A stretch of 64,000 nucleotides of DNA, taken from the NCBI GenBank assembly GCA_017439345.1, contig JAFSJJ010000005.1, positions 1 to 64,000 of the forward strand. The letters are read 5' to 3'. The notes beneath the pieces were generated by a model. That model saw only the letters and a program-made list of their open reading frames with translations, searched no databases and was not told the DNA's origin. Of the stretch, positions 1 to 64,000 are shown piece after piece. The position numbers and the translations under genes are program-made. Position 1 is the first letter of the stretch. Each line of letters begins with the position of its first letter. Source of the DNA: Synergistaceae bacterium (GTDB lineage: Bacteria > Synergistota > Synergistia > Synergistales > Aminobacteriaceae).

Positions 1-71
1 ACCTGTATCTGTGTTATAGTCTTTTTGCGGAGATTTAGAGTTTCGGCTTTAAATTTCTGAGATTAGACCGA

Positions 72-335
72 ATGACAGACAGGAAGTCCGGACGATTAAG
101 AAGTTCGGAAGCACGCGAATTTATTCGTGTGAGGCTTCACAGACCTGTTATATTCACGATTGATGACTATGAAGAGTACAAGGCTTCACGCGGTCTTGCA
201 GTGTATGACGGCAGTGATGACGTAAAAAGATTCTTCGCAGGGCACTTATGCAGTGACAAGAATGAATTCTTTGCTGCTCTCGATGATGTGAACAGCGGCA
301 ATGACAGATACAGAGAAAAGAGACACAGTCTTTAA
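72..335 (+). CDS. Small hypothetical protein, possibly a gene remnant
   Basis: An 87-residue open frame that I do not recognise. It is charged, with no signal peptide or membrane segment. There is no clear Shine-Dalgarno sequence ahead of the ATG, and an in-frame TAG lies at 36-38, so the start cannot lie far upstream. The following 150 bases hold only short open frames and lead to the next gene. It may be the remnant of a larger gene that lay before the window, or a chance frame. Confidence 0.3.
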   Translation: MTDRKSGRLRSSEAREFIRVRLHRPVIFTIDDYEEYKASRGLAVYDGSDDVKRFFAGHLCSDKNEFFAALDDVNSGNDRYREKRHSL

Positions 336-489
336 GTTCAATGCACGCTCACCAGGACGGCAATTCGTGCAGGCGCATAGTGAATGAACTCGGTCTGTAA
401 TTTATAATATAGCCTCGACCGGTCATATCTTATCTTAAATCTTGCAGGACTTGGCCGGGCAAATAATAATTCAGAAGGCGCAGTTCATA

Positions 490-1350
490 GTGTTATTAAG
501 ATTCAAGAAAATTTTTACCGCAGTGTTACTTGTTTTATTGCTTATTTCGTCATCATCAGCTGAAAATATAACGTATCAGCATGTCCGCAACGCTACAGCA
601 AAGATTAATTACTCAGGCAGCGTCTTTCTCGTTGATCCGTTTTTAGCCAAGAAGGGAGCTTATCCCGGCTTTGAAGGGACTCCGAACTCAGAGAAGAGAA
701 TCCCGTTAATCGACATGGCCGAACCTGCTGAAGAAGTCATTAAAGGAGTTGACGCAGTGATATTAACTCACACTCATTTAGACCACTGGGACGAGTCAGC
801 GCAGAAATTATTGCCTAAAGATATTCCCTTCTTCGTCCAGAACGCAGGCGATGCACGAATAATCAGAGAGCAGGGCTTCACAAATGTTATGGTAGTCGGG
901 ATAAATACTCTGTTCAAGAATGTTAGAATCTCGCGTACAGGAGGTCAGCACGGTCCGGATGAAATGTATTCGATCCCGGCAATAGCAGAATTTGCAGGCG
1001 ATGCGATGGGATTTATTCTTCAAGCTGAAGGCTTCCCGACTCTTTACACAGTCAGCGATACTATATGGCATGACTACGTTGATGACGCTCTTGAACGCTA
1101 TAAGCCAGAAATTATTATCATGAACACAGGCTATGCAATGATAAACGGATTCAAAGGCAGTCTCATAATGGGAACTGATGACATTCTAAAGATGCATAAC
1201 ACAATGACTGACGCGAAAATAATAGCTGTTCACATGGACGCAGTAAATCATACGACTATAAGCAGCGATCAAGTTAGAGAATTCGTGAAAGATAAAGCTC
1301 TCAGTGATAGAGTTTATATCCCTCGTGAGGGCGAAATATTAAATTTTTAA
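490..1350 (+). CDS. Exported metallo-beta-lactamase-fold hydrolase
   Basis: A metal-dependent hydrolase of the beta-lactamase superfamily, substrate unknown. The motif THTHLDHWD (HxHxDH, near residues 93-101) is the family's di-metal site, and a later GGQHG and AVHMD supply further histidines. I place the start at GTG 490 because translation from there gives a textbook signal peptide (Lys/Arg, then a Leu/Val core, then SSSSA), with an AGAAGG-like site about 12 bases upstream. A frame open from TTG 442 would add 16 residues of poor quality. The protein is therefore probably periplasmic. The stop abuts the ribosome-binding site of the aminotransferase gene, so the two are likely co-transcribed. 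The fold is clear, the function is not. Confidence 0.8.
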   Translation: MLLRFKKIFTAVLLVLLLISSSSAENITYQHVRNATAKINYSGSVFLVDPFLAKKGAYPGFEGTPNSEKRIPLIDMAEPAEEVIKGVDAVILTHTHLDHWDESAQKLLPKDIPFFVQNAGDARIIREQGFTNVMVVGINTLFKNVRISRTGGQHGPDEMYSIPAIAEFAGDAMGFILQAEGFPTLYTVSDTIWHDYVDDALERYKPEIIIMNTGYAMINGFKGSLIMGTDDILKMHNTMTDAKIIAVHMDAVNHTTISSDQVREFVKDKALSDRVYIPREGEILNF

Positions 1351-1366
1351 GGAGTGTTAAATTATC

Positions 1367-2521
1367 ATGCAGTTAGCAAAAAGATTCAGTGAAACAAAAC
1401 CTTCAGGAATGGTCAGAGTCTTTCAGGCCATCGAGAAAATGCAGGGAGTCTTAAATCTCAGCATAGGCGAACCCGATTTCGTAACTGAGCCGGACATAGT
1501 AGACGCAGGTGCAGCAGGAGCTAAAGAAGGCTTCACCCATTACCCCCCGTTACAAGGCTTTCTTGAGACTCGAGAGGCAGCTTGTGCTTACTGGGAACGT
1601 CATCACGGCTTTAAAGCTAGTCCCGATGAAGTTTATATTTCTGTCGGAGGCTTGCATGTTCCGTGGCTTGCGTTCGAGGCGTTATTAAATCCAGGCGATG
1701 AGATTCTGTTAATCGAACCCTATTTCACATGCTACGATGCCCAAATAAGAAATACAGGAGGAGTCCCCGTCTATATCAAGACCCGTGAAGAGAATAATTT
1801 TGCTCCTACTATTGAAGACCTACGCGCGGCATGTTCATCAAAGACTCGAGGCATAATATTAAATTACCCAGGCAACCCTACAGGCAGAGTCGCGACTCTA
1901 AAGCAGCTCGAGGAAATCGCCGAATTTGTACTAGAGAAAGATTTATTTGTGTTGAGCGATGAAATTTACGAGTCAATGAACTTTACAGGAAATAAGCACG
2001 TGTGTTTTGCAAATATTCCCGGCATGAAAGAACGTACGTTACTAGCTTCCGGAGTATCAAAGAGCCACTGCATGACGGGCTGGCGGATCGGTTATGTGTT
2101 TGCCCCTCAGAACGTAATTAACGTAATGTGTCAGTTGTCATCGTTCCAGACCTACGGAGTCAACACTCTTTCACAGAAGGCAGCAGCTTATGCTATGAAC
2201 ACTCAGGACGAGAAGGTCAAAGCACGGGCAAAAATTTTCGGTGAAAGAATGCACGAAGTACAATCAAGACTCAATAACATGAAAGGAGTGAAGTGCCATC
2301 CAGCGCAAGGAGCATTTTATCTATTCCCGGACATCTCGGGCACAGGACTCTCAAGCGAAGAATTTACTTGGCAGCTGTTGAACGAGGCTAAAGTTGCAGT
2401 TTTACCGGGCAGCGCATTTGGTCAGACCGGCGAAGGTTATTTACGGATAGCCTGCACTCAGTCAATCGAGACTCTTATCGAGTCAATGAACAGAATGGAA
2501 GAATTTTGCAGGAGGTTTTAA
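1367..2521 (+). CDS. PLP-dependent class I/II aminotransferase
   Basis: A cytoplasmic fold-type I aminotransferase of 384 residues, full length for the aspartate/aromatic aminotransferase group. Visible landmarks are the cofactor-contacting segment NYPGNPTG (residues 166-173), LSDEIYE (197-202), and the Schiff-base lysine in SGVSKSHCMTGWR (Lys232), whose following GWR is typical of the I-gamma subgroup. The C-terminal GYLRIACT holds the substrate carboxylate arginine. A GGAG site 12 bases before the ATG overlaps the end of the upstream hydrolase gene. The amino-acid substrate cannot be read from sequence. In an amino-acid-fermenting anaerobe it could serve catabolic transamination. Confidence 0.88.
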   Translation: MQLAKRFSETKPSGMVRVFQAIEKMQGVLNLSIGEPDFVTEPDIVDAGAAGAKEGFTHYPPLQGFLETREAACAYWERHHGFKASPDEVYISVGGLHVPWLAFEALLNPGDEILLIEPYFTCYDAQIRNTGGVPVYIKTREENNFAPTIEDLRAACSSKTRGIILNYPGNPTGRVATLKQLEEIAEFVLEKDLFVLSDEIYESMNFTGNKHVCFANIPGMKERTLLASGVSKSHCMTGWRIGYVFAPQNVINVMCQLSSFQTYGVNTLSQKAAAYAMNTQDEKVKARAKIFGERMHEVQSRLNNMKGVKCHPAQGAFYLFPDISGTGLSSEEFTWQLLNEAKVAVLPGSAFGQTGEGYLRIACTQSIETLIESMNRMEEFCRRF

Positions 2522-2525
2522 TTTT

Positions 2526-3917
2526 ATGTCACTCAAGAAGTTTTTATGCATTCCCCTTGTATTAGCGTTATTGGTATTCTCTCTCTCAGGATGCGGGGGA
2601 AGTTCTCACAGTAACAACTTCAGCAGCACTGATGACACGACTGAAGAGCAGCAGAATAATCAAGAACAGCAAGACACGCAGGATCAGCAAGATCAACAGG
2701 ATAATCAACAAGAAAATCAGGACAATAACGGGACTGACAACGGCACCGACAACGGAACTGACAACGGAACTGACAACGGCACCGATGACACTACTAATGA
2801 TGATACTTCAGGCTATGATTACTCTTCGACAACAGCGGACACAAATGCAATTCTTGTCGATGATACAAGCGATACAAACGAGTACTCAAATATAACGGTC
2901 TACAAGTCAGGAAGTTCTTCACAGTCAGATAACCCTGATTTTTACGGAACTAACGCAGCTATACTTGCGAAAAACGGATTGTCGTTGACTCTTAATAATA
3001 TAACAGTTGATACGGCAGGAAGTTACGCAAATGCAGTTTTCTCATACGGCGAAGGAACTGAAATTATCATCAATGACAGCACTATAACGACCACGAGCAA
3101 TAACTCAGGCGGAATCATGGCCACTTACAACGGCGATATTACAGCTTCAAACCTGACTATAACGACTTCGGGAGGCTCATCGGCTGCAATCAGATCTGAC
3201 AGAGACGGCGGAACTATGACGGTTGACGGCGGAACTTACACGACTTCGGGAACAGGCTCACCTGTAATATACTCAACAGCGACTATAAACGTTTCAAATG
3301 CGACGCTGAAATCAACAACTGCTCAAGGAGTCGTAGTCGAAGGTAAAAATTCAGTCAGCCTGACAAACTGCACAATGACCGTAAATAATACGACTGTAAA
3401 CGGAAATCAGACTACAGAAAAACAAGCAGTGATGATTTATCAGTCCAATTCAGGCGATGCAAGCACAGGCAAGGGGGCATTCTCAATGTCTGGAGGCAGC
3501 ATAACGAATACGACCGGAGATATTTTTTATGTCACTAATACGACAGCTGATATAACACTCGACAACGTTACAATTACTAATAATGATTCATCAGGAGTCT
3601 TCTTGAAGGCAGCACTTGCAGGCTGGAGCACAACTAACGGCGGAACTGTAACACTCACAGCAAACAATCAGGATATTGACGGCGATTTTGTTGTAGATTC
3701 TGCTTCGTCCCTTACTCTTGCTCTTGGCGGCTCTTCAAGTCTTAACGGTGCAATTAACAGCGCGAAATCAGGAGCTTCAATCAGCGTAACAATCGAAAGC
3801 GGCTCAACATGGACATTAACCGGAGATTCTTACGTTACGAGCATTACTAACAACGGCACGATTAATCAGGGCAGCTATTCTCTTTACGAGAACGGCACGG
3901 CTTATACTGCAGAATAA
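2526..3917 (+). CDS. Lipoprotein with Gln/Asp/Thr linker and beta-helix domain
   Basis: A 463-residue surface lipoprotein. The N-terminus is a lipoprotein signal with lipobox LSGC (Cys23). Residues about 30-95 form a low-complexity hydrophilic linker rich in Gln, Asn and Asp, containing five GTDN units encoded by a 12-bp repeat. The rest is Thr/Ser/Asn/Gly-rich with recurring short strand patterns such as ITTSGG, TVDGGTYTTSG and ATINVSNATL, typical of right-handed parallel beta-helix (adhesin or pectate-lyase-like) folds. No catalytic site is apparent. It starts 4 bases after the aminotransferase stop, so it may be read from the same transcript. Adhesion or surface exposure is inference. Confidence 0.75.
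   Translation: MSLKKFLCIPLVLALLVFSLSGCGGSSHSNNFSSTDDTTEEQQNNQEQQDTQDQQDQQDNQQENQDNNGTDNGTDNGTDNGTDNGTDDTTNDDTSGYDYSSTTADTNAILVDDTSDTNEYSNITVYKSGSSSQSDNPDFYGTNAAILAKNGLSLTLNNITVDTAGSYANAVFSYGEGTEIIINDSTITTTSNNSGGIMATYNGDITASNLTITTSGGSSAAIRSDRDGGTMTVDGGTYTTSGTGSPVIYSTATINVSNATLKSTTAQGVVVEGKNSVSLTNCTMTVNNTTVNGNQTTEKQAVMIYQSNSGDASTGKGAFSMSGGSITNTTGDIFYVTNTTADITLDNVTITNNDSSGVFLKAALAGWSTTNGGTVTLTANNQDIDGDFVVDSASSLTLALGGSSSLNGAINSAKSGASISVTIESGSTWTLTGDSYVTSITNNGTINQGSYSLYENGTAYTAE
2727..2786 (+). repeat. 12-bp in-frame tandem repeat (GTDN codons)
   Basis: About five copies of a unit close to AACGGNACYGAC encode repeated Gly-Thr-Asp-Asn in the lipoprotein linker. Units differ at the third codon positions of Gly and Thr, so they are not all identical. 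Loss or gain of a unit would change linker length without changing frame. Confidence 0.85.
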
Positions 3918-3992
3918 TCAAAAACGTAATAAAATATTCACATCCAATTAGCAATTAAAAAATTTATTATTTATCAGGAGGTTTAATATTTT

Positions 3993-5300
3993 ATGACAGG
4001 CTTCGATTATTCTAATGCTTCTAAATTCGTCCGCGCTCATGAAGTAGACAGCATGAAGGTTATTACCCTCAATGCCGCAGAGAGACTCAAGTCCCGCAAA
4101 GGTGAGGGCAATGACTTTCTCGGCTGGATTGATTTACCGGTGAACTACGACAAAGAGGAATTCGCACGCATTAAGGCAGCAGCTAAGAGAATCCAGAGCG
4201 ACTCAGACGTGTTACTCGTGGCAGGTATCGGAGGCTCATATCTTGGAGCAAGGGCAGCAATTGAATTCTTGCGTCACGGCTTCTACAACGAGATGACTAA
4301 AGAGGCTCGCAAGACTCCTAGAATTTACTACATCGGCAACAGCATGAACGGCACGTATATTCAGGACGTTATAGACTTGCTCGAAGGTCAGGACTTCTCT
4401 ATTAACGTTATATCTAAGTCCGGAACTACAACCGAGACTGCTATAGCGTTCAGAGTCTTCCGTGAACTCTTAATCAAGAAATACGGCAAAGAAGGCGCGG
4501 CCAAGAGAATTTATGCAACGACAGACAAAGCACGGGGCGCGTTAAAGACTCTTGCTGATAACGAAGGCTATGAAACGTTCGTGATTCCTGATGATGTAGG
4601 CGGCAGATTCTCAGTTCTTACTGCTGTAGGACTTCTTCCTATTGCTGTCAGCGGTGCAGATATTGACGCGTTAATGGCAGGTGCTGCTGCAGGCCGTGAG
4701 ATAGCTCTCAACAAGCCGTTTGAAGAGAACCCTGCTCTTCAGTATGCTGCGTTAAGAAATATCATGAGAAGCAAGGGCAAGAGTGTAGAAATTCTCGCGA
4801 ACTATGAACCTTCAATGCACTATATTTCAGAATGGTGGAAACAGCTTTACGGCGAGTCAGAAGGCAAAGACCAGAGAGGCATTTTCCCGGCAAGCGTTGA
4901 CTTAACAACAGATTTGCACTCAATGGGACAGTTCATTCAGGACGGTTCACGCATTATGTTCGAGACAGTATTAAACATCGAGAACGCCCGCAAAGACTTC
5001 GAGCTTAAATCCGAAGAGAATAATCTTGACGGCTTGAATTATCTTGCAGGCAAAAAGATGAGCTACGTTAATCAATGCGCAATGAAAGGCACAATCGCAG
5101 CCCACGTTGACGGAGGAGTCGCAAATCTGATCGTGAATATTCCTGCTCAGGATGAGAAATCACTCGGCGAGTTATTCTATTTCTTCGAGTTCGCCTGCGG
5201 AGTATCTGGATATATCGGCGGCATTAACCCATTCGACCAGCCCGGCGTAGAGTTCTACAAGAGCAACATGTTCAAGTTACTTGGCAAACCTGGTAAGTAA
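3993..5300 (+). CDS. pgi: Glucose-6-phosphate isomerase
   Basis: Interconverts glucose 6-phosphate and fructose 6-phosphate in the cytoplasm. At 435 residues it has the compact length of Firmicutes/Thermotogae-type enzymes. Landmarks in order are [12 protein letters not shown] (sugar-phosphate loop), [11 protein letters not shown] (phosphate-binding SIS motif), [14 protein letters not shown], the catalytic glutamate in [11 protein letters not shown], and a C-terminal [11 protein letters not shown] carrying the conserved Lys. A strong GGAGG site lies 15 bases before the ATG. It appears to be the last plus-strand gene before a convergent terminator. Confidence 0.96.
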
Positions 5301-5308
5301 TAATTATT

Positions 5309-5343
5309 CCCCTTGTCAGATTCATAACGAGTCCGGCAAGGGG
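5309..5343. terminator. Convergent hairpin between pgi and the Mrp operon
   Basis: CCCCTTG at 5309-5315 pairs with CAAGGGG at 5337-5343, followed by AT-rich sequence. It lies between the convergent pgi and antiporter genes and could terminate transcription from either side. Confidence 0.65.
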
Positions 5344-5368
5344 ATATTTATTTACTTATTTACTTTTA

Positions 5369-6862
5369 CTATAACAAGACAGCAATTATTTTACTGTTCA
5401 CGAAGTCTATAATCTCACCGGCAAATAAACCTGTCAGCAATGCACCAACACTCAAGAATATTAACGGTATCTTCATGTTAATACCCATCTTCAACGGCAC
5501 GACACTTGCATAATCATAATCTTCACCGGGGAAAAATGCATCTGTTACAATCGGCAGCAAGTAACCGGCTGTTAATAACGCGCTAATCATCAAGATAATA
5601 ATTCCTAACATTCCCAGACTGCCAAGACCTAAAGCCCCCGAAGCCATGTACCATTTTGCAGTAAAGCCCCCTGTTATCGGCAGACCTATTAACGAGATCG
5701 AAGCAAAGGCAAAGCACGTCATTGTTATGGGTAACTCCTTGCCTACTCCGCGTAACTGGTCAGCATAGTGATAATTAGCTCCCTGTAACGTGAAGTAAAT
5801 TACAACACCTGCGCTCAAGAACAAACAGCTCTTTGACATAGCATGAGCCATGATTTGCAGAACCGCGCCCCTTATTCCGTCCGGAGTCAATAACATCATA
5901 GCAAACACTACATAAGAAACTTGACTCACCGTTGACCACGCAATACGCTTCTTTAAGTGCTTCTCTATATAAGCCATCATCGAGCCTGTAAAAATCGTAG
6001 TGAGTGCCATGCATATAACAGCCTTCTGAACCCATGTCCCGCGTAAGAAATCATCACCGACAACGTAATATATAACTCTAAACATTGCGATTATTCCTGC
6101 TTTAGTTATCAGTCCCGATAATACAGCACTTGCCGGAGTAGGTGCTACAGGGTGGGCAGTCGGCAGCCATGCATGAAGGGGAACGAGTCCGGCTTTAGCT
6201 CCGAAACCTACGAGAGTCAAAAATGTTACAGTTAAAATCATGCTCTCACTATTAGCGGCTTTTATTCTTGCGAGGTCTAAGACTCCTCCCGGTGTGAAGT
6301 CCATTGATACCCCGTAGACCTGAAAGAAAAAGAATCCTCCCAGAGCCAGAGCTGCTCCTGCGAGTGAGTAAAGCAAATATGACACTGTAGCCCGTATAGC
6401 CTCTCTTTGCTGGGAATGCATCACCAACGGGAGAGTCATGAACGTCATTAACTCATAGAATAAATACAACGTTAATAAATTTCCTGCACATGCAACGCCG
6501 ATTAATATTCCAAACGTTGAGAGAAAGAACGCATAAAATCTATCAACAGGAGGCCGCCTTCTCAAGTACTCGAACGCATAGAGAGTTACAAGAGGCCATA
6601 TGAAAGCTACAAGACACGCAAACGCCCTCGCAGGATAATCAAACCTGAACGCTATCGAAAGAGTATCAGTTATCCGCCACAAAGTTATTAACTCTTCACT
6701 TGTCATGAATGCTGCAAAGAATGTAATTATTGAAGTAGCAAAGGTCATTACTCCGACGTAAATATGTCTGTCTTCAAATATCGGCCGTGAGAAGAGTGCA
6801 AAGCCTGCAATTATGGGAAATAAAACGGGTATTAACGTCATGAATGTATTACTTGTCATCAT
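5369..6862 (-). CDS. Mrp/NuoM-type proton antiporter subunit (last in operon)
   Basis: A polytopic membrane protein of 497 residues in the proton-translocating antiporter family shared by MrpA/MrpD and complex I subunits NuoL/M/N. The conserved membrane glutamate sits in LFYELMTFMTLPL, and the channel lysines in FGAKAGLVPLHAWLPTAHP and in LSGLITKAG. All the key charged residues look intact, so it should be active in proton movement. Its start overlaps the end of the preceding antiporter gene by 4 bases (ATGA), so the two are translationally coupled. Having two such subunits in one cluster resembles Mbh/Mrp modules. Confidence 0.9.
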   Translation of the reverse strand: MMTSNTFMTLIPVLFPIIAGFALFSRPIFEDRHIYVGVMTFATSIITFFAAFMTSEELITLWRITDTLSIAFRFDYPARAFACLVAFIWPLVTLYAFEYLRRRPPVDRFYAFFLSTFGILIGVACAGNLLTLYLFYELMTFMTLPLVMHSQQREAIRATVSYLLYSLAGAALALGGFFFFQVYGVSMDFTPGGVLDLARIKAANSESMILTVTFLTLVGFGAKAGLVPLHAWLPTAHPVAPTPASAVLSGLITKAGIIAMFRVIYYVVGDDFLRGTWVQKAVICMALTTIFTGSMMAYIEKHLKKRIAWSTVSQVSYVVFAMMLLTPDGIRGAVLQIMAHAMSKSCLFLSAGVVIYFTLQGANYHYADQLRGVGKELPITMTCFAFASISLIGLPITGGFTAKWYMASGALGLGSLGMLGIIILMISALLTAGYLLPIVTDAFFPGEDYDYASVVPLKMGINMKIPLIFLSVGALLTGLFAGEIIDFVNSKIIAVLL

Positions 6863-8367
6863 AATGAAACGTTCACTCCTCTCGTTATGAGTCTTAATAA
6901 CGGAACACAGAATAAACCGAGATAGAAATTCAACGCGATAAATATTGCCATAGAGATTTTATATAATCTTGTCGGAGCCGGTGCAGTAAAATTCTTGTGA
7001 GCGTCCTTATTATGAGTCAACACTACGATTACAGCAGGAACATAATATAACGCGTTCAACACAGAACTTGCAGCTAAAGCACTCAATGACCAGACAATAA
7101 CAGGACTGTCAAACGAAGCAAGAGTCAGGCTCAACTTTGAAGCGAACCCCGCAAATCCCGGAATTCCCATCATCGAGAACGCTCCGGCAGCCAGGCCAAG
7201 TCCCGCCCAGTGATTGACGTAAAATGTTCCCATTAGAGCGTGAAGACCTTTCTTATGTCCTGCGGCATTGCTTAATCCTCCCGCAGCTGTGAATAACATG
7301 GGCTTGACACACGCATGAACGATAATATGAAGACATGCAGCAGCTATCCCTGCCGTTGTGTTGAGTCCTACTCCCAGAAATATATAACCCACCTGAGCAA
7401 CGCTTGACCATGCAATCATTCTCTTGACGTTTACTTGTCTCAGGGCGTGAACTGATCCCATAATCATAGCGGTCAGTCCCAGAATAAATATCGCTGTGTC
7501 CATTCGTAATAAGTGAATCACTTCAAGGCCGAAGACCCGGTAAAAAATTTTTATTATCGTGAATATATGACCCTTGAGAACTAGACCCGATAATATTGCG
7601 CTCGAAGCATTCGTTGATGAACCGTGAGCATCAGGAAGCCATGAAGCAAAAGGATATAACGCGCTCTTAATTGCAAGTCCTGTAGTTATCAAAGCAAGCG
7701 ATACTGTCAAAGGCATTAAATAACTCTTAGTGCTGACGAGTACAAGAATAGCTCTGTGCATGTTCTGCATTAATAAATGTCCGGTCAAGTCGTAGAGTAA
7801 GCAAATTGCAATCATCACGAGTCCCGAACCTACAAGGCTCATAACAAGATAACGCAATGCAGCTCTCGTTGTCTCAGGGCCTTCTTTGACTGCGACAATA
7901 GCACATGCAGCAATCGTGTTAATCTCGATAAATACATAAGCAGTGAATAAATCATTAGTGTACGTTAATGCAAGTAATGAAGCTGTTAATAAATTCACTA
8001 GGACACAAAATATATTTCGCCGTTTGGGAGCTATGTCCTCTTCAGTTGACGAAAAATTACCCAGTAACGACAACAGCATAGCAATGCAGAATACCAGAGC
8101 TAATATCGCCTCAAGGGGGCCTGCTCTTAACTCATTGCCCCAGGGTGCGGGAAAATGTCCCATAGGAAAATTAAAGCTGAGAGTCTGCCCTGAAGCTGTG
8201 AGGACGTAAAGAAGATACGCAGACAGAACCGCAATGAAACCTATAACGAAGCACGATAACTTTTCGGGAATGCGATTCTTATCAGGAATTAACGGGGTAA
8301 TTACCGCGCTTATCATTAATAAGAATATGCTTATAAACGGAATGTTATACGCAAATAAATTTATCAT
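6859..8367 (-). CDS. Mrp/NuoN-type proton antiporter subunit (MrpD-like)
   Basis: A polytopic membrane protein of 502 residues, paralogous to the next gene in the operon. Key features are AYVFIEINTIAACAIVA (membrane glutamate), TTGLAIKSALYPFASWLPDAH (channel lysine plus the half-channel motif) and LSGLVLKGH (second lysine). By position, directly after the MrpC-like gene, it corresponds to MrpD/MbhH. It overlaps both neighbours by 4 bases. It should act within the antiporter complex in the cytoplasmic membrane, coupling cation and proton movement. I cannot tell the cation from sequence. Confidence 0.9.
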   Translation of the reverse strand: MINLFAYNIPFISIFLLMISAVITPLIPDKNRIPEKLSCFVIGFIAVLSAYLLYVLTASGQTLSFNFPMGHFPAPWGNELRAGPLEAILALVFCIAMLLSLLGNFSSTEEDIAPKRRNIFCVLVNLLTASLLALTYTNDLFTAYVFIEINTIAACAIVAVKEGPETTRAALRYLVMSLVGSGLVMIAICLLYDLTGHLLMQNMHRAILVLVSTKSYLMPLTVSLALITTGLAIKSALYPFASWLPDAHGSSTNASSAILSGLVLKGHIFTIIKIFYRVFGLEVIHLLRMDTAIFILGLTAMIMGSVHALRQVNVKRMIAWSSVAQVGYIFLGVGLNTTAGIAAACLHIIVHACVKPMLFTAAGGLSNAAGHKKGLHALMGTFYVNHWAGLGLAAGAFSMMGIPGFAGFASKLSLTLASFDSPVIVWSLSALAASSVLNALYYVPAVIVVLTHNKDAHKNFTAPAPTRLYKISMAIFIALNFYLGLFCVPLLRLITRGVNVSL

Positions 8368-8798
8368 GCAAGCACCTCTTCTTCAGCCTTAGTGATTTTC
8401 TCCTCTAAGACTTCCTGCTCATGAGTCATCTTTAATAATGCCTCGTCAATATTCAACGTCCCGTAGTGTTCGTAAAGTTTTAATGTCAAAGCCAATGCAA
8501 ACGCCGTAACACTGACGCTGACAACTATACCCGTTAAGACAAGACCAGCGGGAACGGGATTAACGTATAAACTTGAAGACGTAAGCCAGCCCCCTGAACC
8601 GTTCTCTATCAAGATGGGAGCTGCCCGGCCTTCAACGTAGCCCTTTGCAGCAAGAAATAAATATACAGCCGTGTCCATTATGTTCAAGCCTATAATTTTC
8701 TTGATTAAGTTGCGCTGTAGTAATAAATTCGTGAGTCCTATTCCTGATAAAATAACTGCTGCTGCTTCATAGTGATTTAATAATAACTTTTCGAGCAT
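8364..8798 (-). CDS. MrpC/NuoK-like antiporter subunit
   Basis: A small membrane protein (144 residues) with three hydrophobic segments and the MrpC/MnhC/NuoK pattern: GIGLTNLLLQRNLIKKIIGLNIMDTAVYLF near the start, then NPVPAGLVLTGIVVSVSVTAFALAL. A charged C-terminal tail of about 30 residues (EQEVLEEKITKAEEEVLA) is predicted to be helical and lies after the last membrane segment. It sits between the MnhB-domain gene (2 bases away) and the MrpD-like gene (4-base overlap), the usual B-C-D order. It is part of the membrane arm of the antiporter. Confidence 0.88.
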   Translation of the reverse strand: MLEKLLLNHYEAAAVILSGIGLTNLLLQRNLIKKIIGLNIMDTAVYLFLAAKGYVEGRAAPILIENGSGGWLTSSSLYVNPVPAGLVLTGIVVSVSVTAFALALTLKLYEHYGTLNIDEALLKMTHEQEVLEEKITKAEEEVLA

Positions 8799-8800
8799 GA

Positions 8801-9796
8801 TTATATTTCCCCCTCACTGAACAGAGCGTAGAACCCGTAGAGAGTCCCTGCAACGATTAAGCCGACACAGATATTTAACGGTAAGATTAACCCTCCGCTT
8901 AAGATATTGCCGATTGTGCCTTTGGGTATAATTGAATGAAAGTGATTAGCACCTGTGAAAAATGAGTAGCCTTTAGATAACGCATAGATCATTAAAGCAG
9001 TTGAGCTTGAGACTATAAAAGTTTTCTCGTTGAAGAATTTGTGAACGCGTTCAAATCCATATGCATTGGCACAGAGTATTAATGCAGTACTTAATATCGC
9101 GCCTCCTGAGAAGCCTCCGCCCGGTGTTAAATGTCCGTTGATTACGACTACACAGCCTAATAAAATTATCGCAGGAATTGAGAGAGAAGCTACAGCACGC
9201 AAAATCGCATCATCTTCTTTGAAAACGTGAAGACGCGGGGGAGCTCGTAACAAATAATTTTCTCCCGTCTGAGCAGCTTTAGGTGAAGCCTTATCAGGGA
9301 AAATATTACGCCGTGAAATTCCCAGAATCATCAAGACACTGACAGCAGCAGTAAACAACACCGCAGACTCTCCGAAAGTGTCAAAAGCTCTGTAATCGAG
9401 TATGAGACCAGCAACGATATTTTGAGCTCCTGTTTCATGGCCTCCGTGTTCAACGTAACGCCTGATGACTTCATTATTAGCCGGGTTCTTCTCGTCTCCG
9501 AACGGGGGAAGCTCCGCAACAGTAGCTAATAATAGAGACACTATCACGATACATGTTAAGACGCTGAGTCCTGAGTATAACATCGAGAATATATGCAGAC
9601 CGTGAATCTCCTGCCACTGGCTATAACGTTCCTTGAGTGTAGCCTCATGAAAGCGCGAATATTTATCTTTAGGCTTCTGGGTGAACGGCAGATCCGGTGG
9701 CGGTTCAGGGGGTATTACTTCATTTTCAGGACGAGGCCCGTTGCCCATTATCCAGTTAAAGAAATTGCGCCAGATAGTTTTTATTTCTTCGTTCAA
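8801..9796 (-). CDS. Fused MbhE/MnhB-domain antiporter subunit
   Basis: A 331-residue membrane protein. After a soluble proline-rich N-terminus (about 70 residues), a first unit contains a hydrophobic segment, then GAQNIVAGLILDYRAFDTFGE, the signature of the MrpA C-terminal/MbhE domain. A second unit (about residues 200-331) is an MnhB/MbhF domain with VVVINGHLTPGGGFSGGA. These are usually two genes in Mbh clusters, or the first is the end of MrpA, so here they appear fused. An AAGGAG site precedes the start. The toxin gene lies 31 bases upstream on the same strand, inserted between this gene and its expected neighbour. Confidence 0.85.
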   Translation of the reverse strand: MNEEIKTIWRNFFNWIMGNGPRPENEVIPPEPPPDLPFTQKPKDKYSRFHEATLKERYSQWQEIHGLHIFSMLYSGLSVLTCIVIVSLLLATVAELPPFGDEKNPANNEVIRRYVEHGGHETGAQNIVAGLILDYRAFDTFGESAVLFTAAVSVLMILGISRRNIFPDKASPKAAQTGENYLLRAPPRLHVFKEDDAILRAVASLSIPAIILLGCVVVINGHLTPGGGFSGGAILSTALILCANAYGFERVHKFFNEKTFIVSSSTALMIYALSKGYSFFTGANHFHSIIPKGTIGNILSGGLILPLNICVGLIVAGTLYGFYALFSEGEI

Positions 9797-9827
9797 GATT
9801 TAGAAAGCTCCTTTCGTGTGTGAAAAT

Positions 9828-10124
9828 TTACTCATAGTGAGTCCACATTCTTTTTACCCTGATGATTCCATCATATTTTTGTCCGTTAGAATTTGATAAA
9901 TTTTCGCTGTTCTCTCTTACATCGTAAATGAGCCTGTGCTGAATATTTATCCATCTTGAAAAGTTCCCTTGCAAATCTCCGAGTAATTTTTCATATCGCG
10001 GAGGATTCTGAAACGGGTTTATCATGATTATGTTCAACAGTTCCTTTGCTTTGAGTTCGAGTCCTGCTGCCTTAAGCAATCTTTTATCTTTCTCTGCACG
10101 CGTACTGAACTCTATAAGATACAT
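9828..10124 (-). CDS. YoeB/Txe-family toxin
   Basis: A 98-residue protein of the RelE-like YoeB/Txe type, ribosome-dependent mRNA endonucleases. It shows MYLIEFSTRAEKD at the start, LLGDLQGNFSRWINIQHRLIYDV in the middle (supplying the conserved Glu/Arg region) and the C-terminal HY pair in WTHYE that is needed for cleavage in YoeB. An asparagine/serine-rich stretch of about 13 residues precedes the last strand and looks longer than usual. It lies 5 bases after the antitoxin gene, the usual antitoxin-toxin order. The pair sits inside the Mrp antiporter operon. Confidence 0.88.
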   Translation of the reverse strand: MYLIEFSTRAEKDKRLLKAAGLELKAKELLNIIMINPFQNPPRYEKLLGDLQGNFSRWINIQHRLIYDVRENSENLSNSNGQKYDGIIRVKRMWTHYE

Positions 10125-10129
10125 TTAAT

Positions 10130-10384
10130 CTACCAGTCCTCAATAGGATTATATTTCTTGCATTCCAATGAAGACTCCTGCCCTGCCTGTATTATGCTTT
10201 CAGTCATGCCTGGTATAGAGCTTATATATAACGTCTCTTGAATATCATTCCAGTCATCTTCAGAGAGAAGCACAGCGTTACGCCCATGTTCATTAATAAT
10301 AGTTACAGGAGTGCTGTTTTCATTAACGTCTGATATAAGCTGATACAAATTTTTTTGCGCAGTTACTGCATTAACGGCTGTCAT
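10130..10384 (-). CDS. YefM/Phd-family antitoxin
   Basis: An 84-residue antitoxin. The N-terminal half follows the Phd/YefM DNA-binding dimer pattern (VNAVTAQKNLYQLISDVNE, then TPVTIINEHGRNAVLLSEDDW). The C-terminal part is the toxin-wrapping segment, with LYISSIPGMTESI as in YefM proteins. Such antitoxins neutralise the toxin and normally repress their own promoter. A strong AAGGAG site precedes the ATG. The gene lies 34 bases after the Sel1-repeat gene on the same strand. Confidence 0.9.
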   Translation of the reverse strand: MTAVNAVTAQKNLYQLISDVNENSTPVTIINEHGRNAVLLSEDDWNDIQETLYISSIPGMTESIIQAGQESSLECKKYNPIEDW

Positions 10385-10418
10385 TCTGCATCATTTTTCT
10401 CCTTTCGTATGTAAAAAA

Positions 10419-11432
10419 TTATGTCTGTTTCTCCATGCGCCTTTTTATGCTGTTGAATTTTCTTTCAGCTTCTGTTTTAGCTTCAGCAATTTGACTCGGA
10501 AAAAGTATACGTTCAAATTCAGAAATTCGCTTCTTGGCATCTCTATCTCCGTTCAGCATAGCTACATAATACCAAACGCACGATAAATAATTGTCCTGCT
10601 CTATACCTTCACCGTATCGATATGCATAGCCCAAATTATATTGCGCAATTCTGTCGCCTCGTAAAGCTGCAGTACTGTAATAATTGAAAGCATTTTTTCT
10701 TTCATTTATGATTTTTTCATAAATTTTAAATGCTTCAGCTTGAGCTGCTTCAACTTCAGACGGCAAAAGTTTAGCTCCAGTGAAGAAGCCCCCTGATGCA
10801 ATTTTGTTTAATTTTTTAGACGAATCTTCACCGAAAAGGTAAGCGAGGTAGTACCACATATAGGCATTGCGATAATCGGATTTGAAGTTATAAATATCTC
10901 CTAGTTTGAATTGAGCGGCAGCATCGCCACGTTCAGCAGCGGTAATCCAAAAACCTTTTCTATCAGTAAAAAGGAATAAGCAAAGGGGAGTAAGTATGAT
11001 ACTAGAACCACAAGCCACCGCCTCACGCTCCTCCGCATTACCACGAAAAAAAGCTCCTGCTAATATAAAGAAGAATAAGCCTAAGACTATCGGGAAAGTG
11101 CCATTTAGAGATTGATCCCATTCCTTTACACTTTTTCTCCTTTTTCTTTTTTTATTGAACCATTCAGGAACTTGATAATTTTGGGGAGCTTCGATTACAT
11201 TGTCCTCTTCAAAGGTTTCATTTTCCTCAAAATCTTCTTCTGCTTTTACAGTGTTGGCAGGGATTCCCTTAGCAGTTTTAGAAGAGTCAAAAAAATCACG
11301 CAAGGAGTTTTTAAAGAACTTACGCAATCTAGGAAACAGGCATATAGTTACAGTTATCAAAGCAACATAAACTAACTCTGCTCCGTACTTTTTGACCCCT
11401 TCAGCAAAAATTTCGTATAGAGTATTTTCCAT
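10419..11432 (-). CDS. Membrane protein with Sel1-like repeats
   Basis: A 337-residue protein of unknown function. A hydrophobic segment near residues 15-33 is followed by an acidic stretch, then two further membrane segments near residues 110-155 (FPIVLGLFFFILAGAFF and IILTPLCLFLF). The C-terminal half has Sel1-type (TPR-like) repeats: AAERGDAAAQFKLGDIYNF and AALRGDRIAQYNLGYAYRYGEG are clear. Sel1 repeats usually mediate protein contacts. It starts 6 bases after the MbhD-like gene, inside an antiporter operon where no such gene is expected. Whether it serves the antiporter, the toxin pair or neither is unknown. Confidence 0.75.
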   Translation of the reverse strand: MENTLYEIFAEGVKKYGAELVYVALITVTICLFPRLRKFFKNSLRDFFDSSKTAKGIPANTVKAEEDFEENETFEEDNVIEAPQNYQVPEWFNKKRKRRKSVKEWDQSLNGTFPIVLGLFFFILAGAFFRGNAEEREAVACGSSIILTPLCLFLFTDRKGFWITAAERGDAAAQFKLGDIYNFKSDYRNAYMWYYLAYLFGEDSSKKLNKIASGGFFTGAKLLPSEVEAAQAEAFKIYEKIINERKNAFNYYSTAALRGDRIAQYNLGYAYRYGEGIEQDNYLSCVWYYVAMLNGDRDAKKRISEFERILFPSQIAEAKTEAERKFNSIKRRMEKQT

Positions 11433-11438
11433 GTTTAT

Positions 11439-11708
11439 TTATTCTCCTTGAGATTCGTTTTCGCTCTCTTTCTTGTGAAGCTGTCCGACTTTTCGCAGTG
11501 CCAGAAAGAATAACACGCTCGTAACTCCTGCCCCGACCGCTGCTTCAGTTATTGCCAAATCAGGAGATCTTAACAAGACCCATATAACGGCCATGACAAG
11601 ACTATAGCTCATGAAGATAATTACGGAGTTAAGCAGATTTTTCGAGATTGACACAGCTATAGCGCACACGATGAGAAATAATAATAACAGCCATTCGACT
11701 ATTATCAT
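11439..11708 (-). CDS. MbhD/MrpA C-terminal-type antiporter subunit (DUF4040)
   Basis: An 89-residue, three-segment membrane protein. The sequence NLLNSVIIFMSYSLVMAVIWVLLRSPDLAITEAAVGAG matches the MbhD/DUF4040 domain, which in Mrp systems is the C-terminal part of MrpA. In Mbh-type clusters it follows the E, F and G subunits and precedes MbhE. Here nothing like E, F or G lies upstream (140 bases without a gene, then Tim44-like genes). A Sel1 gene and a toxin-antitoxin pair separate it from MbhE/MnhB. It ends with a short charged tail. Confidence 0.85.
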   Translation of the reverse strand: MIIVEWLLLLFLIVCAIAVSISKNLLNSVIIFMSYSLVMAVIWVLLRSPDLAITEAAVGAGVTSVLFFLALRKVGQLHKKESENESQGE

Positions 11709-11848
11709 TAAGATAATGCCCCCTTTCGTGATTTATAAATTTTTTGTGAGTGAATAAATTATAATTTTGCTTGATTAATTTGACTAGTTGTGAAAGCTTT
11801 TTTAAGCCGCAAAAGATTTTATTTCACTCTTACGGCCTGATTATTAAT

Positions 11849-12811
11849 TTATGAATTTCTCTGAGATATTCCCCGCATTGCACATACTGCCCAGTCGATA
11901 TTAACCTGATTAATCACACTCCCACAGTATTCGCACCTCGCAGACTCATTCAAGCTCAACGGCGCACCGCAACTAGGACATGTCTTAGCCTGAATTGAAT
12001 TAGATTTAGAAGCTGTTATGACTCCACGTTTACGTGATAAATCAATTTCATACTCAATGAACTTCTCGCGCGTTTTATCACCTGATAATAATTTTCCTGT
12101 TACATCATCAAGAACATACGATACTATTCTAGCGTTAAGGCCAAGTGTTATATAATCCATGCCTCCCGCCTGCCTCCAGCCTTTGAGAGAGACGCTTAAC
12201 ACTGCAATATTTTCTGTATATTCTGTTTTATGCTGCTTTCTTAATGAGTCAATTTCTCTATTAACTTGCGAGTAAAATTCGTCCGTCATATATGGTCTTA
12301 ATGAACTTATATCTTTAGTCTGCCATGCATTTTGAAGCTGGACATAGAGATTTGCTATTAATGCTTTTATGCCTTCACTGTCAAATTCGGGGTCAAGTTT
12401 ATAATATTGCTCTATGGGCTTGAGACTCATCACAGGGGCATTTATTATCACTGGTTCAGAGTTAGGGTTATTCTTATCTTGAAGTTCTAATAACTTTTTC
12501 ACAGGCCGGAATATGAACGCTAAAATTTTCTTGAATATCCTCCAGCACCATGCAAAGAATACAAACGTCCCTCCGAGTATGCCCAGAGCTATGAAGCCCG
12601 CAATGTTGCCCGTACAGTCAGTGTCAGGCTCATCGTCATCATCTGTAGTACGCGAAAATTTCGGCCGTCTTGCTGCAGCTGAAGCAGAAGAACTATAATT
12701 GTATAATGAACAGCTTGAATCACTCGTGAAGCTCTTGAAGTCAGGATATGAAAAACTCGCGAATATAATAATCAATAAAAATATAATCAGCGTGAAAATT
12801 TTCTTTCTCAT
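11849..12811 (-). CDS. Tim44-like zinc-ribbon membrane protein (copy 2)
   Basis: A 320-residue protein, the downstream member of a tandem pair of paralogues. It has a signal-anchor-like N-terminus (residues 3-22), an Asp-rich patch, a membrane segment near 69-90, then a Tim44-like domain (LKPIEQYYKLDPEFDSEGIKALIANLYVQLQNAW, then SLRPYMTDEFYSQVNREI and VLSVSLKGWRQAGG). A C-terminal zinc ribbon follows with CPSCG and CEYCG. Proteins of this design are membrane-attached with unknown partners. Its ATG shares one base with the TAA of the upstream copy (TAATG), so translation is coupled. Confidence 0.75.
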   Translation of the reverse strand: MRKKIFTLIIFLLIIIFASFSYPDFKSFTSDSSCSLYNYSSSASAAARRPKFSRTTDDDDEPDTDCTGNIAGFIALGILGGTFVFFAWCWRIFKKILAFIFRPVKKLLELQDKNNPNSEPVIINAPVMSLKPIEQYYKLDPEFDSEGIKALIANLYVQLQNAWQTKDISSLRPYMTDEFYSQVNREIDSLRKQHKTEYTENIAVLSVSLKGWRQAGGMDYITLGLNARIVSYVLDDVTGKLLSGDKTREKFIEYEIDLSRKRGVITASKSNSIQAKTCPSCGAPLSLNESARCEYCGSVINQVNIDWAVCAMRGISQRNS

Positions 12812-13773
12812 TATTCAATCGTCCTTTGTGATATACCCTTCATGCTGCAAACAGCCCAGTCAGTATTAACTTGAGTTATGACACTCCCGCAGTATTCGCA
12901 CCGTGCCGAAGCGTTAATATCTATCGGAGCTCCGCAATGCGGACATGTCGCAGTATGAGGCTCTTCACTGCCTTCAGGTGCTGTAACAGTACCGGTCTTG
13001 CGTGATAATTCGATCTCGTACTCCATGAATTTCTCTTTGTTCTTGTCGCCTGATATTAATTCCCCTGTCCTGTCATTGAGAACATATGAAGTTATTCTTG
13101 AAGTCAAGCTGACGATAATATAATCCATTCCGCCCGACTGCCTCCAGCCTTTGAGATCTACAACTAGAACTGCGATATTTTCCGTGTAATCAGTCCTGCC
13201 TGTTATTCTCAGTGCATCAAGCTGCCTGTTCATTTGGTTATAGAATTCGTCTGTCATATAGGGTCTCAAGCTGCTTATGTCTTTAGCGTGCCATGTTTCC
13301 TGCATTTGGACATAAAGATTTGCGATGAGTGATTTAATTCTGCCCTCGTCGAATTCAGGATCAAGAGTTATATACGTACTCATAGGCTTTAAGTCTCTTA
13401 CTGGTTCAAAGTTAATCGGAATGAAGTTACGCTGCTCACGACTCTTATTTTTGCTCTTGAGCCACATGAATACAAGAAAGATTACGAATATTGCTCCTAC
13501 TACTGCTGATAAATTATTCTCTTCGTCAAGAAGTGCGCCGGTCGCGACTCCTCCTGCTAAAGGTGTAATGTTGAAGTTTGTAGAATTCCCCCTTGAACTT
13601 GAAGAACTGTAGCTGCCTCCAGAACGTCCTGACCCTGAGCTTGAGCCGCCTCGTGAACTGCTGCCGTAATCAGAAGTTCCTGAAAAGCTGCCGAAATCAG
13701 GCCATGCACTCCCAGTGAAGATAATAAGAGTCACTGCAAGAATCACAATGCCTGCGAAAAATTTTTGTCTCAT
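12811..13773 (-). CDS. Tim44-like zinc-ribbon membrane protein (copy 1)
   Basis: A 320-residue paralogue of the next gene, the same length and organisation. It has a signal peptide (residues 1-23), a Ser/Gly-rich segment (30-65), a membrane segment (about 88-105), a Tim44-like domain containing SLRPYMTDEFYNQMNRQLD and VDLKGWRQSGGMDYI, and a zinc ribbon (CPHCG, CEYCG). The two copies are most alike in the Tim44-like and zinc-ribbon parts and differ in the linker. A good GGAGG-type site precedes the ATG. It appears to be the first gene of a two-gene unit that may run on into the antiporter genes. Confidence 0.75.
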   Translation of the reverse strand: MRQKFFAGIVILAVTLIIFTGSAWPDFGSFSGTSDYGSSSRGGSSSGSGRSGGSYSSSSSRGNSTNFNITPLAGGVATGALLDEENNLSAVVGAIFVIFLVFMWLKSKNKSREQRNFIPINFEPVRDLKPMSTYITLDPEFDEGRIKSLIANLYVQMQETWHAKDISSLRPYMTDEFYNQMNRQLDALRITGRTDYTENIAVLVVDLKGWRQSGGMDYIIVSLTSRITSYVLNDRTGELISGDKNKEKFMEYEIELSRKTGTVTAPEGSEEPHTATCPHCGAPIDINASARCEYCGSVITQVNTDWAVCSMKGISQRTIE

Positions 13774-13887
13774 GAAAAATACAAAGCCTCCTGCGAAAAA
13801 TTAATTTATTGAACGCTCTGTAATTTATTATAACTGCATGATTTTATATTTAGATTCTCACAGTGAGTGCAATTAAAATGATAATGT

Positions 13888-14955
13888 TTATGACTCAGTA
13901 ATCGTATACAGTGCTACTTCATCAATTTCCCTGTTAGTAGCAACTATAACGTCCTGACCTTCGGAATTCTTGAAGTGCATAGCATTAGCACAGCCCGTGT
14001 TCTCGTCAATAATATCCGTCTTGTAATCGCCTGAGTCGTTATCCCAAGTGATTGCGATAGTCTTCCGAGTTCCCTTGCGCCAGCCTATAATCCAAGTCGG
14101 CTTCCCTAATATCTCACAAGGCCAAGTCGCATGAATCATTTCTGTATCTTTCTCAGGTCCGGGATACTTCCATTGAGGAACGTAATTTCCGACTGAGTCA
14201 AGATGATAAATAGTTAATGAATTTCCATGAAACGGAGATATACATCCTAACTCTAACTTTCCGTCGCCGTCAAAGTCCATCAAGATAGAGTCGCTCGAAG
14301 GGATTGCGCTTATCTGTTCAACTTCCCAGCTTGAGCCAAGTACAGCAGGCGGTGAAATTAAGAACGTTCCTTCTTCACAAGCAACGAGTGCCGAGTCATG
14401 TCCGCCGTGAGTGATCTTGCAGAAACCGTGATTCTTTAACATTCCGTCGCAGATTAATTCTAACTTGAGCATATTTGAGTCATTGAAAGCTGATAAATCT
14501 TCAGGCAGTACAGCTCCGAAGCAGGCACCTTTGAAACGCCAGTCATCTTTATATTCATGTCCTGTCTTGAGGGCGCACGCGATAATATAATTAACTCCGG
14601 CTCTGTTCAGAATCCCGAAGCGATGCACAAAAGGAACTTTGCAAAGAGTCCTGATTTCCCAGTTATCTTTTGATTTCGGAGTCGCTATGATGATTCTTGC
14701 GTTAAGTGAGTTATTCGGGGAATAAAATTCATGAGTCGCTAAAAATTGACCGTCTGAATTAGGAACTGGAGTCATCGTCATAACTCCGCCGGGCTGAGTC
14801 CATACTGTTTCGAGAAGTTCACCTGACTCGGAAAATAAATAGCATGGATCGCTCTTTTCAGCAGCTACGAGAAAGCAATTGCTGCCTTTAAATTTCAAAC
14901 TTGATATAGCGTAACACTTATTCAGATTAGAAATAACTTTTTTCGAGACCTTCAT
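13888..14955 (-). CDS. Predicted beta-propeller protein linked to ulaE
   Basis: A 355-residue protein without a signal peptide, so probably cytoplasmic. Repeating strand patterns and an FG-GAP/EF-hand-like loop (SILMDFDGDGKLELGCISPF) suggest a beta-propeller. Other repeats include ITHGGHDSALVACEEGTF and MHFKNSEGQDVIVATNRE. I do not recognise an enzyme family. It lies 18 bases after ulaE on the same strand, with an AAGGAG-type site, so it is probably co-expressed with ascorbate catabolism. It could bind or hydrolyse a sugar lactone or phosphate, but that is guesswork from the neighbourhood. Confidence 0.65.
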   Translation of the reverse strand: MKVSKKVISNLNKCYAISSLKFKGSNCFLVAAEKSDPCYLFSESGELLETVWTQPGGVMTMTPVPNSDGQFLATHEFYSPNNSLNARIIIATPKSKDNWEIRTLCKVPFVHRFGILNRAGVNYIIACALKTGHEYKDDWRFKGACFGAVLPEDLSAFNDSNMLKLELICDGMLKNHGFCKITHGGHDSALVACEEGTFLISPPAVLGSSWEVEQISAIPSSDSILMDFDGDGKLELGCISPFHGNSLTIYHLDSVGNYVPQWKYPGPEKDTEMIHATWPCEILGKPTWIIGWRKGTRKTIAITWDNDSGDYKTDIIDENTGCANAMHFKNSEGQDVIVATNREIDEVALYTITES

Positions 14956-14973
14956 AAATAAATTCTCTCCTTT

Positions 14974-15819
14974 CTAATATGCAACGTGATTAATCTTTTC
15001 TGACATCTTCGAGCAGGCAAATTTTATGTCGTCTTTCCAGCTCTCATTGCCAACGTCCCACATCTCAGTGACGAAACGCCTTATACCCATGTCCCAAGCC
15101 TTTTTGATAATTGCGTCAAAGTCAACATGACCGGTCAAAAATGGAATCTCCCGGAATTTTCCCGGTACAGTCTCCTTCAGGTGAAGTGCTACGATATGCC
15201 CTCTGCCTGTCTCGAGATCATCAAGGACGCTCGTCCCGTAAGTCTTGGCCGCATTAGTCAAATTCCCTGCGTCAGGATAGACTCCTAAATAAGGACTATT
15301 GATTAAATTCACGTACTTCATTGATTTCGCTGTAGTGTTCATAAATTCCGTTTCCATAGTCTCAAAGCCCATCAATACACCTCTTGAGGCTGCCATCAAC
15401 GTTGCTTTGGCTAAGTTCTCTCGGAAAAGTTTTTCGCTCTCTTGAGTACTCTTCTCGTAATAGACATCGTAACCGGCGAGCTGAATTATCCTGACTCCTA
15501 AATCATCAGCTAAGATTACGGCTTTTTCCATTATCTCGAGGCTTCGTTTTCTGACTTCGGGATCAGACGCTCCGAAAGGATATTTTCTATGCCCTGACAG
15601 ACACATTGAACGTATTGGGATATTAATTTCTTTCATCAGGCTGATTAATTCGAGACGCTGTTCTTGAGACCATTCGAGGCGCGAAAGTTTTTTGTCAGTC
15701 TCATCAATGCTTATCTCGACAAAATCATATCCGCATTCCTTAGCGCACAACAATTTTTCTTTCCACGACAGAGACTCAGGCATGGCCTTCTCATATAGTC
15801 CTATCGAATATGGCTTCAT
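14974..15819 (-). CDS. ulaE: L-ribulose/L-xylulose-5-phosphate 3-epimerase
   Basis: A TIM-barrel sugar-phosphate epimerase (281 residues), matching UlaE/SgbU in length and pattern: YSIGLYEKAMPESLSWKEKL at the start, then SMCLSGHRKYPFGASD, IIQLAGYDVYYE, GFETMETEFMNT and VYPDAGNLTNA. Metal ligands are expected in the METE, PDAGN and GHVDFD segments. In enteric bacteria it converts L-xylulose 5-phosphate to L-ribulose 5-phosphate in the ascorbate pathway. It is transcribed away from ulaG, and the two starts are 137 bases apart with overlapping promoter-like elements between them. Confidence 0.9.
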   Translation of the reverse strand: MKPYSIGLYEKAMPESLSWKEKLLCAKECGYDFVEISIDETDKKLSRLEWSQEQRLELISLMKEINIPIRSMCLSGHRKYPFGASDPEVRKRSLEIMEKAVILADDLGVRIIQLAGYDVYYEKSTQESEKLFRENLAKATLMAASRGVLMGFETMETEFMNTTAKSMKYVNLINSPYLGVYPDAGNLTNAAKTYGTSVLDDLETGRGHIVALHLKETVPGKFREIPFLTGHVDFDAIIKKAWDMGIRRFVTEMWDVGNESWKDDIKFACSKMSEKINHVAY

Positions 15820-15866
15820 GAAAAAGACTCCTCTCTCATAAACTCGTTTAAACTAGATTTGTAAAA

Positions 15867-15920
15867 TTGATTTTTGATAGTGTTTAGGGTATATTTTATA
15901 TTATCCATTATATTTTTCAA
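15867..15920. promoter_or_regulatory. Overlapping divergent promoters of the ula locus
   Basis: On the plus strand, TTGATT (15867-15872), a 17-base spacer and TATATT (15890-15895) precede ulaG. On the minus strand, TTGAAA (15920-15915), a 16-base spacer and TAAAAT (15898-15893) face ulaE. The two -10 elements overlap, so binding of polymerase or a regulator could switch both arms together. These are matches read by eye, with no mapped start site. Confidence 0.55.
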
Positions 15921-15956
15921 GAAAATTTTATATTATATTACAAAGGAGGCTTTTAT

Positions 15957-17060
15957 GTGAGTAAAATATCAGAAATGACTCGCGAAAAATGGATTATGAG
16001 CACGTTCCCTGAGTGGGGTACATGGCTTGTTGAAGACATTGAAAACGAAGTCGTAGCTCCCGGCAATGTAGCTATGTGGTGGTTAGGATGCACAGGAATT
16101 TGGTTCAAGACTCCCGGCGGAGCGAACATCACTATTGACCTGTGGTGCGGTAACGGCAAGAGGACTCACGGCAACGGAAAAATGGCAGTAGGTCACCAGA
16201 TGGCCAACATGTGCGGCGGTCGTGCAATGCAGCCAAATTTACGCAATGTACCTTTTGTGATTGATCCTTTCGCATTCAAGCAGGTTGATGCAGTCTTAGC
16301 GACTCACTATCATCAAGATCACATGTCCGCAGAATGGGCAGCCCATGTCCTTCAAAGCAACATGATGACAACTGATGAGAACGGCAAAGAAATCCCAGTA
16401 CCGTTTATAGGTCCGTTGAAGTCCGTTGAAACTTGGGTCAAGTGGGGAGTGCCTCAAGAACGCTGCAAAATAGTCAAGCCCGGCGATGTCATCAAGATTA
16501 AGGATATTGAAATCGTGTGCCTTGACAGCTTCGACAGAACTTGTATCGTAACAACGGACTCTACAGGCCCTGACCGTGAAGAATTAACCGGAAAATGTCC
16601 CACTGATATGGACGAGAAAGCAGTTAATTATCTGGTCAAGACTCCAGGCGGAAATATTTATCATTCAGGAGATTCGCATTTCTCGATTTACTTCGCTAAA
16701 CACGGCAAGGATTATGATATTGATGTTGCTTTCGGTTCGTTCGGTGAAAATCCTATCGGTATGCAGGATAAAATGACTTCAGTAGATGTCCTCAGAATGG
16801 CTGAAAATCTCCGCTGCAAAGTAGTTATCCCGATTCACTGGGATGTTTGGACGAACTTCCAGGCTGACTGTGAAGAGATAAAGCTGCTCTACGACTTCAA
16901 GAAAGACAGAAATGAATATATCTTCCATCCGTTCTTCTGGCAGGTCGGAGGCAAGTACACATATCCTCAGGACAAAGACAAGATCTATTATCATCACAGA
17001 CGAGGCTTTGAGGACTGTTTTGAAGCTCCTCAGAATATCCCGTACCGTTCGTGCTTATAG
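15957..17060 (+). CDS. ulaG: L-ascorbate-6-phosphate lactonase
   Basis: A metallo-beta-lactamase-fold lactonase (367 residues) that opens L-ascorbate 6-phosphate to 3-keto-L-gulonate 6-phosphate in the cytoplasm. The HxHxDH site is [13 protein letters not shown]. The N-terminal [17 protein letters not shown] and the C-terminal [10 protein letters not shown] fit UlaG. The start is GTG 15957. The nearby ATG at 15955 is followed at once by TGA and cannot be used for this protein. A perfect AGGAGG lies 7 bases before the GTG. It heads the transport operon ulaG-C-A-B. Confidence 0.95.
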
Positions 17061-17075
17061 TCAGGAGATTGCGAA

Positions 17076-17558
17076 ATGTCTACAGTTTTACAGGATATAG
17101 TAGCGAATAAGCATTACAAGTTCATTGACGGCGAGGGCTTAACATGGCAGGACGCAGTAAGAATCAGCACTGAAAGTTTAATCGCTGACGGCTCTGTCTC
17201 AGATAATTTTCACGAGCAAATCGTAGCTTGTATCGAAAAGTACGGCCCCTACATGATATTCGAGCATAATGTTGCAATGCCTCACACTACGGAGAACGCT
17301 GAAGGTGTCTATAAAACCGGTATAGGCTTCATGGTCTGCAAGAATTTAATCGACTTCGGAACTGACGAGGACGGCGAGAAGAAGGAAGCTAATTTATTCT
17401 TCACCCTATGTTCAGCGAATCCTACAGAACACATGAATAATATTCAGCAGCTCGCTAATATATTTCAAAATGAAGAATTGCTCGATGCCCTTGCAAAAGC
17501 AGAAACTCCGGAGGATATTCTCGAAGCAGAAAGAAAATATCCATGCGGCGAAGATTAA
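17076..17558 (+). CDS. ulaC: Ascorbate PTS EIIA component
   Basis: A 160-residue PTS IIA protein of the mannitol/fructose fold, SgaA/UlaC type. The phospho-accepting histidine lies in HNVAMPHTTENAEGV, matching the family's AMPHARP-like motif. It passes phosphate from HPr to the EIIB protein encoded two genes downstream. It starts 15 bases after ulaG. As usual in Ula systems it is a separate protein, here placed ahead of the permease gene. Confidence 0.9.
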   Translation: MSTVLQDIVANKHYKFIDGEGLTWQDAVRISTESLIADGSVSDNFHEQIVACIEKYGPYMIFEHNVAMPHTTENAEGVYKTGIGFMVCKNLIDFGTDEDGEKKEANLFFTLCSANPTEHMNNIQQLANIFQNEELLDALAKAETPEDILEAERKYPCGED

Positions 17559-17604
17559 TTAATTAATTCACGAAACTTACGAAACTTACGAAAGGAAAAA
17601 TATA

Positions 17605-19095
17605 ATGTTCATCTTAAACGAAATTTGGACCTTCTTTGCAACGTATATATTGCAGCAAGCTCCGTATATGGTCGGCTTCTTGACGCTGCTTGGCTATTGC
17701 TTGATGGGTAAAAAATGGTATGACACACTTGCAGGTACTCTGAAGGCAATAATAGGAATGTTAATCTTGAATGCAGGTTCAGGCGGCTTAGTCGGCAACT
17801 TCCGTCCCATTCTTGCAGGTCTCAAGGAAAGATTTAATCTCACAGCCTGCGTTATTGACCCCTACTACGGACAGAACGCTGTTACAGCCGGAGTCGAAGA
17901 AGTTTTCGGCAAGGGCTTCTCTCAGGTTATGACGCTGTTATTAATTGCATTTATAGTTAATATATTGCTCGTACGCTTCAATAAAATCACGAAATGCAGA
18001 ACGTTATTCACGACAGGACATGTTCAGGTTCAGCAGGCAGCAACGGCTTACTGGTTAATCATGTTTGCATTACCGGCACTCAGAAACAATGATTTATATT
18101 TAATGATAGTCATGTCAGTAATTCTCGGCGCATATTGGGCAGTAGGTTCAAACTTGACAGTAAAACCCATGCAAGAATTAACGGACGGTGCAGGCTTTGC
18201 GATTGCTCATCAGCAGATGTTCGGAATCAGATTCGGCTATTGGCTGGCTGATAAATTATTCGGCGGCAAGGGCGGTAAACGTGAAGTCAAGAAAGTCGGA
18301 GATCTCGAAATGCCCGGCTTCTTCTCGATATTCAATGAAAATATGGTCTGTACTGCAATCTTGATGACTATATTCTTCGGAATAATCATGACAGTCATAG
18401 GCAAACCGTTCTTCGTAGCTAAAGGCCATATCAAAGAGAGCATGAATTTCGCGTTCTACTGCCTGAATACTTCGCTTCAGTTCGCAGTTTATCTCGCTAT
18501 CCTGCAATTAGGAGTCAGGACTTTCGTTACGGAATTAACTGCATCATTCCAGGGCATTGCAGATAAGTTATTACCGTCATCAATTCCTGGAGTTGACTGC
18601 GCAGTCTGCTACGGCTTCGGAGATTCAAACGCTGTTACATTCGGTTTCTTAGCAGGTTTAGTAGGACAGATTACAGCAATTTTGATTCTTATTTTCTCAG
18701 GTTCGCCGACTATCATAATTTGCGGATTCGTTCCTGTATTCTTTGATAACGCTACGATCGGACTTGTCGCCAACGAAAAGGGAGGACTCAAGGCCTGCTT
18801 AATCATTCCGTTTATATCAGGATTAATTCAGGTATTCGGAGCTGCGTTAATAGCCGGCTGGGTAGGACTTGCGAATTACGGCGGTTATCTTGGCATGTTC
18901 GACTGGGATACAGTATGGCCTGCATTCACATGGATTATGCATTATTCGGGCTATATCGGAGTTGCTATCGTTGTCGTAGTGCTTCTCGCTATTCCTCAGA
19001 TTGAGTACTTGATGGATCGCAAGGGCTATTTCTTAATCACAGAAGATTATGAAGCGTACAAGGCTTATATCGCTGAGAAAAAGAATAATAAATAA
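17605..19095 (+). CDS. ulaA: Ascorbate PTS EIIC permease
   Basis: A polytopic membrane permease (496 residues) of the SgaT/UlaA family, which takes up L-ascorbate coupled to phosphorylation. Recognisable parts are MVGFLTLLGYCLMGKKWYDT near the start, the family's internal GNFRPILAGLKERFNLTACVIDPYYGQNA, FTTGHVQVQQAATAYW and MQELTDGAGFAIAHQQMFG. An AAGGAAA site lies 10 bases before the ATG. Length and features are complete. The first 45-base gap after ulaC holds short repeats of ACGAAACTT of no evident meaning. Confidence 0.93.
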   Translation: MFILNEIWTFFATYILQQAPYMVGFLTLLGYCLMGKKWYDTLAGTLKAIIGMLILNAGSGGLVGNFRPILAGLKERFNLTACVIDPYYGQNAVTAGVEEVFGKGFSQVMTLLLIAFIVNILLVRFNKITKCRTLFTTGHVQVQQAATAYWLIMFALPALRNNDLYLMIVMSVILGAYWAVGSNLTVKPMQELTDGAGFAIAHQQMFGIRFGYWLADKLFGGKGGKREVKKVGDLEMPGFFSIFNENMVCTAILMTIFFGIIMTVIGKPFFVAKGHIKESMNFAFYCLNTSLQFAVYLAILQLGVRTFVTELTASFQGIADKLLPSSIPGVDCAVCYGFGDSNAVTFGFLAGLVGQITAILILIFSGSPTIIICGFVPVFFDNATIGLVANEKGGLKACLIIPFISGLIQVFGAALIAGWVGLANYGGYLGMFDWDTVWPAFTWIMHYSGYIGVAIVVVVLLAIPQIEYLMDRKGYFLITEDYEAYKAYIAEKKNNK

Positions 19096-19125
19096 ATAAT
19101 CTCGAAAGGACTTGAATTTTTTATT

Positions 19126-19434
19126 ATGGCAAAACTTGACGGAAAGAAATTATTAGCTTGCTGTGCCAACGGTGCTGGTTCATCGCTTCTTATGGAGAAC
19201 GCAATCAAGAAAGTCATGACCAGGAACAATATTAAACCCGCTGCAATAAGTCACTGTGCAGTCTCTGAGGGCAAGAGCGCGGCTTCAGGTTATGATGTAG
19301 TTCTGTGCGCTAAACCGTTCGCAAAAACTTTTGACGGCATTGACACTTCAAAGACTACGTTGATAACTCTGAAAAATGTCATGTCGGATAAAGAGATCGA
19401 GGCAGCACTGAAGGACGCAGGACTTCTTGACTAA
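19126..19434 (+). CDS. ulaB: Ascorbate PTS EIIB component
   Basis: A 102-residue PTS IIB protein of the lactose/SgaB fold. The P-loop LLACCANGAGSSLLME carries the phospho-cysteine (the second Cys of the ACCANG run by alignment with the C-G-N-G-x-G-S-S consensus). It transfers phosphate to ascorbate during uptake through UlaA. It lies 30 bases after ulaA and 8 bases before the HAD gene. Confidence 0.92.
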   Translation: MAKLDGKKLLACCANGAGSSLLMENAIKKVMTRNNIKPAAISHCAVSEGKSAASGYDVVLCAKPFAKTFDGIDTSKTTLITLKNVMSDKEIEAALKDAGLLD

Positions 19435-19442
19435 GTTTTTAT

Positions 19443-20132
19443 ATGCCGTACTCAGTTAAAAGCGTAATATTCGACATAGATAACACGCTTTATGATTTCG
19501 CGTATTACAACGGGATTGCGCTGGACAAGCTCAGAGAATACGCACATGAAAATTTTGCTTGGACTGCTGAAACTTTCGATGAGAAGCATTTAGCAGTTCA
19601 ACACGAAATTTATTCACAAATCGGATACAACGGAAGCTGCAGAGATAGAATGCTGCGTTATCAGAAAATGCTTGAACATTCTTCTCTGCCCCTCTTCCCG
19701 CACGCTGCAAAGATGTTCGAGCTTTACTGGTCTACGATGCTTGAGAACTTACAGCCTTATAACGGAGTTCGTGAAGTCCTTGAAGCCCTGAAGGAACGTG
19801 AACTCATCATAGGGATCGGATCTGACATGACTCCATATATTCAGGTTAAGAAGCTCGAGAAAATGAACGTCCTGCAATTTATCGACTTCATAGTAACCAG
19901 CGAAGAAGCAGGCGATGAGAAACCTTCACCAAAAGTATTTCAAATGTGTCTGGATAAGGCGGGCTGCTCAAAGTCTGAATGCCTATTTGTCGGTGATGAT
20001 CTCAAGAAAGATTACGAAGGCGCAGGAAATTTCGGGATGAGGGCTTTACTTATGAATCCGCACAATAAAGAGTTAAGCAATGACATTCAGCAAATAACTT
20101 CACTGACTCAGATTTTAGAGATGATTAATTAA
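19443..20132 (+). CDS. HAD-superfamily hydrolase
   Basis: A 229-residue HAD phosphatase. Motif I is FDIDNTLYDF (nucleophile Asp), motif II is the Ser/Thr near GIGSD, motif III is the Lys of EKPSP, and motif IV is FVGDDLKKDYEGA. A helical cap lies between motifs I and II (type C1). Such enzymes dephosphorylate small metabolites. Its position after ulaB suggests a role in sugar-phosphate handling, but this is only context. No strong ribosome-binding site is visible, consistent with translation coupled to ulaB. Confidence 0.85.
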   Translation: MPYSVKSVIFDIDNTLYDFAYYNGIALDKLREYAHENFAWTAETFDEKHLAVQHEIYSQIGYNGSCRDRMLRYQKMLEHSSLPLFPHAAKMFELYWSTMLENLQPYNGVREVLEALKERELIIGIGSDMTPYIQVKKLEKMNVLQFIDFIVTSEEAGDEKPSPKVFQMCLDKAGCSKSECLFVGDDLKKDYEGAGNFGMRALLMNPHNKELSNDIQQITSLTQILEMIN

Positions 20133-20134
20133 TC

Positions 20135-20764
20135 ATGAATATAGAAAATTTTGATTTATCGCACGTCCTTCCGTATGTTCCGGGAATAATTATATTTCTC
20201 GTAGGCTCTGTTCAGGTTGAGAACTGGCTCAAGAACCGCAAACTCAATAAACATTATCTGCGTGACGAAGCAAATATTTTTCACCCCGTTGTCATGATGT
20301 CCGGAGGAGCGTTATTAATTCTCTTGACACTCTTTGAGAACCAGAAGCGTGAAGTCGAAGCTATGACGTGCTTGACTATAATATTAATCGGTGCAGGAAT
20401 TAGCCTCTTATGGAATTATTTTTCTCTCAGGCAAAGAAATCTTCAAGTTATCGAAGCTGAGATAATCGACATTTTTACAAGACAGCTCTCTAAAGAAACT
20501 AAGATTTGGAAAGCCTCGAAGTTCACGTATTACCCGATTGTAAAGTACGAAATTGAAGGCCGTGAATACACCAGACAATGCAAGATTAACTCAAGCGGCA
20601 AGAATACTTTCAAGACAGGCGACAAAATGACGTTATATTATGATCCGTTAGATAAAGTCATTCTTGAGAAACATGCTCATATCGGATTATTAATTTCAGG
20701 GACAATAATTTTCATAATAGGGACTTTGGCAGGATTGAGCATTCTGTATCACGTAAGCAAATAA
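20135..20764 (+). CDS. DUF3592-like membrane protein
   Basis: A 209-residue protein with about four membrane segments (around residues 10-28, 48-66, 76-94 and 183-205). Between the last two is a domain of beta character (EAEIIDIFTRQ, YPIVKYEIEGREYT, FKTGDKMTLYYDP) that fits DUF3592. Function is unknown. It starts 2 bases after the HAD gene and ends just before a terminator, so it closes the ula transcription unit. No direct link to ascorbate use is evident. Confidence 0.7.
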   Translation: MNIENFDLSHVLPYVPGIIIFLVGSVQVENWLKNRKLNKHYLRDEANIFHPVVMMSGGALLILLTLFENQKREVEAMTCLTIILIGAGISLLWNYFSLRQRNLQVIEAEIIDIFTRQLSKETKIWKASKFTYYPIVKYEIEGREYTRQCKINSSGKNTFKTGDKMTLYYDPLDKVILEKHAHIGLLISGTIIFIIGTLAGLSILYHVSK

Positions 20765-20772
20765 ATCACAAA

Positions 20773-20814
20773 TGCAGGCCGTGAGACTCGCGACTCTGAC
20801 CTGCAAAAATTTTT
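20773..20814 (+). terminator. Rho-independent terminator after the ula operon
   Basis: TGCAGG (20773-20778) pairs with CCTGCA (20800-20805), followed by AAAATTTTT. It lies just after the DUF3592 stop and ahead of the convergent flavodoxin gene. Confidence 0.65.
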
Positions 20815-20815
20815 G

Positions 20816-21295
20816 TTACGCGTTAAGACTTTCGGCCCACTTCTTTAATTCGTCAACTGAAGTATTGCGCCTGAATAATTTCCCTTCTTTAATCACTGCA
20901 CCGGGAGCACTCGCTTTTAACCCTTTCACTGCTTCACCGAAACCGCTGCCCCCTGAAGTTGCGAACAATATAATTTTCTTGCCTGTGAAGTCATAGCTCT
21001 CAAGGAAAGTATTAATTATAGTCGGAGCTACGTACCACCAGATAGGGAAGCCAAGAAATATGGTGTCTACACCGTCAAGTTTCGCGTTCTTGTCAGCAAG
21101 GGCCGGACGTGATGATTTATCGCGCATTTCTACACTGCTTCGGGAGTTCGAGTTATTCCAGTTAAGATCCTGACTCGTATATTTCACAGCAGGTTTAATC
21201 TCGTAAAGTTCTGCTCCTGTTGCTTGAGCTAAATTCTTTGCTACACTTGCAGTTACTCCGCTGGCAGAAAAATATGCAACTAATTTATTACTCAT
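20816..21295 (-). CDS. Flavodoxin
   Basis: A 159-residue flavodoxin-like protein. The N-terminal MSNKLVAYFSASGVTASVAKNLAQATGA contains the FMN phosphate loop (SASGVTAS), and IFLGFPIWWYVAPTIINTF and IILFATSGGSGFGE match the flavin-binding loops of the subfamily often annotated as NAD(P)H-dependent flavodoxins. It probably acts as an electron carrier or flavin reductase in the cytoplasm. It starts 2 bases after the alcohol dehydrogenase gene, so the pair is probably an operon. Confidence 0.87.
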   Translation of the reverse strand: MSNKLVAYFSASGVTASVAKNLAQATGAELYEIKPAVKYTSQDLNWNNSNSRSSVEMRDKSSRPALADKNAKLDGVDTIFLGFPIWWYVAPTIINTFLESYDFTGKKIILFATSGGSGFGEAVKGLKASAPGAVIKEGKLFRRNTSVDELKKWAESLNA

Positions 21296-21297
21296 GA

Positions 21298-22464
21298 TTA
21301 CATGCTCTCCTTCAGAATATTAATTACTTCTTCACGGGTTAATTTCTTGTAGCCGCCTCCAAGTAAAAACGTAGCGTCCGCAATGCCTTCTAACATGTCA
21401 GGTGTTACGCCGAGTTCTTTAATGTTCATGACGACTCCTATTTCACGCATCCAGTTTTCAAGACACTTCAAGCCCTCGTTTGCAAGTTCTGAGTCAGTTT
21501 TGCCCTCAGGATTTACGCCCCAGACGTTGACTGCAAAGCGTGCGAACTTCTTTAACCCGTAGTTCATTATAGTCCTGTAATATGCGAGTGATACTGCTGA
21601 TAAAGTCATTCCGTGAGTAGCGTTCGTGTAAGCTCCTACTGCCTGGCCGATCATGTGAACTTCCCAGTCTGTTGACTTGCCTTTTGCTATTAAAGTATTC
21701 AATGCCCATGTTGCCGTCCACATGATATTGCTTCGAGCTTCGTAATCTTTAGGGTTCTTGACTGCAATTTTTGAACTCGTTATTAATGAACGCATTAAAC
21801 CTTCAGCTATATAATCAGAAGTATTGTCGTCTTGGTCTGATAAATATTGTTCGAGAATATGGCACATAATATCAAAGAAGCCTGCGACCATCTGATATTG
21901 AGGAACTGTGAAAGTGTAGACAGGATTCAGAATCGAAAACTTAGGGAAGACATTATCACCGAACACGTGGCCGATTTTGAGCTTCTGAGAGTGATTCGTT
22001 ATGACACTTCCGCCGTTCATTTCGCTGCCTGTTCCGACCATAGTTAAGACACAGCCGACGGGAATAATTTTATTGCTGACATCTTCCATTCGTAAAAAAT
22101 ATTTGTCCCAAGGATCTTCATCGCAGAACGTTGACACTGACACAGCCTTTGAATAATCGCAGACTGAGCCGCCGCCGACTGCAAGAATCAAATCAATGTT
22201 ATTCTCACGGGCAAGTTTGCAGCCTTCGTATAATTTCTCGACTGTAGGATTTGCCATGACTCCGGGAAGCTCGATTATATTTTTGCCGTTAGCCTTGAGA
22301 ATCTTCACGATCTCGTCATAGAGTCCGCTTTTCTTGACACTGCCTCCGCCGTAAGTTAATAAAATATTTCTGCCGTACTTGGGTAATTCCTGATTGAGGC
22401 CGTCTAATGCATTCTCACCGAAATATAAGCGCGTGGGATTGGAATAAACAAAGTCGCCTAACAT
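21298..22464 (-). CDS. Iron-containing alcohol dehydrogenase (BDH/YqhD-like)
   Basis: A 388-residue group III alcohol dehydrogenase. The NAD(P) region carries GGGSVCDYSKAV, preceded by LLTYGGGSVKKSG. Metal ligands are expected in GFFDIMCHILEQY and in HMIGQAVGAYTNATHG. Length and features agree with NAD(P)H-dependent butanol/aldehyde reductases, which reduce aldehydes to alcohols during fermentation. An AGGAGG site lies before the ATG. The flavodoxin gene follows immediately. The actual substrate cannot be read from the sequence. Confidence 0.92.
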   Translation of the reverse strand: MLGDFVYSNPTRLYFGENALDGLNQELPKYGRNILLTYGGGSVKKSGLYDEIVKILKANGKNIIELPGVMANPTVEKLYEGCKLARENNIDLILAVGGGSVCDYSKAVSVSTFCDEDPWDKYFLRMEDVSNKIIPVGCVLTMVGTGSEMNGGSVITNHSQKLKIGHVFGDNVFPKFSILNPVYTFTVPQYQMVAGFFDIMCHILEQYLSDQDDNTSDYIAEGLMRSLITSSKIAVKNPKDYEARSNIMWTATWALNTLIAKGKSTDWEVHMIGQAVGAYTNATHGMTLSAVSLAYYRTIMNYGLKKFARFAVNVWGVNPEGKTDSELANEGLKCLENWMREIGVVMNIKELGVTPDMLEGIADATFLLGGGYKKLTREEVINILKESM

Positions 22465-22792
22465 GAAAAATTTTCCTCCTGATTAATATATAGATAATTT
22501 AGTGTGCTTAATCATACAACATTCGAGTCAAGTTTAATGCAATTACTGCCGCTAAAATCTGAATGCCTGTTGCAGCATGACTCACCGGACGTTACTGATT
22601 ATAAACATGATAGATTATGCTATAATTCTCAACACTTTCATTTAATAACTAATAACATACTACCAGACAAATTAAAATTATCCTTGCTCGTATTCTTTTA
22701 TTGTCAAAAACTATCCGGCACTTATTACGCAATAATTCAGAGTGAGGAGTTCTTATATTTATTTAATTCATTCAGGGAGTGTTTATTTAGAT
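22465..22792. other. Intergenic region between adh and flagellin
   Basis: This 328-base AT-rich divergent intergenic region holds the ribosome-binding site of the dehydrogenase gene, an extended -10 promoter for the flagellin gene and a leader of about 160 bases. I see no RNA gene and no convincing sigma-28 (FliA-type) flagellin promoter in it. Confidence 0.5.
22618..22626 (+). promoter_or_regulatory. Extended -10 promoter upstream of flagellin
   Basis: The sequence TGC followed directly by a perfect TATAAT (22621-22626) is an extended -10 element. The -35 position is poor, as is common for such promoters. It would give a leader of about 160 bases before the flagellin ATG at 22793. Confidence 0.5.
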
Positions 22793-24082
22793 ATGGTCAT
22801 CAATAATAATATTTCGTCACTGATAGCGTATAACTCTCTTAATGCTGTAAATAAAAAGCTCCAGAAAAGTATTAATTCGCTCTCAACGGGACTCAGAATT
22901 AATAACTCTTCAGATGATGCGGCAGGCTTTGCTATAAGTGAGAAGATTCGCTCTCAGACATCAGGACTAGCAATCGCAATGAGAAATTCACAGGATGGAG
23001 TCTCGATGCTCCAGACGGCAGAAGGTGCGCTCGGCGATATTAATTCTATGCTTCAAAGAATGCGTGAACTTGCTGTTCAGGCCAGTAATGACTCGCTGAC
23101 TTCAAACGATAGAAATTATATTCAGCTTGAGATTAACGAGTTACGTGATCAGGTTAACAGAATCGCAGGGACAACTCAATTTAACAGGAAGCGCATTCTT
23201 GATGGCAGCTCAGGGGCGTTATGGTCATCGAGCGATTTGAACGTTAAGGCAAGAATTAACAGCGGCTTGACTTACAAAGACCAGTTCGGCCAGAATATAA
23301 GCAGTGAAGGCAATTACAGAATCGAAGTCAGCACAGAACCGTGCAAAGCTCAAGTTCAGACGAGCAGTATCATGAACGTATTGAAAACAGAAACTGACTA
23401 CGGCAAAGACGCAATCCCGGAAGAAATTACTGAAACTGTAAGAACTGTTCAGACTCAGACTGTTTACATGACCGAAGAACGTTTGAACGAGACAGTCATC
23501 ACAGAAGAAGAGCCTTATACGATATATATAAACGGTTCGGACTATGATAACTCTATACCTGTTGATAACGCAACTAACGCACTCAACGAGGAAGAAGTTG
23601 AAGAGATAAGAGCTAAATGGTTCTATGATGCAGGGAAGAACGCTTTACGAATTACCAGCAGCGGAACGTTTAACATAGCAGGCAGAGTTGATTCTGCGGG
23701 GAACTCTATCCCTACTAGAACAAGAATTCTTGTAGATCCAGGCCTTGAGGACGTAAATATTTTTTTGACTGACGTAGATATAGAATATTCACTAGGCCCG
23801 GCAATGGAAACTTCAGGCTCAAAAGTCAACGTTTATCTTTCAGGGACAAATAAATTACGAAGCTCAGGCTACTATAACTACAACGAACCTGCGGGCATTC
23901 AGTGCTTGAATATCGAAGGCTCTCCTGCATCGTTGACTATAAGCAGTGCTGACGGAGACGGCCAGACAACGGGAACTCTTGACGTAATGGGTGCAGGGTG
24001 CGGAGCTGGAATCGGAGGACCATGCACGTTTTCTAACAGCTTGATTTCTCAGGCAGACGGCAATACGGGCACTATATATTAA
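22793..24082 (+). CDS. Giant flagellin, N-terminal part (ends at frameshift)
   Basis: The N-terminal 429 residues of a flagellin. Residues 1-140 are a canonical D0/D1 rod: MVINNNISSLIAYNSL, NSLSTGLRINNSSDDAAGFAISEKIRSQ and MLQRMRELAVQASNDS. After residue about 190 the sequence leaves the flagellin family and becomes an adhesin-like module (ILVDPGLEDVNIFLTDVDIE, then GAGCGAGIGG). The frame ends at TAA 24080-24082, immediately after a (TA)3 tract, while the same domain continues in another frame. I chose ATG 22793 because flagellins begin exactly there. A frame open from 22742 adds 17 residues unlike any flagellin. As sequenced, this makes a truncated protein without the C-terminal D0/D1 needed for assembly. 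Confidence 0.85.
   Translation: MVINNNISSLIAYNSLNAVNKKLQKSINSLSTGLRINNSSDDAAGFAISEKIRSQTSGLAIAMRNSQDGVSMLQTAEGALGDINSMLQRMRELAVQASNDSLTSNDRNYIQLEINELRDQVNRIAGTTQFNRKRILDGSSGALWSSSDLNVKARINSGLTYKDQFGQNISSEGNYRIEVSTEPCKAQVQTSSIMNVLKTETDYGKDAIPEEITETVRTVQTQTVYMTEERLNETVITEEEPYTIYINGSDYDNSIPVDNATNALNEEEVEEIRAKWFYDAGKNALRITSSGTFNIAGRVDSAGNSIPTRTRILVDPGLEDVNIFLTDVDIEYSLGPAMETSGSKVNVYLSGTNKLRSSGYYNYNEPAGIQCLNIEGSPASLTISSADGDGQTTGTLDVMGAGCGAGIGGPCTFSNSLISQADGNTGTIY
24073..24078 (+). repeat. (TA)3 tract at the flagellin frameshift
   Basis: TATATA sits exactly where the reading frame is lost. Adding one TA unit would turn the early stop into an in-frame continuation reading ATA TAT ATT AAA GGC GGA. 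Removing two units would also restore the frame. Confidence 0.6.
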
Positions 24083-25952
24083 AGGCGGAACAATAAGAGC
24101 TCAAGGCAGCGATGACGGAGCAGGCATAGGCTCAGGAGGATGTTACGCAACTCCGCAATTTTTAGGGAAACCAGATCCAAAAGTTTTTGTCAGAATCGAC
24201 GGCGGTGATGTAACTGCAATAGGCGGAAGAATGGCAGCAGGTATAGGCAGCGGAAACGGCAGACGAAATTATAATTGCGTAAACAGCATAAGCATCACAG
24301 GGGGAACTGTCAACGCTCAGGGAGGTCAAGGCGGTGCAGCAGGAATCGGAGGAGGTTATCAAGGCAACAGCGGGCTTATATTAATAGACAATACTCAGGC
24401 AATAGGACGAGGCCAAAACGGTTTATTGGGCGGCAGTAATGACATGGTAATTTACAGCGAATTTGAACGCGACTTGAGACCAGATGTCCCTGACAAACCG
24501 CAAATCAATTATCAATCTACAGTGTATATTCCTGAAGTCGAGACATATTCGGTACAAGTTCAGACTTTTATAGATACTACACGGACAAGAAGAGTCACTC
24601 CTCCGCCGAGTCTTGAAAACGAACTTGAAAATGTAACGCTTAATCAGTCAAACGGAGTCGAGTCTCTCAGGGCTAACGGTCTTCCTGCCGGAACTTACAC
24701 GGTCAAGACTGCGGAAAGCTATAATAATGTTCAGGCAAATTTGACAGCTTCATACGGTTTTGCTTCGAGTCCTGATAATTTCTTGAGTATCGATGCAGGA
24801 GACAACGCGGGCTTAAGCAGCTTAATCAATAACGCAAATATCTTGTTTGAAGTTACAGATGTTGACGGCTCAAACGGTTTAGTTACACTTAGGGCAACGG
24901 CCAATATCTTGAATCCTGACGGCACTCAGACGAGGCATATTGTACGCGAAAATTTGACTCTCAGAGAAGGAGACTCAACGGCTTTAAGCGGCTTAAATCT
25001 CATGGGTGAAGGTGTTGACTTTGAAATAGAAAACGCATCACCAGCAGCAAGAATTAATCTTTCAAGCGGAGCAGCTCAAAATTTCTCAGTCGGCAATAAA
25101 TTCGTCTATAATCTTACGGCTAACGTAATTTCAGAATTCCCCCGTACAATTGAAATCTCAGGGACTCAAAATCCTGAATGGACTCTTAACTGGGGCAGTG
25201 ATGTAACCCGCGAACCTGTAAGATACGGCATTGATTCACTGTCAGTTACTAACTCTGAGCTTACATTCAGCAATTTTTATCTCAACGAGTCCGACGGCAC
25301 AGTTTACGAGGGCGATATAGTTCTTACTACTAACGATAATGCATTTCAGGACGGCAGTATCTTAGCTGAATTCGATGCTCTGAGAGACAATCCTGTAACT
25401 ACGAGTTATTACACATCTGCTGACGAAAGCACTAGATTAAGCGAAATTTCAGGCTTCTACAATTCTGACGGAGTGTTCATGCTCGCTAACCCTCAGACTT
25501 TGACGATAACACAGGGCAGCGGTCAGAGTGCTTCAATAACTATTTACTCCGGCGATACAATAGGGGATATCCGCGAGAAACTTAACGACGCAATAGCAAA
25601 TGGTCTCGGCCAAGCAAGATATACTGATTCAAATAATAATTTCGTGAGCTTCGTAACTGATGCCCAGAATCAGGGACTAGAGTCAGTTGCAGGGACGTTC
25701 GTAATTCGTTCAGCAATTCCAGGCCGAACCGGTGAACTGTCCTTTTCCGGTGATGAAGATTTATTAAATGCATTGGGATTAAATACGATTCAGGCTTCAA
25801 GCGAGAGCACTTACACAGCAAACGTATATGAAGCTCATTCGGGGAAACCTATAGCTCTTAACGTGAAATCTTATGATAATGAATTCCCGAGTCTTATTCC
25901 ACCTGAAATTGATATAAGAGTCGATGCCATAGCAGGACTTAAATCAACATAG
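24081..25952 (+). pseudogene. Giant flagellin, middle part (adhesin-like insert)
   Basis: The continuation of the flagellin in the other frame, about 620 residues up to an amber codon at 25950-25952. It opens with a Gly-rich repeat module: IKGGTIRAQG, DDGAGIGSGGC, GRMAAGIGSGNG, ISITGGTVNAQGG, AAGIGGGYQG. This is the GAGIGGG beta-helix style seen in adhesins of gut bacteria. Further on, several beta-rich segments resemble flagellin D2/hook-IN modules (for example FRSAIPGRTGELSFSG-like text and ESTYTANVYEAHSGKPIAL). An internal ATG at 24231 is in frame, but I see no reason to think translation starts there. Confidence 0.75.
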
Positions 25953-26420
25953 AACGAAAGCACTAAGGCATTCATGTTAGTCAAAGATAATTCTGATTCA
26001 TACTCTGCAATAGTTCACCTGAAAGACAACACTACGATTTTGCAGACAGGAGCAAATAACGGCGAAGACTTTATGATTCAATTAGGAGACACATCGAGCT
26101 TTGCACTTGGAATCGATAGCGTTAATCTTTTAACCCGCGAAACTGCCTCACGTTCAATAACGATTCTTGACAGAGCAATAAACAGGGTATCGACTCAGCG
26201 TGCCAAAATCGGAGCATATAATAACGCACTTGAATACACTATAGAAAATCTCACGAACGAGAATATGAATTTAACTGCTGCTGACTCAAGAATTCATGAC
26301 GCTGATATGGCTCTAGAGATGATGAACTTTGTCAAATATCAAATCTTGAATCAGTCCGGGACATCAATGCTTGCTCAGGCTAATAATCTGCCTCAGTCAG
26401 TGTTGAGTCTAATGCAGTAA
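25953..26420 (+). pseudogene. Giant flagellin, C-terminal D1/D0 part
   Basis: This stretch is in the same frame as the preceding part but after an amber codon (TAG 25950-25952). It encodes the canonical flagellin C-terminus: ITILDRAINRVSTQRAKIGAYNNALE, ENLTNENMNLTAADSRIHDADMALEMM and the final MLAQANNLPQSVLSLMQ. With both lesions repaired, the three parts make one flagellin of about 1,200 residues. TAG is an ordinary stop elsewhere in the window (ulaG), so recoding is unlikely. Conservation of the D0/D1 termini suggests that the lesions are recent, reversible, or errors. Confidence 0.8.
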
Positions 26421-26512
26421 GTGAAAATTTCTGAATCTGTGAGAAAAATAGATTACAGGAGTTAAATAGAGGCCGGTATAAAAACGTTGAGTTCTTGCTT
26501 TAATAAAAAATT

Positions 26513-26534
26513 GCCCCGCCGGTTATGGCGGAGC
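26513..26534 (-). terminator. Terminator of the Synergist-CTERM gene
   Basis: GCCCCGCC (26513-26520) pairs at 7 of 8 positions with GGCGGAGC (26527-26534) around a six-base loop. Read on the minus strand, the hairpin is followed by AATTTTTTATT. It lies 25 bases after the stop of the large surface-protein gene. Confidence 0.8.
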
Positions 26535-26558
26535 GTTCATTATTTCGTGATTGAGATA

Positions 26559-29500
26559 TTATCTTTTCTTTCTGAATGCCTTAAAGCTGCTCAGTAATAA
26601 CGCAAACGTTATCAAGCCGAGTCCCGTGTTGCAGCCGCCGCTTGAAGAAGTCATTATATTATTTCCGCTGATGCCTTCACTGTTCGCAGAGTCAAACGTC
26701 AAGACTTCAGCTTCTTCCCATTCATCACCGTCCGCAGATTTCTTAACGGTTATCTCAAAGTCTCCTTTAGGTGTCAAGCCTGCTATTGAGCTTACTGTTA
26801 CAATAGCCTCTTTGCCGTAGTTGCTGGGTGTAAATTCGTCCTCGCTGACAGTCTGAAGGGTAATATCAAGATAATCTCTGTCATCTGAGGCAGCATTATC
26901 CGCGTCAGACGTTAAAGCACTATCTTTCTTTACGCTCGAAATTATCCAGAAAACATTTTCATTTGCCCTGAGAGTGTAAGTTTTCGTTGCTGAGGTTGAA
27001 ACTATATTGTCAGGAATTTCCTCAAGTTCAAAATTAGGATCTTCGCCCTCGTAAAATTCTTCGTCAGAGGAAAGTATTTCGTCTTCAGTAATATTCTTTA
27101 TTCCGAACGTGATTAAATCTGCCTTAGCTGTTATATTTTCTGCATCTTTTATTAACTCTGCCGGCGAGATGGTGAATTTAACCTGGTTGTTTCCGTTGAA
27201 GAGTGCAATATCCTGCAGCATAAATACGTCCTCTACATCTTCGAAACTGAGATCATCGAGATTAACTATAGTATTAATACTTGCACCTGGAATTTTCTGC
27301 TTCCCTGACTGCGTTAATATATAGCCGACAAAGAAAGAATACGGGGTTTCAGGGCCGTTATAATTGAAATTCGCCGTTATAGGTACAAATGATTCGTCTT
27401 TATGCTCGAGAATGAAAGCTGCCATATCGTTTATTCTGCTGCCGTCAGCGTCAGTGAAGTACAAAGGAGTTAGGCTTACTGCGTCAGATGCATTTGCGCT
27501 GATTGACACTTCAGGATCACCAACATTATAGACGTAGAACGGATAAAAGCCCGTGTTATTTCCGCCGTAATCGTTAATCCTGCCGCTTGAGTAACGCGCC
27601 TCGTGAACTTCGTCTATATTATTTCCGGAGTCAACTTCGACATAGAGATAATATGCTTTCTTAGTTGTTGTAGAAGATGTGAGATTCGGTGTCCAGTTGA
27701 ATACTGCCCAGCCCTTGTTATTATTCTTGTCGTTGTTCCAGCCGCCGAGAGTCACGGTTACTTCTCCAATCTTGTGCTTGTCATTCTCTGTTATAGAAGA
27801 AAGATTGTTTATATTATCTATCCATGAGAGTTTGACTGTGAAATTTCCTGTATCCTTGAAGCTGGCGTTGTACAGAGGTACCCGAATTTCATAATTCTGT
27901 CCGTTCGCAAGCCTGTTATCTGTTAAGAAAGCAAAATCCGGAGCGTAGAATTTAATTCCCCTGATCTTCATTGCTGTCTCATCGTCAGTGTTAGCCCTGA
28001 AAGTGCTGCCGTCCTTAACGAACTTCAACGGAAGGTATAAAGCAGGGTCGGACTTCTGTTGATATAGACTGCTGCTGCGCCATAATTTAGCATTATTAGT
28101 GAGTTCTACAGCTGTTGCAAACGTCATAGCTCCTTCTTTTGCGACAAACGGCTGCATTTTGACCGTATAATTTGCTGCCTGCATAGATGTAAGATTTGAG
28201 CTGCCCATTAAACTGTAGCTGATTTTTTCGGTCTTGTTGTATTCCTTCGAGAACGTTTTCGGGTTATCACTGTCAGGCATTTTTATTCCTGTGGCTTTGT
28301 CTCCGTTAAAGAGCCTGTCAAAGAAACATACAGTTGAAGTAAACCCGCTCGGAGTAACTTTTGTTTCGGTGTGCTGCATATTACTCGCAGCTTTTGTGAA
28401 AGTAATTCCCGAAATGTCTGACGCGCTTCCGAATGTCCAAGTGTTCTCACCTGCGAGAAGTCCTGCCTCGTTATAACCTTCGACATCTGCAACGTGGGGC
28501 GGATATGAGAAGAAGTTACCCTCTTCATGAAGCGGTTGATACACAGAATCAGCTACTGAAGTTGACGTGTTAAGCGCAGAGTTTTCGCTCATTGTGAACG
28601 TTATGAAAAGCTCTTTGTCTCCCTTAACGGTGCCGGGGTCTTCAATTTGTGTAGAGTCAATTCTAGGTCCAAAAGCAAGCCACGTCGGGAGGGGTCTAGT
28701 CAGAACAGGATAACGCCATATATGCCTTGCAGTGTTGGTGAATAAAATTGCATCGTGAGTCGTTGCTGTAACGTTCTTGTCAATCGTTGTCGTTGATGTA
28801 TCACCGTTGGTATTCTCGTTAATTCTGTCGACTCTGTCCGTAAAGAAGTCCATCAAATCAGTAAGTCCTTCTGTCGGGCTGTCAGGCTTCCAGACCATGT
28901 TTTTCTTTTCTTCTGTAGTCATATTATCGATTTTTATACCGTGAGCAATACCGCCGATTGCAGATGCAAATCCTACAAGCCCCTTTACTGTTGCAAATGT
29001 TCCCTGTACTTTCTCGTCAGTTCCGGTAGGGTCAGCCGCAAACATTGTTTCAACAGACTGGCTCAAGTCCTGCTTTACTGTGTTTGTAGTGGAATCAGTC
29101 GTCGTTTTTCCGTATTCAACAGTCATATTACCGCCGTTAGAAGCATCGCTGTACGTGAAGTTTACGGGCTGTTCAGTGAGTGCCGTTCCATTCTCGTCTA
29201 CCGTATCAACGTGATAGGGAATTGCACTAAGAGCAGCAATATAACTTCTGTTTGACTTCTTCCTGATGTGTACAGGTGTACCGAGTTCAACACCCTCGCT
29301 TGCAAAATCAGCAGCTATGAGTCCGCGCCATGTCCCTCCGGATTTAGTATCCTGAATTGCGATTTTCCCATCTTCGAAACCGTCAAAAATTTTATTGCCT
29401 TTATCATCGGCTGTAACTTTTGTCTTGAAGATCGTTACGCAGTCAATACCGCCCGGCTTCTTCCACGCTACAGCAATATCATCAACTGTCTTGAATGTGC

Positions 29501-31203
29501 CGAGTGTACCAGTGAAAGCCCCTGCAGCTATCGAGAAATCAGTCAGAGCATACATGTGTGTTATGCCCTCAGGATTTATCCCCTCGTTCTTGTTTAAGTG
29601 CTCTAATGCTGGTACGTCTGTCCAAAAGCAGAAGCGATCCAAGTGAGGCTGATCCATAAGGAGCCTTTTGTCTTTGTCCTGAGCGAGGTCATACAGCGGA
29701 CCGTAATTATATTTTGAGCTTTCGCCTCCGCCCTTTACGTGAGCATCATCATGAACCGGTGTCAGCGGATTCTTCGAATCTGAACTATTATCGAATTTCC
29801 AGACAGTAAGATGCGGGTAAGCGCAGAACTCATCTTCTCTGGAAGGGAATTGTCCTTCGGCGTTCCACACCTTACGATGAAAATATCCGAGCAGAAGAGT
29901 AACAATCTCGTCCTTGCCATCGCCGTCGAGGTCAGCCGCAGCCGCTCTCAATCCTGCAACTCCAGCAACTTTTGCGCAGGGATTTAAATCGAAAGTACCA
30001 TTGATAAGCTCTTCTTTATTGTATGCCTTAGCGGTCTCTGTTGTGTCGAAGTCACGTTTCTCGGCGTTCCACTTATGAATTTTACAGTGTATTGCGCCTG
30101 TCATTGGTCCGTTCGGCCAGCCCTTTTCGTTCGCGAGGCTTGGGGCTCTGACTGGAATTTTGAAAAGTAAAGCAATTTCGCTCGTGCCGTCTCCGTCAAA
30201 ATCTCCTGCTACCATATCTGTTACCGGCTGGCTTTCAAGATCATTCCCCCACTGATCTGTGGCGAAAACGTGAATCCCGCTTGGATCGCCAAGAGACTTC
30301 AGCTCCAATTTTCCGTTTGAGAAAATCAATCTGTAAACGAAAATATAAATATCATTTCTCGTGTTAATCATCAGGGCTGCTTCGTTGTTATGTTTATCTC
30401 CGTCAAAATCTCCGACTGCAAGCGATACGATTTTCATATCACCTCTGAAAGGAGTTTCGTTCGTCAATGCAGTTAAAGGCTCCTGAGTCATTTTGCCTTC
30501 ACTGTCAGCGTTGAGTGCGAAAAATTCAAGCCGTATTGCCTTATCAAGCTGAGACGGGTTATTCGGACCTGAAGCAGCTACAAAAATTTCACGATCATAG
30601 CCCTTGACTTCCATAACACCTGTTCCAAATACCTGAACTACAAAACCTGAGTGCACATTTGAAAACGCAGGCAGTGTATATTCTCCGAAATCCGAAATTT
30701 GGACGGAATTAACAAGCTCGCTCGGTGTCGTTCCTGTTGTATGAGATGTCCTGTTATTAGAAAGAGTCTTGAAGTAATACTTAGCTTCGCCGTTGGGAGC
30801 TAAATTATGATACATCAATGCCCGTTTGCCGTTGTAGAGTCTGCGCGATACAGCAGGTCTGAGATAGTGAGGCTCCTGTGCGCTCCAAGAAAACTGGCGT
30901 GAAGCATTTGAATTATGAAAAATTGTCCGTGTCGATAATGAAGTGTCTTTGCCAAACGTCGTAGCGAATACATCAACATCATCAATTTTGTCTCCGCCTC
31001 TGATGGTGATTAGACCCTTCTTAGCGAGTGTGAGTTCACCGTTCACTTCTTTGACAACGTCGTCAACATCTCCGATTGCTTTACCGTTGATTGTCTGCGC
31101 TGCCTCAGAAATTACCCCCCCCCCCCATGTAGGGAGAAATACTTAATAGAGCAGATAATACTAACACAGAGAAAAACTTAAGATTAACTTTAACTTTTTG
31201 CAT
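26559..31203 (-). CDS. Large Synergist-CTERM surface protein, out of frame at a G12 tract
   Basis: A surface protein of about 1,540 residues. The main frame (26559-31046 and some way upstream) has FG-GAP/VCBS-like loops (VGDFDGDKHNNEA, AGDFDGDGTSEIALLF, AADLDGDGKDEIVTLL), a long beta-rich middle, and ends in GGCNTGLGLITFALLLSS plus a basic tail, a Synergist-CTERM-type sorting signal. Its own signal peptide starts at ATG 31203 after an AGGAGG site (MQKVKVNLKFFSVLVLSALL). That frame meets a run of 12 G residues and stops 4 codons past the expected join. With 11 G the two frames fuse and read through MGGGVISEAAQ. In the state shown the gene should be off. The alternative start GTG 31046 would give an unexported protein and has no good ribosome-binding site. 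Confidence 0.85.
31115..31126 (-). repeat. G12 homopolymer in the coding region (candidate phase switch)
   Basis: Twelve consecutive C on the plus strand (G on the coding strand) lie between the signal-peptide frame and the body of the surface protein. 11 or 14 G puts them in frame, while 12 (as here) or 13 does not. Confidence 0.9.
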
Positions 31204-31242
31204 AAAATTTTTACCTCCTAGTTCATAAATAAATTATCACAA

Positions 31243-31278
31243 CAAAAAACGCGATTGATTCATATGCCTTCAACCGCG
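31243..31278 (-). terminator. Terminator after the MTA/SAH deaminase gene
   Basis: On the minus strand, CGCGGTTGA (31278-31270) pairs with TCAATCGCG (31258-31250), nine pairs including one G-T, followed by TTTTTTG. It separates the deaminase gene from the promoter region of the surface protein. Confidence 0.8.
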
Positions 31279-31310
31279 CTGTTAATCTAATCGCTGTTAA
31301 TCTTTATTCT

Positions 31311-32585
31311 TTATTGTGTTATTGCTGTGCGTGCTTCACATGCCTTCTGTAAAATTTCGTCCTTATCAAGGGTCGGATATTCGCCGTTCTTGTAGAGCCA
31401 CTTGCCGTTAATCATGGTGCCTGCAATGTCTCCGGAGCTCCCCGCATACACGATATAAGCTGCAAGATTCTCTTCATTCACTCCGATATAGTGAGGCTTG
31501 TCAAGATTCACGAGTACCAAATCAGCGCACCAGCCCTCGCGGATCATTCCCTTCTGAGTGAATCCGAAAACCCTTGCGCCCTCATATGTTGCCATTCTCA
31601 GAGCGTCAACGGCAGGAACACACACAGGATCTTGATTAACTCCCTTGTGAAGCAGTGCTGTAGTCCTCATCTCTTCCCACATGTCGAGCCTGTTATTGCT
31701 TGATGCTCCGTCCGTTCCTAATGCAACAGGGAAATCACGCTCAAGCCACGAAGCAAGAGGCATGATACCGCTTCCCAATTTCAAATTACTGCAAGGGTTA
31801 TGAATCAGTGTAATATTTTCAGATTCAAGATTAATTTTCGGGTCAAGCCATACCGCATGAGCAAGATTCAAATACGGGACTTCAAGCAAGCCTGACTCCT
31901 CTAAATATTTTTCCGGACTCATTCCTAAATTATCGAGTTCGCCTTTAGTCTCCAGAAAGTGAAAATGTACTCCGAGTCCCTGAGTCTTCGCTGCCTGAGA
32001 TATATTCTTCATGCTCTCAAGAGGCACAGTGTACGGAGCATGAGGCCCAAGCTGTATAGTAATCAAGCCTTCTCTGCCGTGATACTTCTCTGCTAAGTCC
32101 AAATTTTCATGCAAAGAACGCTCAATTTTTCCCGGAGCTCCTGCTGTTATTCCCCTGCAAAGAGCTGCCCTCATTCCTGCGCCTAAAGCTGCATCGGCTA
32201 CCCTGTCCATCTCGAAATACATATCAGCAAAGCATGTTGTGCCTGTCTCTAACATCTCGAGCATTGCCGACAACGTCCCCCAGTAAATATAATCAGGAGT
32301 CAATTTCTCTTCAACGGGCCAGATTTTATTTTGCAGCCATTCCATCAGGGGAGCTTCTTCACCGAGGCCGCGTAACAAAATCATAGCCGCATGTGTATGA
32401 GCGTTCACGAAACCGGGTAACACTGCCATTTTTCCATGACCTGAGATAATCTTATCTGCTCCGGGGGGAGTTTTATTCACGTCAAGAATTTCTGCTATAC
32501 GTCCCTTTGAGACAAGCATATGAACTCTTTGCGCTTTGGTCCTCGAACCGTCAAGAATTAATACATCTTTGAATAACGTTGCCAT
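31311..32585 (-). CDS. mtaD: MTA/SAH-type amidohydrolase deaminase
   Basis: A 424-residue amidohydrolase (TIM barrel) of the 5-methylthioadenosine/S-adenosylhomocysteine deaminase family. Metal ligands lie in FVNAHTHAAM (HxH), in GVHFHFLETKGE and in ALGTDGASSNN, and LGEEAPLMEWL matches the family. It would deaminate SAH or MTA to the inosyl compounds, or act on related nucleosides. It is the third gene of a minus-strand unit with ahcY and an SGNH hydrolase gene (spacings of 3 and 0 bases), so a role in clearing SAH after methylation is likely. Confidence 0.87.
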   Translation of the reverse strand: MATLFKDVLILDGSRTKAQRVHMLVSKGRIAEILDVNKTPPGADKIISGHGKMAVLPGFVNAHTHAAMILLRGLGEEAPLMEWLQNKIWPVEEKLTPDYIYWGTLSAMLEMLETGTTCFADMYFEMDRVADAALGAGMRAALCRGITAGAPGKIERSLHENLDLAEKYHGREGLITIQLGPHAPYTVPLESMKNISQAAKTQGLGVHFHFLETKGELDNLGMSPEKYLEESGLLEVPYLNLAHAVWLDPKINLESENITLIHNPCSNLKLGSGIMPLASWLERDFPVALGTDGASSNNRLDMWEEMRTTALLHKGVNQDPVCVPAVDALRMATYEGARVFGFTQKGMIREGWCADLVLVNLDKPHYIGVNEENLAAYIVYAGSSGDIAGTMINGKWLYKNGEYPTLDKDEILQKACEARTAITQ

Positions 32586-32588
32586 ATT

Positions 32589-33116
32589 TTACTCCTTTAC
32601 ATACTGCGTTAAGAATTCCATCCAGTGATTATTGCCTGAGTTATTAAGGTGAATCCCGTCAATCGTAAATTTTTTCGGGAGTCCGCCGTCCTCGTCAAAA
32701 ATTTTATACGTGTCAATAAGAGTGCATTGCGTTTCTTGTGCCAGAGCAGCGAGTCTTGTATTGATAGAGCGAATAACTTTATTAGAACGTCTTGTAATAA
32801 AATCAGAATTTACGGGTAATAAAGTCTCAAGATAAATTTTGCTCTCCGGTGAAATATTCTTAATGCGTGAGATGATCTTTCTTATATTATTAAGTGTATC
32901 GTCAGGACTCAAATTTGCGAGAACGTCATTAACTCCGATTAATATAAATATCTTGCAGGGCTTCTCGCTTATGGCTGAGTCAAGACGATCTAATAAATCT
33001 TGAGTAGTATCACCTTCAACGCCGTAATTTCTGGTGTTCAGTTCCGGAAAATATCTCTCGAATCTAATATAATCAGTGAGGCTGTCCCCTAGAAACGCAA
33101 TGATTTCACGTGTCAT
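32589..33116 (-). CDS. SGNH/GDSL-family hydrolase
   Basis: A 175-residue SGNH esterase-fold protein without a signal peptide. The catalytic blocks are visible: FLGDSLTDY (block I Ser), block III GVNDVLAN (Asn) and block V DGIHLNNSG (Asp and His). The substrate is unknown, and family members hydrolyse esters or acetyl groups. It abuts the ahcY stop with no gap and lies 3 bases before the deaminase gene, an unusual partner for SAH metabolism. Co-expression is likely, but a functional tie is not shown. Confidence 0.87.
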   Translation of the reverse strand: MTREIIAFLGDSLTDYIRFERYFPELNTRNYGVEGDTTQDLLDRLDSAISEKPCKIFILIGVNDVLANLSPDDTLNNIRKIISRIKNISPESKIYLETLLPVNSDFITRRSNKVIRSINTRLAALAQETQCTLIDTYKIFDEDGGLPKKFTIDGIHLNNSGNNHWMEFLTQYVKE

Positions 33117-34361
33117 TTACTCTTGCCAGCTCTTCATGTATTTGACCTGCTCGGGAGTCATTGAGTCTATTTCGATTCCAAGTGCTGCGAGCTTTGACTC
33201 CATAACTGCCCTGTCTGTCTCATACGGAACAGGATATAAACCGGGCTCAAGTTTGTGAGTGTAAATATATAATGCAGACTCTAACTGTAACGAGAAGCTC
33301 AAGTCCATAATTTCAATCGGGTGGCCGTCAGCACATGCTAAATTCGTTAATCTTCCTTCACCGAGTAAATTAATTCTGCGTCCGTCCTTCATAACGTAAG
33401 TGTCAATATTGTCGCGTAAGTGTTCAACGTGATCTGCCATTGCTGATAAATCGGGTTTGCTTATCTCAACGTCAAAGTGTCCTGCATTGCCTAAGACTAC
33501 ACCGTTTTTCATGCGTTCAAAGTGTGAGCGTCTTATAACGTTAATATTTCCCGTGAAGGTCATGAATATATCTCCTACTGAAGCTGCCTTCTCCATGCTC
33601 ATAACTTGAAAGCCGTCCATGAGTGCTTCACATGCCTTGTGGGGGTCAATCTCAGTAACTATGACGTGAGCTCCGAGTCCTGCCGCCCTCATTGCAAAGC
33701 CCCTGCCGCACCAGCCGTAACCAGCAACAACGACACTTTTACCGGCAAGAATCATATTAGTAGTTCTTATAAAGCCGTCTATTACAGATTGGCCTGTACC
33801 GTATCTGTTATCGAATAAATATTTGCTCAAAGCGTCATTAACTGCAATCATCGGGAACTTCAAGACACCTTGATTATTCATTGCCTTGAGTCTCTTAACG
33901 CCTGAAGTTGTCTCTTCTGAGCCGCCCAGAATTCCGGGAATTAAGTCCTGCATGTCCTGATGAACTGTTGCAACGAGATCCGCGCCGTCGTCGACTATGA
34001 CATTAGGCTTGTAAGCTAAGACCTTTTTCACGTAATCAAAGTATTCTTGAGTCGACATGCCTCTATGCGAGTAAACATGAACGCCGTTATTTGCGAGAGC
34101 TGCACAAATATCGTCCTGAGTAGAAAGGGGATTGCTTCCGCAGGCTGCTACACGTGCGCCGAGTTTCTTTAGGATGATTAACAAGTTTGCTGTCTTGGCC
34201 TCTAAGTGAAGACATGCTGCGATGACTGCACCTTTGAAGGGCTGTGAATTCCTGTACTTGTTGTATAAGAACTGCAATGAAGGCATATACTGCCACGCCC
34301 AATCTATTTTTTTCTGACCGTGTTCAGCGAGTGATAAATCTTTGACTTCATAATCTGCCAT
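33117..34361 (-). CDS. ahcY: Adenosylhomocysteinase
   Basis: Cleaves S-adenosylhomocysteine to homocysteine and adenosine, keeping methylation running. At 414 residues it is of the shorter bacterial/archaeal type. Landmarks are HLEAKTANL, the DDGADL block (DDG of the active site), EETTSGVKRLKAM (Lys and Thr contacts), FDNRYGTGQSVIDGF, and the NAD-binding VVAGYGWCGRGFAMRAAGLGA. The C-terminal YKT motif seen in long forms is replaced here by an ending without it. A GGGAGG site precedes the start. It is the first gene of the SAH-recycling unit. Confidence 0.94.
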   Translation of the reverse strand: MADYEVKDLSLAEHGQKKIDWAWQYMPSLQFLYNKYRNSQPFKGAVIAACLHLEAKTANLLIILKKLGARVAACGSNPLSTQDDICAALANNGVHVYSHRGMSTQEYFDYVKKVLAYKPNVIVDDGADLVATVHQDMQDLIPGILGGSEETTSGVKRLKAMNNQGVLKFPMIAVNDALSKYLFDNRYGTGQSVIDGFIRTTNMILAGKSVVVAGYGWCGRGFAMRAAGLGAHVIVTEIDPHKACEALMDGFQVMSMEKAASVGDIFMTFTGNINVIRRSHFERMKNGVVLGNAGHFDVEISKPDLSAMADHVEHLRDNIDTYVMKDGRRINLLGEGRLTNLACADGHPIEIMDLSFSLQLESALYIYTHKLEPGLYPVPYETDRAVMESKLAALGIEIDSMTPEQVKYMKSWQE

Positions 34362-34436
34362 GAAAAATTTTGACCTCCCATTAATATTATTAAGTTCTAG
34401 GGTGAATTAATTGCGTTATAGTATAACAAATATAAA

Positions 34437-34468
34437 CCCTCCCGAAATTTTTTAAATCTCAAGAGGGC
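34437..34468 (-). terminator. Possible terminator after the solute-binding protein gene
   Basis: CCCTC (34437-34441) can pair with GAGGG (34463-34467), with A/T-rich complementary loops between. On the minus strand the hairpin is followed by TTTATA. A very similar element lies after leuS (43518-43546). Confidence 0.45.
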
Positions 34469-34497
34469 ATGAATTTTTTAATATAACATAATGCTCG

Positions 34498-35340
34498 TTA
34501 TTTCTTTCTGACGTTAAGAATTTCATTCCAGCTGTAGTATGACTCAGATAAAGCTATGCCTTCAGGAATATCCGGCTGAACATCTGCACCCTTCTGAAAC
34601 TGGAACCATAGAACAGCATCAACGCGTCCGGAGGCTAAAGCAGAAGGTCTTGCGGCTGAATCAATGTCGACAAGCTCAATATTTGCGTGAAGTCTTTTGC
34701 CTATCTCTGCAATTACGGCTGTGTTGAACCCGGCAGGTTTCCCTTTAGAGTCTACAAAGTCAATCGGGGGAAGATCACCAGTAACGGCGATTTTAATTCT
34801 CGTGTCGATGTTCTGATACTCGGCGAAATTAACCGGTTCAGGCTCATCAAGTCCGGCATCAGCAATATATTTTTCGCGGAGAATTGCTAACGTCCCGTCG
34901 GCTTTCATTGAGAGCAGGGCTTCATTAAACTTGTTTCGTAACGCAGGGTCATCATCTTTGCGGAAACCGAACGACAGCGATGAAGGCAGAGTTCTAACTA
35001 TTGAAGCTATCGTGTAACCGTCATTAATATTCATGAAGTATTCAGCGGCTGCTTCAGGTAAAGAAATTTCATCAACTTCACCGGCATCAAGAGCCATCTT
35101 CATTGAGGCAAGCGAATCATAGAACAGGTGAATCATATCGTAACTATTACCGTGGGTGAATACGGCAATTTTTCCCTGTACTGCGTTAGAATCATGGAAC
35201 TTCTTGAACTCTTCAGGGGACATGTTCAGCTTTGCAAGGTGGCCGACTTTGCGTTCAACGGCTGAAGCTGCGCAGATTCCAACAGAGAAAATCAATACGC
35301 ACACTAAGATAACTGCAAGGATTAATCTTTTAGCTTTCAT
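34498..35340 (-). CDS. Extracellular solute-binding protein, family 3 (orphan)
   Basis: A 280-residue periplasmic binding protein of the amino-acid/cyclohexadienyl dehydratase-like family 3. A signal peptide (residues 1-28, ending SAVE) is followed by a first lobe, then the second-lobe signature TRIKIAVTGDLPPIDFVDSKGKPAGFNTAVIAEIGKRL near the C-terminal half. This order is odd, because that signature normally opens the mature protein. The arrangement looks like the end of one domain followed by the start of another, perhaps a permuted or duplicated-and-trimmed protein. No ABC permease or ATPase gene lies nearby. The ligand is unknown. Confidence 0.78.
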   Translation of the reverse strand: MKAKRLILAVILVCVLIFSVGICAASAVERKVGHLAKLNMSPEEFKKFHDSNAVQGKIAVFTHGNSYDMIHLFYDSLASMKMALDAGEVDEISLPEAAAEYFMNINDGYTIASIVRTLPSSLSFGFRKDDDPALRNKFNEALLSMKADGTLAILREKYIADAGLDEPEPVNFAEYQNIDTRIKIAVTGDLPPIDFVDSKGKPAGFNTAVIAEIGKRLHANIELVDIDSAARPSALASGRVDAVLWFQFQKGADVQPDIPEGIALSESYYSWNEILNVRKK

Positions 35341-35400
35341 GATAAATAATAATACCTCCTGAGTTTATGAATTAATAATTTGCTGTAAAGTGTCTGTATT

Positions 35401-38241
35401 CTAGCATGATAATTTTATTTCACGTTCGTAATCTTTCAGGAATTTCGCCGTGTAACTCTTCTTGCTGTGACTCTTGATGAGCTCTTCAGGAGTTCCGCAA
35501 GCTGTTACTTGACCGCCTGCTTCTCCGCCTTCAGGGCCTAAGTCGATTATATAATCAGCTGACAACAAGACATCTAAATTATGTTCGATAAATATAACGG
35601 TGCTTTTGTTCTTGTCGATTATTCTGTGAACGATCTCAAGCAAATTTCTAACGTCCGTATAGAATAACCCTGTTGTAGGCTCATCGAGTAAGTAAAGAGT
35701 CCTGCCTCCGAACTTCTTTGATAATTCCTTAGCGAGTTTAACGCGCTGTGCTTCTCCTCCTGAGAGAGTCAATGCTGACTGGCCGAGACTGATATAGCCG
35801 AGTCCTGAGTCCTGAATCACTCTTAATTTATTTGCGATTTTGGGAATATCATGAAAGAATTCAAGAGCTTCATTCACTGTCATTGCTAACACGTCTGCTA
35901 TATTCTTATTCTTGAATCTTACTTCTAAAGTTTCGTGATTATATCTTGTGCCTTTGCATACTTCGCAGTCTGAATAAATATCAGGTAAGAATAACATTGA
36001 AGTCTTGACGCTTCCCGCACCTCCGCAGGCTTCACAGCGTCCGCCCTTGACGTTAAAGCTGAATCGTCCTGAATTATAGCCTCTGATTTTAGCTTCAGGT
36101 AAATTCGCAAAGAACTCACGAATAAGCGAGAACACTCCGGTATAAGTCGCAGGGTTTGAACGGGGAGTCCTTCCTATTGGGCTTTGATCAACGAGAACTA
36201 TATTATCAAAGTTTTCTGCTCCTTCGATAGCTTTGAATTTTCCGGGACGCTCTCTGAAATCTTTATCAAGAATTCGCCTCAAGCCTTTATACAGAACGTC
36301 ATAGAGAAAGCTGCTCTTGCCTGAACCTGATACACCGCTGATACAAGTAAATACTCCGACAGGGATATTAACGTCAATATTCTTCAAATTATTATGTACT
36401 GCACATTTGACTCTGAGCCATCCTGAAGCCTCGCGCCTTGATTCTCTCTTAACGATCCCAGTTTCCTCACCGCGTAAGTATTTTCCTGTCTTGCCGTCAG
36501 TCTTGATTACGTGTTCATAACTTCCTGCATACAAAATTTCTCCGCCGTTAATTCCTGCTTCCGGGCCGAGTTCTATTAGTTCGTCAGCTGCCTGCATAGT
36601 CTCTCTGTCATGTTCGACTACGATTACAGTATTACCCAGATTGCGAATAGAATTCAACGAGTTAATTAATTTTTTAGTATCTCGTGAGTGAAGTCCAATT
36701 GTCGGCTCATCTAAAACATAAAGCACTCCGCTCAAGTTAGAGCCAATTTGAGTCGCAAGCCTGATTCTCTGACTCTCGCCTCCTGAAAGGGTATCAGCTC
36801 TTCTCAAGAGTGAAAGATAACCGACTCCGACATTGACTAGGAACTCAAGACGCTTATTAATTTCGCTCAAGACTTGATCAACTATTGCATGTTCGCTTTT
36901 AGAGAGTTCAAGATTTTTCATGACATTCACGAGCTTATCAACCGGCATAACGAGCAAATCGCCAATTCCGTAACTTGAGACTTTGACATTCAGAGCCTCC
37001 TGCTTGAGCCTTAACCCGTTACAGGTCTTGCAGATGTCTTCTTCTCTATATAATGCAACTTCTTCGGCAACGCTTTCGTTATCTGCGAACCACTTTAATT
37101 TTTCCTCAAGCCAGCCTACTACACCTTCATAGCGTCCCATGTAAGGCCGTGCAATTCCCTTCTCGTCAAATATCATGGGCAGCTTCTCATCACCTGAGCC
37201 GAGCCAGATAAAATTTTGAGCTTCAACCGGTAAATCTTTATATGCTTGAGTCAAGTCCCAGTTATGCTTCTCTGCAAAGAGCTTTAATTTCTCGATTACA
37301 TGAGGCTTTGACTTCCACGGAATAATAGCACCGTCTAATATACTTCGTTCCGGGTCAATTGCAAGCTCGCGTGAAAAGTGTTCGTGACTCCCTAAGCCTC
37401 CGCAGTCGGGACACGCTCCGATGGGATTATTGAACGAGAAGAGTCTAGGCTCTATTTCGGGTAAACTAGTCTCACAGTCAGGACACGAATAATTTTCTGT
37501 CATAGTGTATTCTTCTTTGCCTTCAGGAACGATTAACACGTAGCCTCCTGAAAGTTTCAAAGCTGCTTCAACTGACTCTGCAAGCCTTGAGCGTCTTTCA
37601 CCGGAAATTTTTAACCTGTCTATAACGATCTCGATATAGTGCTTCTTGTTCTTGTCGAGTGAAATTTCTTCCTCTAAGAATAATATACTGCCGTCAACTC
37701 TTGCTCTTGTGTAGCCTTGAGTCTGAGTCTTCGCAAATAAATTCTTGAATTCACCCTTCTTATTCCTGACTAGGGGCGAAAGAATCTCAACGCGTGAATT
37801 GTCTTCGTGAGTCAAAATATAGTCAAGAATCTCATCAAGTGAATGTTTCTGAACAGGTTTACCGCATTTAGGACAATGAGGGACTCCAATTCTGCCGAAT
37901 AATAATCTGAAGTAATCATAAATTTCTGTTACAGTCCCTACAGTTGAGCGCGGATTATGTCCTGTGCCTTTCTGTTCAATCGAGACAGCAGGAGAGAGTC
38001 CGGAAATTTCATCAACATCGGGTTTCTTCTGGACTCCCAAAAACTGCCGTGCATAAGCTGAGAGTGACTCAACGTAGCGTCTTTGACCCTCAGCATATAA
38101 CGTGTCAAAAGCTAACGAAGACTTGCCCGACCCCGAAGGCCCGGTTATGACTATTAATTTGCCTCGTGGTAAGTCAAGATTAATATTCTTGAGATTATGT
38201 TCTCTCGCGCCTTTGATTGTGATTATGTCGTTAGAGTTCAA
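35401..38241 (-). CDS. uvrA: Excinuclease ABC subunit A
   Basis: A 946-residue damage-recognition ATPase of nucleotide excision repair. The two ABC ATPase halves are visible: Walker A GPSGSGKSSLAFDTLYAEG near residue 30 and GVSGSGKSSFLYDVLY near 640, with signature motifs LSGGESQRIRLA and LSGGEAQRVKLA. Zinc-binding cysteines occur as CPKCG/CPDC and in RCEACGGAGSVKTSMLFLPD with CEVCKG. Full length and intact. The next gene upstream (Rpn nuclease) is 24 bases away on the same strand, probably by chance of position. Confidence 0.97.
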   Translation of the reverse strand: MNSNDIITIKGAREHNLKNINLDLPRGKLIVITGPSGSGKSSLAFDTLYAEGQRRYVESLSAYARQFLGVQKKPDVDEISGLSPAVSIEQKGTGHNPRSTVGTVTEIYDYFRLLFGRIGVPHCPKCGKPVQKHSLDEILDYILTHEDNSRVEILSPLVRNKKGEFKNLFAKTQTQGYTRARVDGSILFLEEEISLDKNKKHYIEIVIDRLKISGERRSRLAESVEAALKLSGGYVLIVPEGKEEYTMTENYSCPDCETSLPEIEPRLFSFNNPIGACPDCGGLGSHEHFSRELAIDPERSILDGAIIPWKSKPHVIEKLKLFAEKHNWDLTQAYKDLPVEAQNFIWLGSGDEKLPMIFDEKGIARPYMGRYEGVVGWLEEKLKWFADNESVAEEVALYREEDICKTCNGLRLKQEALNVKVSSYGIGDLLVMPVDKLVNVMKNLELSKSEHAIVDQVLSEINKRLEFLVNVGVGYLSLLRRADTLSGGESQRIRLATQIGSNLSGVLYVLDEPTIGLHSRDTKKLINSLNSIRNLGNTVIVVEHDRETMQAADELIELGPEAGINGGEILYAGSYEHVIKTDGKTGKYLRGEETGIVKRESRREASGWLRVKCAVHNNLKNIDVNIPVGVFTCISGVSGSGKSSFLYDVLYKGLRRILDKDFRERPGKFKAIEGAENFDNIVLVDQSPIGRTPRSNPATYTGVFSLIREFFANLPEAKIRGYNSGRFSFNVKGGRCEACGGAGSVKTSMLFLPDIYSDCEVCKGTRYNHETLEVRFKNKNIADVLAMTVNEALEFFHDIPKIANKLRVIQDSGLGYISLGQSALTLSGGEAQRVKLAKELSKKFGGRTLYLLDEPTTGLFYTDVRNLLEIVHRIIDKNKSTVIFIEHNLDVLLSADYIIDLGPEGGEAGGQVTACGTPEELIKSHSKKSYTAKFLKDYEREIKLSC

Positions 38242-38265
38242 TAAAATTTTTGCCTCCTGTATGTG

Positions 38266-39204
38266 TTACAAAGTTTTAATCTCTTCAAGTGAAAGCTGGG
38301 TTGCAAATTGAATCTGTTCGTCAGTCATTCCCATAGAGCGCAGACGTTTCGCAGTGTCAAATTTTTCGTCAGTACGCCCTTGCTGCATTCCCTGCTGCAT
38401 TCCCTGCTGCATTCCCTGCTGCATTCCCTGCTGCATTCCCTGCTGCATTCCCTTCTCAAGACCCTCTTGCATTCCCATCTCAAGGCCTTGCTGCTTCCAC
38501 TGCATTTGCTTTGAATATTCCCATAAGTTATAGTGCATATAGCTTCTCCTCCATTCTGAATTTTGACTCTTAAGTGCAAGATCTCTCTTGAGTTCCTGCA
38601 CAAACGGATCATCTGAAAGTTTGCCTTCGATAAAGTCAAGATATGCTTTCAACTCTGGGCTTATGTCGTCAAGTTCTCCCTTAGTGCTCAGGAAAATAGT
38701 ATAAGCTCCGTCATCGAGTGCAATGCTCTTATCTTCGCGGCAAAAATTACAGAACGTATAAATATGCCTGTTATGTTCCTTGAACGGCTGGAACGTGCAT
38801 ATAAATATAACAAATGTATCCGGCAGATTGTGATACTCACCTGAAGCAAGATTGCTCTTGTTCATAATGTCAATGCCTGCCTCAATGTGATAGGCCCGCG
38901 TCCTCTTTTTCAAATCGGGAGTATTCGTCGTCTGAATCTCTATATCGTAAACTTTCCCGGTCTCTGATTTCGAGTATACATCAAAGCGCACTCCACGAAC
39001 GTCAAAGCCTTCCTGCAAACTCTTCTGCGATTCTGTAAAAACTATCTCGCCTATGTCAAGTTCAGGCAAGACCATTTCAAGAAACTTACGGCAAAATCTT
39101 TCATTGCGCATGACAGTCCCGAAGACAAAATCATTTGCAAGCGTCAAATTTAGTTCTCTGCCGTCATCAAAAATATTAAGATTATCAAGATTATTTAAGT
39201 CCAT
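38266..39204 (-). CDS. Rpn-family PD-(D/E)XK nuclease with MQQG repeats
   Basis: A 312-residue protein of the Rpn (recombination-promoting nuclease)/PD-(D/E)XK transposase family. The N-terminal LANDFVFGTVMRNERFCRKFLEMVL is characteristic, and the nuclease core is GVRFDVYSK followed by YDIEIQTTN (Asp, then ExQ). The C-terminal part is helical, with six tandem MQQG units (about residues 256-285) encoded by an exact 12-bp repeat, followed by TAKRLRSMGMTDEQIQFATQLS, the usual family tail. Rpn proteins are linked to horizontal transfer and sometimes phage defence. No transposon ends are visible around it. Confidence 0.85.
   Translation of the reverse strand: MDLNNLDNLNIFDDGRELNLTLANDFVFGTVMRNERFCRKFLEMVLPELDIGEIVFTESQKSLQEGFDVRGVRFDVYSKSETGKVYDIEIQTTNTPDLKKRTRAYHIEAGIDIMNKSNLASGEYHNLPDTFVIFICTFQPFKEHNRHIYTFCNFCREDKSIALDDGAYTIFLSTKGELDDISPELKAYLDFIEGKLSDDPFVQELKRDLALKSQNSEWRRSYMHYNLWEYSKQMQWKQQGLEMGMQEGLEKGMQQGMQQGMQQGMQQGMQQGMQQGRTDEKFDTAKRLRSMGMTDEQIQFATQLSLEEIKTL
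38379..38450 (-). repeat. 12-bp tandem repeat encoding MQQG (six units)
   Basis: About six near-identical copies of CCCTGCTGCATT (plus strand) lie inside the Rpn gene. Change in copy number would lengthen or shorten the linker by four residues per unit, keeping the frame. Slippage is made likely by the near-perfect unit identity. Confidence 0.9.
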
Positions 39205-39224
39205 GATTCACACCTTATATTAAA

Positions 39225-40136
39225 TCAAAATAATAACGTCAAAACCGGTACACTGACAAGCGATATTATAGTAGATACAGCTACACACCTTGCCGCAAAA
39301 GCGTAATCTTTGCCGTACTTCTCTGCAATTATCTCTGTGTTCGCAGCAGCAGGCATCGCAGTTAGAGTCACCGTAACCTGCCACAAAATATCCTGAACTC
39401 CCAAAGCTCTTAACAAGAATAAGAATATCAACGGCTGAACAACGAGTCTCACAAAAGTTAATTTGAAAGCGTCAAGATCGAATGCATCACGCAAATTTGA
39501 CTCACCGAGCGCAGCTCCTATTATCATCATTGAAAGCGGGCCGGTCATGTCGCCCATATTCTTAATCGCAGTCGAAAGCACTGAAGGCAGCTTCACAGGC
39601 AAAAACATTAACGCTAGTCCTATAAAGACAACATCAAGACTCGGAGTCCTGAGCAAAATCTTGAGCTTGTCTCTAAAATTCGTACCTTCTACGAACATGG
39701 AGAGTCCTACTGTCCAGATTAAGACTCTTGCAGGCAGTAAATAAAACGATGCGTAAAAGACTCCTTCTGTGCCAAAGACTGAAGCTACAATAGGGAGTCC
39801 TGCATTACCTGCGTTAGAGAACATCGTTGCAAACTCAAGAACAGCTTTTCTTTCATGAGATGATTTTATCCAGAAAATTTTTCCTGTCAGCCATGCAATC
39901 AAGAAACAACCTGACGAGATAATAATAATTTCACCGGCTGCAATAAGCTCATTAATTCCTACATCGACTTCAAAAGAATGCAGAATCATACAAGGCAGGG
40001 TTATATCAAGCAGTAAATTTATAAAGCTGCTTCTTCCTTCGTGCTTAAGAATCTTAGATCGGGCCATGATTATACCCGTTACTACATAGACGAACATTAA
40101 AGCCTGAGTGTTCAGCATTCTCTCAAAGACGTTCAT
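39225..40136 (-). CDS. AEC-family transporter
   Basis: A 303-residue, roughly ten-segment membrane carrier of the auxin efflux carrier family. Family features are the start (ALMFVYVVTGIIMARSKIL), the half-way NAGNAGLPIVASVFGTEGV and GPLSMMIIGAALGESNL, and a second half repeating the fold (TAMPAAANTEIIAEKYG). Bacterial members move malate, other carboxylates or small metabolites. It starts 9 bases after the exported adenosine deaminase gene, so the two are probably co-transcribed. Whether it carries a product of that enzyme is unknown. Confidence 0.88.
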   Translation of the reverse strand: MNVFERMLNTQALMFVYVVTGIIMARSKILKHEGRSSFINLLLDITLPCMILHSFEVDVGINELIAAGEIIIISSGCFLIAWLTGKIFWIKSSHERKAVLEFATMFSNAGNAGLPIVASVFGTEGVFYASFYLLPARVLIWTVGLSMFVEGTNFRDKLKILLRTPSLDVVFIGLALMFLPVKLPSVLSTAIKNMGDMTGPLSMMIIGAALGESNLRDAFDLDAFKLTFVRLVVQPLIFLFLLRALGVQDILWQVTVTLTAMPAAANTEIIAEKYGKDYAFAARCVAVSTIISLVSVPVLTLLF

Positions 40137-40145
40137 GATAAAAAT

Positions 40146-41192
40146 TTACTCCTCAAATATAATTTTGCGTAAAGACTCTTTCACTTCTTCAGTAGTAAAA
40201 GCCGCGTTAATTGCATTATTTAATATTATGCGCTCTTCTTCAGGCGTTAGTCCGAAATCTTTGCGCATGTAATCAAACTCATCTGATAACTTTATATTTT
40301 CTATTCCCATATCATCAGTGTTAAGAGTTACCCTGAGTCCATTATGCAAGTATCTCATAAACGGATATTCTTTCATGTTCTCGATTGCATGAGTCATTCT
40401 GCTACTGGTAGGACAAAGTTCAAGGCAAATATTTTTACTCTTAACAAGTGCTTCAACATCAGGAGACTCACAAGTTCTGACTCCGTGACCGATTCTTAAT
40501 GCTCCGAAATTAACTGCGTCCAGGACACTCTGCGCACCGTCTGCTTCTCCTGCATGAATAGTGAAGGGGATATTATATTTTCTGGCAAGCTCGAAAAACT
40601 TTGCATAATCTCTTGTCGGGAAAAGGGCTTCAGCTCCGGCCAAGTCTATAGCAACGACTCCGCCGTCGGGAACTAAATATTTATGAGCAAGTTCTACGGT
40701 TTCAAAATTTGCTGCTTCGTTGTCAGAACCTCTCATGAGACATAGAATCAAATTTGCCTTGAGACTCGACTCTTTCAGACCTTCGAGAGCTGCTTTAATT
40801 GCGTCTTCCTGAGTCATTCCCCTGTTAGTGTGCAATTGAGGAGCATAACGAATCTCGGCATAGACTACCCCTTGAGACTGAATATTATTTAACACAAGCT
40901 TTACACTTTCACGCAGTCCTTCAGGAGTCTGCATTAAGCTCAACGGTAAATCAAAGCACTTGAGAAAATCATTCAGGCTTGTGCAGTCTTCAGGAACAAA
41001 TAATAATTTTTCGAGTTCAGAGTCACTTGAAGCAGGCAGCTTGATATTTTGCAGTGAAGCTAATTTTTTCGCTATATCAAGAGTTATAGCTCCGTCCAAG
41101 TGTAAATGAAGGTCTATATATTTATTCACAGCAAATGAAGGACTCACAGTTAATAACAAAGCAAGAACGATCGCAAAAAGTTTTGACTTCAT
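40146..41192 (-). CDS. add: Adenosine deaminase with signal peptide
   Basis: A 348-residue adenosine deaminase (adenosine to inosine). Active-site motifs are all present: YIDLHLHLDGAIT (HxH), FTIHAGEADGAQSV, RIGHGVRTCES, LELCPTSSRMTHAIE and LNTDDMGI. The first 21 residues (MKSKLFAIVLALLLTVSPSFA) form a clean signal peptide ending at an AxA-like site, so the enzyme is predicted to act in the periplasm or outside. Bacterial Add is normally cytoplasmic. It is followed by the AEC transporter gene. An AGGAGG-type site lies before the ATG. Confidence 0.9.
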   Translation of the reverse strand: MKSKLFAIVLALLLTVSPSFAVNKYIDLHLHLDGAITLDIAKKLASLQNIKLPASSDSELEKLLFVPEDCTSLNDFLKCFDLPLSLMQTPEGLRESVKLVLNNIQSQGVVYAEIRYAPQLHTNRGMTQEDAIKAALEGLKESSLKANLILCLMRGSDNEAANFETVELAHKYLVPDGGVVAIDLAGAEALFPTRDYAKFFELARKYNIPFTIHAGEADGAQSVLDAVNFGALRIGHGVRTCESPDVEALVKSKNICLELCPTSSRMTHAIENMKEYPFMRYLHNGLRVTLNTDDMGIENIKLSDEFDYMRKDFGLTPEEERIILNNAINAAFTTEEVKESLRKIIFEE

Positions 41193-41235
41193 AAAAAAAT
41201 TTTCCTCCTGTTAAAGTTAAAGTTAAATAATAAAA

Positions 41236-41267
41236 ATCCTCCCGGTTAGCGCGAATTCCGGAAGGAT
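41236..41267 (-). terminator. Terminator after the SprA-type protease gene
   Basis: ATCCTCCCGG (41236-41245) pairs with CCGGAAGGAT (41258-41267), with one central mismatch. On the minus strand the stem is followed by TTTTTATTATT. Confidence 0.8.
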
Positions 41268-41314
41268 GATCATTCATATAAGATTAATTTGTTCATTTCG
41301 TGTAAAAATATTAA

Positions 41315-42247
41315 TTATGCGGCTGGTATCAAATTCTGAAGCTGCAACTCCCTCACCGCTGCAAGAACAGATAACACACCGTTTTTCTCCGGTGAAATTT
41401 CCTCGTCCTCACGTTTCACAGCCTCGATTATCGGAGTCCCGCGAGCTACTACAGTTTTTGACTCTGACTCAGATTTTGACTCAGAGCTGGAATTTTCACG
41501 GGTAACTTCACTTCTTGCCTTCATTGCTATAGCTGCTGCCTTTGCCGCAACCTGTCTGTCTTGGCCTGAAGGATCTGCCGGAGCGTTTGCTGCCCGTTGA
41601 ACCTGCTGCATGTTTCGTAAAGTCTCTTCTGGAGTGCTGCCCTGTTTGAGCTTGATGGGAACTTCTCCGCCTGTGATATAGCTCTTGCCGTCGGGGCCTT
41701 CTGTGTAGGTGTAGCTGACTCCTCCGCCGAATTGTCCTGCTGCTGCTTGATGTGCTGCTTCATGAGCTACGACTTCACGTTGAATGTTCTCAAGTTCCCT
41801 GACCTGAGCATCTTTCTGATCTTCGGCCTTGTCTTCCTTCTTTGAGGCTTCACGTTTCTCGGCTTCTGATTTAATAATATTCTGGGTATCTTCTGACTTC
41901 TGAGCATCTTTCTTGATTGCTTCATCGGCTTCATTCTTTCTGCTCTGTAAGTCTTCAGTTGCGACTCCTCCGGCGACCTTGTTCAAGTCCTCTTCTGAGC
42001 CCTTCATAGTAACAGAAGCACCGGTTATGTAATTGCGTCCGTCCGTTCCCATTGAGTAGTGATAGACCGTGTGAACCTGAGCAGAATTTCCCAGCTTGGC
42101 CTTGAGACTCTGTTCTTCGGCTAAGATTTCCTGCTCCTTTGCCTGCTTGGACTGGTCGACCTCGTTAGCCTTGTTGACGTTAGCTATTCTCTGTATGTTC
42201 TGGACAGGTTCTAAATATCCTGCCGAAAGCATCGATGTAACCTGCAT
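41315..42247 (-). CDS. Putative SprA-type metalloprotease (HEAAH)
   Basis: A 310-residue protein of the SprA-related/CJM1_0395 putative metalloprotease family. The zinc motif HEAAH is at residues 162-166, followed by QFGGGVSYTYTEGPDGKSYITGGEVPI. A first copy of the same strand pattern (VYHYSMGTDGRNYITGASV, about residues 61-79) occurs upstream without the HEAAH helix, so the protein has an internal half-duplication. A long charged coiled-coil (about 95-150) joins them. There is no signal peptide. Function is unproven for the family. It is preceded by an AGGAGG-like site and followed by a strong terminator. Confidence 0.8.
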   Translation of the reverse strand: MQVTSMLSAGYLEPVQNIQRIANVNKANEVDQSKQAKEQEILAEEQSLKAKLGNSAQVHTVYHYSMGTDGRNYITGASVTMKGSEEDLNKVAGGVATEDLQSRKNEADEAIKKDAQKSEDTQNIIKSEAEKREASKKEDKAEDQKDAQVRELENIQREVVAHEAAHQAAAGQFGGGVSYTYTEGPDGKSYITGGEVPIKLKQGSTPEETLRNMQQVQRAANAPADPSGQDRQVAAKAAAIAMKARSEVTRENSSSESKSESESKTVVARGTPIIEAVKREDEEISPEKNGVLSVLAAVRELQLQNLIPAA

Positions 42248-42289
42248 GTTATTTACACCTCCTTGTAAATTGCTATTATACTAAAATTT

Positions 42290-42541
42290 TTATTTTTTTC
42301 CCTTGAATTCACTTTTCAAACATTCTTTGTGTATATCAGTATAACCGGCTTTAAATGCTTCTTCGAGTGTTGAAAAATAAATTCTGTTCTTCTCATATGG
42401 AAGCCTCGTGCAGGTAATGCTGTGTAATTTGCGGCTGCGTAGATTCCCAACATAATTTTGTCCGCCTGCTGCAAGAACAGATACACTTATAATACATACA
42501 AGCAAGAATGCAGTTACAAGTTCCTTCATGAACTTTTTCAT
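42290..42541 (-). CDS. Small exported protein with YVGN-type Cys motif
   Basis: An 83-residue protein with a signal peptide (MKKFMKELVTAFLLVCIISVSVLA). The mature part reads NYVGNLRSRKLHSITCTRLPYEKNRIYFSTLEEAFKAGY, the pattern of small Ada-like zinc or nuclease-accessory domains (YVGN, K-x-H, C-x-x-LP, then F-x-s-x-x-EA, GY). It lacks the usual final CxxC, ending with HKECL instead. In other bacteria this domain is often fused to thermonuclease-type proteins. Here it stands alone, 16 bases after holA. Its function is unknown. Confidence 0.72.
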   Translation of the reverse strand: MKKFMKELVTAFLLVCIISVSVLAAGGQNYVGNLRSRKLHSITCTRLPYEKNRIYFSTLEEAFKAGYTDIHKECLKSEFKGKK

Positions 42542-42557
42542 TAATAATATATCCTCC

Positions 42558-43502
42558 TTAAATTAAATTTTTGCTTGACATTAACTCCCATAATATAAGC
42601 TCGAAACCCTGCCAGCCTTCTGCCCTGTTAGTCTTCTCTAAGAATGAGAGTCTTGCAGAACGAGCCATGAATTTTTTTACTGCCTCAGCTCCGAAATTAC
42701 GCATTGCAGTCCGTGATTTAACTAGAGCATAATTTTTCTTCGCAGGATCTGACCCCGAAGCCTTTAACGCGCTGTCCTGATATTTTCCCTGAAAGCATGA
42801 GATTATCATAGCCGGCCTTAATCTATTCGTCAGAGCAGCCAATACCGGAAGCATTGAGCCTGTCTTGAGGTATTTCAAAGCACGTGCAACTTCAGAAGGT
42901 TTGTTGTCGCACACCGAGTCAAGAAATATGATTTGCGCCCTGCCTCCCTCATCGAACGAAAGATTTTGAACGTCATCTATATTTATCTCGCGTCCGTCTG
43001 CATATAGTGCGAGCTTGTGAAGTTCTGATAATAATTCTTCCTGAGACTCTATACTGTCGCCCAGTAATTCAGCTGCTTCTTTGGTGATTGCAAATTTATC
43101 GCGCTTGGCAATGCTCATCAGCCACTCTTGACGCTTCCAAGGGGGGACTTGTGCTTCAGGTTTGATTACTTCGATTTTATCGATTATTGATTTGAGATTC
43201 TTTGATGCTGACTCAGAACTGAACACGAGGATAATAATGCAGTCTGATTTATCATCCTCAAGAAAAGTTTTTAACTCATCAGGGAAGACTCCGAATGACT
43301 CAGCGGACTCGATTACTATTAATTCACGTTCAACGAATAAGCCCGGTGTAATTGCGTTCTCAAACAGGGCCTGCCATGTTCCGAAATGCTCTGATTCAAA
43401 TCTTCCATTGAGAGGCCAGCCCTTCTTTGCGAGTTCCTGAATCTTTTCGCTTAACTGTCTGCGCTGTGATTCACTTGATTCAATTGCGATTAAGTGAGGC
43501 AT
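42558..43502 (-). CDS. holA: DNA polymerase III subunit delta
   Basis: The clamp-loader wrench subunit, a 314-residue AAA+-like protein without Walker motifs, as is normal for delta. Evidence is the family pattern: an N-terminal PHLIAIESSESQRRQ, LIVIESAESFGVFPDELKTFL and IIILVFSSES, then the C-terminal domain with SLEELL-like helices and the collar region (VARALKYLKTGSMLPVLAALTNRLRPAMI). It lies 53 bases after leuS, the common position of holA in many bacteria (leuS, then lptE/holA). The lptE gene is not present here. Confidence 0.8.
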   Translation of the reverse strand: MPHLIAIESSESQRRQLSEKIQELAKKGWPLNGRFESEHFGTWQALFENAITPGLFVERELIVIESAESFGVFPDELKTFLEDDKSDCIIILVFSSESASKNLKSIIDKIEVIKPEAQVPPWKRQEWLMSIAKRDKFAITKEAAELLGDSIESQEELLSELHKLALYADGREINIDDVQNLSFDEGGRAQIIFLDSVCDNKPSEVARALKYLKTGSMLPVLAALTNRLRPAMIISCFQGKYQDSALKASGSDPAKKNYALVKSRTAMRNFGAEAVKKFMARSARLSFLEKTNRAEGWQGFELILWELMSSKNLI

Positions 43503-43517
43503 GATGATATAAATAAA

Positions 43518-43546
43518 CCCTCCTGCAAAAAATTTTCACAAGAGGG
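43518..43546 (-). terminator. Possible terminator between leuS and holA
   Basis: CCCTC (43518-43522) can pair with GAGGG (43542-43546). It resembles the element at 34437-34467, sharing the flanking AAGAGGGCATGAA text. As it lies between leuS and holA it may attenuate rather than end transcription. Confidence 0.4.
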
Positions 43547-43555
43547 CATGAACTT

Positions 43556-46051
43556 TTAGCCTTTGACTACGATATTAACGAGTTTATCAGGTACAGCAAC
43601 TACTTTCACTACTTCTTTACCTGATAATTTATCGATTACTAGAGGCTCACTCATTATGCTTTTTTCGAGCTCCTCACGAGACAAACCTGCGGGACGTTCA
43701 AATTTTCCCCTGACCTTGCCGTTAATCTGAGCTATGATTGTAACACTGTCTTGAATTAAAGATTTCTCATCAGCAGCAGGCCAAGACTCAAGACAGAGCA
43801 TTTTGTCATTGCCTAACATTTCCCATAACTCTTCAGTGATATGAGGACAGAATACAGACAGACAATTCAACAGGGTATTAACTGCCTCGCGCTTTACTTC
43901 CCATGCTTCGGGACTTGAGTCATTGAGTGAAGTAATTGCGTTAGTCAGCTCCATTAATCGGGCTATAGCTGTGTTGAACTGCTTCTCCTCGTAAACGTCA
44001 TTAGTAACGTCTCTGATAGTAACATGAATTTTGCGCTTAAGGTCTCGTAATCCCTTAGACTCTAACTTGTCCATAGGAATTATATTTTTCCCGGCTGCCT
44101 TGAGAGAGTCCAAATTCTCCTCAACGTAACGCCATATACGATTCAAGAACCTGTGCGAACCTTCAACGCTCCTGTCAGACCACTCTAAATCATTATTCGG
44201 GGGAGCAGCAAATAATATGAAGAGTCTTACTGTATCAGCTCCGTACTTCTTGACTATTTCGGTAGGGTCTACAGTGTTGCCGAGTGATTTCGACATCTTT
44301 GCACCGTCCTTAATGACCATGCCTTGAGTCAATAATTTAGTGAAAGGCTCTCTGTATTTCGTGAGTCCTATATCGCTTAAAAATTTAGCAAAGAATCTCG
44401 CGTAAATCAGGTGTAAGCAGGCGTGTTCGATTCCTCCGATATACTGATCAACGGGCATCCAGTAATCTACATCGCTCTTCTCGAACGGCATATTTTTATC
44501 ACCAGGAGAACAATATCTGTCAAAGTACCAGGATGAACAAAAGAACGTGTCCATAGTGTCGGCTTCACGTCTTGCCGGGCCTCCGCAATGAGGGCATGTA
44601 GTGCTAAGGAACTCCGGCAAATCTAACAGGGGTGAATGTCCTACTTCTTTGACTTCGACATCTTCAGGGAGTCTGACGGGTAAATCTTCCTCAGGAACGG
44701 GAACGACTCCGCACTTGTCGCAATACACAAATGGAATCGGTGTCCCCCAGTATCGTTGACGCGATATGAGCCAGTCTCTTAACTTGAAATTAACTTCACG
44801 CTTGCAGATTCCCTGACTCTCTCCCCAGTCGATCATTTTAACGATTGCTTCTTCTGTCTTGAGTCCGTCAAACTGTCCTGAATTGCACACTATGCCGTAC
44901 TCTTCAAAAGCATGGGTCATAGTATCGCCGTCGAATTCGGGGCCGTCAACAGGTTTTATTATGGGAATGACAGGAATGTTATATTTTCTGCAAAATTCAA
45001 AGTCTCTCTGATCTCCGCAGGGGACTCCCATGATTGCGCCTGTTCCGTAGTCGATTAAAATATAATTTGCTACCCAGATCGGAACTTTCTTGCCGTTGAC
45101 AGGGTTAATGCCGTAGAATGGAGTCTTGAAGCCTAATTTCTCTGCGCCTGCGTCCGAACGTTCTATAGAGCTTTGAGCAGTTACCTTCTTCACGAATTCT
45201 GCGAGCTTGGCTGAGTCTTCAGGATTCATTTTAGCCTGCATAATTTTCACTAATTCATGTTCAGGAGCAAGAGCTATAAACGTAACTCCGTAAATAGTAT
45301 CGAATCGAGTCGTGAACGCTTCAAGATTATAATCAAGTTCAGGAATCTTGAATGAGAGTCTTGCACCTTCCGAGCGTCCTATCCAGTTAGTTTGCATGAT
45401 TCTGACCCGCTTAGGCCAGCCGGGATTTAAGTCCTTCTCGATGTCGTCTAACAATTCCTGCGCATAATCAGTTATCTTGATGAACCACTGCTTTAAATTC
45501 TTTTTCGTAACGGGAGTATGACACCTCCAGCAGCCGCCCTCTACGACCTGTTCATTTGCTAAGACAGTTCCGCAGGTCTCGCACCAGTTGACGGGAGCTT
45601 CTTTCTGATAAACTATACCGCGTTTATACATCTGCAAGAATATCCATTGATTCCAGCGATAATAATCCGGGAGACATGTTATAGCTTCTCTCCGCCAGTC
45701 GTAGCTGTAACCCATGCGCTTTAACTGCTCTGTCATGTATGCTATATTCGAGAGAGTCCAATCATGAGGCCTTGTCTTGAATTTTATAGCTGCATTCTCT
45801 GCGGGCATTCCGAAAGAGTCAAAGCCTATAGTGTATAAGACGTTCTTGTTGTTCTTGCGTAAGAATCTTGCTAAGACATCACCGATTGAATAATTTCTTA
45901 TATGTCCCATGTGAAGAGCGCCTGAAGGATAAGGGAACATTTCGAGACAGAAAAATTTTTCCCGTGAAGGATCTGTGTGAGACTCAAAGCATTTGGCTTC
46001 GTTCCATCGTGACTGCCATTTAGCTTCGATGTTCGCGAAATCGTAAGGCAT
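43556..46051 (-). CDS. leuS: Leucyl-tRNA synthetase
   Basis: Charges tRNA-Leu with leucine. At 831 residues it has full length for the bacterial type. The HIGH motif is [20 protein letters not shown] (about residues 39-58), and KMSKS appears as [10 protein letters not shown] near residue 580. The CP1 editing domain includes the TRFDTIYG segment and the zinc-binding CETCGTV/CWRCH cysteines. The upstream 90 bases show no T-box or other leader structure, so amino-acid-dependent control of that type is unlikely here. Confidence 0.97.
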
Positions 46052-46140
46052 TAATAAAAACTTTCCTCCGTTAATAAATAAAATTTTTAGAATTCAGCGC
46101 AAATTATACAACAGAGAGAAAATTCATAATGCTGTAATAT

Positions 46141-47724
46141 TTACCTGCCTGCCTCTATCTCTCCTAATTTCTCCTCAAATCCGTAAATAGTCGGGTCAAT
46201 AGTGTCTACTGTTTTATTTAACTCTCCCATGAGCCTGAATCTTTTATCTTTCGGGAGCTGATTCGCAAATCTCTTAATCTTCAGCAACGCCTGCAAATAA
46301 TTTCTCTCGTACTGCATTATTAATTTCGCAGCCATTAACGCGCTCGGTGAATGTTCATCAAGAAATAAACGCGCCATTTCAAGATTTTCTTCTATTTCCA
46401 TCTCGTCATACCAGACCGCAGCAAGAATCTTCATGTACTTTGCTCTTTCTTTACTTCTTGCTATTCTCCGTGCGGCTAACTCTATTTTCTTCATACCTGC
46501 TTTGAGCTTTCGTATTACTGCTTTGGGCTTCAACTCAGGCAGTGAATATTTTGCTATATAATCTGCTTCTTCCTCAAGAAAGACCTGACCCCGAAGTAAT
46601 TTCCCGTATGAAGGCTTTAATTCTATAGTCGCTGACTCTGGCAGAGAAGCAACGAGACTCCTGAAAATTTTTCCAGTGCTGAAATTCTCGCTCTCATACG
46701 GCGAAGATTTAAGCCACGTTACATAACCGGGATCAAACAAGCCTTTACGTCCTGCACGTCCTGACATCTGGAGAAATTCTATTTTAGTTATTGGCTTATA
46801 ATTATAATAATTCACCAACTGGGCAAATATCACATACTGGGCAGGCAGATTCACTCCTAAAGCAAGGGCATTAGTTCCGCAGACTACATCTAATAATCTC
46901 TCACGAAACGCAGACTCAACAAGTAATTTCTCTTTGGGAAGCATAGCACCGTGATAAACTCCGACTCCCCTTAATAAATGTCCTGCAACGCGCTTGACTT
47001 CAAGAATTTCTGCAAGCTCATTTAATCTCTTGACTCGTTCAGGGCTGATTCTGGATCTGGTCTTTGCAATTTCTTCGGCCAAGTCAATAACTCCGCGCTG
47101 AGAGAATAAAAACACAAGTGCATCATGAACATCAGTAACATTAACTGGATTATTAGGCTGAAAGATTAATTCAGTAACTCTTGTGCGTCCTGAGTGAATC
47201 ACAAATTTTCTGTCTGATATTCCTGATAAATAACGACCTACGTTCTTAACGCCTCCCAATGTAGCAGACATCACGAGCATTAAAGTATCAGGGTCAGTGT
47301 TTCTTATTCCGTCAATATAAGTTCTTGCCCTGTCAGAGTCATTAAATATATAGTGAAATTCGTCAATTATTAATTTCTGTCCGGGCCTGCCTGCATATTT
47401 CATCGTGTAAATTTCCTGAGTGCAACAAATTATTCTTGCTCCTTCGTTGCGTTTAAAGTCTCCTGTCTCTATGCCGACATCGAGTCCCATTCTACGCAAG
47501 TCTAAATATCTCTCGTTGCTTAATGCTTTAATCGGCGCAGTGAATATAATTCTCGAAACGTCATCTATATCATGATTAACTTTGCCGTCCCTTGAGAGAA
47601 TCCCAGACCATAAATAAGCTACTAGAGTCTTGCCCGAACCTGTAGGAGCCGTTAGAACTGCATTATTATTCTTAATGTGATTATATGCGCGTATTTGCCA
47701 GTCATAAAAATTTATCTCGTTCAA
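46141..47724 (-). CDS. Ski2-like DEAD/DEAH-box helicase
   Basis: A 527-residue superfamily 2 helicase. Visible motifs are I (TAPTGSGKTLVAYLWSG), Ia (TAPIKALSNERYLDL), II (IIDEFHYIFND), III (LVMSATLGG), V (CGTNALALGVNLPA) and VI (QMSGRAGRKG). The order and DEFH box fit the Ski2-like group, usually RNA or DNA helicases with accessory domains. The C-terminal part (about residues 370-527) is helical. It starts about 30 bases from the RNase P RNA gene, which may share its upstream region. The substrate is not known. Confidence 0.85.
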   Translation of the reverse strand: MNEINFYDWQIRAYNHIKNNNAVLTAPTGSGKTLVAYLWSGILSRDGKVNHDIDDVSRIIFTAPIKALSNERYLDLRRMGLDVGIETGDFKRNEGARIICCTQEIYTMKYAGRPGQKLIIDEFHYIFNDSDRARTYIDGIRNTDPDTLMLVMSATLGGVKNVGRYLSGISDRKFVIHSGRTRVTELIFQPNNPVNVTDVHDALVFLFSQRGVIDLAEEIAKTRSRISPERVKRLNELAEILEVKRVAGHLLRGVGVYHGAMLPKEKLLVESAFRERLLDVVCGTNALALGVNLPAQYVIFAQLVNYYNYKPITKIEFLQMSGRAGRKGLFDPGYVTWLKSSPYESENFSTGKIFRSLVASLPESATIELKPSYGKLLRGQVFLEEEADYIAKYSLPELKPKAVIRKLKAGMKKIELAARRIARSKERAKYMKILAAVWYDEMEIEENLEMARLFLDEHSPSALMAAKLIMQYERNYLQALLKIKRFANQLPKDKRFRLMGELNKTVDTIDPTIYGFEEKLGEIEAGR

Positions 47725-47752
47725 ATTATTATCCCTTCATGATATATAGCAT

Positions 47753-48102
47753 GGGCAGTTAATAAGCCGGGTTCTGTATTCAATACGGCCATTTATCTAA
47801 TTCTTTCCTTGCGAAAAGACTTCAGCGATCGTTACCCAGAGGTCGGCGGGCAGCGTCAACCCTCTCTATTCGATCTTGCTTCGGATGGGGCTTGCAAATC
47901 ACATAAATCGCTTTATGCATGGTAGGCTCTTACCCTGTACCTTTTCACCTTGGCCATGAAAAATTATTCAGGCTGTATATTTTCTGCTGCGCTTTCCCTC
48001 AGATTGCTCCGGCTGGACGTTATCCAGCATCCTGCCCTGTGAAGCCCGGACTTTCCTCCCGATAAATATAAATAAAATATCCGGCGGCCGTCTGAACTGC
48101 CC
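47753..48102 (-). ncRNA. rnpB: RNase P RNA, bacterial type A
   Basis: The catalytic RNA of tRNA 5' maturation, about 350 nucleotides. On the minus strand, the 5' end GGGCAGTTCAGACGG pairs with the 3' AACTGCCC (helix P1). The conserved GAGGAAAGTCCGGGCTTCACAGGGCAGG block follows, broken here for length: GAGGAAAGTCCGGGC then the ACAGGGC segment. Towards the 3' end are GGGTAACGATCGC, then ACAGAACCCGGCTTA. These match the universally conserved CR-I and CR-V regions. Ends are set by the P1 pairing and may be off by a few bases. It begins just after the M20 amidohydrolase stop. Confidence 0.95.
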
Positions 48103-48110
48103 ATAAGAAA

Positions 48111-49232
48111 TTATTTTATCACGGTGTCTCTATAAATATTCACAAACATGTCTGAAGCTGTCTCTAATATATTATCGTTAAAGTCATATTGACTCGTATG
48201 AATATCAGGATAATTCTCACCGTTACCCAAATAAAATATTGCTCCGGGAATTTGTTTCGTGTACCAGCCGAAATCTTCTGATGCCCTGATAGCGTCTTGC
48301 ATATCTATAACTTTGAGTCCCAGTGAACTAGCTGCACGCCTCACACGATTAACGCAAAATGACTCGCTTGAAGTCTCAGGGAAATAATCCTGACTTGAGC
48401 ATTGAATCCCAAACGAATTATTATTTGCAAGAGTCTCTGCAAGTTTTATAATCTTGTTGCGTATATCTCTCATTTCTGAATCGCTCTGAGCTCTCAGTGT
48501 CAAAGCAAGTTCGCCTTCACCTGGTGAAATCCCGAAATTTTTATCACCCAGACTAATATTTATAATCGTGCATAAAATTTTTCTCGAGTCAAATTCCTGT
48601 TTCAACGCGTCAAGCTCGTCAATTAACTTTGCAATTACGTACGCAGGGTTCAAGCCTTTTTCAGGTTCGCTGGCGTGTGAAGTCTTGCCTGTGAATTTTA
48701 TTATGACTCCGCAAGAAGCACACTGACATAAACCTTCACGAACTATAATGCTTCTCTCTGGCCATCCGCTCCAGTTGTGAAATGCGTAAATTTCTCGAAT
48801 ATTGCGCTCGTGTAGTAATTTCGCTGCCTCTCTGCCTCCCTGCCCGGTCTCTTCTGAATGTTGAAAGATTAAATATACAGAACGTTTTCGGGGCAAGTTT
48901 TCAAGCTCTAAGGCAAATCCGCAAAGTGCTGCACAGTGTCCGTCATGACCGCATTTGTGAGAGACTCCGGGATTACGTGAAGCGTATGGAAGTTCTAAGC
49001 TCTCGTTAATCGGCAAAGCGTCCATATCAGCACGAAAAGCTATAGATTTAGAGCCTTCGATATATCTTGCTGCATAAAAAAATTTTCCGCAGTCTACAAC
49101 AGCTAGACTCGTATTTGCCTCTATGAAGTCCATTAATCTGCGCTTAGTATGAGTCTCACGGCCTGAAAGCTCCGGGTACTCGTGAAGCTCATGACGTAAA
49201 GCTGTAATCTTTCTCAAGTTTTCTTGATTCAT
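48111..49232 (-). CDS. M20-family amidohydrolase
   Basis: A 373-residue dinuclear zinc peptidase/amidohydrolase of the M20D type, the group that includes N-acyl-amino-acid and indole-acetyl-amide hydrolases. Landmarks are LRHELHEYPELSGRETHT near the start, RADMDALPI, CGHDGHCA, HSEETGQGGREAA and a later LGNGENYPDIHTSQYDF. It cleaves acyl or peptide bonds and is plausible for an amino-acid-fermenting anaerobe. It lies 7 bases after the small membrane-protein gene and 8 bases before the RNase P RNA. Confidence 0.9.
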   Translation of the reverse strand: MNQENLRKITALRHELHEYPELSGRETHTKRRLMDFIEANTSLAVVDCGKFFYAARYIEGSKSIAFRADMDALPINESLELPYASRNPGVSHKCGHDGHCAALCGFALELENLPRKRSVYLIFQHSEETGQGGREAAKLLHERNIREIYAFHNWSGWPERSIIVREGLCQCASCGVIIKFTGKTSHASEPEKGLNPAYVIAKLIDELDALKQEFDSRKILCTIINISLGDKNFGISPGEGELALTLRAQSDSEMRDIRNKIIKLAETLANNNSFGIQCSSQDYFPETSSESFCVNRVRRAASSLGLKVIDMQDAIRASEDFGWYTKQIPGAIFYLGNGENYPDIHTSQYDFNDNILETASDMFVNIYRDTVIK

Positions 49233-49239
49233 AATTTTC

Positions 49240-49533
49240 TCATCCCAATTTATTGCATATCACTATAAATATAACGAAGCCTGCAATTAATACAGCTGAC
49301 ATTAAGAACCCGCTACCTGTTATGATTCCTGTAATGCCGCTCAAAGCAGGTATTATCGATACAAGTGCTAAGATCTTTGCAATTTTCAGAGCATAACCCT
49401 TCTCATCGTTTATCTTGACAGCATAATGTCTGGCTATCATGCGAATATCTTTAGTCCACGCCAATAAAAGCGCGTAAAGTAAGATTGCACCCGCAAAAAT
49501 AAACATTAACAGTGAGACATTCTCTATCATCAT
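49240..49533 (-). CDS. Small membrane protein, DUF3784-like
   Basis: A 97-residue protein with three membrane segments (about residues 4-24, 50-65 and 72-94) and a short charged loop. The size and pattern fit the DUF3784-type small membrane proteins, whose function is unknown. Its start overlaps the end of the downstream-partner chromate transporter gene by 4 bases, so translation is coupled to that operon. Confidence 0.6.
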   Translation of the reverse strand: MMIENVSLLMFIFAGAILLYALLLAWTKDIRMIARHYAVKINDEKGYALKIAKILALVSIIPALSGITGIITGSGFLMSAVLIAGFVIFIVICNKLG

Positions 49534-50075
49534 AAACCCATCACCCCGAATAAAATTATCCCGACTAAGGCACTAAATAATAACACTTTGGGAATCGAAA
49601 TCTTGAACTTCAGCAATAATATTAAATCTATCAGGCCAAGTATCACAGAAGGAAAATGCACATTACCTGAGTCATAATAATTTACAAGAGCTAACTCAAT
49701 TACTACGCCCGCTACGAGTCCCACACATGCCGGCCTGACACCTGTCATAATTTGCGTTAATCTTTTATTCTTTCTGAAATGCTCGAAAAATACTGCTGCT
49801 GCAAAACATAATGTGAAAGTCGGTGATAATGCTCCGAGATTCGCTATAACTGCTCCGGGAAAACCTGCGGCCCTCATTCCTGCAAACGTTGCACAATTTA
49901 ACCCTAACGGTCCGGGAGTCATCTCTGCAATTGCTACTATGTCGCTGACTTCTGAAGCTGTCATCCAGCCGTGAGAGATCATCTCGCCTGATATAAGGGG
50001 AATCATCGAGAGTCCTCCGAAACTGGTGAAGCCTATTTTCACGAAGCTCCAGAACAACTCAAGCAGTAACATCAA
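49530..50075 (-). CDS. Chromate transporter, second subunit
   Basis: A 181-residue CHR-family membrane protein of the short-chain type, which works as a pair. The signature is FVKIGFTSFGGLSMIPLISGEMI followed by MTPGPLGLNCATFAG. It overlaps the first subunit gene by 17 bases. Despite the name, many members have no tested chromate transport, so the physiological substrate here is uncertain. Confidence 0.88.
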   Translation of the reverse strand: MMLLLELFWSFVKIGFTSFGGLSMIPLISGEMISHGWMTASEVSDIVAIAEMTPGPLGLNCATFAGMRAAGFPGAVIANLGALSPTFTLCFAAAVFFEHFRKNKRLTQIMTGVRPACVGLVAGVVIELALVNYYDSGNVHFPSVILGLIDLILLLKFKISIPKVLLFSALVGIILFGVMGL

Positions 50076-50613
50076 GTTTTCTCACCCTTTCATAATATTC
50101 ACATATAACCAGGCCAAGAACTGCACCGATAATTACCAGCCATACAGCACTAATTCTCATAAAGAAATATAATCCAAACATCAATACAGCTACAAGAACA
50201 CAAGGCGGAACTTTGAAAGCACTCTTAATCATTCCCATTAAGGCACTCAATATCACAGGAGCTACGGCAGTCCTAACGCCCCTCATTGCAGAAGCTACCC
50301 AGATATTATGCTGAAACGCTGTATAAAAGCTCGTTATTATCATTAATACAATCATGGGAACTGTTATCATTCCGATTACACATGCGATGCCGCCTAAGAA
50401 ACCTGCGACTCTGTGTCCGTAGAACATTGCAATATTTCCTATCATTGTGCCGGGCAGTGAACGTCCTATGCTGGTTAAGTCAAGTAACTCTTCGTCAGTG
50501 AGCGACTTTTCCGAGTCAACGTATAGAGCTTTCATTTGGGCAACGATGCTCCAGCCTCCTCCGAAAGTAAAGCTCCCGAACTTCAAGAACTGCATATATA
50601 ATTTTATGAGCAT
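50059..50613 (-). CDS. Chromate transporter, first subunit
   Basis: A 184-residue partner of the next CHR gene. The characteristic segment LKFGSFTFGGGWSIVAQMK sits in the first membrane region, with LPGTMIGNIAMFYGHRVAGFLG following. The pair have homologous but oppositely oriented membrane domains in this family. Together they are expected to form one transporter in the cytoplasmic membrane. It starts the four-gene unit that continues with a small DUF3784-like protein and the M20 amidohydrolase. Confidence 0.88.
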   Translation of the reverse strand: MLIKLYMQFLKFGSFTFGGGWSIVAQMKALYVDSEKSLTDEELLDLTSIGRSLPGTMIGNIAMFYGHRVAGFLGGIACVIGMITVPMIVLMIITSFYTAFQHNIWVASAMRGVRTAVAPVILSALMGMIKSAFKVPPCVLVAVLMFGLYFFMRISAVWLVIIGAVLGLVICEYYERVRKLDVTA

Positions 50614-50709
50614 ATGTGAATTAATTCTCCTCTTGTGTGATGAGTATCTCGCAGCATGTATTGTATCAGGAATTATTTTATTGCGAATACTTTTCTGAAA
50701 GTCTTAGAA

Positions 50710-50782
<73 letters not shown>

Positions 50783-50817
50783 GTTATATGGACTGGTCTA
50801 TTTTTGCAACGAAAGAA

Positions 50818-50847
50818 ATTATATGCTTTGTGATTATGATTTGTCAA
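50818..50847 (-). promoter_or_regulatory. Consensus promoter of tRNA-Ala
   Basis: Perfect TTGACA (50847-50842) and TATAAT (50823-50818) on the minus strand, separated by 18 bases. The start would lie near 50811, about 29 bases before the tRNA. Confidence 0.8.
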
Positions 50848-50922
50848 GTCAGCGAGTTATTCATGTTATATAATTCTTGCACATGAAGTTAATAAATTCT
50901 AATCAGGAGGAAATTTTTTATC

Positions 50923-51456
50923 ATGAACGATATTATCAACGCAATCAAAACACGACGCAGCATCAGGAAATTCATGGACGAGATGCCCTCTCAAGAAAGC
51001 ATTGATGCAATAATCGAGGCAGGACTTTACGCAGCCAGCGCAATGGGAACTCAGAGCCCGGTTATAATTGCCGTAACGAACAAAGAATTACGCGATAAGC
51101 TCTCACGTGATAACTGCAAGATAGGCGGCTGGCAGGAAGGCTTCGACCCGTTCTATAATGCTCCGGTTATATTGATAGTCTTAGCTGAGAAAAAATATCC
51201 AAATCGAGTCTATGACGGCAGTTTAGTTCTAGGCAACATGATGACAGCAGCTCACTCTCTGGGACTTGGCAGCATTTGGATTCACAGGGCACGTGAGGAG
51301 TTCGAGTCTGACGAGTATAAAACTTTGCTCAAAGATTTAGGCGTTACCGGTGAAAGCGAGTACGAAGGCATAGGCCATTGTGCGATAGGCTTCATTGACG
51401 GAGAGACACCTAAGGCAGCTCCAAGACGTGAGAACAGAGTCTTTTACGCGAGATAA
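50923..51456 (+). CDS. Nitroreductase-family flavoprotein
   Basis: A 177-residue FMN-dependent oxidoreductase. It starts with NAIKTRRSIRKFMDEMPSQESIDAIIEAGLYAASAMG, the FMN-phosphate contact pattern of the family, and continues with GLGSIWIHRAREEF and CAIGFIDGETPKAAPRRENRVFY. The length fits the compact nitroreductase group. The natural substrate is unknown; quinones, flavins or nitro compounds are possible. A strong AGGAGG site lies before the ATG. Confidence 0.9.
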   Translation: MNDIINAIKTRRSIRKFMDEMPSQESIDAIIEAGLYAASAMGTQSPVIIAVTNKELRDKLSRDNCKIGGWQEGFDPFYNAPVILIVLAEKKYPNRVYDGSLVLGNMMTAAHSLGLGSIWIHRAREEFESDEYKTLLKDLGVTGESEYEGIGHCAIGFIDGETPKAAPRRENRVFYAR

Positions 51457-51467
51457 TAATAACAAAA

Positions 51468-51513
51468 TCCCCCGCCGTGAGTAATAATTTTCATGACAGG
51501 GGAAATTTTTTTT
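51468..51513 (+). terminator. Terminator after nitroreductase
   Basis: TCCCC (51468-51472) pairs with GGGGA (51499-51503), followed by a run of eight T (51506-51513). The T run ends one base before the rplS stop on the other strand, so the element may also serve the convergent rplS operon. Confidence 0.55.
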
Positions 51514-51514
51514 C

Positions 51515-51868
51515 TTATGCAAACTTTCTGCGTTCTTTGATCCTTGCAGCCTTGCCGCTGAGATTGCGCAGATAATACAACTTAGCTCTTCTGACCTTGC
51601 CCTGACGAACAACTTCTACTTTGTCAATCGATGGGCAGTGAACCGGAAATATTCTCTCTACTCCGACTCCGTTAGAGATCTTGCGGACTGTGAATGTCTC
51701 GTCAAGTCCTCCGTGCTGCTTGGCTATGACGATGCCCTCAAAGACCTGAATACGTTCGCGGGTTCCTTCTTTGATCTTAACGTGTACCCTCAGAGTGTCG
51801 CCGGGTCTGAAGTCCGGTAATGCTGCTTCTCTGTAATACTTTTTCTGTACTAAATCTACTGCGTTCAA
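51515..51868 (-). CDS. rplS: 50S ribosomal protein L19
   Basis: A 117-residue ribosomal protein at the 30S-50S interface. The sequence [37 protein letters not shown] is the family signature, followed by [58 protein letters not shown]. The gene is complete and is the last in the SRP/translation operon, 42 bases after trmD. Confidence 0.97.
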
Positions 51869-51910
51869 TTTAAAATTTTCCTCCCAAGAAATACAAGCAA
51901 AAATTTTTAT

Positions 51911-53047
51911 TTAACGTTTCCCTAAAAATCTGTCCAGAGCTGTCCCGATTAATATATTTAATGAGACGTTATTTATTTCGCTCTCGTAAAGATAGCTTGA
52001 TACGCCCTCGAGTGCTTCTGATTCTAATTCCGACTCGTCCTGAGCAAAGATAAATAATATGCTGCCTTCGTGTTCAAGACATCTGCGTTTGACTTCAAGA
52101 CTATGAAGAGAATTATTTTTACTGCCTGAAAATATCTTGACGATTAATAAATTATCTTCACTCAAAATTTTATCAAGACTGCCCAGTACTTTAGCTTCAG
52201 GATATAAATTCTTTATCTTCTCTCTAAGTTCATGACTCTTAGCAAGAACATAAGACCTCGATAATTCATAAGCCTCACATAATGCGCCTAGACTCTCAAG
52301 CTCTATATTCTCATCATGAGCAATAATTAAAACTCTAACTTTATCAGCTAAATAATCACGTATCGAAGCTCTAGAAATTAAATCAGGTCTGCGAGTCAGA
52401 GTCCTCTTTACTGCCTCACGTCTCCGCCAGTGTGAAACCTGCTTATCATTGCCGCTAAGTAACACTTCAGGAACTCGAAGCCCTTCCCACTCAAACGGCC
52501 TTGTGTAATTCGGATTATCAAGCATTCCCCGATAAAACGAGTCTTCGATTACTGCTTGAGTCTTTCCTACTACACCGGGGACTAATCTCGACATCGAGTC
52601 AATCATTATCATTGCAGGAAGCTCGCCGCCTGTTAATACGCAGTCACCTATTGAGACCTCAAGATTTACATATTTCTCTACAAAGCGTTCATCAAGACCT
52701 TCATAATGTCCGCAGAAAATTATAACGTGTTCCTGATGTGCAAGGGACTCTATTAGCTCCTGATTAATCAAGACTCCCTGCGGTGAAGGATATACGACAA
52801 AAGGCTTTATATTCTTTGACTCAAGATTTGCGTAATCTAATGCTGCCTTTAACTGAGGAGCTGCGAAGACCATGCCCCCTGAGCCAAAAGCGTAATCATC
52901 GAGCTGTCTGTAATTACCCTTCCCGAAATCGCGCAGATTTATTAAATTTACCCTGAGCAGATTATTTTTCACAGCACGTCCCGGAATACTTGTATCAAGA
53001 AAATTTGCAAATAATTCCGGGAATGTCGTTATTATGCTTACGTTAAT
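51911..53047 (-). CDS. trmD: tRNA (guanine-37-N1)-methyltransferase fused to a second SPOUT domain
   Basis: TrmD methylates G37 of tRNAs. The trefoil-knot core shows DDYAFGSGGMVFAAP, VIFCGHYEGLDERF and SIGDCVLTGGELPAM, plus NPNYTRP and HWRRREAVKRT. After about residue 225 of the TrmD part, an extra domain of about 135 residues (VRVLIIAHDENIELESLGALCEAYELSRSYVL) resembles the PF09936-type RNA methyltransferase. The only ATG/GTG/TTG in frame, GTG 52972, would drop the conserved first strand. Coding continues upstream as NVSIITTFPELFANFLDTSIPGRA, back to an AUU at 53047 that sits 9 bases after AGAGGA. An in-frame TGA at 53071-53069 limits the start. I take AUU 53047 as the start. Confidence 0.85.
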   Translation of the reverse strand: MNVSIITTFPELFANFLDTSIPGRAVKNNLLRVNLINLRDFGKGNYRQLDDYAFGSGGMVFAAPQLKAALDYANLESKNIKPFVVYPSPQGVLINQELIESLAHQEHVIIFCGHYEGLDERFVEKYVNLEVSIGDCVLTGGELPAMIMIDSMSRLVPGVVGKTQAVIEDSFYRGMLDNPNYTRPFEWEGLRVPEVLLSGNDKQVSHWRRREAVKRTLTRRPDLISRASIRDYLADKVRVLIIAHDENIELESLGALCEAYELSRSYVLAKSHELREKIKNLYPEAKVLGSLDKILSEDNLLIVKIFSGSKNNSLHSLEVKRRCLEHEGSILFIFAQDESELESEALEGVSSYLYESEINNVSLNILIGTALDRFLGKR

Positions 53048-53052
53048 ATTAT

Positions 53053-53295
53053 TTAGTCCTCTAATATGTCAACATCAACCCTTTCACCGGCCTTGACTGC
53101 TGCCGCTTTGGCCAACAGCCGGATAGCGTTGATCGTTGCACCTCTCTTCCCGATTACTCTACCCACGTCCTCATGGGCAACCCGAATCAGGATTTTACTT
53201 CCGCCCCCGTCTTCACTGCACTCTACGCCGACTGAGTCTGGCTGCGTTACAAGATGTTTGACGATGAACTCTACAAGCTCTCTATAATTGACCAT
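53053..53295 (-). CDS. khpA: KH-domain RNA-binding protein
   Basis: An 80-residue single KH domain protein of the KhpA (YlqC) family. The RNA-binding GxxG loop is VIGKRGATINAIR, and the N-terminal LVEFIVKHLVTQPDSV is typical. These small proteins often form dimers with KhpB and bind cell-wall and small RNAs. It sits between rpsP and trmD, the standard position, and its stop lies 5 bases ahead of the proposed trmD AUU start. The expected rimM gene between them is absent. Confidence 0.93.
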   Translation of the reverse strand: MVNYRELVEFIVKHLVTQPDSVGVECSEDGGGSKILIRVAHEDVGRVIGKRGATINAIRLLAKAAAVKAGERVDVDILED

Positions 53296-53401
53296 TAAAG
53301 TGGCACCTCCTGTTTTATTCGCGGTCTACGATGAAATTTAATAAAATTTTTCAGGGTGTAACTAGTCAGCTAATATATAACACTCACTAACTACTAACTA
53401 A

Positions 53402-53671
53402 CTAATTTGCATCCTTGTTCTTGAATTTGTCCCAGATTCCCTGCTTCTTTAAAAGCCCGCGCGCCGTGTCTGAAGGTAATGCACCGTTCTTCAGCCAGTG
53501 AAGAGCACGCTCCTCGTTGATATTAATTGCTGCTGGATCCGTCATAGGGTTATATGTGCCTATAAGCTCGATAAATTTTCCGTCTCTCGGCGAACGTTCA
53601 TCCGCTACGACCAATCTGTAAAAAGGAGCTTTCTTTCTGCCCTGACGCGACAAACGAATCTTTACCGCCAT
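53402..53671 (-). CDS. rpsP: 30S ribosomal protein S16
   Basis: An 89-residue ribosomal protein that supports 30S assembly. The signature is the start [42 protein letters not shown], followed by [24 protein letters not shown]. Complete. It lies 69 bases after ffh and 106 bases before khpA. The latter gap has no evident terminator. Confidence 0.97.
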
Positions 53672-53740
53672 TCTAAAAACTGCACCTCCTGATTAGAATA
53701 AAAATTTTTGACTACTACTTGTTACGATGATATTAATTTT

Positions 53741-55075
53741 TTATCTTCCAAAGCCGAACAGTGATTTCAATCTTCTAGTGCCGCCGGAACCTGAGAAAGA
53801 TTTAAATAATTTCTTCATCTGTTCATACTGCGCTAATAACTGATTTACCATCTGAACAGAAGTTCCAGAACCCTGTGCTATGCGCCGCCGTCTTGAGCCT
53901 TTTATTATTCTGGGATTGCGTCTCTCCTCCGGCGTCATTGACTGGATTATAGCTTTGTTCTTTCGCAATATAGAAGCATCTGCGTCTTCAGCCTTGAAAT
54001 TTTTTATCTTATCTAAGCCCGGAATCATGCTTGCGATCTTATCAATCGGCCCGAGTTTCTCTAGCTGCTCAAATTGCTTTAACAACGTCTCAAGATTAAA
54101 CTCTTTGCCTAATTTTCCGGGTGATTTGACTGCGCTTTCGTCAATACCTGCTGCCTTGACCTTCTCGACCAAGCCCTGAATGTCGCCCATTCCCATAATT
54201 CTGCCGGCCATTCTTTCAGGGTTAAAGACTTCAAGAGCGTCCGTGTTCTCGCCCATTCCTGCAAACTTAACAGGGACTCCGGTTACTGCACGGATAGCAA
54301 GAGCACTGCCTCCCCTTGAGTCTCCGTCCATTTTCGTCAAGATCAAGCCTGTAAGATTCAATAACTCATGAAATGATTTTGCAGCGTTGACAGCCTCTTG
54401 ACCCATCATTGAGTCAACAACTAATAATTTCTCGTGAGGGGGCATGACCTGAGCAATATTCTTTAACTCCGTCATAAGCTCTTCATCAATGTGAAGTCTT
54501 CCTGCTGTATCGAGAATAATAACGTCGTTCATGTGGGACTCTGCGAACTTGGCCGCGTTTCTGACAACTTTTAGGACATCCGAATCTTTCTCGCTCTGGG
54601 GGCCGTAAAATGCGACTTTCGCACCTTCAGCTAAGACTCGTAACTGCTCAACAGCTGCCGGTCTGCGTAAATCACATGCTACGACTAGGGGATTATGAGA
54701 ATTTTTCAGGTATCTAGCAAGTTTTACTGTTGTAGTTGTCTTTCCTGAACCCTGAAGACCTGCCATTAATATAACGGTCGGGGGCTTGGGTGAGATAATA
54801 AGAGGAGTGCTTTTGCCCATCATCGAGATTAGCTCTTCATAGACGATGGCTGCAATTCTTTCATTAGCTGTGATTGACTCTAAGACTTCAAGACTTGTAG
54901 CTCTTTCACGAATTTTTGCAATTAAGTCTTTGGCAACGCGAAAATCAACGTCAGCTTCAAGCAATGATCTTCGGACTTCACGCAATGCATTATCAACGTC
55001 TTCTGCCGAGAGTCTGCCCTTACTGCTTAGTTTTGAGAACACGGCCGCAAGTTTTTCCTTCAGTGAGTCAAACAT
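53741..55075 (-). CDS. ffh: Signal recognition particle protein
   Basis: The SRP54 GTPase that directs nascent membrane proteins to the translocon. The N-domain is followed by the G-domain with GLQGSGKTTTTVKLARYL (G1), DLRRPAAVEQL, DTAGRLHIDEELM (G3) and TKMDGDSRGGSAL (G4/insertion). The C-terminal M-domain (after about residue 300) has the Met-rich helices (MIPGLDKIKNF) and RRRRIAQGSGTSVQMVNQLLAQYEQMKK for 4.5S RNA binding. It ends in a Gly-rich tail. The start overlaps ylxM by 16 bases. Confidence 0.97.
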   Translation of the reverse strand: MFDSLKEKLAAVFSKLSSKGRLSAEDVDNALREVRRSLLEADVDFRVAKDLIAKIRERATSLEVLESITANERIAAIVYEELISMMGKSTPLIISPKPPTVILMAGLQGSGKTTTTVKLARYLKNSHNPLVVACDLRRPAAVEQLRVLAEGAKVAFYGPQSEKDSDVLKVVRNAAKFAESHMNDVIILDTAGRLHIDEELMTELKNIAQVMPPHEKLLVVDSMMGQEAVNAAKSFHELLNLTGLILTKMDGDSRGGSALAIRAVTGVPVKFAGMGENTDALEVFNPERMAGRIMGMGDIQGLVEKVKAAGIDESAVKSPGKLGKEFNLETLLKQFEQLEKLGPIDKIASMIPGLDKIKNFKAEDADASILRKNKAIIQSMTPEERRNPRIIKGSRRRRIAQGSGTSVQMVNQLLAQYEQMKKLFKSFSGSGGTRRLKSLFGFGR

Positions 55076-55428
55076 GATGATTTCTCCCCCTTCTTATTAT
55101 TCTTATTCAATTCCTCACGAAGCGATTTATTTTCTTGTTCAAGGTGTTTTATTCTCTCTTCAAGCTGTCTTGTGTTCATTGCAAAACATAATTCGCGTTC
55201 AATGCCTTCAAGTTTCTGCATAACGTTATTCGCGAGCATATATACTGCCTGCCTGCTGATTCCCAGAACTTCGGCTGCCTCGCTTAGTGTCAGGTCAGAG
55301 AAGCATAATGTCTCATAAACTTTTCTCTGTCTTGCTGTCAGTAACGGCGAGTAGAAATCATACAGTAAATTAAAATATATCCTGCGCTTTAACATATCAT
55401 TATCATTGTTCTTGATGTCATCTATCAT
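55060..55428 (-). CDS. ylxM: YlxM-type SRP operon helix-turn-helix protein
   Basis: A helix-turn-helix protein of the YlxM/UPF0122 family, encoded just before ffh as in many bacteria. The recognition helix is in LTLSEAAEVLGISRQAVYMLANNVMQKL. The open frame begins at TTG 55467, but that TTG is part of a consensus -35 box, so it cannot be translated from that promoter. The first ATG downstream is 55428, only about 3 bases after the predicted transcript start. The next is 55395, which gives the typical family N-terminus (LKRRIYFNLLYDFYSPLLTARQRKVYETL). No good ribosome-binding site precedes either. I give ATG 55428; 55395 is also possible. Confidence 0.8.
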   Translation of the reverse strand: MIDDIKNNDNDMLKRRIYFNLLYDFYSPLLTARQRKVYETLCFSDLTLSEAAEVLGISRQAVYMLANNVMQKLEGIERELCFAMNTRQLEERIKHLEQENKSLREELNKNNKKGEKSSCLTH

Positions 55429-55437
55429 GATAGCGAG

Positions 55438-55467
55438 ATTATAAAGATTTAACGCGTTACTTGTCAA
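55438..55467 (-). promoter_or_regulatory. Consensus promoter of the ylxM-ffh operon
   Basis: Perfect TTGACA (55467-55462) and TATAAT (55443-55438) on the minus strand, 18 bases apart. The start would be near 55431 (an A), giving a transcript nearly leaderless with respect to ATG 55428. Confidence 0.85.
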
Positions 55468-55766
55468 GTGATTTTACTTTACACGCAAATTTTTATGAAA
55501 GTGTTTAAGTGTCTGACATTTTCAGAGACTCTGAACCGTTCTTGAGTAAGACGCTAAATATTCAGGGACAATTTGACTGCGCAAAAGATTCTCAGACTCG
55601 GAAGGGACTCTATGCTCGTTCCTGAGTCTTTTATTCACACGATGAGTCTTAATTAACAAAGCAGCTGTCATGAACGGGATTAACTTTTTGTATTAGTAAA
55701 TGTATTAGTAACTGAGCTGTATAATTTATATAAGAGTGAAAGAAAAATTTTTGAGGAGTTATTAAC
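55468..55766. other. Intergenic region with clustered inverted repeats
   Basis: About 300 bases without a gene. A 13-base palindrome TCAGAGACTCTGA lies at 55522-55534. An imperfect stem pairs AGACTCGGAAGGGA (55594-55607) with TCGTTCCTGAGTCT (55616-55629), followed by TTTATT. A tandem pair of GTATTAGTAA lies at about 55690-55712. A TATAAT near 55720 may serve the small plus-strand gene. No known RNA family was recognised. Confidence 0.5.
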
Positions 55767-55976
55767 ATGTCTATTGTACGAAAAATTATTAAGAATGCAA
55801 CATATATTTATGACGTTAAAAGTTTCAGAGACAAGAAGACTAAACGTGTTAAAACAAAATGGACTTACATAGGCAGACTCAGCGGGGACGGCAGCATTAT
55901 AACCCGTAAGAGAAAACTTCCTGCTAAACTTGTGAAAGTTACTAAATCAGAAAAATATATACTGAAAGCTAAATAA
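55767..55976 (+). CDS. Small basic protein like an IS transposase N-terminus
   Basis: A 69-residue, strongly basic protein. The pattern VRKIIKNATYIYDVKSFRDKKTKRVKTKWTYIGRLSGDGSIITRK matches the N-terminal portion of IS1634/IS4-type transposases (YVYEVxSYxDKxxKxxRxKxxYIGK). It stops where the catalytic part would begin. A GAGGAG site and an upstream TATAAT suggest it may be expressed, so it could be a retained small DNA-binding protein or the stub of a lost insertion sequence. No transposon ends or further transposase sequence follow. The minus-strand permease gene begins its stop 6 bases away. Confidence 0.55.
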   Translation: MSIVRKIIKNATYIYDVKSFRDKKTKRVKTKWTYIGRLSGDGSIITRKRKLPAKLVKVTKSEKYILKAK

Positions 55977-55981
55977 TTTTT

Positions 55982-57436
55982 TTATCGGACAAAATATCTT
56001 GCTCGAGTCCTGATCTCGTGAATCCGCCTTGTGATTCTTACGCGCCTTATGTAGAAAAATACTGCGCCAAGAATTATCCAGAGTAAGAGCATTACATACG
56101 AGGGCCATTGAAGCGAGTACTCCGGCCATATCGGAATTAAGAGCATTAAGGCAAATATAACGCAGAATACAAAGCCCGCTATTCCGAATATAATCATGTC
56201 CCTGCGCTTCTCGCTCAAGGCAAATTTTACGGCTGATAACGATGTGTAAGCCATGCCTACAGCTCCGCCGATTGATGATATATCGACTAACCAGTTCAAC
56301 GCATTACGGCCGATGAACGGGGCAAAGAGTGATACGCTCATGCAGAATAGTACTGCATTATAAGGCACGCTGTTATTGTTCAAGTTCATGAACCATGACG
56401 GAATTAATCTGTCTCTAGCCATTGAGTATAATAATCTTCCTGCCGCAATGTAGAAGCCTAATATTGACGTTAATATCGCCATCAATGCACCAAGAGCCAT
56501 TAATAACACTCCTGCACTGCCGAGAACTTTTTCTGCTGCCGAGAATGTCGCTATGCTGACGACTCCTTTCAAGTCCTGAACGTCCCGGACATAATCAACC
56601 CAGTTGTCATAGTTTGAAGGCGTTCCCCATGCTGCAATGAATATTAATATTATGTACACTGCACAGCCTGCTAATATCGTCGTGTCCATGATTGCTTTGA
56701 TGCTCTCATGAGAGAAATCTGACTCTTCAGTGAGTAACGGCACTATGTCAAAGCCTTTGAATGCCCACGGAGCTAACACAAGAACTGACATTATCTGAAC
56801 GATATATCTTACGGGAGACTCTGACTCTTTCAGCGGGTGAAACATAGGCAGCAAATCTTTTGAGTCAGTCGCAGGACTCGCGATTATACCTGCAAGATTT
56901 ATCATCACTGCAAGCACTAGAAATATCACGAATACAGTTTGAATCCTTCCGGCTGAGTCAGAACCCATTATGCTTACCAATGCCATGATAACGAGTACTG
57001 CAACTGCAAGAATTAATTCTCCGGTGTAAATCTCATAGCCTGCTGACCTGTAAAGATACCCGAACTGGAACACGCTGCCTGATAATGCTCGAAATATAAT
57101 ACTCAATGCCGTAGCGTTAATCGGGATCAAAGTTATATAGCACAGACACAGGAACCACGCGCATATATAGCCGTGAACGACTCCGAATGCTTTTCTTGCG
57201 TAGATAAACTGTCCGCCTGAAACAGGGAACTTGCGAATCATGTAATCATAGCTGTATGAAATTATGAGCATGATAAACGCAGCCGCTTCCATAGCTATTA
57301 AAGCTCCCATAGGCCCAGCCTTGTGTAAAAAATTTCTGCCGGGCATTATGAAAGCTCCTGAACCTATTATGCAGCCGAACGCTAAAGACCATACCCCTAA
57401 TATTCCGATACTCTTTTTAAGGTGCTTGTTATCCAT
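55982..57436 (-). CDS. APC-family amino acid permease (copy 2)
   Basis: A 484-residue transporter with about 12 membrane segments, of the amino acid-polyamine-organocation superfamily. The N-terminal segment IGILGVWSLAFGCIIGSGAFIMPGRNFL carries the GSG substrate-binding break typical of the first helix. FPVSGGQFIYARKAFG and the FKGFDIVPLLTEESDFS segment in helix 6 follow. It is a close paralogue of the upstream gene, with the same motif order. Its ATG is 4 bases beyond the stop of that gene, just after a G12 tract. Substrate not known. Confidence 0.9.
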   Translation of the reverse strand: MDNKHLKKSIGILGVWSLAFGCIIGSGAFIMPGRNFLHKAGPMGALIAMEAAAFIMLIISYSYDYMIRKFPVSGGQFIYARKAFGVVHGYICAWFLCLCYITLIPINATALSIIFRALSGSVFQFGYLYRSAGYEIYTGELILAVAVLVIMALVSIMGSDSAGRIQTVFVIFLVLAVMINLAGIIASPATDSKDLLPMFHPLKESESPVRYIVQIMSVLVLAPWAFKGFDIVPLLTEESDFSHESIKAIMDTTILAGCAVYIILIFIAAWGTPSNYDNWVDYVRDVQDLKGVVSIATFSAAEKVLGSAGVLLMALGALMAILTSILGFYIAAGRLLYSMARDRLIPSWFMNLNNNSVPYNAVLFCMSVSLFAPFIGRNALNWLVDISSIGGAVGMAYTSLSAVKFALSEKRRDMIIFGIAGFVFCVIFALMLLIPIWPEYSLQWPSYVMLLLWIILGAVFFYIRRVRITRRIHEIRTRARYFVR

Positions 57437-57440
57437 TGCG

Positions 57441-58871
57441 CTATTCTACCCCCCCCCCCCTTCTCGTATTAAATACTAATCCTATTGCCGTCCAGATTAT
57501 TAATAAGATATAAGACTCATTGCTAAGTGAGACATTGAGACCAGGAATTGGAACGAGAAGCAATACTCCCATTGAGAGAGAAAATATAAAGCCTAATGCT
57601 CCGAATATGATTATGTCGATTCGTTTTTCTTTGAAAGCATATTTACACGCTGATATTGAAGTGTAGGCAAATCCTATTGAAGCTCCTATCGAGGCCATAT
57701 CGAACACCCAGCCCATGACAGCACGCCCTAACAGACACGTAGCACCTGATACAAAGGCGCAGAACATTCCTGCATGAGTGGGGACTCCGTGTTTATTGAG
57801 ATAACCGAACCATGAGGGAATCATTTTATCTCTTGACATCGCGTAAAGAAGTCTGCTCGTTGCCGTGTAGAAGCCTATTATTCCAGTGAACATTGCAGTT
57901 AATACAGAAGCAGTGATTAAATATAATCCGTATTTGCCCATGACTGAATTAGCTGCATTTAGAGTCGGTATTGCCCGGACTCCTGAGAGATTCCCTAAGT
58001 CATCGATATAGTCAACCCAGCTGACATAGCCGTTAGGGATAACTGAAGCTGCAAGAAAAGTCAATGCGATATAAACGAACACTCCGCATAAAATACTTGT
58101 ATCCATGACAATTTTTGTGCTCTCGGGCGAGAAGTCCGACTCTTCCATTAACTGAGGCACAGTGTCAAAGCCTACGAACGATTGAGGCCCCGTTACATAG
58201 ACTGCAATGATCTGAGCGAATATTCCCTTAGTAAAGATCGAAGTCTCAGGGTGAAACATGGGAAGCATATTCTCAGCCGTTGAATTCGGACTGAACACAG
58301 CTCCTGACATGACGATTAATATTCCGCCCAGCAAAATCATAACGAATAGAGTCTGGAGTCTTCCTGTGAACTGGACTCCCCGTGAGTCAATCAAAGCAAA
58401 GATAATTAACGCCGACAGAGCTATTAACATTTCGCCTGAATATACTTCATAGCCTGCAATTTCGTAATGAAGTCCGAACCTGAACACGTCCCCGAAGACT
58501 GCACGCAATATTAAATTCAATGCCGTAGCGTTCAACGGGATAACAGATAGATACGAGAGACTCAAGAACCATGCGCATATAAATCCGTGATGGACTCCGA
58601 AAGCCCGCTTTGCATAGATAAACTCTCCGCCTGTCATTGGAAATTTCTTTATCATGTAACTGTAACTGTACGAGATGATAAGCATTACGAAGGCAGCAAT
58701 CTGCATAGCTATCAGAGTCCCGAGAGGCCCTGCATTCTTCAGAAAGAGATTACCAGGCATTACGAAAGCACTCCAGCCGATTACGCACCCGAATGCCAGC
58801 GACCATACGTTTAACGGAGTGAGTCTTCTGTTGAGATGTACTTCATCTGAGCTAAAGTTAAAGAACAGCAT
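57441..58871 (-). CDS. APC-family amino acid permease (copy 1)
   Basis: A 476-residue APC transporter paralogous to the next gene: LNVWSLAFGCVIGWSAFVMPGNLFL, FPMTGGEFIYAKRAFGVHHG and VGFDTVPQLMEESDFSPE. In helix 1 the usual GSG break reads GWS, a difference from its paralogue at the substrate-binding site. The C-terminus ends in RRGGGVE, encoded by a run of 12 G just before the stop, so its tail and its spacing to the next gene depend on that tract. The two genes are probably a tandem duplication with diverged specificity. Confidence 0.9.
   Translation of the reverse strand: MLFFNFSSDEVHLNRRLTPLNVWSLAFGCVIGWSAFVMPGNLFLKNAGPLGTLIAMQIAAFVMLIISYSYSYMIKKFPMTGGEFIYAKRAFGVHHGFICAWFLSLSYLSVIPLNATALNLILRAVFGDVFRFGLHYEIAGYEVYSGEMLIALSALIIFALIDSRGVQFTGRLQTLFVMILLGGILIVMSGAVFSPNSTAENMLPMFHPETSIFTKGIFAQIIAVYVTGPQSFVGFDTVPQLMEESDFSPESTKIVMDTSILCGVFVYIALTFLAASVIPNGYVSWVDYIDDLGNLSGVRAIPTLNAANSVMGKYGLYLITASVLTAMFTGIIGFYTATSRLLYAMSRDKMIPSWFGYLNKHGVPTHAGMFCAFVSGATCLLGRAVMGWVFDMASIGASIGFAYTSISACKYAFKEKRIDIIIFGALGFIFSLSMGVLLLVPIPGLNVSLSNESYILLIIWTAIGLVFNTRRGGGVE
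57449..57460 (-). repeat. G12 homopolymer at the end of permease copy 1
   Basis: Twelve consecutive C on the plus strand (G on the coding strand). With 12 the gene ends GGGVE-stop. With 11 it stops two residues earlier. With 13 it runs about 17 codons further, into the start of the next gene. It is the second G12 tract in the window. Confidence 0.9.
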
Positions 58872-58959
58872 TTTTTTCCGGGCCTTTCATAAAAATTTTT
58901 ATTATTATGTTGATTCGTGAAGAATTTATTGCAGTGAATTATATCACGCTGAAAAGTTT

Positions 58960-58976
58960 TATAATCTTGCTATACT
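58960..58976 (+). promoter_or_regulatory. Candidate promoter of the hybrid kinase
   Basis: TATAAT at 58960-58965 and an extended -10 TGC-TATACT at 58968-58976 lie about 50 bases ahead of the kinase start. Neither has a good -35 box. The extended element is the better candidate. Confidence 0.4.
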
Positions 58977-59023
58977 AATCGCGTTCATGTATTTATTATT
59001 AATAAGGAGCCTTTGAAAAATTT

Positions 59024-60886
59024 ATGCTTAACTTAATGGACGATACTTTCATAGAAATTTCTGTATTGCCGTTTCTTTTCGTACTTGCTATATTCCTTGC
59101 AGGCAGAATGTCTACTAAAAACGAAATCAACAGACGGTTCTTAATGCTGGTATTCTCTACGTTCTTATCGGCTTTGAATGAAACTGTATTCGAGATTTTC
59201 CCGGCACTCAGGAACGAAATATTTTACTCGAAAATGTTTTATGCCCTCGTGAATATTAATGCTTACTGCCTTATGTGCTACGTAGCTTCGTATACGGGAA
59301 GGCTGACTCAAATGTTCAGGGACGTAAATTTTTCGCTGTTGTTTATCAGTGTCGCACTTATCTTTATATTCAAGCCTAGTGATAAGTTATACATGATATT
59401 CTGTCCCGGCTTCACTGTGTTATTTGCTCTTGAGGGCTTCATATTGCAGCTCGTCTATCAGAAGTATTACGGCAACGGTCAATTTCTCGTCATGAATTTA
59501 TTATTTCTGCTCTTAATCGATGCGTTTGTCATTCAATATATATTCGAGCAGACCCTGCCCCTTGTATACACTGTTGCGACTATGATGCTGTTATTCACGT
59601 TCTTTTATCTCGAAGCACCGACGTATAGACTCTTAATTTCTGCTCACAAAGAGACTGAAGAAGCAAGACTCCAGACTGAAGAGTCAATCACAAGAGCTAA
59701 CATAGCTAACAAGGCCAAGAGCAATTTTCTTGCAAGCACTTCACACGAAATCAGGACTCCTATGAATGCTATATTAGGAATCAACGAGATGATTCTCAAC
59801 GAGAACCCTGACAAGGAAACACGCAAAGCAGCTCAGGACATCAAGACAGCAGGAGAATATTTATTGAACCTCGTGAATAACATTCTTGATATATCTAAAA
59901 TCGAAGCAGGCAAAATGGATCTGTTCGAGGCAAATTATCACTTATGGGAATTATTAAAGGACTGTGAGAGCTATGTAACTGAGAAAATCAGAAATAAGAC
60001 AGGACTCAAATTTATTCTCAATGTCGATAAAGATTTGAGCGAGCATTTATTCGGGGACTCGTTAAGACTCAAGCAGGCATTAATTAATTTACTCGACAAC
60101 GCAGCGAAGTATACTCAGACGGGAAATATAACTCTCAGTGTAACAGGTGAACGCAAGGACGCTAATATAAAACTCGTGTTCGTGATTCAAGATACAGGGA
60201 TCGGAATGCATCAAGAGGAAGTCGACAAGATATTTGAACCGTTTGAACGCGCTAACATAATCGAAACACGGCACATCATGGGAGCAGGACTCGGACTCAA
60301 TCTCGTAAAAAATATAGTTCACATTATGAGCGGCATGATACAAGTTGAAAGCTCTTACGGTGAAGGAACAAAGTTTACTCTCACTATTCCTCAAAAGATT
60401 GCTCAGGGCGAACACTATACGATTCAAGAATACGATGACTTCATGAACATGAACGAGAAGGCGCGCGCTATCGAAGCAGATAAAGAGTCAGACTCAGGGC
60501 CTGAGACTTGGCCGGACGCAAAAATTCTTGTCGTTGATGACACTCCCGTTAATCTGGTCGTAGCTAAAGGAATGCTCAAGAATTCTGAGGCTCAAATTGA
60601 AACTTGTGAAAGCGGTGAAGAAGCACTTGACATGATAAAGGCGACTCATTATGACGTTGTATTTCTTGATCACAAAATGCCTGGACTTGACGGAGTAGAG
60701 ACTCTCAAGCGCGCTAAGAAGTATGCAGAGAATACGAAATTTATAGCACTGACTGCCAACGCTGGGACTAATGCACGAGCCGAATATATTTCATACGGAT
60801 TTGATGATTATCTGCCGAAGCCTTTCAAGAGTCAGGAAATGATGAGGATTCTTAAAGCGTGTCTGAATAATAAACGGGAGTCATAA
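59024..60886 (+). CDS. Hybrid sensor histidine kinase/response regulator
   Basis: A 620-residue membrane sensor. Residues about 1-200 form seven or so membrane helices without a recognisable ligand domain. A coiled-coil linker (SAHKETEEARLQTEESITRANIANKAKSN) leads to the HisKA domain with the phospho-histidine in STSHEIRTPMNAI. The HATPase domain has the N-box LINLLDNAAKYT and the G boxes DTGIGMHQEEVDKIF and GAGLGLNLVK. The receiver domain near the C-terminus has the acidic DDTPVN, phospho-Asp in FLDHKMPG (about residue 550), and the later ALTANA and PKPF. No partner regulator gene is nearby, so the receiver may act alone or relay onward. Confidence 0.92.
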   Translation: MLNLMDDTFIEISVLPFLFVLAIFLAGRMSTKNEINRRFLMLVFSTFLSALNETVFEIFPALRNEIFYSKMFYALVNINAYCLMCYVASYTGRLTQMFRDVNFSLLFISVALIFIFKPSDKLYMIFCPGFTVLFALEGFILQLVYQKYYGNGQFLVMNLLFLLLIDAFVIQYIFEQTLPLVYTVATMMLLFTFFYLEAPTYRLLISAHKETEEARLQTEESITRANIANKAKSNFLASTSHEIRTPMNAILGINEMILNENPDKETRKAAQDIKTAGEYLLNLVNNILDISKIEAGKMDLFEANYHLWELLKDCESYVTEKIRNKTGLKFILNVDKDLSEHLFGDSLRLKQALINLLDNAAKYTQTGNITLSVTGERKDANIKLVFVIQDTGIGMHQEEVDKIFEPFERANIIETRHIMGAGLGLNLVKNIVHIMSGMIQVESSYGEGTKFTLTIPQKIAQGEHYTIQEYDDFMNMNEKARAIEADKESDSGPETWPDAKILVVDDTPVNLVVAKGMLKNSEAQIETCESGEEALDMIKATHYDVVFLDHKMPGLDGVETLKRAKKYAENTKFIALTANAGTNARAEYISYGFDDYLPKPFKSQEMMRILKACLNNKRES

Positions 60887-60897
60887 CGAACTCCCGT
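60874..60897. terminator. Convergent terminator after the hybrid kinase
   Basis: ACGGGAGT (60874-60881) pairs with ACTCCCGT (60890-60897) around an eight-base loop, followed by CCCAAAATTTTATT. The stem includes the kinase's last codons, and the loop holds the stop. It faces the convergent PH-domain gene. Confidence 0.75.
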
Positions 60898-60909
60898 CCC
60901 AAAATTTTA

Positions 60910-61422
60910 TTAAGCTGCAGTGTATTTTCTTTTGTGTCTCTGGATCTCGTCTCGAACTGCAAGGGGATCCGGGATATTGTCTGCTTTAATTTCCTGTCCG
61001 CTGGTGCCTGATGATGTGATTATAACATCGCCTACATTCATAAGTGTCTGCATCATTGTCTGATTCACTTTGATGTCGACTATCTCGCCTAAGCCTATTT
61101 CGATTGACTGCCTGAAGTCCGAGCTGAAGGGCTTGAACGGGTTGTTCACGATGAAAGCTATTTCGCGATTCTCAGGTTTGTCGGGGTCATCGCGGAGTTC
61201 AAGGGACATTGTCATTCTCTTAACTGCAATGCAAAGGAAAATAACAGCGTCAATGATTAGGGCAGCTATCCAAGTCCATTTTGCATATGAAGGCTTGAAG
61301 TAATTCACCAGACCTGCAATAACGAGAATTAATATGATCAGGAAAAAGCTCTTGTAGAAACTCTTCCATGCCGGTTTATAAGTCTTGTAGACTGCTCCTG
61401 ATTCTGATTCAAGATTTGACAT
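60910..61422 (-). CDS. Bacterial PH-domain membrane protein
   Basis: A 170-residue protein with two membrane segments (about residues 25-43 and 50-67) followed by a bacterial PH-like domain. The domain reads IEIGLGEIVDIKVNQTMMQTLMNVGDVIITSSG, then NIPDPLAVRDEIQRH, the usual pattern of YdbT/bPH2-type domains. Function is unknown. A GGAGG site precedes the start. It is convergent with the kinase gene and divergent from the permease gene. Confidence 0.75.
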   Translation of the reverse strand: MSNLESESGAVYKTYKPAWKSFYKSFFLIILILVIAGLVNYFKPSYAKWTWIAALIIDAVIFLCIAVKRMTMSLELRDDPDKPENREIAFIVNNPFKPFSSDFRQSIEIGLGEIVDIKVNQTMMQTLMNVGDVIITSSGTSGQEIKADNIPDPLAVRDEIQRHKRKYTAA

Positions 61423-61587
61423 GATAAAAAAATTTCCTCCTTTTATAACTATAACTTTGACTTTTGGGTAAAGCGCATAAATTATAGCAAATAAATTTTT
61501 CTCTCATTATCTGAGTGCGAAATATAAATTATAATAACGCGAAATATAAATATTAATTTTTTATGCAAGAGGTGAATTCGTTCAATC

Positions 61588-62808
61588 ATGGAAATATTCA
61601 AGACTGCATTGCGTTCGTTGTTAGGCAACAGGACGCGTTCATTATTAACTATGCTGGGAATAATAATCGGAGTCGGAGCTGTCATCACAATGGTAGCTAT
61701 AGGCAACGGAGCTTCACAGCAAATTGAGCAGATGGTCTCAAGTTTTGGTCAGAATTTAATTATCGTAATGCCTGCACCGCCGAATTCAACAGGAGCACGG
61801 GGAGCAGCAGGTTCAGGAGCAAGCCTCACACTTGAAGACTCGTATGCCCTTGCGTCTGAAACATTCTCTGTAGCACGTACAGCACCTGAAGTCAACGCCT
61901 CAGCACAAGTTATTTACGGCAATTCTAACTGGAACACGAGTATAACAGGCAGCACTCCTGATATATTGCAGGTTAGAAACTGGACTATGGCAAGCGGAGC
62001 AATGTTCACAGAACAGGATGTTAGAAGCGCGGCAAAAGTATGCGTTATCGGGCAGACCGTAGCTAAAGAATTATTCGGGTATTCAGATCCTATTGACTCA
62101 GTGATTAGAATCCGAAGCATTCCGTTCACTGTCGTTGGCATGACTACAAAGAAGGGTGCGAATTCATGGGGTCAGGATCAAGATGATTTTATTCTCGTTC
62201 CCGTAACGACGGCTCAAAGAAGACTCCAGAGGTCAGGAGCAAGAATTGACACAGTGAGGCGCATAAACGTCCAGGCTAAAGACAAGGACTCTATTGACTC
62301 TGCACAAGATGAGATTGTTGCTATATTAAGACAGCGTCATAAATTACCTGAAGGCACTCCTGACGACTTTGACATTAGAAATCTTACTGAAGTCCAGGAG
62401 AACGCAACGAACTCTGCAAATGTTATGAGCATGTTATTAGGAGCAGTAGCTTCTATATCTCTATTAGTCGGCGGAATAGGTATCATGAATATAATGCTCG
62501 TCTCAGTAACAGAACGTACAAGGGAAATCGGAATCAGAATGGCAATAGGTGCGCGTCCCTCGAGCGTAAGGCTGCAATTCTTGACCGAAGCAATAGTGTT
62601 ATCACTCTTAGGCGGAATTATAGGCATTGCAGGAGGTGTAGGGGCATCGAAATTAATTTCCCACTTTGCAAGATGGCCTACGATTGTATCGGCTCATTCT
62701 ATAATCGTAGCGGCAGGGTTCTCTGCATTTGTCGGAGTGTTATTCGGGTTCTGGCCTGCATGGAAAGCGAGCAATCTTGATCCGATCGTTGCATTGCGGA
62801 CTGAGTAA
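61588..62808 (+). CDS. MacB-type ABC transporter permease (no ATPase gene nearby)
   Basis: A 406-residue permease of the MacB/FtsX type. The first helix follows LGNRTRSLLTMLGIIIGVGAVITMVAIGNGAS, the periplasmic core domain (about residues 45-275) contains SFGQNLIIVMPAP and VVGMTTKKG, and the last three helices include VTERTREIGIRMAIGARPSSVRLQFLTEAIVLSLLGG. MacB-type permeases work with an ATPase and often an MFP adaptor, drug or toxin export being common. Neither partner is encoded in this window. A GAGGTG site precedes the ATG. Confidence 0.9.
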   Translation: MEIFKTALRSLLGNRTRSLLTMLGIIIGVGAVITMVAIGNGASQQIEQMVSSFGQNLIIVMPAPPNSTGARGAAGSGASLTLEDSYALASETFSVARTAPEVNASAQVIYGNSNWNTSITGSTPDILQVRNWTMASGAMFTEQDVRSAAKVCVIGQTVAKELFGYSDPIDSVIRIRSIPFTVVGMTTKKGANSWGQDQDDFILVPVTTAQRRLQRSGARIDTVRRINVQAKDKDSIDSAQDEIVAILRQRHKLPEGTPDDFDIRNLTEVQENATNSANVMSMLLGAVASISLLVGGIGIMNIMLVSVTERTREIGIRMAIGARPSSVRLQFLTEAIVLSLLGGIIGIAGGVGASKLISHFARWPTIVSAHSIIVAAGFSAFVGVLFGFWPAWKASNLDPIVALRTE

Positions 62809-62816
62809 TAATAATA

Positions 62817-64000
62817 TTATTTCTTGTCATATTCGCTGGTATAACTTGCAAATCTTGTAATCTCTCTCTTGAAAATTAATTTGCAGGTTCCTGTGCTTCC
62901 GTTACGGTTCTTGGCGACTCGAATATCTGCAACGCTGTGGGTGTCTGTATTCTGTTCGTTGTCGCCGTAATAATCTTCTCTGAATATTAATATTACAGTG
63001 TCAGCGTCCTGTTCTATTGCTCCGGAGTCTCTTAAGTCTGATAACTGGGGCTTCTTTTCGTTGCGTTTCTCTGCCTCTCGAGATAACTGCGATAACGCTA
63101 TAACCGGACAATTTAATTCTCGTGCTGTAGCTTTGAGCATTCGTGATATTTCTGCAACTTCCTGTTGTCTGCCTTCATTAGTTCTCTTATTACTGACGCT
63201 CATTAACTGCAAATAATCTACTATGATTAGGGCTAAGTCCGGGTGCTTGGTCTTGAATCTCCTGCATCTTGTCCTGAAGTCAAGTGTCGTTAAATTCGAG
63301 TCGTCATTGATATAAATATTTCTGCGGCTTAATTTAGCTCCTGCGTTAATAACTTCTTTGAAAGTGTCGCGTCCCATTGTGCCATTGAAGATATACGATA
63401 GATTTATTTCTGATTCAGAAGCAAGCATTCTGAGGACGAGCTGTTCTGAAGACATTTCGACGCTGAATATTAATACAGGAAGATTTGCTCCTTCAGGGCC
63501 TCCGAACTGTGCAATAGTTACCGCTAGAGCCGTCTTACCCATTGAAGGACGTGCAGCAATGATATTAAGACTTCCGGGCTGAAAACCTCCTGTAATGCTG
63601 TCAAGATCCGTTAAGCCTGCCGGGTAGCCTGCAACTTTATCGCCTGACTGCCTTAAACGCTCTTCAATTCCTGTGAATGCCGGGCCTATAAGTTCGCTTA
63701 CATGATGAAATTCTGATGAGGCTTTATTCTGAGCAGCTTCGAATATCAATCTTTCTGCTTCTTCTATGATTTCTTTGCTGGATTTCTCATCGTTATATGC
63801 GAGATTAATAATTTGATTCCCTGCGTAAATCAATCTGCGCTTAACTGCATGTTCTTTCACTATTTCAGCGTGATAGCCTGCATTAGCTGTTGACGTAACA
63901 CAGGCTATTAACTCCGCAAGATAGGGCTGCCCCCCTAGTCTGTCATAAATGCCTCGAGTCTTGAACGCTTCTGATACTGTAAGGGCATCAACAGGCTTGT
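62817..64000 (-). CDS. dnaB: Replicative DNA helicase (runs off the window)
   Basis: The hexameric helicase at replication forks. The RecA-like domain contains Walker A ARPSMGKTALAV, VIFSVEMSSEQLVLRML, Walker B LALIIVDYLQLM, LSQLSREAEKRNEKKPQLSDLRDSGAIEQDADTV and the C-terminal RNGSTGTCKLIF. GTG 63860 is internal: the frame stays open upstream as IYDRLGGQPYLAELIACVTSTANAGYH, the DnaB N-terminal domain, up to the window edge. The gene is therefore incomplete here at its 5' end. No intein is visible in the part seen. It ends 9 bases from the convergent permease gene. Confidence 0.96.
   Translation of the reverse strand, partial: KPVDALTVSEAFKTRGIYDRLGGQPYLAELIACVTSTANAGYHAEIVKEHAVKRRLIYAGNQIINLAYNDEKSSKEIIEEAERLIFEAAQNKASSEFHHVSELIGPAFTGIEERLRQSGDKVAGYPAGLTDLDSITGGFQPGSLNIIAARPSMGKTALAVTIAQFGGPEGANLPVLIFSVEMSSEQLVLRMLASESEINLSYIFNGTMGRDTFKEVINAGAKLSRRNIYINDDSNLTTLDFRTRCRRFKTKHPDLALIIVDYLQLMSVSNKRTNEGRQQEVAEISRMLKATARELNCPVIALSQLSREAEKRNEKKPQLSDLRDSGAIEQDADTVILIFREDYYGDNEQNTDTHSVADIRVAKNRNGSTGTCKLIFKREITRFASYTSEYDKK

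Follow-up and report, generated by a model that had tools for sequence, protein, structure and literature searches.

The window (the whole stretch of 64,000 nucleotides analysed here) contains a decayed copy of a display-flagellin gene, in which a beta-helix module resembling Cthe_2159 sits between the conserved flagellin ends. Because the gene is broken, this copy is evidence of the family rather than of a working filament protein. The explanation that we favor, with moderate confidence, is that the display flagellins carry stalked adhesive domains (helix or VWA), which are swapped whole and in some copies switched by poly-G tracts, the window gene being a decayed member.

Architecture of the window gene

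The earlier note had described a giant flagellin with D0/D1 ends enclosing an adhesin-like beta-helix. Both ends and the insert between them are real (Table 1): the terminal pieces score 143 bits (Flagellin_N) and 93 bits (Flagellin_C), both above the Pfam cut-offs, and the Pfam scan places Beta_helix_3 in three stretches in the middle of the gene. As for a giant flagellin, the chassis and the insert are present and the window copy is broken by a frame change and a stop codon. The first frame spans positions 22793-24082 and an adjacent frame continues from about 24081; read through both breaks, the gene has 1208 codons. A module profile of 408 positions, derived from the uninterrupted relatives, aligns with the window as two successive segments (profile positions 1-223 with E 2.1e-58, then 222-385 with E 5.8e-25), which adjoin at the frame change. 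The hook-IN-like modules noted earlier correspond to a Flagellin_IN match that is present but weak (15.9 bits, cut-off 22.7), and a firm assignment of hook-IN in this gene was given up.

Table 1. Features of the display-flagellin gene in the window
Feature	Positions	Strand	Basis
Flagellin D0/D1 N-terminal part (Flagellin_N), first frame	22793..23209	+	Pfam PF00669 residues 3-139, E 8.1e-42
Outgoing stalk strand	23420..23512	+	Similarity to predicted stalk strand E2-24 of relative L169
Cthe_2159-like beta-helix module, split by frame change	23618..24392	+	Module profile 23240-24076 and 24069-24542; Beta_helix_3 E 4.2e-9
Lesion 1, frame change within short AT run	24074..24083	+	First frame stops at 24080-24082; next open from 24081
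Returning stalk strand	24516..24599	+	Similarity to strand E325-346 of folded relative L169
Extra domain of long members (about 1100-1200 aa), without family match	24600..25355	+	Alignment with relatives; Pfam scans empty here
IN-like domain common to flagellins of the genus	25437..25949	+	Flagellin_IN E 0.015; the genus' own profile, found in most members
Lesion 2, in-frame TAG	25950..25952	+	Reading-frame analysis
Flagellin C-terminal part (Flagellin_C)	25953..26420	+	Pfam PF00700 E 1.5e-26

It is unlikely that the breaks are assembly errors in a gene that is intact in the cell. The position of the frame change, in a short AT run, would suit such an error, but a second, unrelated lesion (the TAG) lies 1.9 kb further on, and another display flagellin of the same genome, C8, is also fragmented. 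Moreover, interruptions are found in 5 of 43 display flagellins and in none of 85 other flagellins (p 0.0036), a bias that random sequencing error would not produce. Recoding of the in-frame stops was considered and rejected; elsewhere TGA occurs twice and TAG once, at differing sites. All sequence data are draft assemblies, mostly metagenome-derived, and the repeat-rich helix could be misjoined in them.

Intact relatives and spread of the family

Relatives have the single uninterrupted reading frame that the window copy lacks. Two long ones, C6 (1202 aa) and C16 (941 aa), are encoded intact by the genome that carries the window gene, and several relatives, C6 among them, have Flagellin_N and Flagellin_C together in a single protein. 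Since such one-ORF relatives exist, chance or the wrong joining of two genes, the latter raised in the earlier note, is excluded for the window gene. The idea that the insert is an ordinary D2/D3 domain of flagellins was likewise rejected, as the Pfam scans gave no match to such a family.

The genus consists of rumen bacteria, and the family is widespread in it: the module profile is matched at E 1e-50 or better in 27 of 43 of its genomes. A search of Synergistota for the same fusion found the N-terminus and the helix in one ORF in five further genera (loci L238, L239, L240, L241, L243 and, twice, L245), where L243 and the two cases of L245 come from G101 and G100, two genomes with a common genus code. 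FliG is found in 27 of the 28 genus genomes searched, i.e. one flagellar motor gene per genome.

Fold of the helix module

The helix module of the relative L169 was predicted at a pLDDT of 90.5, with strands 2-24 and 325-346 forming the stalk (the full-length fold has a pTM of 0.41, and the relative placing of domains was not relied on). Alignment of the predicted helix in VIA-align gives a Z of 23.3 to 4peu/4phb (222 residues, rmsd 2.9, 25% identity), while the next unrelated row, the pectate lyase Pel9A, has a Z of 12.2. Used on its own, Foldseek found nothing at E 0.001; its best match was 4peu at 4e-3. When the module profile is compared with the PDB sequences, only 4peu/4phb fall under E 0.5 (3.1e-5). 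With the Pfam model of the Cthe_2159 family (PF14262), E values of 1 or better are reached by only 4 of 19 modules, the best at 1.4e-4, and the folded member, L169, obtains 14.6 bits against a curated cut-off of 25.8. The fold by which the module is placed with the Cthe_2159 family is that of L169, not of the window copy.

Cthe_2159 of Clostridium thermocellum (PDB 4peu, 4phb) is, in the part of its description used here, a beta-helical protein with binding to both cellulose and polygalacturonic acid (PMC6712302). The display flagellins are like it in the beta-helix fold and the sequence profile; Cthe_2159, however, is a separate protein, whereas the helix here is a module inside a flagellin, has turns of the GAGIGGG kind and sits on a stalk. 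The module appears to be of a plant-polysaccharide-binding type, the predicted fold pointing to glycan binding, in keeping with the adhesin-like helix proposed earlier. Given the resemblance of Cthe_2159 to PL9 lyases, the module could instead be a polysaccharide lyase borne on the filament, and Pel9A is indeed the second-best fold match. This is highly improbable: the residues that hardly vary in the module are for the most part Gly, Ile, Ala and Asn, without an evident catalytic set, and Cthe_2159 itself is described, in that same part, as a binding protein (PMC6712302).

VWA domains in the same slot

Other flagellins of the genus hold a VWA domain where the helix sits. An example from the same genome, C41, has a Pfam E of 1.2e-10 (42.4 bits, cut-off 23.8), and VWA is also found above the cut-off in flagellins of relatives. 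The DxSxS motif, which is the metal-site motif of VWA, is kept in 12 of 12 modules. The inserts are not those of flagellinolysins: the model of the metallopeptidase insert (NCBIfam flagella_HExxH) reaches 51 of 205 bits, and only the common C-terminal part is matched.

Exchange of whole modules

A 7-kb locus is nearly identical (97-98%) between two genomes, one from goat and one from sheep, with the helix as the only part that differs. The dS values along this locus are 0.093 before, 1.019 in and 0.082 after the helix; with dS of about 1.0 in the helix and 0.08-0.09 around it, the helix must have been replaced whole. At this one locus, then, a whole module has been exchanged between related bacteria, the chassis and the stalk staying in place; elsewhere, what is observed is that the type of module changes. 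At two loci, for which both flanks were compared, either a helix or a VWA is present, depending on the species, and two copies, L125 (VWA, at the MATE-rRNA locus) and L078 (helix), are interrupted in the assembly. On a quick D0/D1 tree with many weak forks, a minimum of 9 changes of module type is needed among the 42 display rows, against a mean of 10.5 (range 6-12) in 200 label shuffles.

An alternative is a purely structural role for the inserts: as bulky outer domains they would thicken or stiffen the filament and bind nothing, their variety being drift. Large flagellins, 750-1000 aa in length, are the norm in the order. According to the portions of Thomson 2018 used here, the thick filaments of two marine bacteria are made by giant flagellins, which are on record for Synergistetes too (PMC6248924). 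We nevertheless regard such a role as quite unlikely, as the helix is much closer in fold to a polysaccharide-binding protein than to other helices, the VWA modules keep their DxSxS motif, and at syntenic loci the core flagellins of these genomes retain a single kind of insert, whereas the display class swaps modules.

Poly-G leaders

Nine leaders with a G8-G13 tract were found upstream of such flagellins. In 8 of the 9, there is one phase of the tract in which the leader terminates precisely at the flagellin start, and this coupling frame is open in 8/9 cases, against 1/18 for the other frames (Fisher 3.5e-5). The exception to the coupling pattern is the tract locus L042. At L036 the repeat begins one base before the ATG; the overlaps at L054 and L049 come from a scan with a loose pattern, and the leader end of L054 resembles that of L049. 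At the leader loci the tract length sets the reading frame; this does not apply to the window flagellin, where no G tract was found. A leader tract of at least 6 G is absent in 36 of 41 display flagellins, and coupled leaders show a modest enrichment (4/41 display against 1/85 other flagellins, p 0.038).

Across the genome that includes the window, 140 overlapping 9-mers were counted, against about 3.4 start sites expected from base composition. One read-on phase is present in 19 of 35 G9+ tracts and at 185 of 400 random window positions; since random positions read on about as often, only the number of tracts speaks for contingency loci genome-wide. Judged by their frame structure, the poly-G leaders are probably a phase-variation switch. 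They share with the poly-G phase-variable loci of Campylobacter, as characterized in the part of PMC6321876 considered, the simple tracts, many per genome and within reading frames, and differ from them in that the tract here lies in a leader frame ending on the flagellin start codon.

Proposed mechanism and relation to known systems

Flagella are usually regarded as propellers with variable decoration. In intact display flagellins the D0/D1 ends would polymerise into the filament, as expected from knowledge of the family, and the long two-stranded stalk is predicted to lift a separate domain, the Cthe_2159-type polysaccharide-binding beta-helix or VWA, off the filament. A filament that displays an adhesive domain in many copies could anchor the cell to plant fibre or to rumen glycans. 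Recombination between related bacteria swaps the module whole, with chassis and stalk staying, and in some copies the poly-G tract of a short leader frame probably switches translation on and off by coupling to the flagellin start. A wider proposal, which we put forward tentatively, is that the filaments serve as racks for adhesion domains that are interchangeable and switched at random: each genome would hold several display flagellins with different modules, helix or VWA, the modules recombining across chassis and species and poly-G leaders choosing among the flagellins per cell, so that the population samples many surfaces at once. If this is true, the repeated exchange of helix and VWA in one flagellin slot would mean that the filament evolves as an all-purpose platform for display, which has a natural junction for cassettes, a design for the stalk and a switch that turns translation on or off, and it offers a testable route by which motile rumen bacteria hold onto fibre.

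Foreign domains in the hypervariable region of flagellin, displayed along the filament, are known from the flagellinolysins (Eckhard 2017, PMC5595980), which carry a metallopeptidase, unlike the display flagellins here. In Table 1 of that survey vWFA is counted in 21 flagellins, among 61 domains in all; the Cthe_2159-type helix is absent from its ten commonest domains, and neither same-locus module exchange nor a poly-G leader is described in the parts of it covered (PMC5595980). The VWA flagellins have thus been counted already, while the helix type, the swaps and the switch were not found in the literature searched, including those parts. Searches joining flagellin with Cthe_2159, or flagellin with Synergistes and rumen, found none, and titles and abstract openings on phase variation in Synergistetes did not reveal a poly-G flagellin switch. 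The giant flagellins of Thomson 2018 (PMC6248924) are similar in size (>1000 aa), with Synergistetes among the phyla named; in the portions of that work considered, however, their inserts lack similarity to known domains and size is gained by duplication of one region and a novel insert, whereas the display flagellins grow by interchangeable known folds. EtpA, as presented in the part of PMC10284417 used, likewise joins a beta-helix functionally to the flagellum for adhesion, bridging E. coli flagella to host glycans, but is a separate secreted protein, while the helix here is part of the flagellin.

The helix might also vary mainly in evasion of flagellum-binding phages or host antibodies, with ligand binding secondary. 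The exposed helix being the one part that differs at the goat/sheep locus fits this, as does the resemblance of the poly-G leaders to the contingency loci of surface genes; a swap to a wholly different adhesion-type domain such as VWA exceeds what a change of epitope needs, and we consider evasion as the main cause doubtful. Evasion and ligand binding could act together.

Architecture of the window flagellin and its relatives

The 22793-26420 gene is a flagellin chassis (the flagellin ends) plus a big insert. Pfam finds Flagellin_N, Beta_helix_3 in three stretches and Flagellin_C, which bears out the earlier note's flagellin ends around a beta-helix insert. The frame is broken twice (Table). 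A profile of the module (the insert domain), built on intact relatives, gives two abutting matches in the window, at positions 1-223 and 222-385 of 408, joined at the frame change. The gene is a dead copy within a live family.

Table. Coordinates of the features discussed
Feature	Sequence	Position	Strand	Remarks
Flagellin gene	window	22793-26420	+	1208 codons across both breaks
Frame 1 stop	window	24080-24082		next frame open from 24081
In-frame TAG	window	25950-25952		in the flagellin
Protein with lipoprotein-like start	window	2526-3917		N-G-T-D repeats; Pfam search without match
FG-GAP protein (E 1.7e-7)	window	26559-31203	-	adjoins the flagellin; signal-peptide-like start at 31203 (by reading)
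G12 tract	window	31115-31126		within start of FG-GAP protein frame
Second G12 tract	window	57449-57460		3' end of permease gene, few bases before next permease gene
Permease gene	window	57441-58871
Duplicated flagellin start (first 117 bp) with the gene between the copies	L038	2008-3306		also in L036
Single in-frame TGA	L174	4253		display flagellin, other genome
Single in-frame TGA	L180	4070		display flagellin, other genome
Single in-frame TAG	L179	2316		display flagellin, other genome
Own-genome tract loci, examples	L292, L302, L296, L287, L288, L298, L300

In the genome itself (2.54 Mb; 98% complete), Flagellin_N is matched 14 times, fragments and weak matches included. Its intact display flagellins, with a helix or VWA domain in the insert slot, are C6 (helix, 1202 aa), C16 (helix, 941 aa) and C41 (VWA, 755 aa; PF00092, E 1.2e-10). 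The C36 flagellin (698 aa) has a short partial helix, and the C8 display flagellin is likewise in pieces.

The genus set comprises 131 loci (L035-L165), namely the genus flagellins among the matches listed, minus a few truncated or already included ones, and those of the own genome. The N-terminal profile is found in 154 ORFs and both ends in 114. The 132 ORFs of at least 350 aa were classed as helix (29), VWA (12), other insert (59), short (26) or unclassed (6). The layout is the same in nearly all: an N part to residue ~200, then the module (from ~205-270; to ~400 in long VWA members), an IN-like domain and the C part. The DxSxS motif is kept in 12 of 12 VWA flagellins, the TD motif in all eleven that are long enough; 21 VWA-bearing flagellin sequences are already counted in PMC5595980. 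Interruptions affect 5 of 43 display flagellins (the 41 classed, L101 and the window gene) vs 0 of 85 others (p 0.0036). This count excludes the C8 pieces, too short for the length cut-off, as well as the 6 ORFs left unclassed, and truncation at a contig end was not scored.

Fold of the helix module

The fold was predicted for the module and stalk of L169, from a goat-rumen genome (RGIG3696), with 19 relatives as input. The predicted module (pLDDT 90.5, pTM 0.83) is a beta-helix flanked by strands of 23 and 22 residues, which form the stalk of the model. VIA-align superimposes it on Cthe_2159 (4peu and 4phb) with Z 23.3 and rmsd 2.9 and 2.8 over 222 residues at 25% identity, the next row being pectate lyase Pel9A (Z 12.2). 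The same entries are the top two in Foldseek (E 4e-3 and 1.3e-2), and a sequence profile of 28 modules reaches them (E 3.1e-5) and no other entry below E 0.5. With the Pfam Cthe_2159 model, 4 of 19 modules have an E value of 1 or lower, the best being 1.4e-4, and the folded L169 falls below the cut-off; the helix is therefore termed a Cthe_2159 relative and no filed member.

PMC6712302 describes binding of cellulose and polygalacturonic acid by Cthe_2159-domain proteins and a presumed transfer of the domain from rumen bacteria to rumen fungi. Both points suit a rumen organism and suggest, short of proof, a like function for the module.

Occurrence in Synergistota

Some profile match occurs in 117 of 185 Synergistota genomes, many covering the flagellin part alone (positions ~1-60). 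With the E limit set at 1e-50, the matches include the module and are found in 27 of 43 genus genomes. The same fusion, which the earlier note proposed to look for elsewhere in the phylum, is found in other genera: N-terminus and helix share a single ORF in G114, G112, G081, G166 (another family), G101 and G100, the last two under one common genus code. G100 has two such ORFs (1259 and 1278 aa). These flagellins face each other (L245) and have many more helix repeats. The named matches derive from goats (rumen, reticulum, abomasum), sheep, red deer and elsewhere, and are labelled Synergistaceae, Synergistales or Fretibacterium. The helix is also present in ORFs without flagellin ends (e.g. L246, L253), a possible source of the module.

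Exchange of modules

One locus is represented by both L036 (goat-rumen genome G007) and L038 (sheep genome G020), with 98.2% identity over 4147 bp and 97.3% over 2241 bp around the helix. Within the flagellin, residues 331-600 have a dS of 1.019, against 0.093 before them (1-330) and 0.082 after them (601-1211). Because synonymous divergence is tenfold higher in a single sharp-edged stretch, the helix was replaced and not point-mutated under selection. Between the duplicated flagellin starts of both loci lies a gene for ~345 residues that has two similar halves and matches no family, and a relative of it is found upstream of the L037 flagellin. The arrangement has the look of an insertion that restores the beginning of the gene it enters.

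A locus between a MATE-like transporter gene (read from the translated upstream ORF end) and 16S rRNA (read from conserved 5' sequence) has the helix in C6 and G016 and an interrupted VWA copy in G027. Upstream, C6 matches G016 over 308 bp (74%) and G027 over 211 bp (70%); downstream, all three share ~200 bp at 77-79%. The 16S flank by itself is weak evidence, since rRNA operons may be several. Display flagellins lie directly 5' of an apparent 16S rRNA start in L035, L036, L038, L039, L045, L046 and L047, and contigs frequently end there. In the case of L050 (VWA) and L078 (helix, interrupted) both flanks match (229 bp, 81%; 674 bp, 83%); L115 (a helix copy truncated at its contig end) matches this locus upstream (249 bp, 81%). 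Three further pairs have one matching flank.

A quick tree, built on residues 1-195 and with often weak forks, needs a minimum of 9 changes between helix and VWA over its 42 display rows (mean 10.5, range 6-12, in 200 label shuffles), so that their distribution appears close to that of random labels. The four insert classes need 17 changes vs a mean of 59.7 in 100 shuffles. At two loci of core (non-display) flagellins, insert type is constant in syntenic groups of 19-25, a few loosely joined rows excepted.

Poly-G leaders

The 577 kb of fetched loci contain nine tracts of at least 8 G or C, eight of them directly 5' of a flagellin start that belongs to the display-type chassis. The L036 tract precedes a truncated copy of the flagellin start; in L043 the tract stands before the first gene, a flagellin of 1199 aa with an insert other than helix or VWA. 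A pattern search of the 43 genus genomes with two spacings added one tract leader (G093:C37), and the reversed patterns gave none in these genomes. At the nine leader loci the tract is part of a short frame that has a ribosome-binding-like site of its own. In eight, all but L042, one tract phase places the stop over the flagellin start as ATGA, the other phases ending 13-75 nt earlier. This coupling frame is open in 8 of 9 leaders vs 1 of 18 other frames (Fisher 3.5e-5), and L125 and L054 are assembled in it. Tract length may thus vary and set flagellin translation. Of the 41 flagellins with helix or VWA, 4 have a coupled leader, vs 1 of 85 others (the L043 first gene; p 0.038); a poly-G leader is absent before the window flagellin.

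Proposed working

Of the 28 genus genomes searched for FliG, 27 have a single copy. A single motor set with many flagellins suggests a shared filament: display flagellins would join the same filaments as core flagellins, partly or over certain stretches, with stalk and helix pointing outward. Whereas sequence, predicted fold, exchange pattern and frame structure are observations, assembly, binding, switching and benefit would belong to this proposal. Giant and domain-bearing flagellins are already known. A literature search, with most subscription papers and the full 61-domain list of PMC5595980 outside its scope, found no Cthe_2159-type helix in a flagellin; within the same limit on subscription papers, it found neither a helix-for-VWA exchange at a single locus nor a poly-G leader ending on a flagellin start.

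Tracts elsewhere in the genome

The own genome holds 140 overlapping G9 matches vs ~3.4 expected start sites, and looks rich in contingency loci. Many tracts lie, by eye, in frames resembling sugar-nucleotide or glycosyl transferases and exported proteins (Table). As assembled, the FG-GAP frame ends right after its G12 tract, and another phase continues into a 1495-aa frame.

Follow-up and report, generated by a model that had tools for sequence, protein, structure and literature searches.

How is a surface protein made when a run of G residues places its signal peptide out of frame with its body? Such a gene lies on the minus strand of the window, the whole 64,000-nucleotide stretch of DNA analysed here. 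The questions it raises are whether the run of 12 G is an on/off switch, and what determines where such runs occur.

Reading frames around the G12 tract

On the minus strand, an AGGAGG Shine-Dalgarno sequence (31214..31219) precedes an ATG at 31203-31201, from which a signal-peptide frame of 32 codons plus stop (31105..31203) reads MQKVKVNLKFFSVLVLSALLSISPYMGGGGNF. This frame passes through exactly 12 G (31126-31115), followed by TAATTTCTGA, and ends at a stop (31107-31105) three codons past the tract, which is the off state. The body of the surface protein (26559..31112, minus strand), 1,517 codons plus stop with FG-GAP repeats, ends with SSSGGCNTG and then a hydrophobic and basic tail. With 11 G instead of 12, the signal-peptide frame continues into GGGVISEAAQTINGKA and reaches the stop at 26559, giving a protein of 1,547 amino acids in total.

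The arrangement described in the initial annotation, a G12 tract set between an AGGAGG, ATG and signal-peptide frame and a large surface-protein frame that one G fewer would fuse, was confirmed by the sequence. Its labeling of the product as a Synergist-CTERM protein was unsupported, as the TIGR04564 profile gives 7.8 bits, below the curated cut-off of 22.5 bits; two further surface proteins of the same genome, likewise tract-bearing, score 21.7 and 18.9 bits, near the cut-off. When a relative of the surface protein with a solved structure was sought, none was found.

Every contingency-locus feature that can be tested from sequence is present at the G12 locus. The homopolymer is of hypermutable length (at least 8 G) and lies inside the signal-peptide frame, a change of one unit joins or separates the full-length frame, and tracts of this kind exceed chance and are concentrated in surface-related genes, as presented below.

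Long G tracts across the genome

The window belongs to a 2.54-Mb assembly of 46 contigs (G000), in which 0.01 runs of at least 12 G are expected by a Markov-1 model. In the window, G8 was matched 10 times, compared with 0.18 expected from shuffles of the window. Across G000, 53 tracts of at least 8 and 49 of at least 9 were found, where first-order Markov expectations are 5 and 0.9, respectively. The counts for lengths 8 to 15 are 4, 12, 10, 11, 9, 4, 2, and 1. G7 is nearly absent, as 25 G6 runs and one G7 run occur in the 367 kb sampled around the tracts, from which the G000 counts for G1-G7 were scaled. Because the length distribution is bimodal, it is not the tail of a random composition, and a chance homopolymer was ruled out by the window shuffles and the Markov expectation. 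The census suggests that the G12 tract is one of about 50 likely on/off poly-G switches genome-wide. One G8 (L062, near 3003) lies within a low-complexity, GGTCCTGG-rich stretch, outside the motif-bearing set described below, and was excluded from the motif analysis.

Among 52 examined tracts, 34 join two open halves at some length within one G, with Gs coding in 30 and Cs coding in 4, and the other 18 are non-coding. As assembled, 27 of the 34 coding tracts are off and 7 are on. By Pfam, the interrupted genes encode glycosyltransferases of families 1, 2, 6, and 10, Gly_transf_sug, Caps_synth (capsule synthesis), LicD, PEP mutase with CTP transferase, TylF, FkbM and further methyltransferases (O-methyltransferases among them), as well as SIS, asparagine synthase, GDSL, AlgX-like, and radical SAM proteins. 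Surface proteins with List_Bact_rpt, LRR, or FG-GAP repeats are also interrupted, and two surface-protein paralogues of G000 carry tracts inside the signal peptide (L093) or just past it (L082). These are classic contingency genes, for surface glycans and surface proteins.

Orthologues and related genomes

Orthologues of the window protein are found across the genus with 60-66% identity over the full length. In six species (G030, G031, G002, G004, G010, and G014), the signal peptide has no long tract and is in frame. In the same signal-peptide region, the G022 orthologue has GGGTG11 and that of the more distant G019 has G11, both in frame. The initial annotation had held that relatives in frame with no homopolymer would speak against a switch. 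Such relatives do exist, but others have tracts at the same place, and the six species indicate nothing more than gain and loss of the tract by lineage.

It had also proposed a comparison of tract length among relatives, and the lengths do differ, at the signal peptide as well as in the PEP-mutase gene. Orthologues of the latter are 77-88% identical, one further copy having been masked in the comparison. The tract is G13 in G000 and G12 in two other species, all three out of frame, whereas a fourth species has an interrupted GGGTG8 in frame and six species have no tract.

If the gene were a decaying pseudogene with a chance homopolymer, its signal peptide and body would be out of frame, as they are in the assembly. 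We consider this highly improbable, since the 1,517 codons are undisrupted, the full-length similarity is to intact orthologues, and the tracts are far above chance.

Tracts of at least 9 occur in 43 of the 43 genomes of the genus, 2 to 56 per genome; G027, G062, and G000 are tract-rich, and G020 and G019 are tract-poor. The genus consists of ruminant-gut metagenome-assembled genomes (MAGs) that are rumen ‘Fretibacterium’-like, and relatives have been deposited under the names Fretibacterium or Synergistaceae. Elsewhere in the order, tract counts are mostly low. The sampled tracts of G071 and G057, genomes from beyond the family that are high-count or complete, lie in sequence of 65% GC and are nearly all 9-11 long. 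The genome-wide and genus-wide evidence supports the earlier proposal of a surface-protein switch of the poly-G type that is off as sequenced.

One G017 contig (C109, L036) ends in a homopolymer of 17 bases, with C as the coding-strand base, at the precise position of the orthologue's signal peptide. The strand on which it lies points to a read-end sequencing artefact rather than a native tract, and it looks like an artefact of two-colour chemistry.

This contig end, with G17 on the wrong strand, lends some weight to the reading that the real tract at the window gene is a fixed 11 G and that the gene is always on, the 12th G being an assembly or sequencing error, as does the fact that homopolymer lengths are error-prone and that the assembly is a MAG. 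On the whole this is unlikely. Error would have to account for 53 tracts that have continuous flanks and a common motif, for orthologous tracts that vary in length, one of them interrupted, and for the frame of 27 of 34 coding tracts being shifted, some in one direction and some in the other. A one-G error confined to the G12 tract is conceivable, and that this single MAG tract may be one G off counts against a switch that is off as sequenced.

A motif upstream of the tracts

When the tracts were aligned, a common AT-rich sequence appeared immediately 5′ of them, on the G strand. A Gibbs sampler gave the consensus TACGTAATTTTACCTA over the G000 tracts. At the window gene, the motif is TAAGTATTTCTCCCTA (31130..31145, minus strand), 3 bp before the G12 tract, and its 12-mer core ATTAAGTATTTC (31136-31147, minus strand) scores 11.7 bits. 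In 35 of the 52 tracts, the end of the core is separated from the tract by 9-11 bp. The motif log-likelihood is 506, compared with 351-377 for eight sets of controls drawn from the same loci. Against its reverse complement, the profile shows a correlation of 0.57-0.77 at the best offset, and the motif is consistent with a degenerate, roughly palindromic two-fold site, TACGTA-N4-TACNTA.

The motif is also found in other species of the genus. With the G000-trained motif, scores of at least 6 occur upstream of 65% of the tracts in G017 (2.6% at random positions), 22% in G032, and 18% in G061 (~1% at random positions for both). A pattern search of 151 genomes gave 48 matches in the genus (16 in G000 and 32 in others) against 1 for the backwards pattern, while other genera gave 4 matches against 3 backwards, no excess. 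De novo searches by species yielded the same motif in G017, G061, G022, and G027 and a weak one in G062 and G032. The upstream motif is absent from the sampled tracts of the tract-rich G026. There, TA follows 15 of the 15 sampled tracts (L344-L377), which are 9 (nine), 11 (five), or 10 (one) long. The G057 and G071 tracts, mostly 9 long in these GC-rich genomes, have no motif, ruling out that the motif is a general companion of long G-runs.

The motif is a feature of DNA, because it is found in each of the three reading phases (10, 6, and 6), with either gene direction, and at non-coding sites. It is equally strong at non-coding and coding tracts, and keeps to the G strand even when the gene occupies the opposite strand. 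Both a constraint from protein coding and a signal in RNA were thereby ruled out. The same observations bear on slippage of RNA polymerase or the ribosome at the tract, by which some full-length protein would always be made with no switch at the DNA level. A G12 run can slip during transcription, and slippage of this kind would agree with many genes being out of frame simultaneously. We nevertheless regard it as improbable, as the motif stays on the DNA G strand even though the Cs are coding in at least 4 tracts and another 18 have no coding role. Duplication of flanking sequence from one side of the tract to the other, direct or inverted, was rejected as well, matched pairs being no better than permuted ones.

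Tract-free orthologues are mostly devoid of the motif, so motif and tract tend to come or go jointly. In a stronger form of the explanation preferred below, a dedicated, sequence-specific process makes or lengthens the G-tracts: a factor would recognize the palindromic motif and add Gs or provoke slippage at a fixed 3′ distance, and the contingency genes would be where the products are tolerated. Several observations argue for it. Spacing between motif and tract is fixed and species-specific (1 bp in 14 of the 22 G022 tracts), and G6-G7 intermediates are nearly absent. Motif and tract were gained or lost jointly in three genes. Motif sites scoring at least 12 number 28 just upstream of tracts, and strong sites elsewhere are at or below chance, 16 being found away from tracts against 32 in a third-order Markov simulation. 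There is a preference downstream too, with A at +2 in 70-73%. On the other hand, the process is without a candidate enzyme, the motif is degenerate, FAD-gene relatives have a partial motif and no tract, and a passive cis-element combined with selection fits the same facts. It is conceivable, though doubtful, that the genus has such a hypermutation system, in which a putative motif-bound factor makes or maintains poly-G at a species-specific downstream distance. If it does, phase-variable sites would be set by a target sequence rather than by chance slippage.

Proposed mechanism and relation to known systems

The G12 tract is very probably a simple-sequence contingency locus within a genome-wide poly-G set that has the motif as a cis-element. 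Slipped-strand mispairing at replication would alter the tract length reversibly, by one G each time. Lengths of 8, 11, and 14 would bring signal peptide and surface protein into one frame, and the remaining lengths would halt translation after some 30 codons, so that expression would follow tract length. The ~50 switches would together diversify surface glycans and surface proteins in this rumen genus of Synergistota. The motif, a few bp 5′ of the tract, may be a DNA-level cis-element that favours tract birth or upkeep as a binding site for a protein, a pause site, or a nick site. Counting against this explanation are the motif-free tracts of G026 and the weak motif matches in G062 and G032.

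Campylobacter is without MutS1 and MutL. Unlike Campylobacter, G000 has both (MutS1, 835 bits; MutL, 405 bits), which rules out mismatch-repair loss. Tract instability, if real, is therefore unexplained by absent mismatch repair, and the two proteins should slow slippage, which also counts against a contingency locus.

In Haemophilus influenzae, lic1 (LicD) is phase-variable via a tetranucleotide repeat, and poly-G genes are known in Neisseria. Here too a LicD-family gene (L103) is interrupted, and the frame switch is near the 5′ end. Unlike in lic1, the L103 tract is G11 rather than a tetranucleotide repeat, and the lineage and the other genes differ.

The closer likeness is to the poly-G/C phasome of Campylobacter jejuni, where PhasomeIt found a median of 20 tracts per genome, mostly 9-10 long (PMC6321876). 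As in that phasome, tens of G-tracts per genome lie in glycan, methyltransferase, and surface genes, and tract length sets whether the gene is in or out of frame. The differences are in phylum, in tract number and length (~50 here, centred on 9-12), and in the companion palindromic motif with a preferred spacing, which PMC6321876, the published description through which Campylobacter was compared, does not mention. Campylobacter phages have hypermutable poly-G tracts (Sorensen 2021, cited in PMC11868660) and resemble the present case in that poly-G tracts switch surface-binding functions. There the tracts lie in phage genes; motif and tract of the present genome together gave no match in viral contigs (IMG/VR, one pattern). 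In 100 kb of Campylobacter phage sequence, zero tracts of at least G7 were found.

The best reading of the comparison is Campylobacter-like slipped-strand phase variation, with the motif probably marking where tracts arise or persist. Literature searches, which many subscription papers lay beyond, found nothing relevant on phase variation in Fretibacterium or Synergistota, and no description of a comparable motif at poly-G switches. As far as could be found, novelty lies in the phylum, in how dense the tracts are, in their coexistence with mismatch-repair genes, and most of all in the motif; compared with other poly-G systems by their description, these are the first contingency tracts with a common cis-motif at a preferred spacing. 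They extend the large poly-G phasome to another phylum, through an uncultured commensal of the ruminant gut that possesses mismatch-repair genes. A cis-motif with a preferred spacing makes an old question testable, whether tracts result from chance slippage and selection or from sequence-specific placement, and gives a means to predict switch sites in metagenome-assembled genomes. The initial annotation had recognized the poly-G switch, but beside the unsupported family label it had overlooked the genome and genus scale, the upstream motif, and a second G12 tract in the window.

Further tract-bearing loci

In a surface-protein gene of G000 (L102:778-3113, contig C45), the first of two signal peptides contains a G9 tract, and the second is followed by a ubiquitin domain that shares ~90% identity with eukaryotic ubiquitin across 69 residues. 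The domain is without the terminal RLRGG, and List_Bact_rpt and LRR repeats come next. The ubiquitin appears to have been acquired horizontally, and the surface protein that carries it may be switchable.

L071:381-2981 is predicted to encode a secreted protein that contains an aerolysin-like domain (PF01117, E 8e-7). Close to the 5′ end of the gene, the non-coding strand holds a G/C tract accompanied by a strong motif. In two paralogous intergenic regions (L065 near 3027 and L091 near 3060), the tract shortly precedes a TATAAT-like box, so promoter-type switches may occur in addition to frame-type ones.

The second G12 tract of the window (57449..57460, minus strand) falls within the final codons of a gene for an amino-acid permease (57441..58871, minus strand), whose C-terminus depends on the tract, and its companion motif GATTAGTATTTA (57470..57481, minus strand) scores 5.4 bits. 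The G12 is 13 bp ahead of the ATG of a paralogous permease (region 57436-57460). A change in tract length alters the C-terminal tail and shifts the stop with respect to the start that follows, with a possible effect on translational coupling of the two permeases.

Follow-up and report, generated by a model that had tools for sequence, protein, structure and literature searches.

Where does translation of trmD begin in the minus-strand gene cluster ffh, rpsP, khpA, trmD, rplS of this uncultured genus of Synergistaceae? In the window (the whole stretch of 64,000 nucleotides that was analysed, which belongs to a 98% complete assembly of 2.54 Mb, here termed G000), the listing of open reading frames opens the gene at GTG 52972, and the 25 codons that would precede this GTG encode, for example, MNVSIITTFPELF.... 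Gene finders by design shorten or miss AUU-type starts, and to our knowledge very few genes with such starts are documented. The named relatives of the window genome are ruminant-gut MAGs of Synergistaceae or Synergistales. The evidence laid out below makes it almost certain that trmD translation starts at AUU 53047. The features needed for the argument are as follows, all on the minus strand:

51911..53047, minus: trmD, tRNA (guanine-N1)-methyltransferase, 378 aa if read from AUU (TIGR00088, E 2e-75; PF01746; PDB TrmD chains)
53045..53047, minus: ATT (AUU), predicted initiation codon of trmD at the Met1 position of TrmD, ATT or ATA in congeners
52970..52972, minus: GTG, first canonical start in frame (codon 26), rejected as start from the congener positions and its location inside the TrmD fold
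53069..53071, minus: in-frame TGA closing the trmD frame upstream, read from the sequence
53057..53062, minus: AGAGGA, weak Shine-Dalgarno (SD) sequence of trmD inside the 3' end of khpA (duplex -5.8 kcal/mol)
53053..53295, minus: khpA, KH-domain RNA-binding protein (PF13083, E 5e-23), TAA stop at 53055-53053, 5 nt before AUU
53402..53671, minus: rpsP (S16), ATG start, strong SD (PF00886)
51515..51868, minus: rplS (L19), TTG start, strong SD (PF01245)
53741..55075, minus: ffh (SRP54), upstream neighbour in the cluster (PF00448/PF02978)

The 5' end of trmD in the window

The original prediction held that trmD starts at an AUU and that no ATG, GTG or TTG is present in frame upstream of GTG 52972. 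Reading the frame back confirms the latter point: from TGA (53071) it passes through CAT ATT AGA GGA CTA AAT AAT to ATT (53047) and on through AAC GTA AGC ATA ATA ACG ACA TTC CCG GAA to GTG (52972), and none of the three canonical start codons was found between TGA 53071-53069 and that GTG. The predicted spacing is likewise correct, with AGAGGA (53062-53057) 9 nt from the A of ATT and the in-frame TGA beginning 24 nt upstream of ATT.

The protein matches TIGR00088 over its full length (253 bits versus a cut-off of 195) and reaches 172.7 bits with PF01746. Profile position 2 of TIGR00088 lies at 53044, which places position 1 on ATT 53047. When TrmD is read from this codon, its residue numbers coincide with those of solved TrmD chains that are numbered from near Met1 (3 to 3 in 4mcb_A and 2 to 2 in 5zhi_A). 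Since the profile and the solved-chain alignments both fall at ATT 53047, we assign this codon to Met1 of TrmD. A second in-frame ATT, at 53065, falls within khpA, ahead of the SD, at a position that is not conserved. The N-terminus of the AUU-started protein should read (f)Met-Asn-Val-Ser-Ile-Ile; the predicted N-terminal tryptic peptide is MNVSIITTFPELFANFLDTSIPGR, and its predicted counterpart in congeners is, for example, MNVSIITAFPELF....

At its other end the protein is extended by about 150 C-terminal residues (51911-52369, minus strand) that have no Pfam match even at an E value of 5. The solved TrmD chain 8b1n (436 aa) is comparably long to the window TrmD with this extension.

Conservation of the start codon in the genus

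The original prediction would be undermined by a base-call error at ATT, and it pointed to conservation of AUU at the khpA-trmD junction in related genomes as a check. trmD was detected in 38 of 43 genomes of the genus, and its 5' end was read in all 38. Five genomes, G007, G008, G062, G066 (97% complete) and G074 (94%), gave no trmD match, which reflects either an assembly gap or true absence. ATT occupies the TrmD Met position in 31 of the 38 genomes, nearly always followed by AAC, and ATA is found there in G004 and G057. In G077 and G078, AAA ATA ATC/ATA follows directly after the khpA stop with ATA one codon downstream of the Met position, and this ATA or the next codon is the predicted start. 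The start in G079 is ambiguous, the sequence being divergent and containing a TTG six codons upstream that may serve as start. ATG is present at the Met position in G063 and G071 alone and in none of the 36 genomes that lack rimM. The non-canonical start is thus conserved among the relatives, with ATT in 31, ATA in four and an ambiguous codon in one of these 36. A sequencing error as the source of ATT is ruled out by its occurrence in 31 separate, independent assemblies.

From the upstream in-frame stop through codon 5, no canonical start exists in 34 of the 36 rimM-less genomes (in G065, codon 3 is a TTG), and upstream in the open trmD frame a canonical codon is lacking in 35, the exception being G079. 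The trmD frame of 12 of the 36 is closed by a stop only 0-2 codons ahead of the start. The genomes examined from other genera of the order, on the other hand, all possess a canonical trmD start at the Met position or between codons -14 and +2 (68 of 68).

How strongly the start codon is held can be judged from codon changes on the tree, which were counted for the 33 genomes with ATT or ATA at the Met position and 171 conserved codon columns. The start codon changed twice, both times between ATT and ATA, and the second codon once, versus a median of nine changes per conserved column; seven columns show two changes or fewer. Isoleucine codons 5 and 21 of trmD show the same degree of conservation, so that the conservation of the start codon is in part a trait of the whole initiation region and of a constraint acting on the 5' end in general. 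Genome-wide, isoleucine is encoded by ATT (40%), ATA (37%) and ATC (23%). Synonymous sites in trmD codons 1-13 are much more stable across the genus than those further along the gene, and no RNA structure was detected there. Taken together, ATT 53047 as the start is supported by its Met1 position, the lack of a canonical alternative, the in-frame stops of relatives, persistence in about 33 species and the few synonymous changes.

Loss of rimM and a putative brake on TrmD synthesis

rimM, a widely conserved gene for a 30S assembly factor, is missing from G000 and from 40 of its 42 congeners (two independent profiles, TIGR02273 and PF01782); 18 of the family's 20 genera have it. Within the genus it is kept only in G063 and G071, the same two genomes that start trmD with ATG, and it directly precedes trmD in these two and in the other genera examined. 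In the TrmD tree, the 36 genomes without rimM group together as a single clade (support 100/99) to the exclusion of the ATG-bearing G063 and G071, and all trmD comparisons within this clade represent a single origin. The simplest history would be one loss of rimM, because of which trmD came to lie directly behind khpA with a non-canonical start that has been kept since.

The stop codon of khpA is mostly 2-5 nt away from AUU in the 36 congeners. Duplex energies of the SD sequences amount to -5.8 kcal/mol for trmD, -13.5 for rpsP, -14.0 for khpA and -10.2 for rplS; a canonical anti-SD was assumed for these values, since a search of G000 for the 16S 3'-end pattern gave no match, the rRNA genes probably being missing from the assembly. 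A GAGG-type SD of -5 kcal/mol or better precedes trmD in 34 of the 36 genomes. Scores this good are reached by about 31% of random coding positions, and the SD alone is therefore poor evidence for the trmD start.

We consider it likely that the AUU start and the weak SD together bring about a low, IF3-sensitive rate of initiation that keeps TrmD scarce in comparison with S16 and L19. AUU 53047 would be read by the ordinary initiator tRNA, in a start region that combines a weak SD (GAGG inside khpA), a close khpA stop and a codon disfavoured by IF3; initiation would be supplied in part by ribosomes that have just ended khpA, and its low rate would leave TrmD scarce relative to the two ribosomal proteins encoded alongside it. 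That the yield is low, sensitive to IF3 and coupled to khpA by re-initiation is inferred from the literature, and selection for scarce TrmD is presumed. Conserved AUU/AUA starts in S. aureus give roughly 10% of the expression from AUG (PMC13009471), non-canonical starts are repressed by IF3 (PMC5472188), and IF3 also affects re-initiation downstream of a stop codon when an SD is absent (PMC2268962). As in the trmD operon of E. coli (rpsP-rimM-trmD-rplS), TrmD would be needed far below S16 and L19 from a shared mRNA. In E. coli, TrmD is held about 40-fold below RpsP and RplS by strong structure at the trmD start (PMC8643618); this way of lowering TrmD is not visible here since excess structure at the start was not seen, and the gene has a weak SD and AUU instead, which would serve the same purpose.

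An altered initiator tRNA was rejected: a normal initiator-type anticodon arm, GGGCTCATAACCC, was found in the window genome and in most genomes of the genus. In G007 (C40:58932-58944) and G080 (C4:186484-186496) the normal initiator is accompanied by GGGCTGATAACCC, whose stem resembles that of an initiator but whose anticodon is GAU; this is perhaps just a standard tRNA-Ile. AUU use does not look like a general habit of the genome, since a rough scan for coding potential (427 kb, 264 genes), of low power as trmD itself scored only 3.0, yielded no clear case of another AUU-type start in a housekeeping gene. Two open frames in the window have coding-like codons ahead of their first canonical start, one of 635 codons (24045-25952, plus strand; about 50 such codons), which may be a repeat-rich gene that is frameshifted or decayed, and one of 1527 codons (26559-31142, minus strand; 32 such codons), which could represent another odd start or a frameshift.

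The most serious competing view, which we regard as possible but distinctly less likely than the brake, accepts AUU as the start and takes it for a tolerated relic: the event that deleted rimM would have taken the old start codon with it, coupling to khpA would supply enough TrmD, drift would keep an isoleucine codon in place, and selection for low or IF3-controlled expression would not be involved. The coincidence of AUU with the loss of rimM is in line with this view, as are the short distance to the khpA stop, which re-initiation would predict, and the two ATT/ATA changes that had no visible consequence. A single substitution would, however, convert ATT into ATG, and this has happened in none of the 36 genomes although TrmD identity over them has a median of 68% and falls to 51%. 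The start codon is also among the slowest-changing of the conserved trmD codons, and in the genomes whose khpA stop has come to lie 11-19 nt away (G055, G060, G073, G080, G084), AUU is retained and the upstream sequence is still purine-rich.

It is very improbable that ATTAAC owes its conservation to base-pairing with GTTGAT in khpA, in an RNA hairpin masking the start, and not to AUU initiation. A 6-bp pairing can be formed in 29 of 33 genomes; in the four others one or two pairs are lost, and no compensatory change occurs. A covarying helix was sought at the trmD start and none was found, the consensus fold amounts to only -2.1 kcal/mol, and the start region does not fold with lower energy than dinucleotide shuffles (mean z -0.1). 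Lacking covariation and excess folding, a conserved start-hiding hairpin is rejected.

We give hardly any credence to translation from GTG 52972 or from a different canonical codon further downstream, with the upstream homology left untranslated, even though this is what gene finders would call and what, if true, would overturn the original prediction. The first downstream canonical codon is unconserved and scattered over codons 3-78 among the 36 congeners, and the equivalent of GTG 52972 comes first in only four of them. A start at codon 26 lies inside the fold and would drop residues that align to the beginning of solved TrmD chains, and the SD at this GTG (-4.0) is near the mean of random coding positions (-3.8); variable position, loss of fold residues and a background-level SD rule it out.

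A KhpA-TrmD fusion through frameshifting or stop read-through, suggested by the overlap of the open trmD frame with the end of khpA in the window, has next to no likelihood: given the trmD-frame stops just before AUU in one third of the congeners and a varying frame relation, khpA and trmD sharing a frame in some species but not in others and TAA, TAG and TGA all serving as stop codons, frameshifting is ruled out and read-through very unlikely.

Relation to known non-canonical starts

The infC gene, which encodes IF3, starts with AUU, AUA or AUC in E. coli and other bacteria and is autoregulated by IF3. The brake proposed for trmD resembles infC in that a translation-related gene carries a clade-conserved AUU start expected to be disfavoured by IF3. 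It differs in that the gene is trmD, so that any effect of IF3 would not close a self-loop, and in that infC itself starts with UUG in this genus. The AUU start is also shared with pcnB of E. coli, which is translationally limited (Binns and Masters 2002, as cited in PMC13009471) and whose start keeps the enzyme scarce; gene and setting are different, trmD being located among ribosomal protein genes and right behind khpA. Clade-conserved non-canonical starts that set low output are further known from sigR of Streptomyces, where a GTC start repressed by IF3 serves stoichiometry within the operon (PMC5472188), and from cvfC1 (AUU) and ccpN (AUA) of Staphylococcus (PMC13009471). The latter two possess extended, strong SDs, in contrast to the weak SD and nearby upstream stop of trmD. 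No report of an AUU-started trmD was found in the literature searched, most subscription papers being outside its reach.

infC is present in the window genome, and in the genus it has a TTG start after a strong SD (G000:C14:52000-54000, locus L157; loci L105-L134). In the sister-genus genomes G038, G041, G042, G093 and G099 no canonical infC start fits and an ATA is suitably spaced from a GGAGGT-type SD, so that infC there apparently belongs to the classic type in which IF3 regulates itself; the start in G048, G063 and G071 is ATA or an adjacent TTG. An IF3-disfavoured start thus seems to be absent from infC just where trmD carries one. One could imagine that IF3 control moved between the genes, infC changing from AUA to UUG while trmD, beside khpA after the loss of rimM, took up AUU/AUA. 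We consider such a transfer improbable; if it did occur, m1G37 methylation of tRNA would follow IF3 and the state of free 30S subunits in a lineage without RimM.

Judged from the comparative evidence, trmD of this clade would be an addition to the few genes known to have IF3-sensitive AUU starts, and its evolutionary origin is unusually clear. An AUU-type start appears to have been fixed in a core tRNA-modification gene across a clade of more than 30 species, its origin traceable to the loss of rimM, and this suggests a second, sequence-simple way to keep TrmD less abundant than the ribosomal proteins made from its operon.
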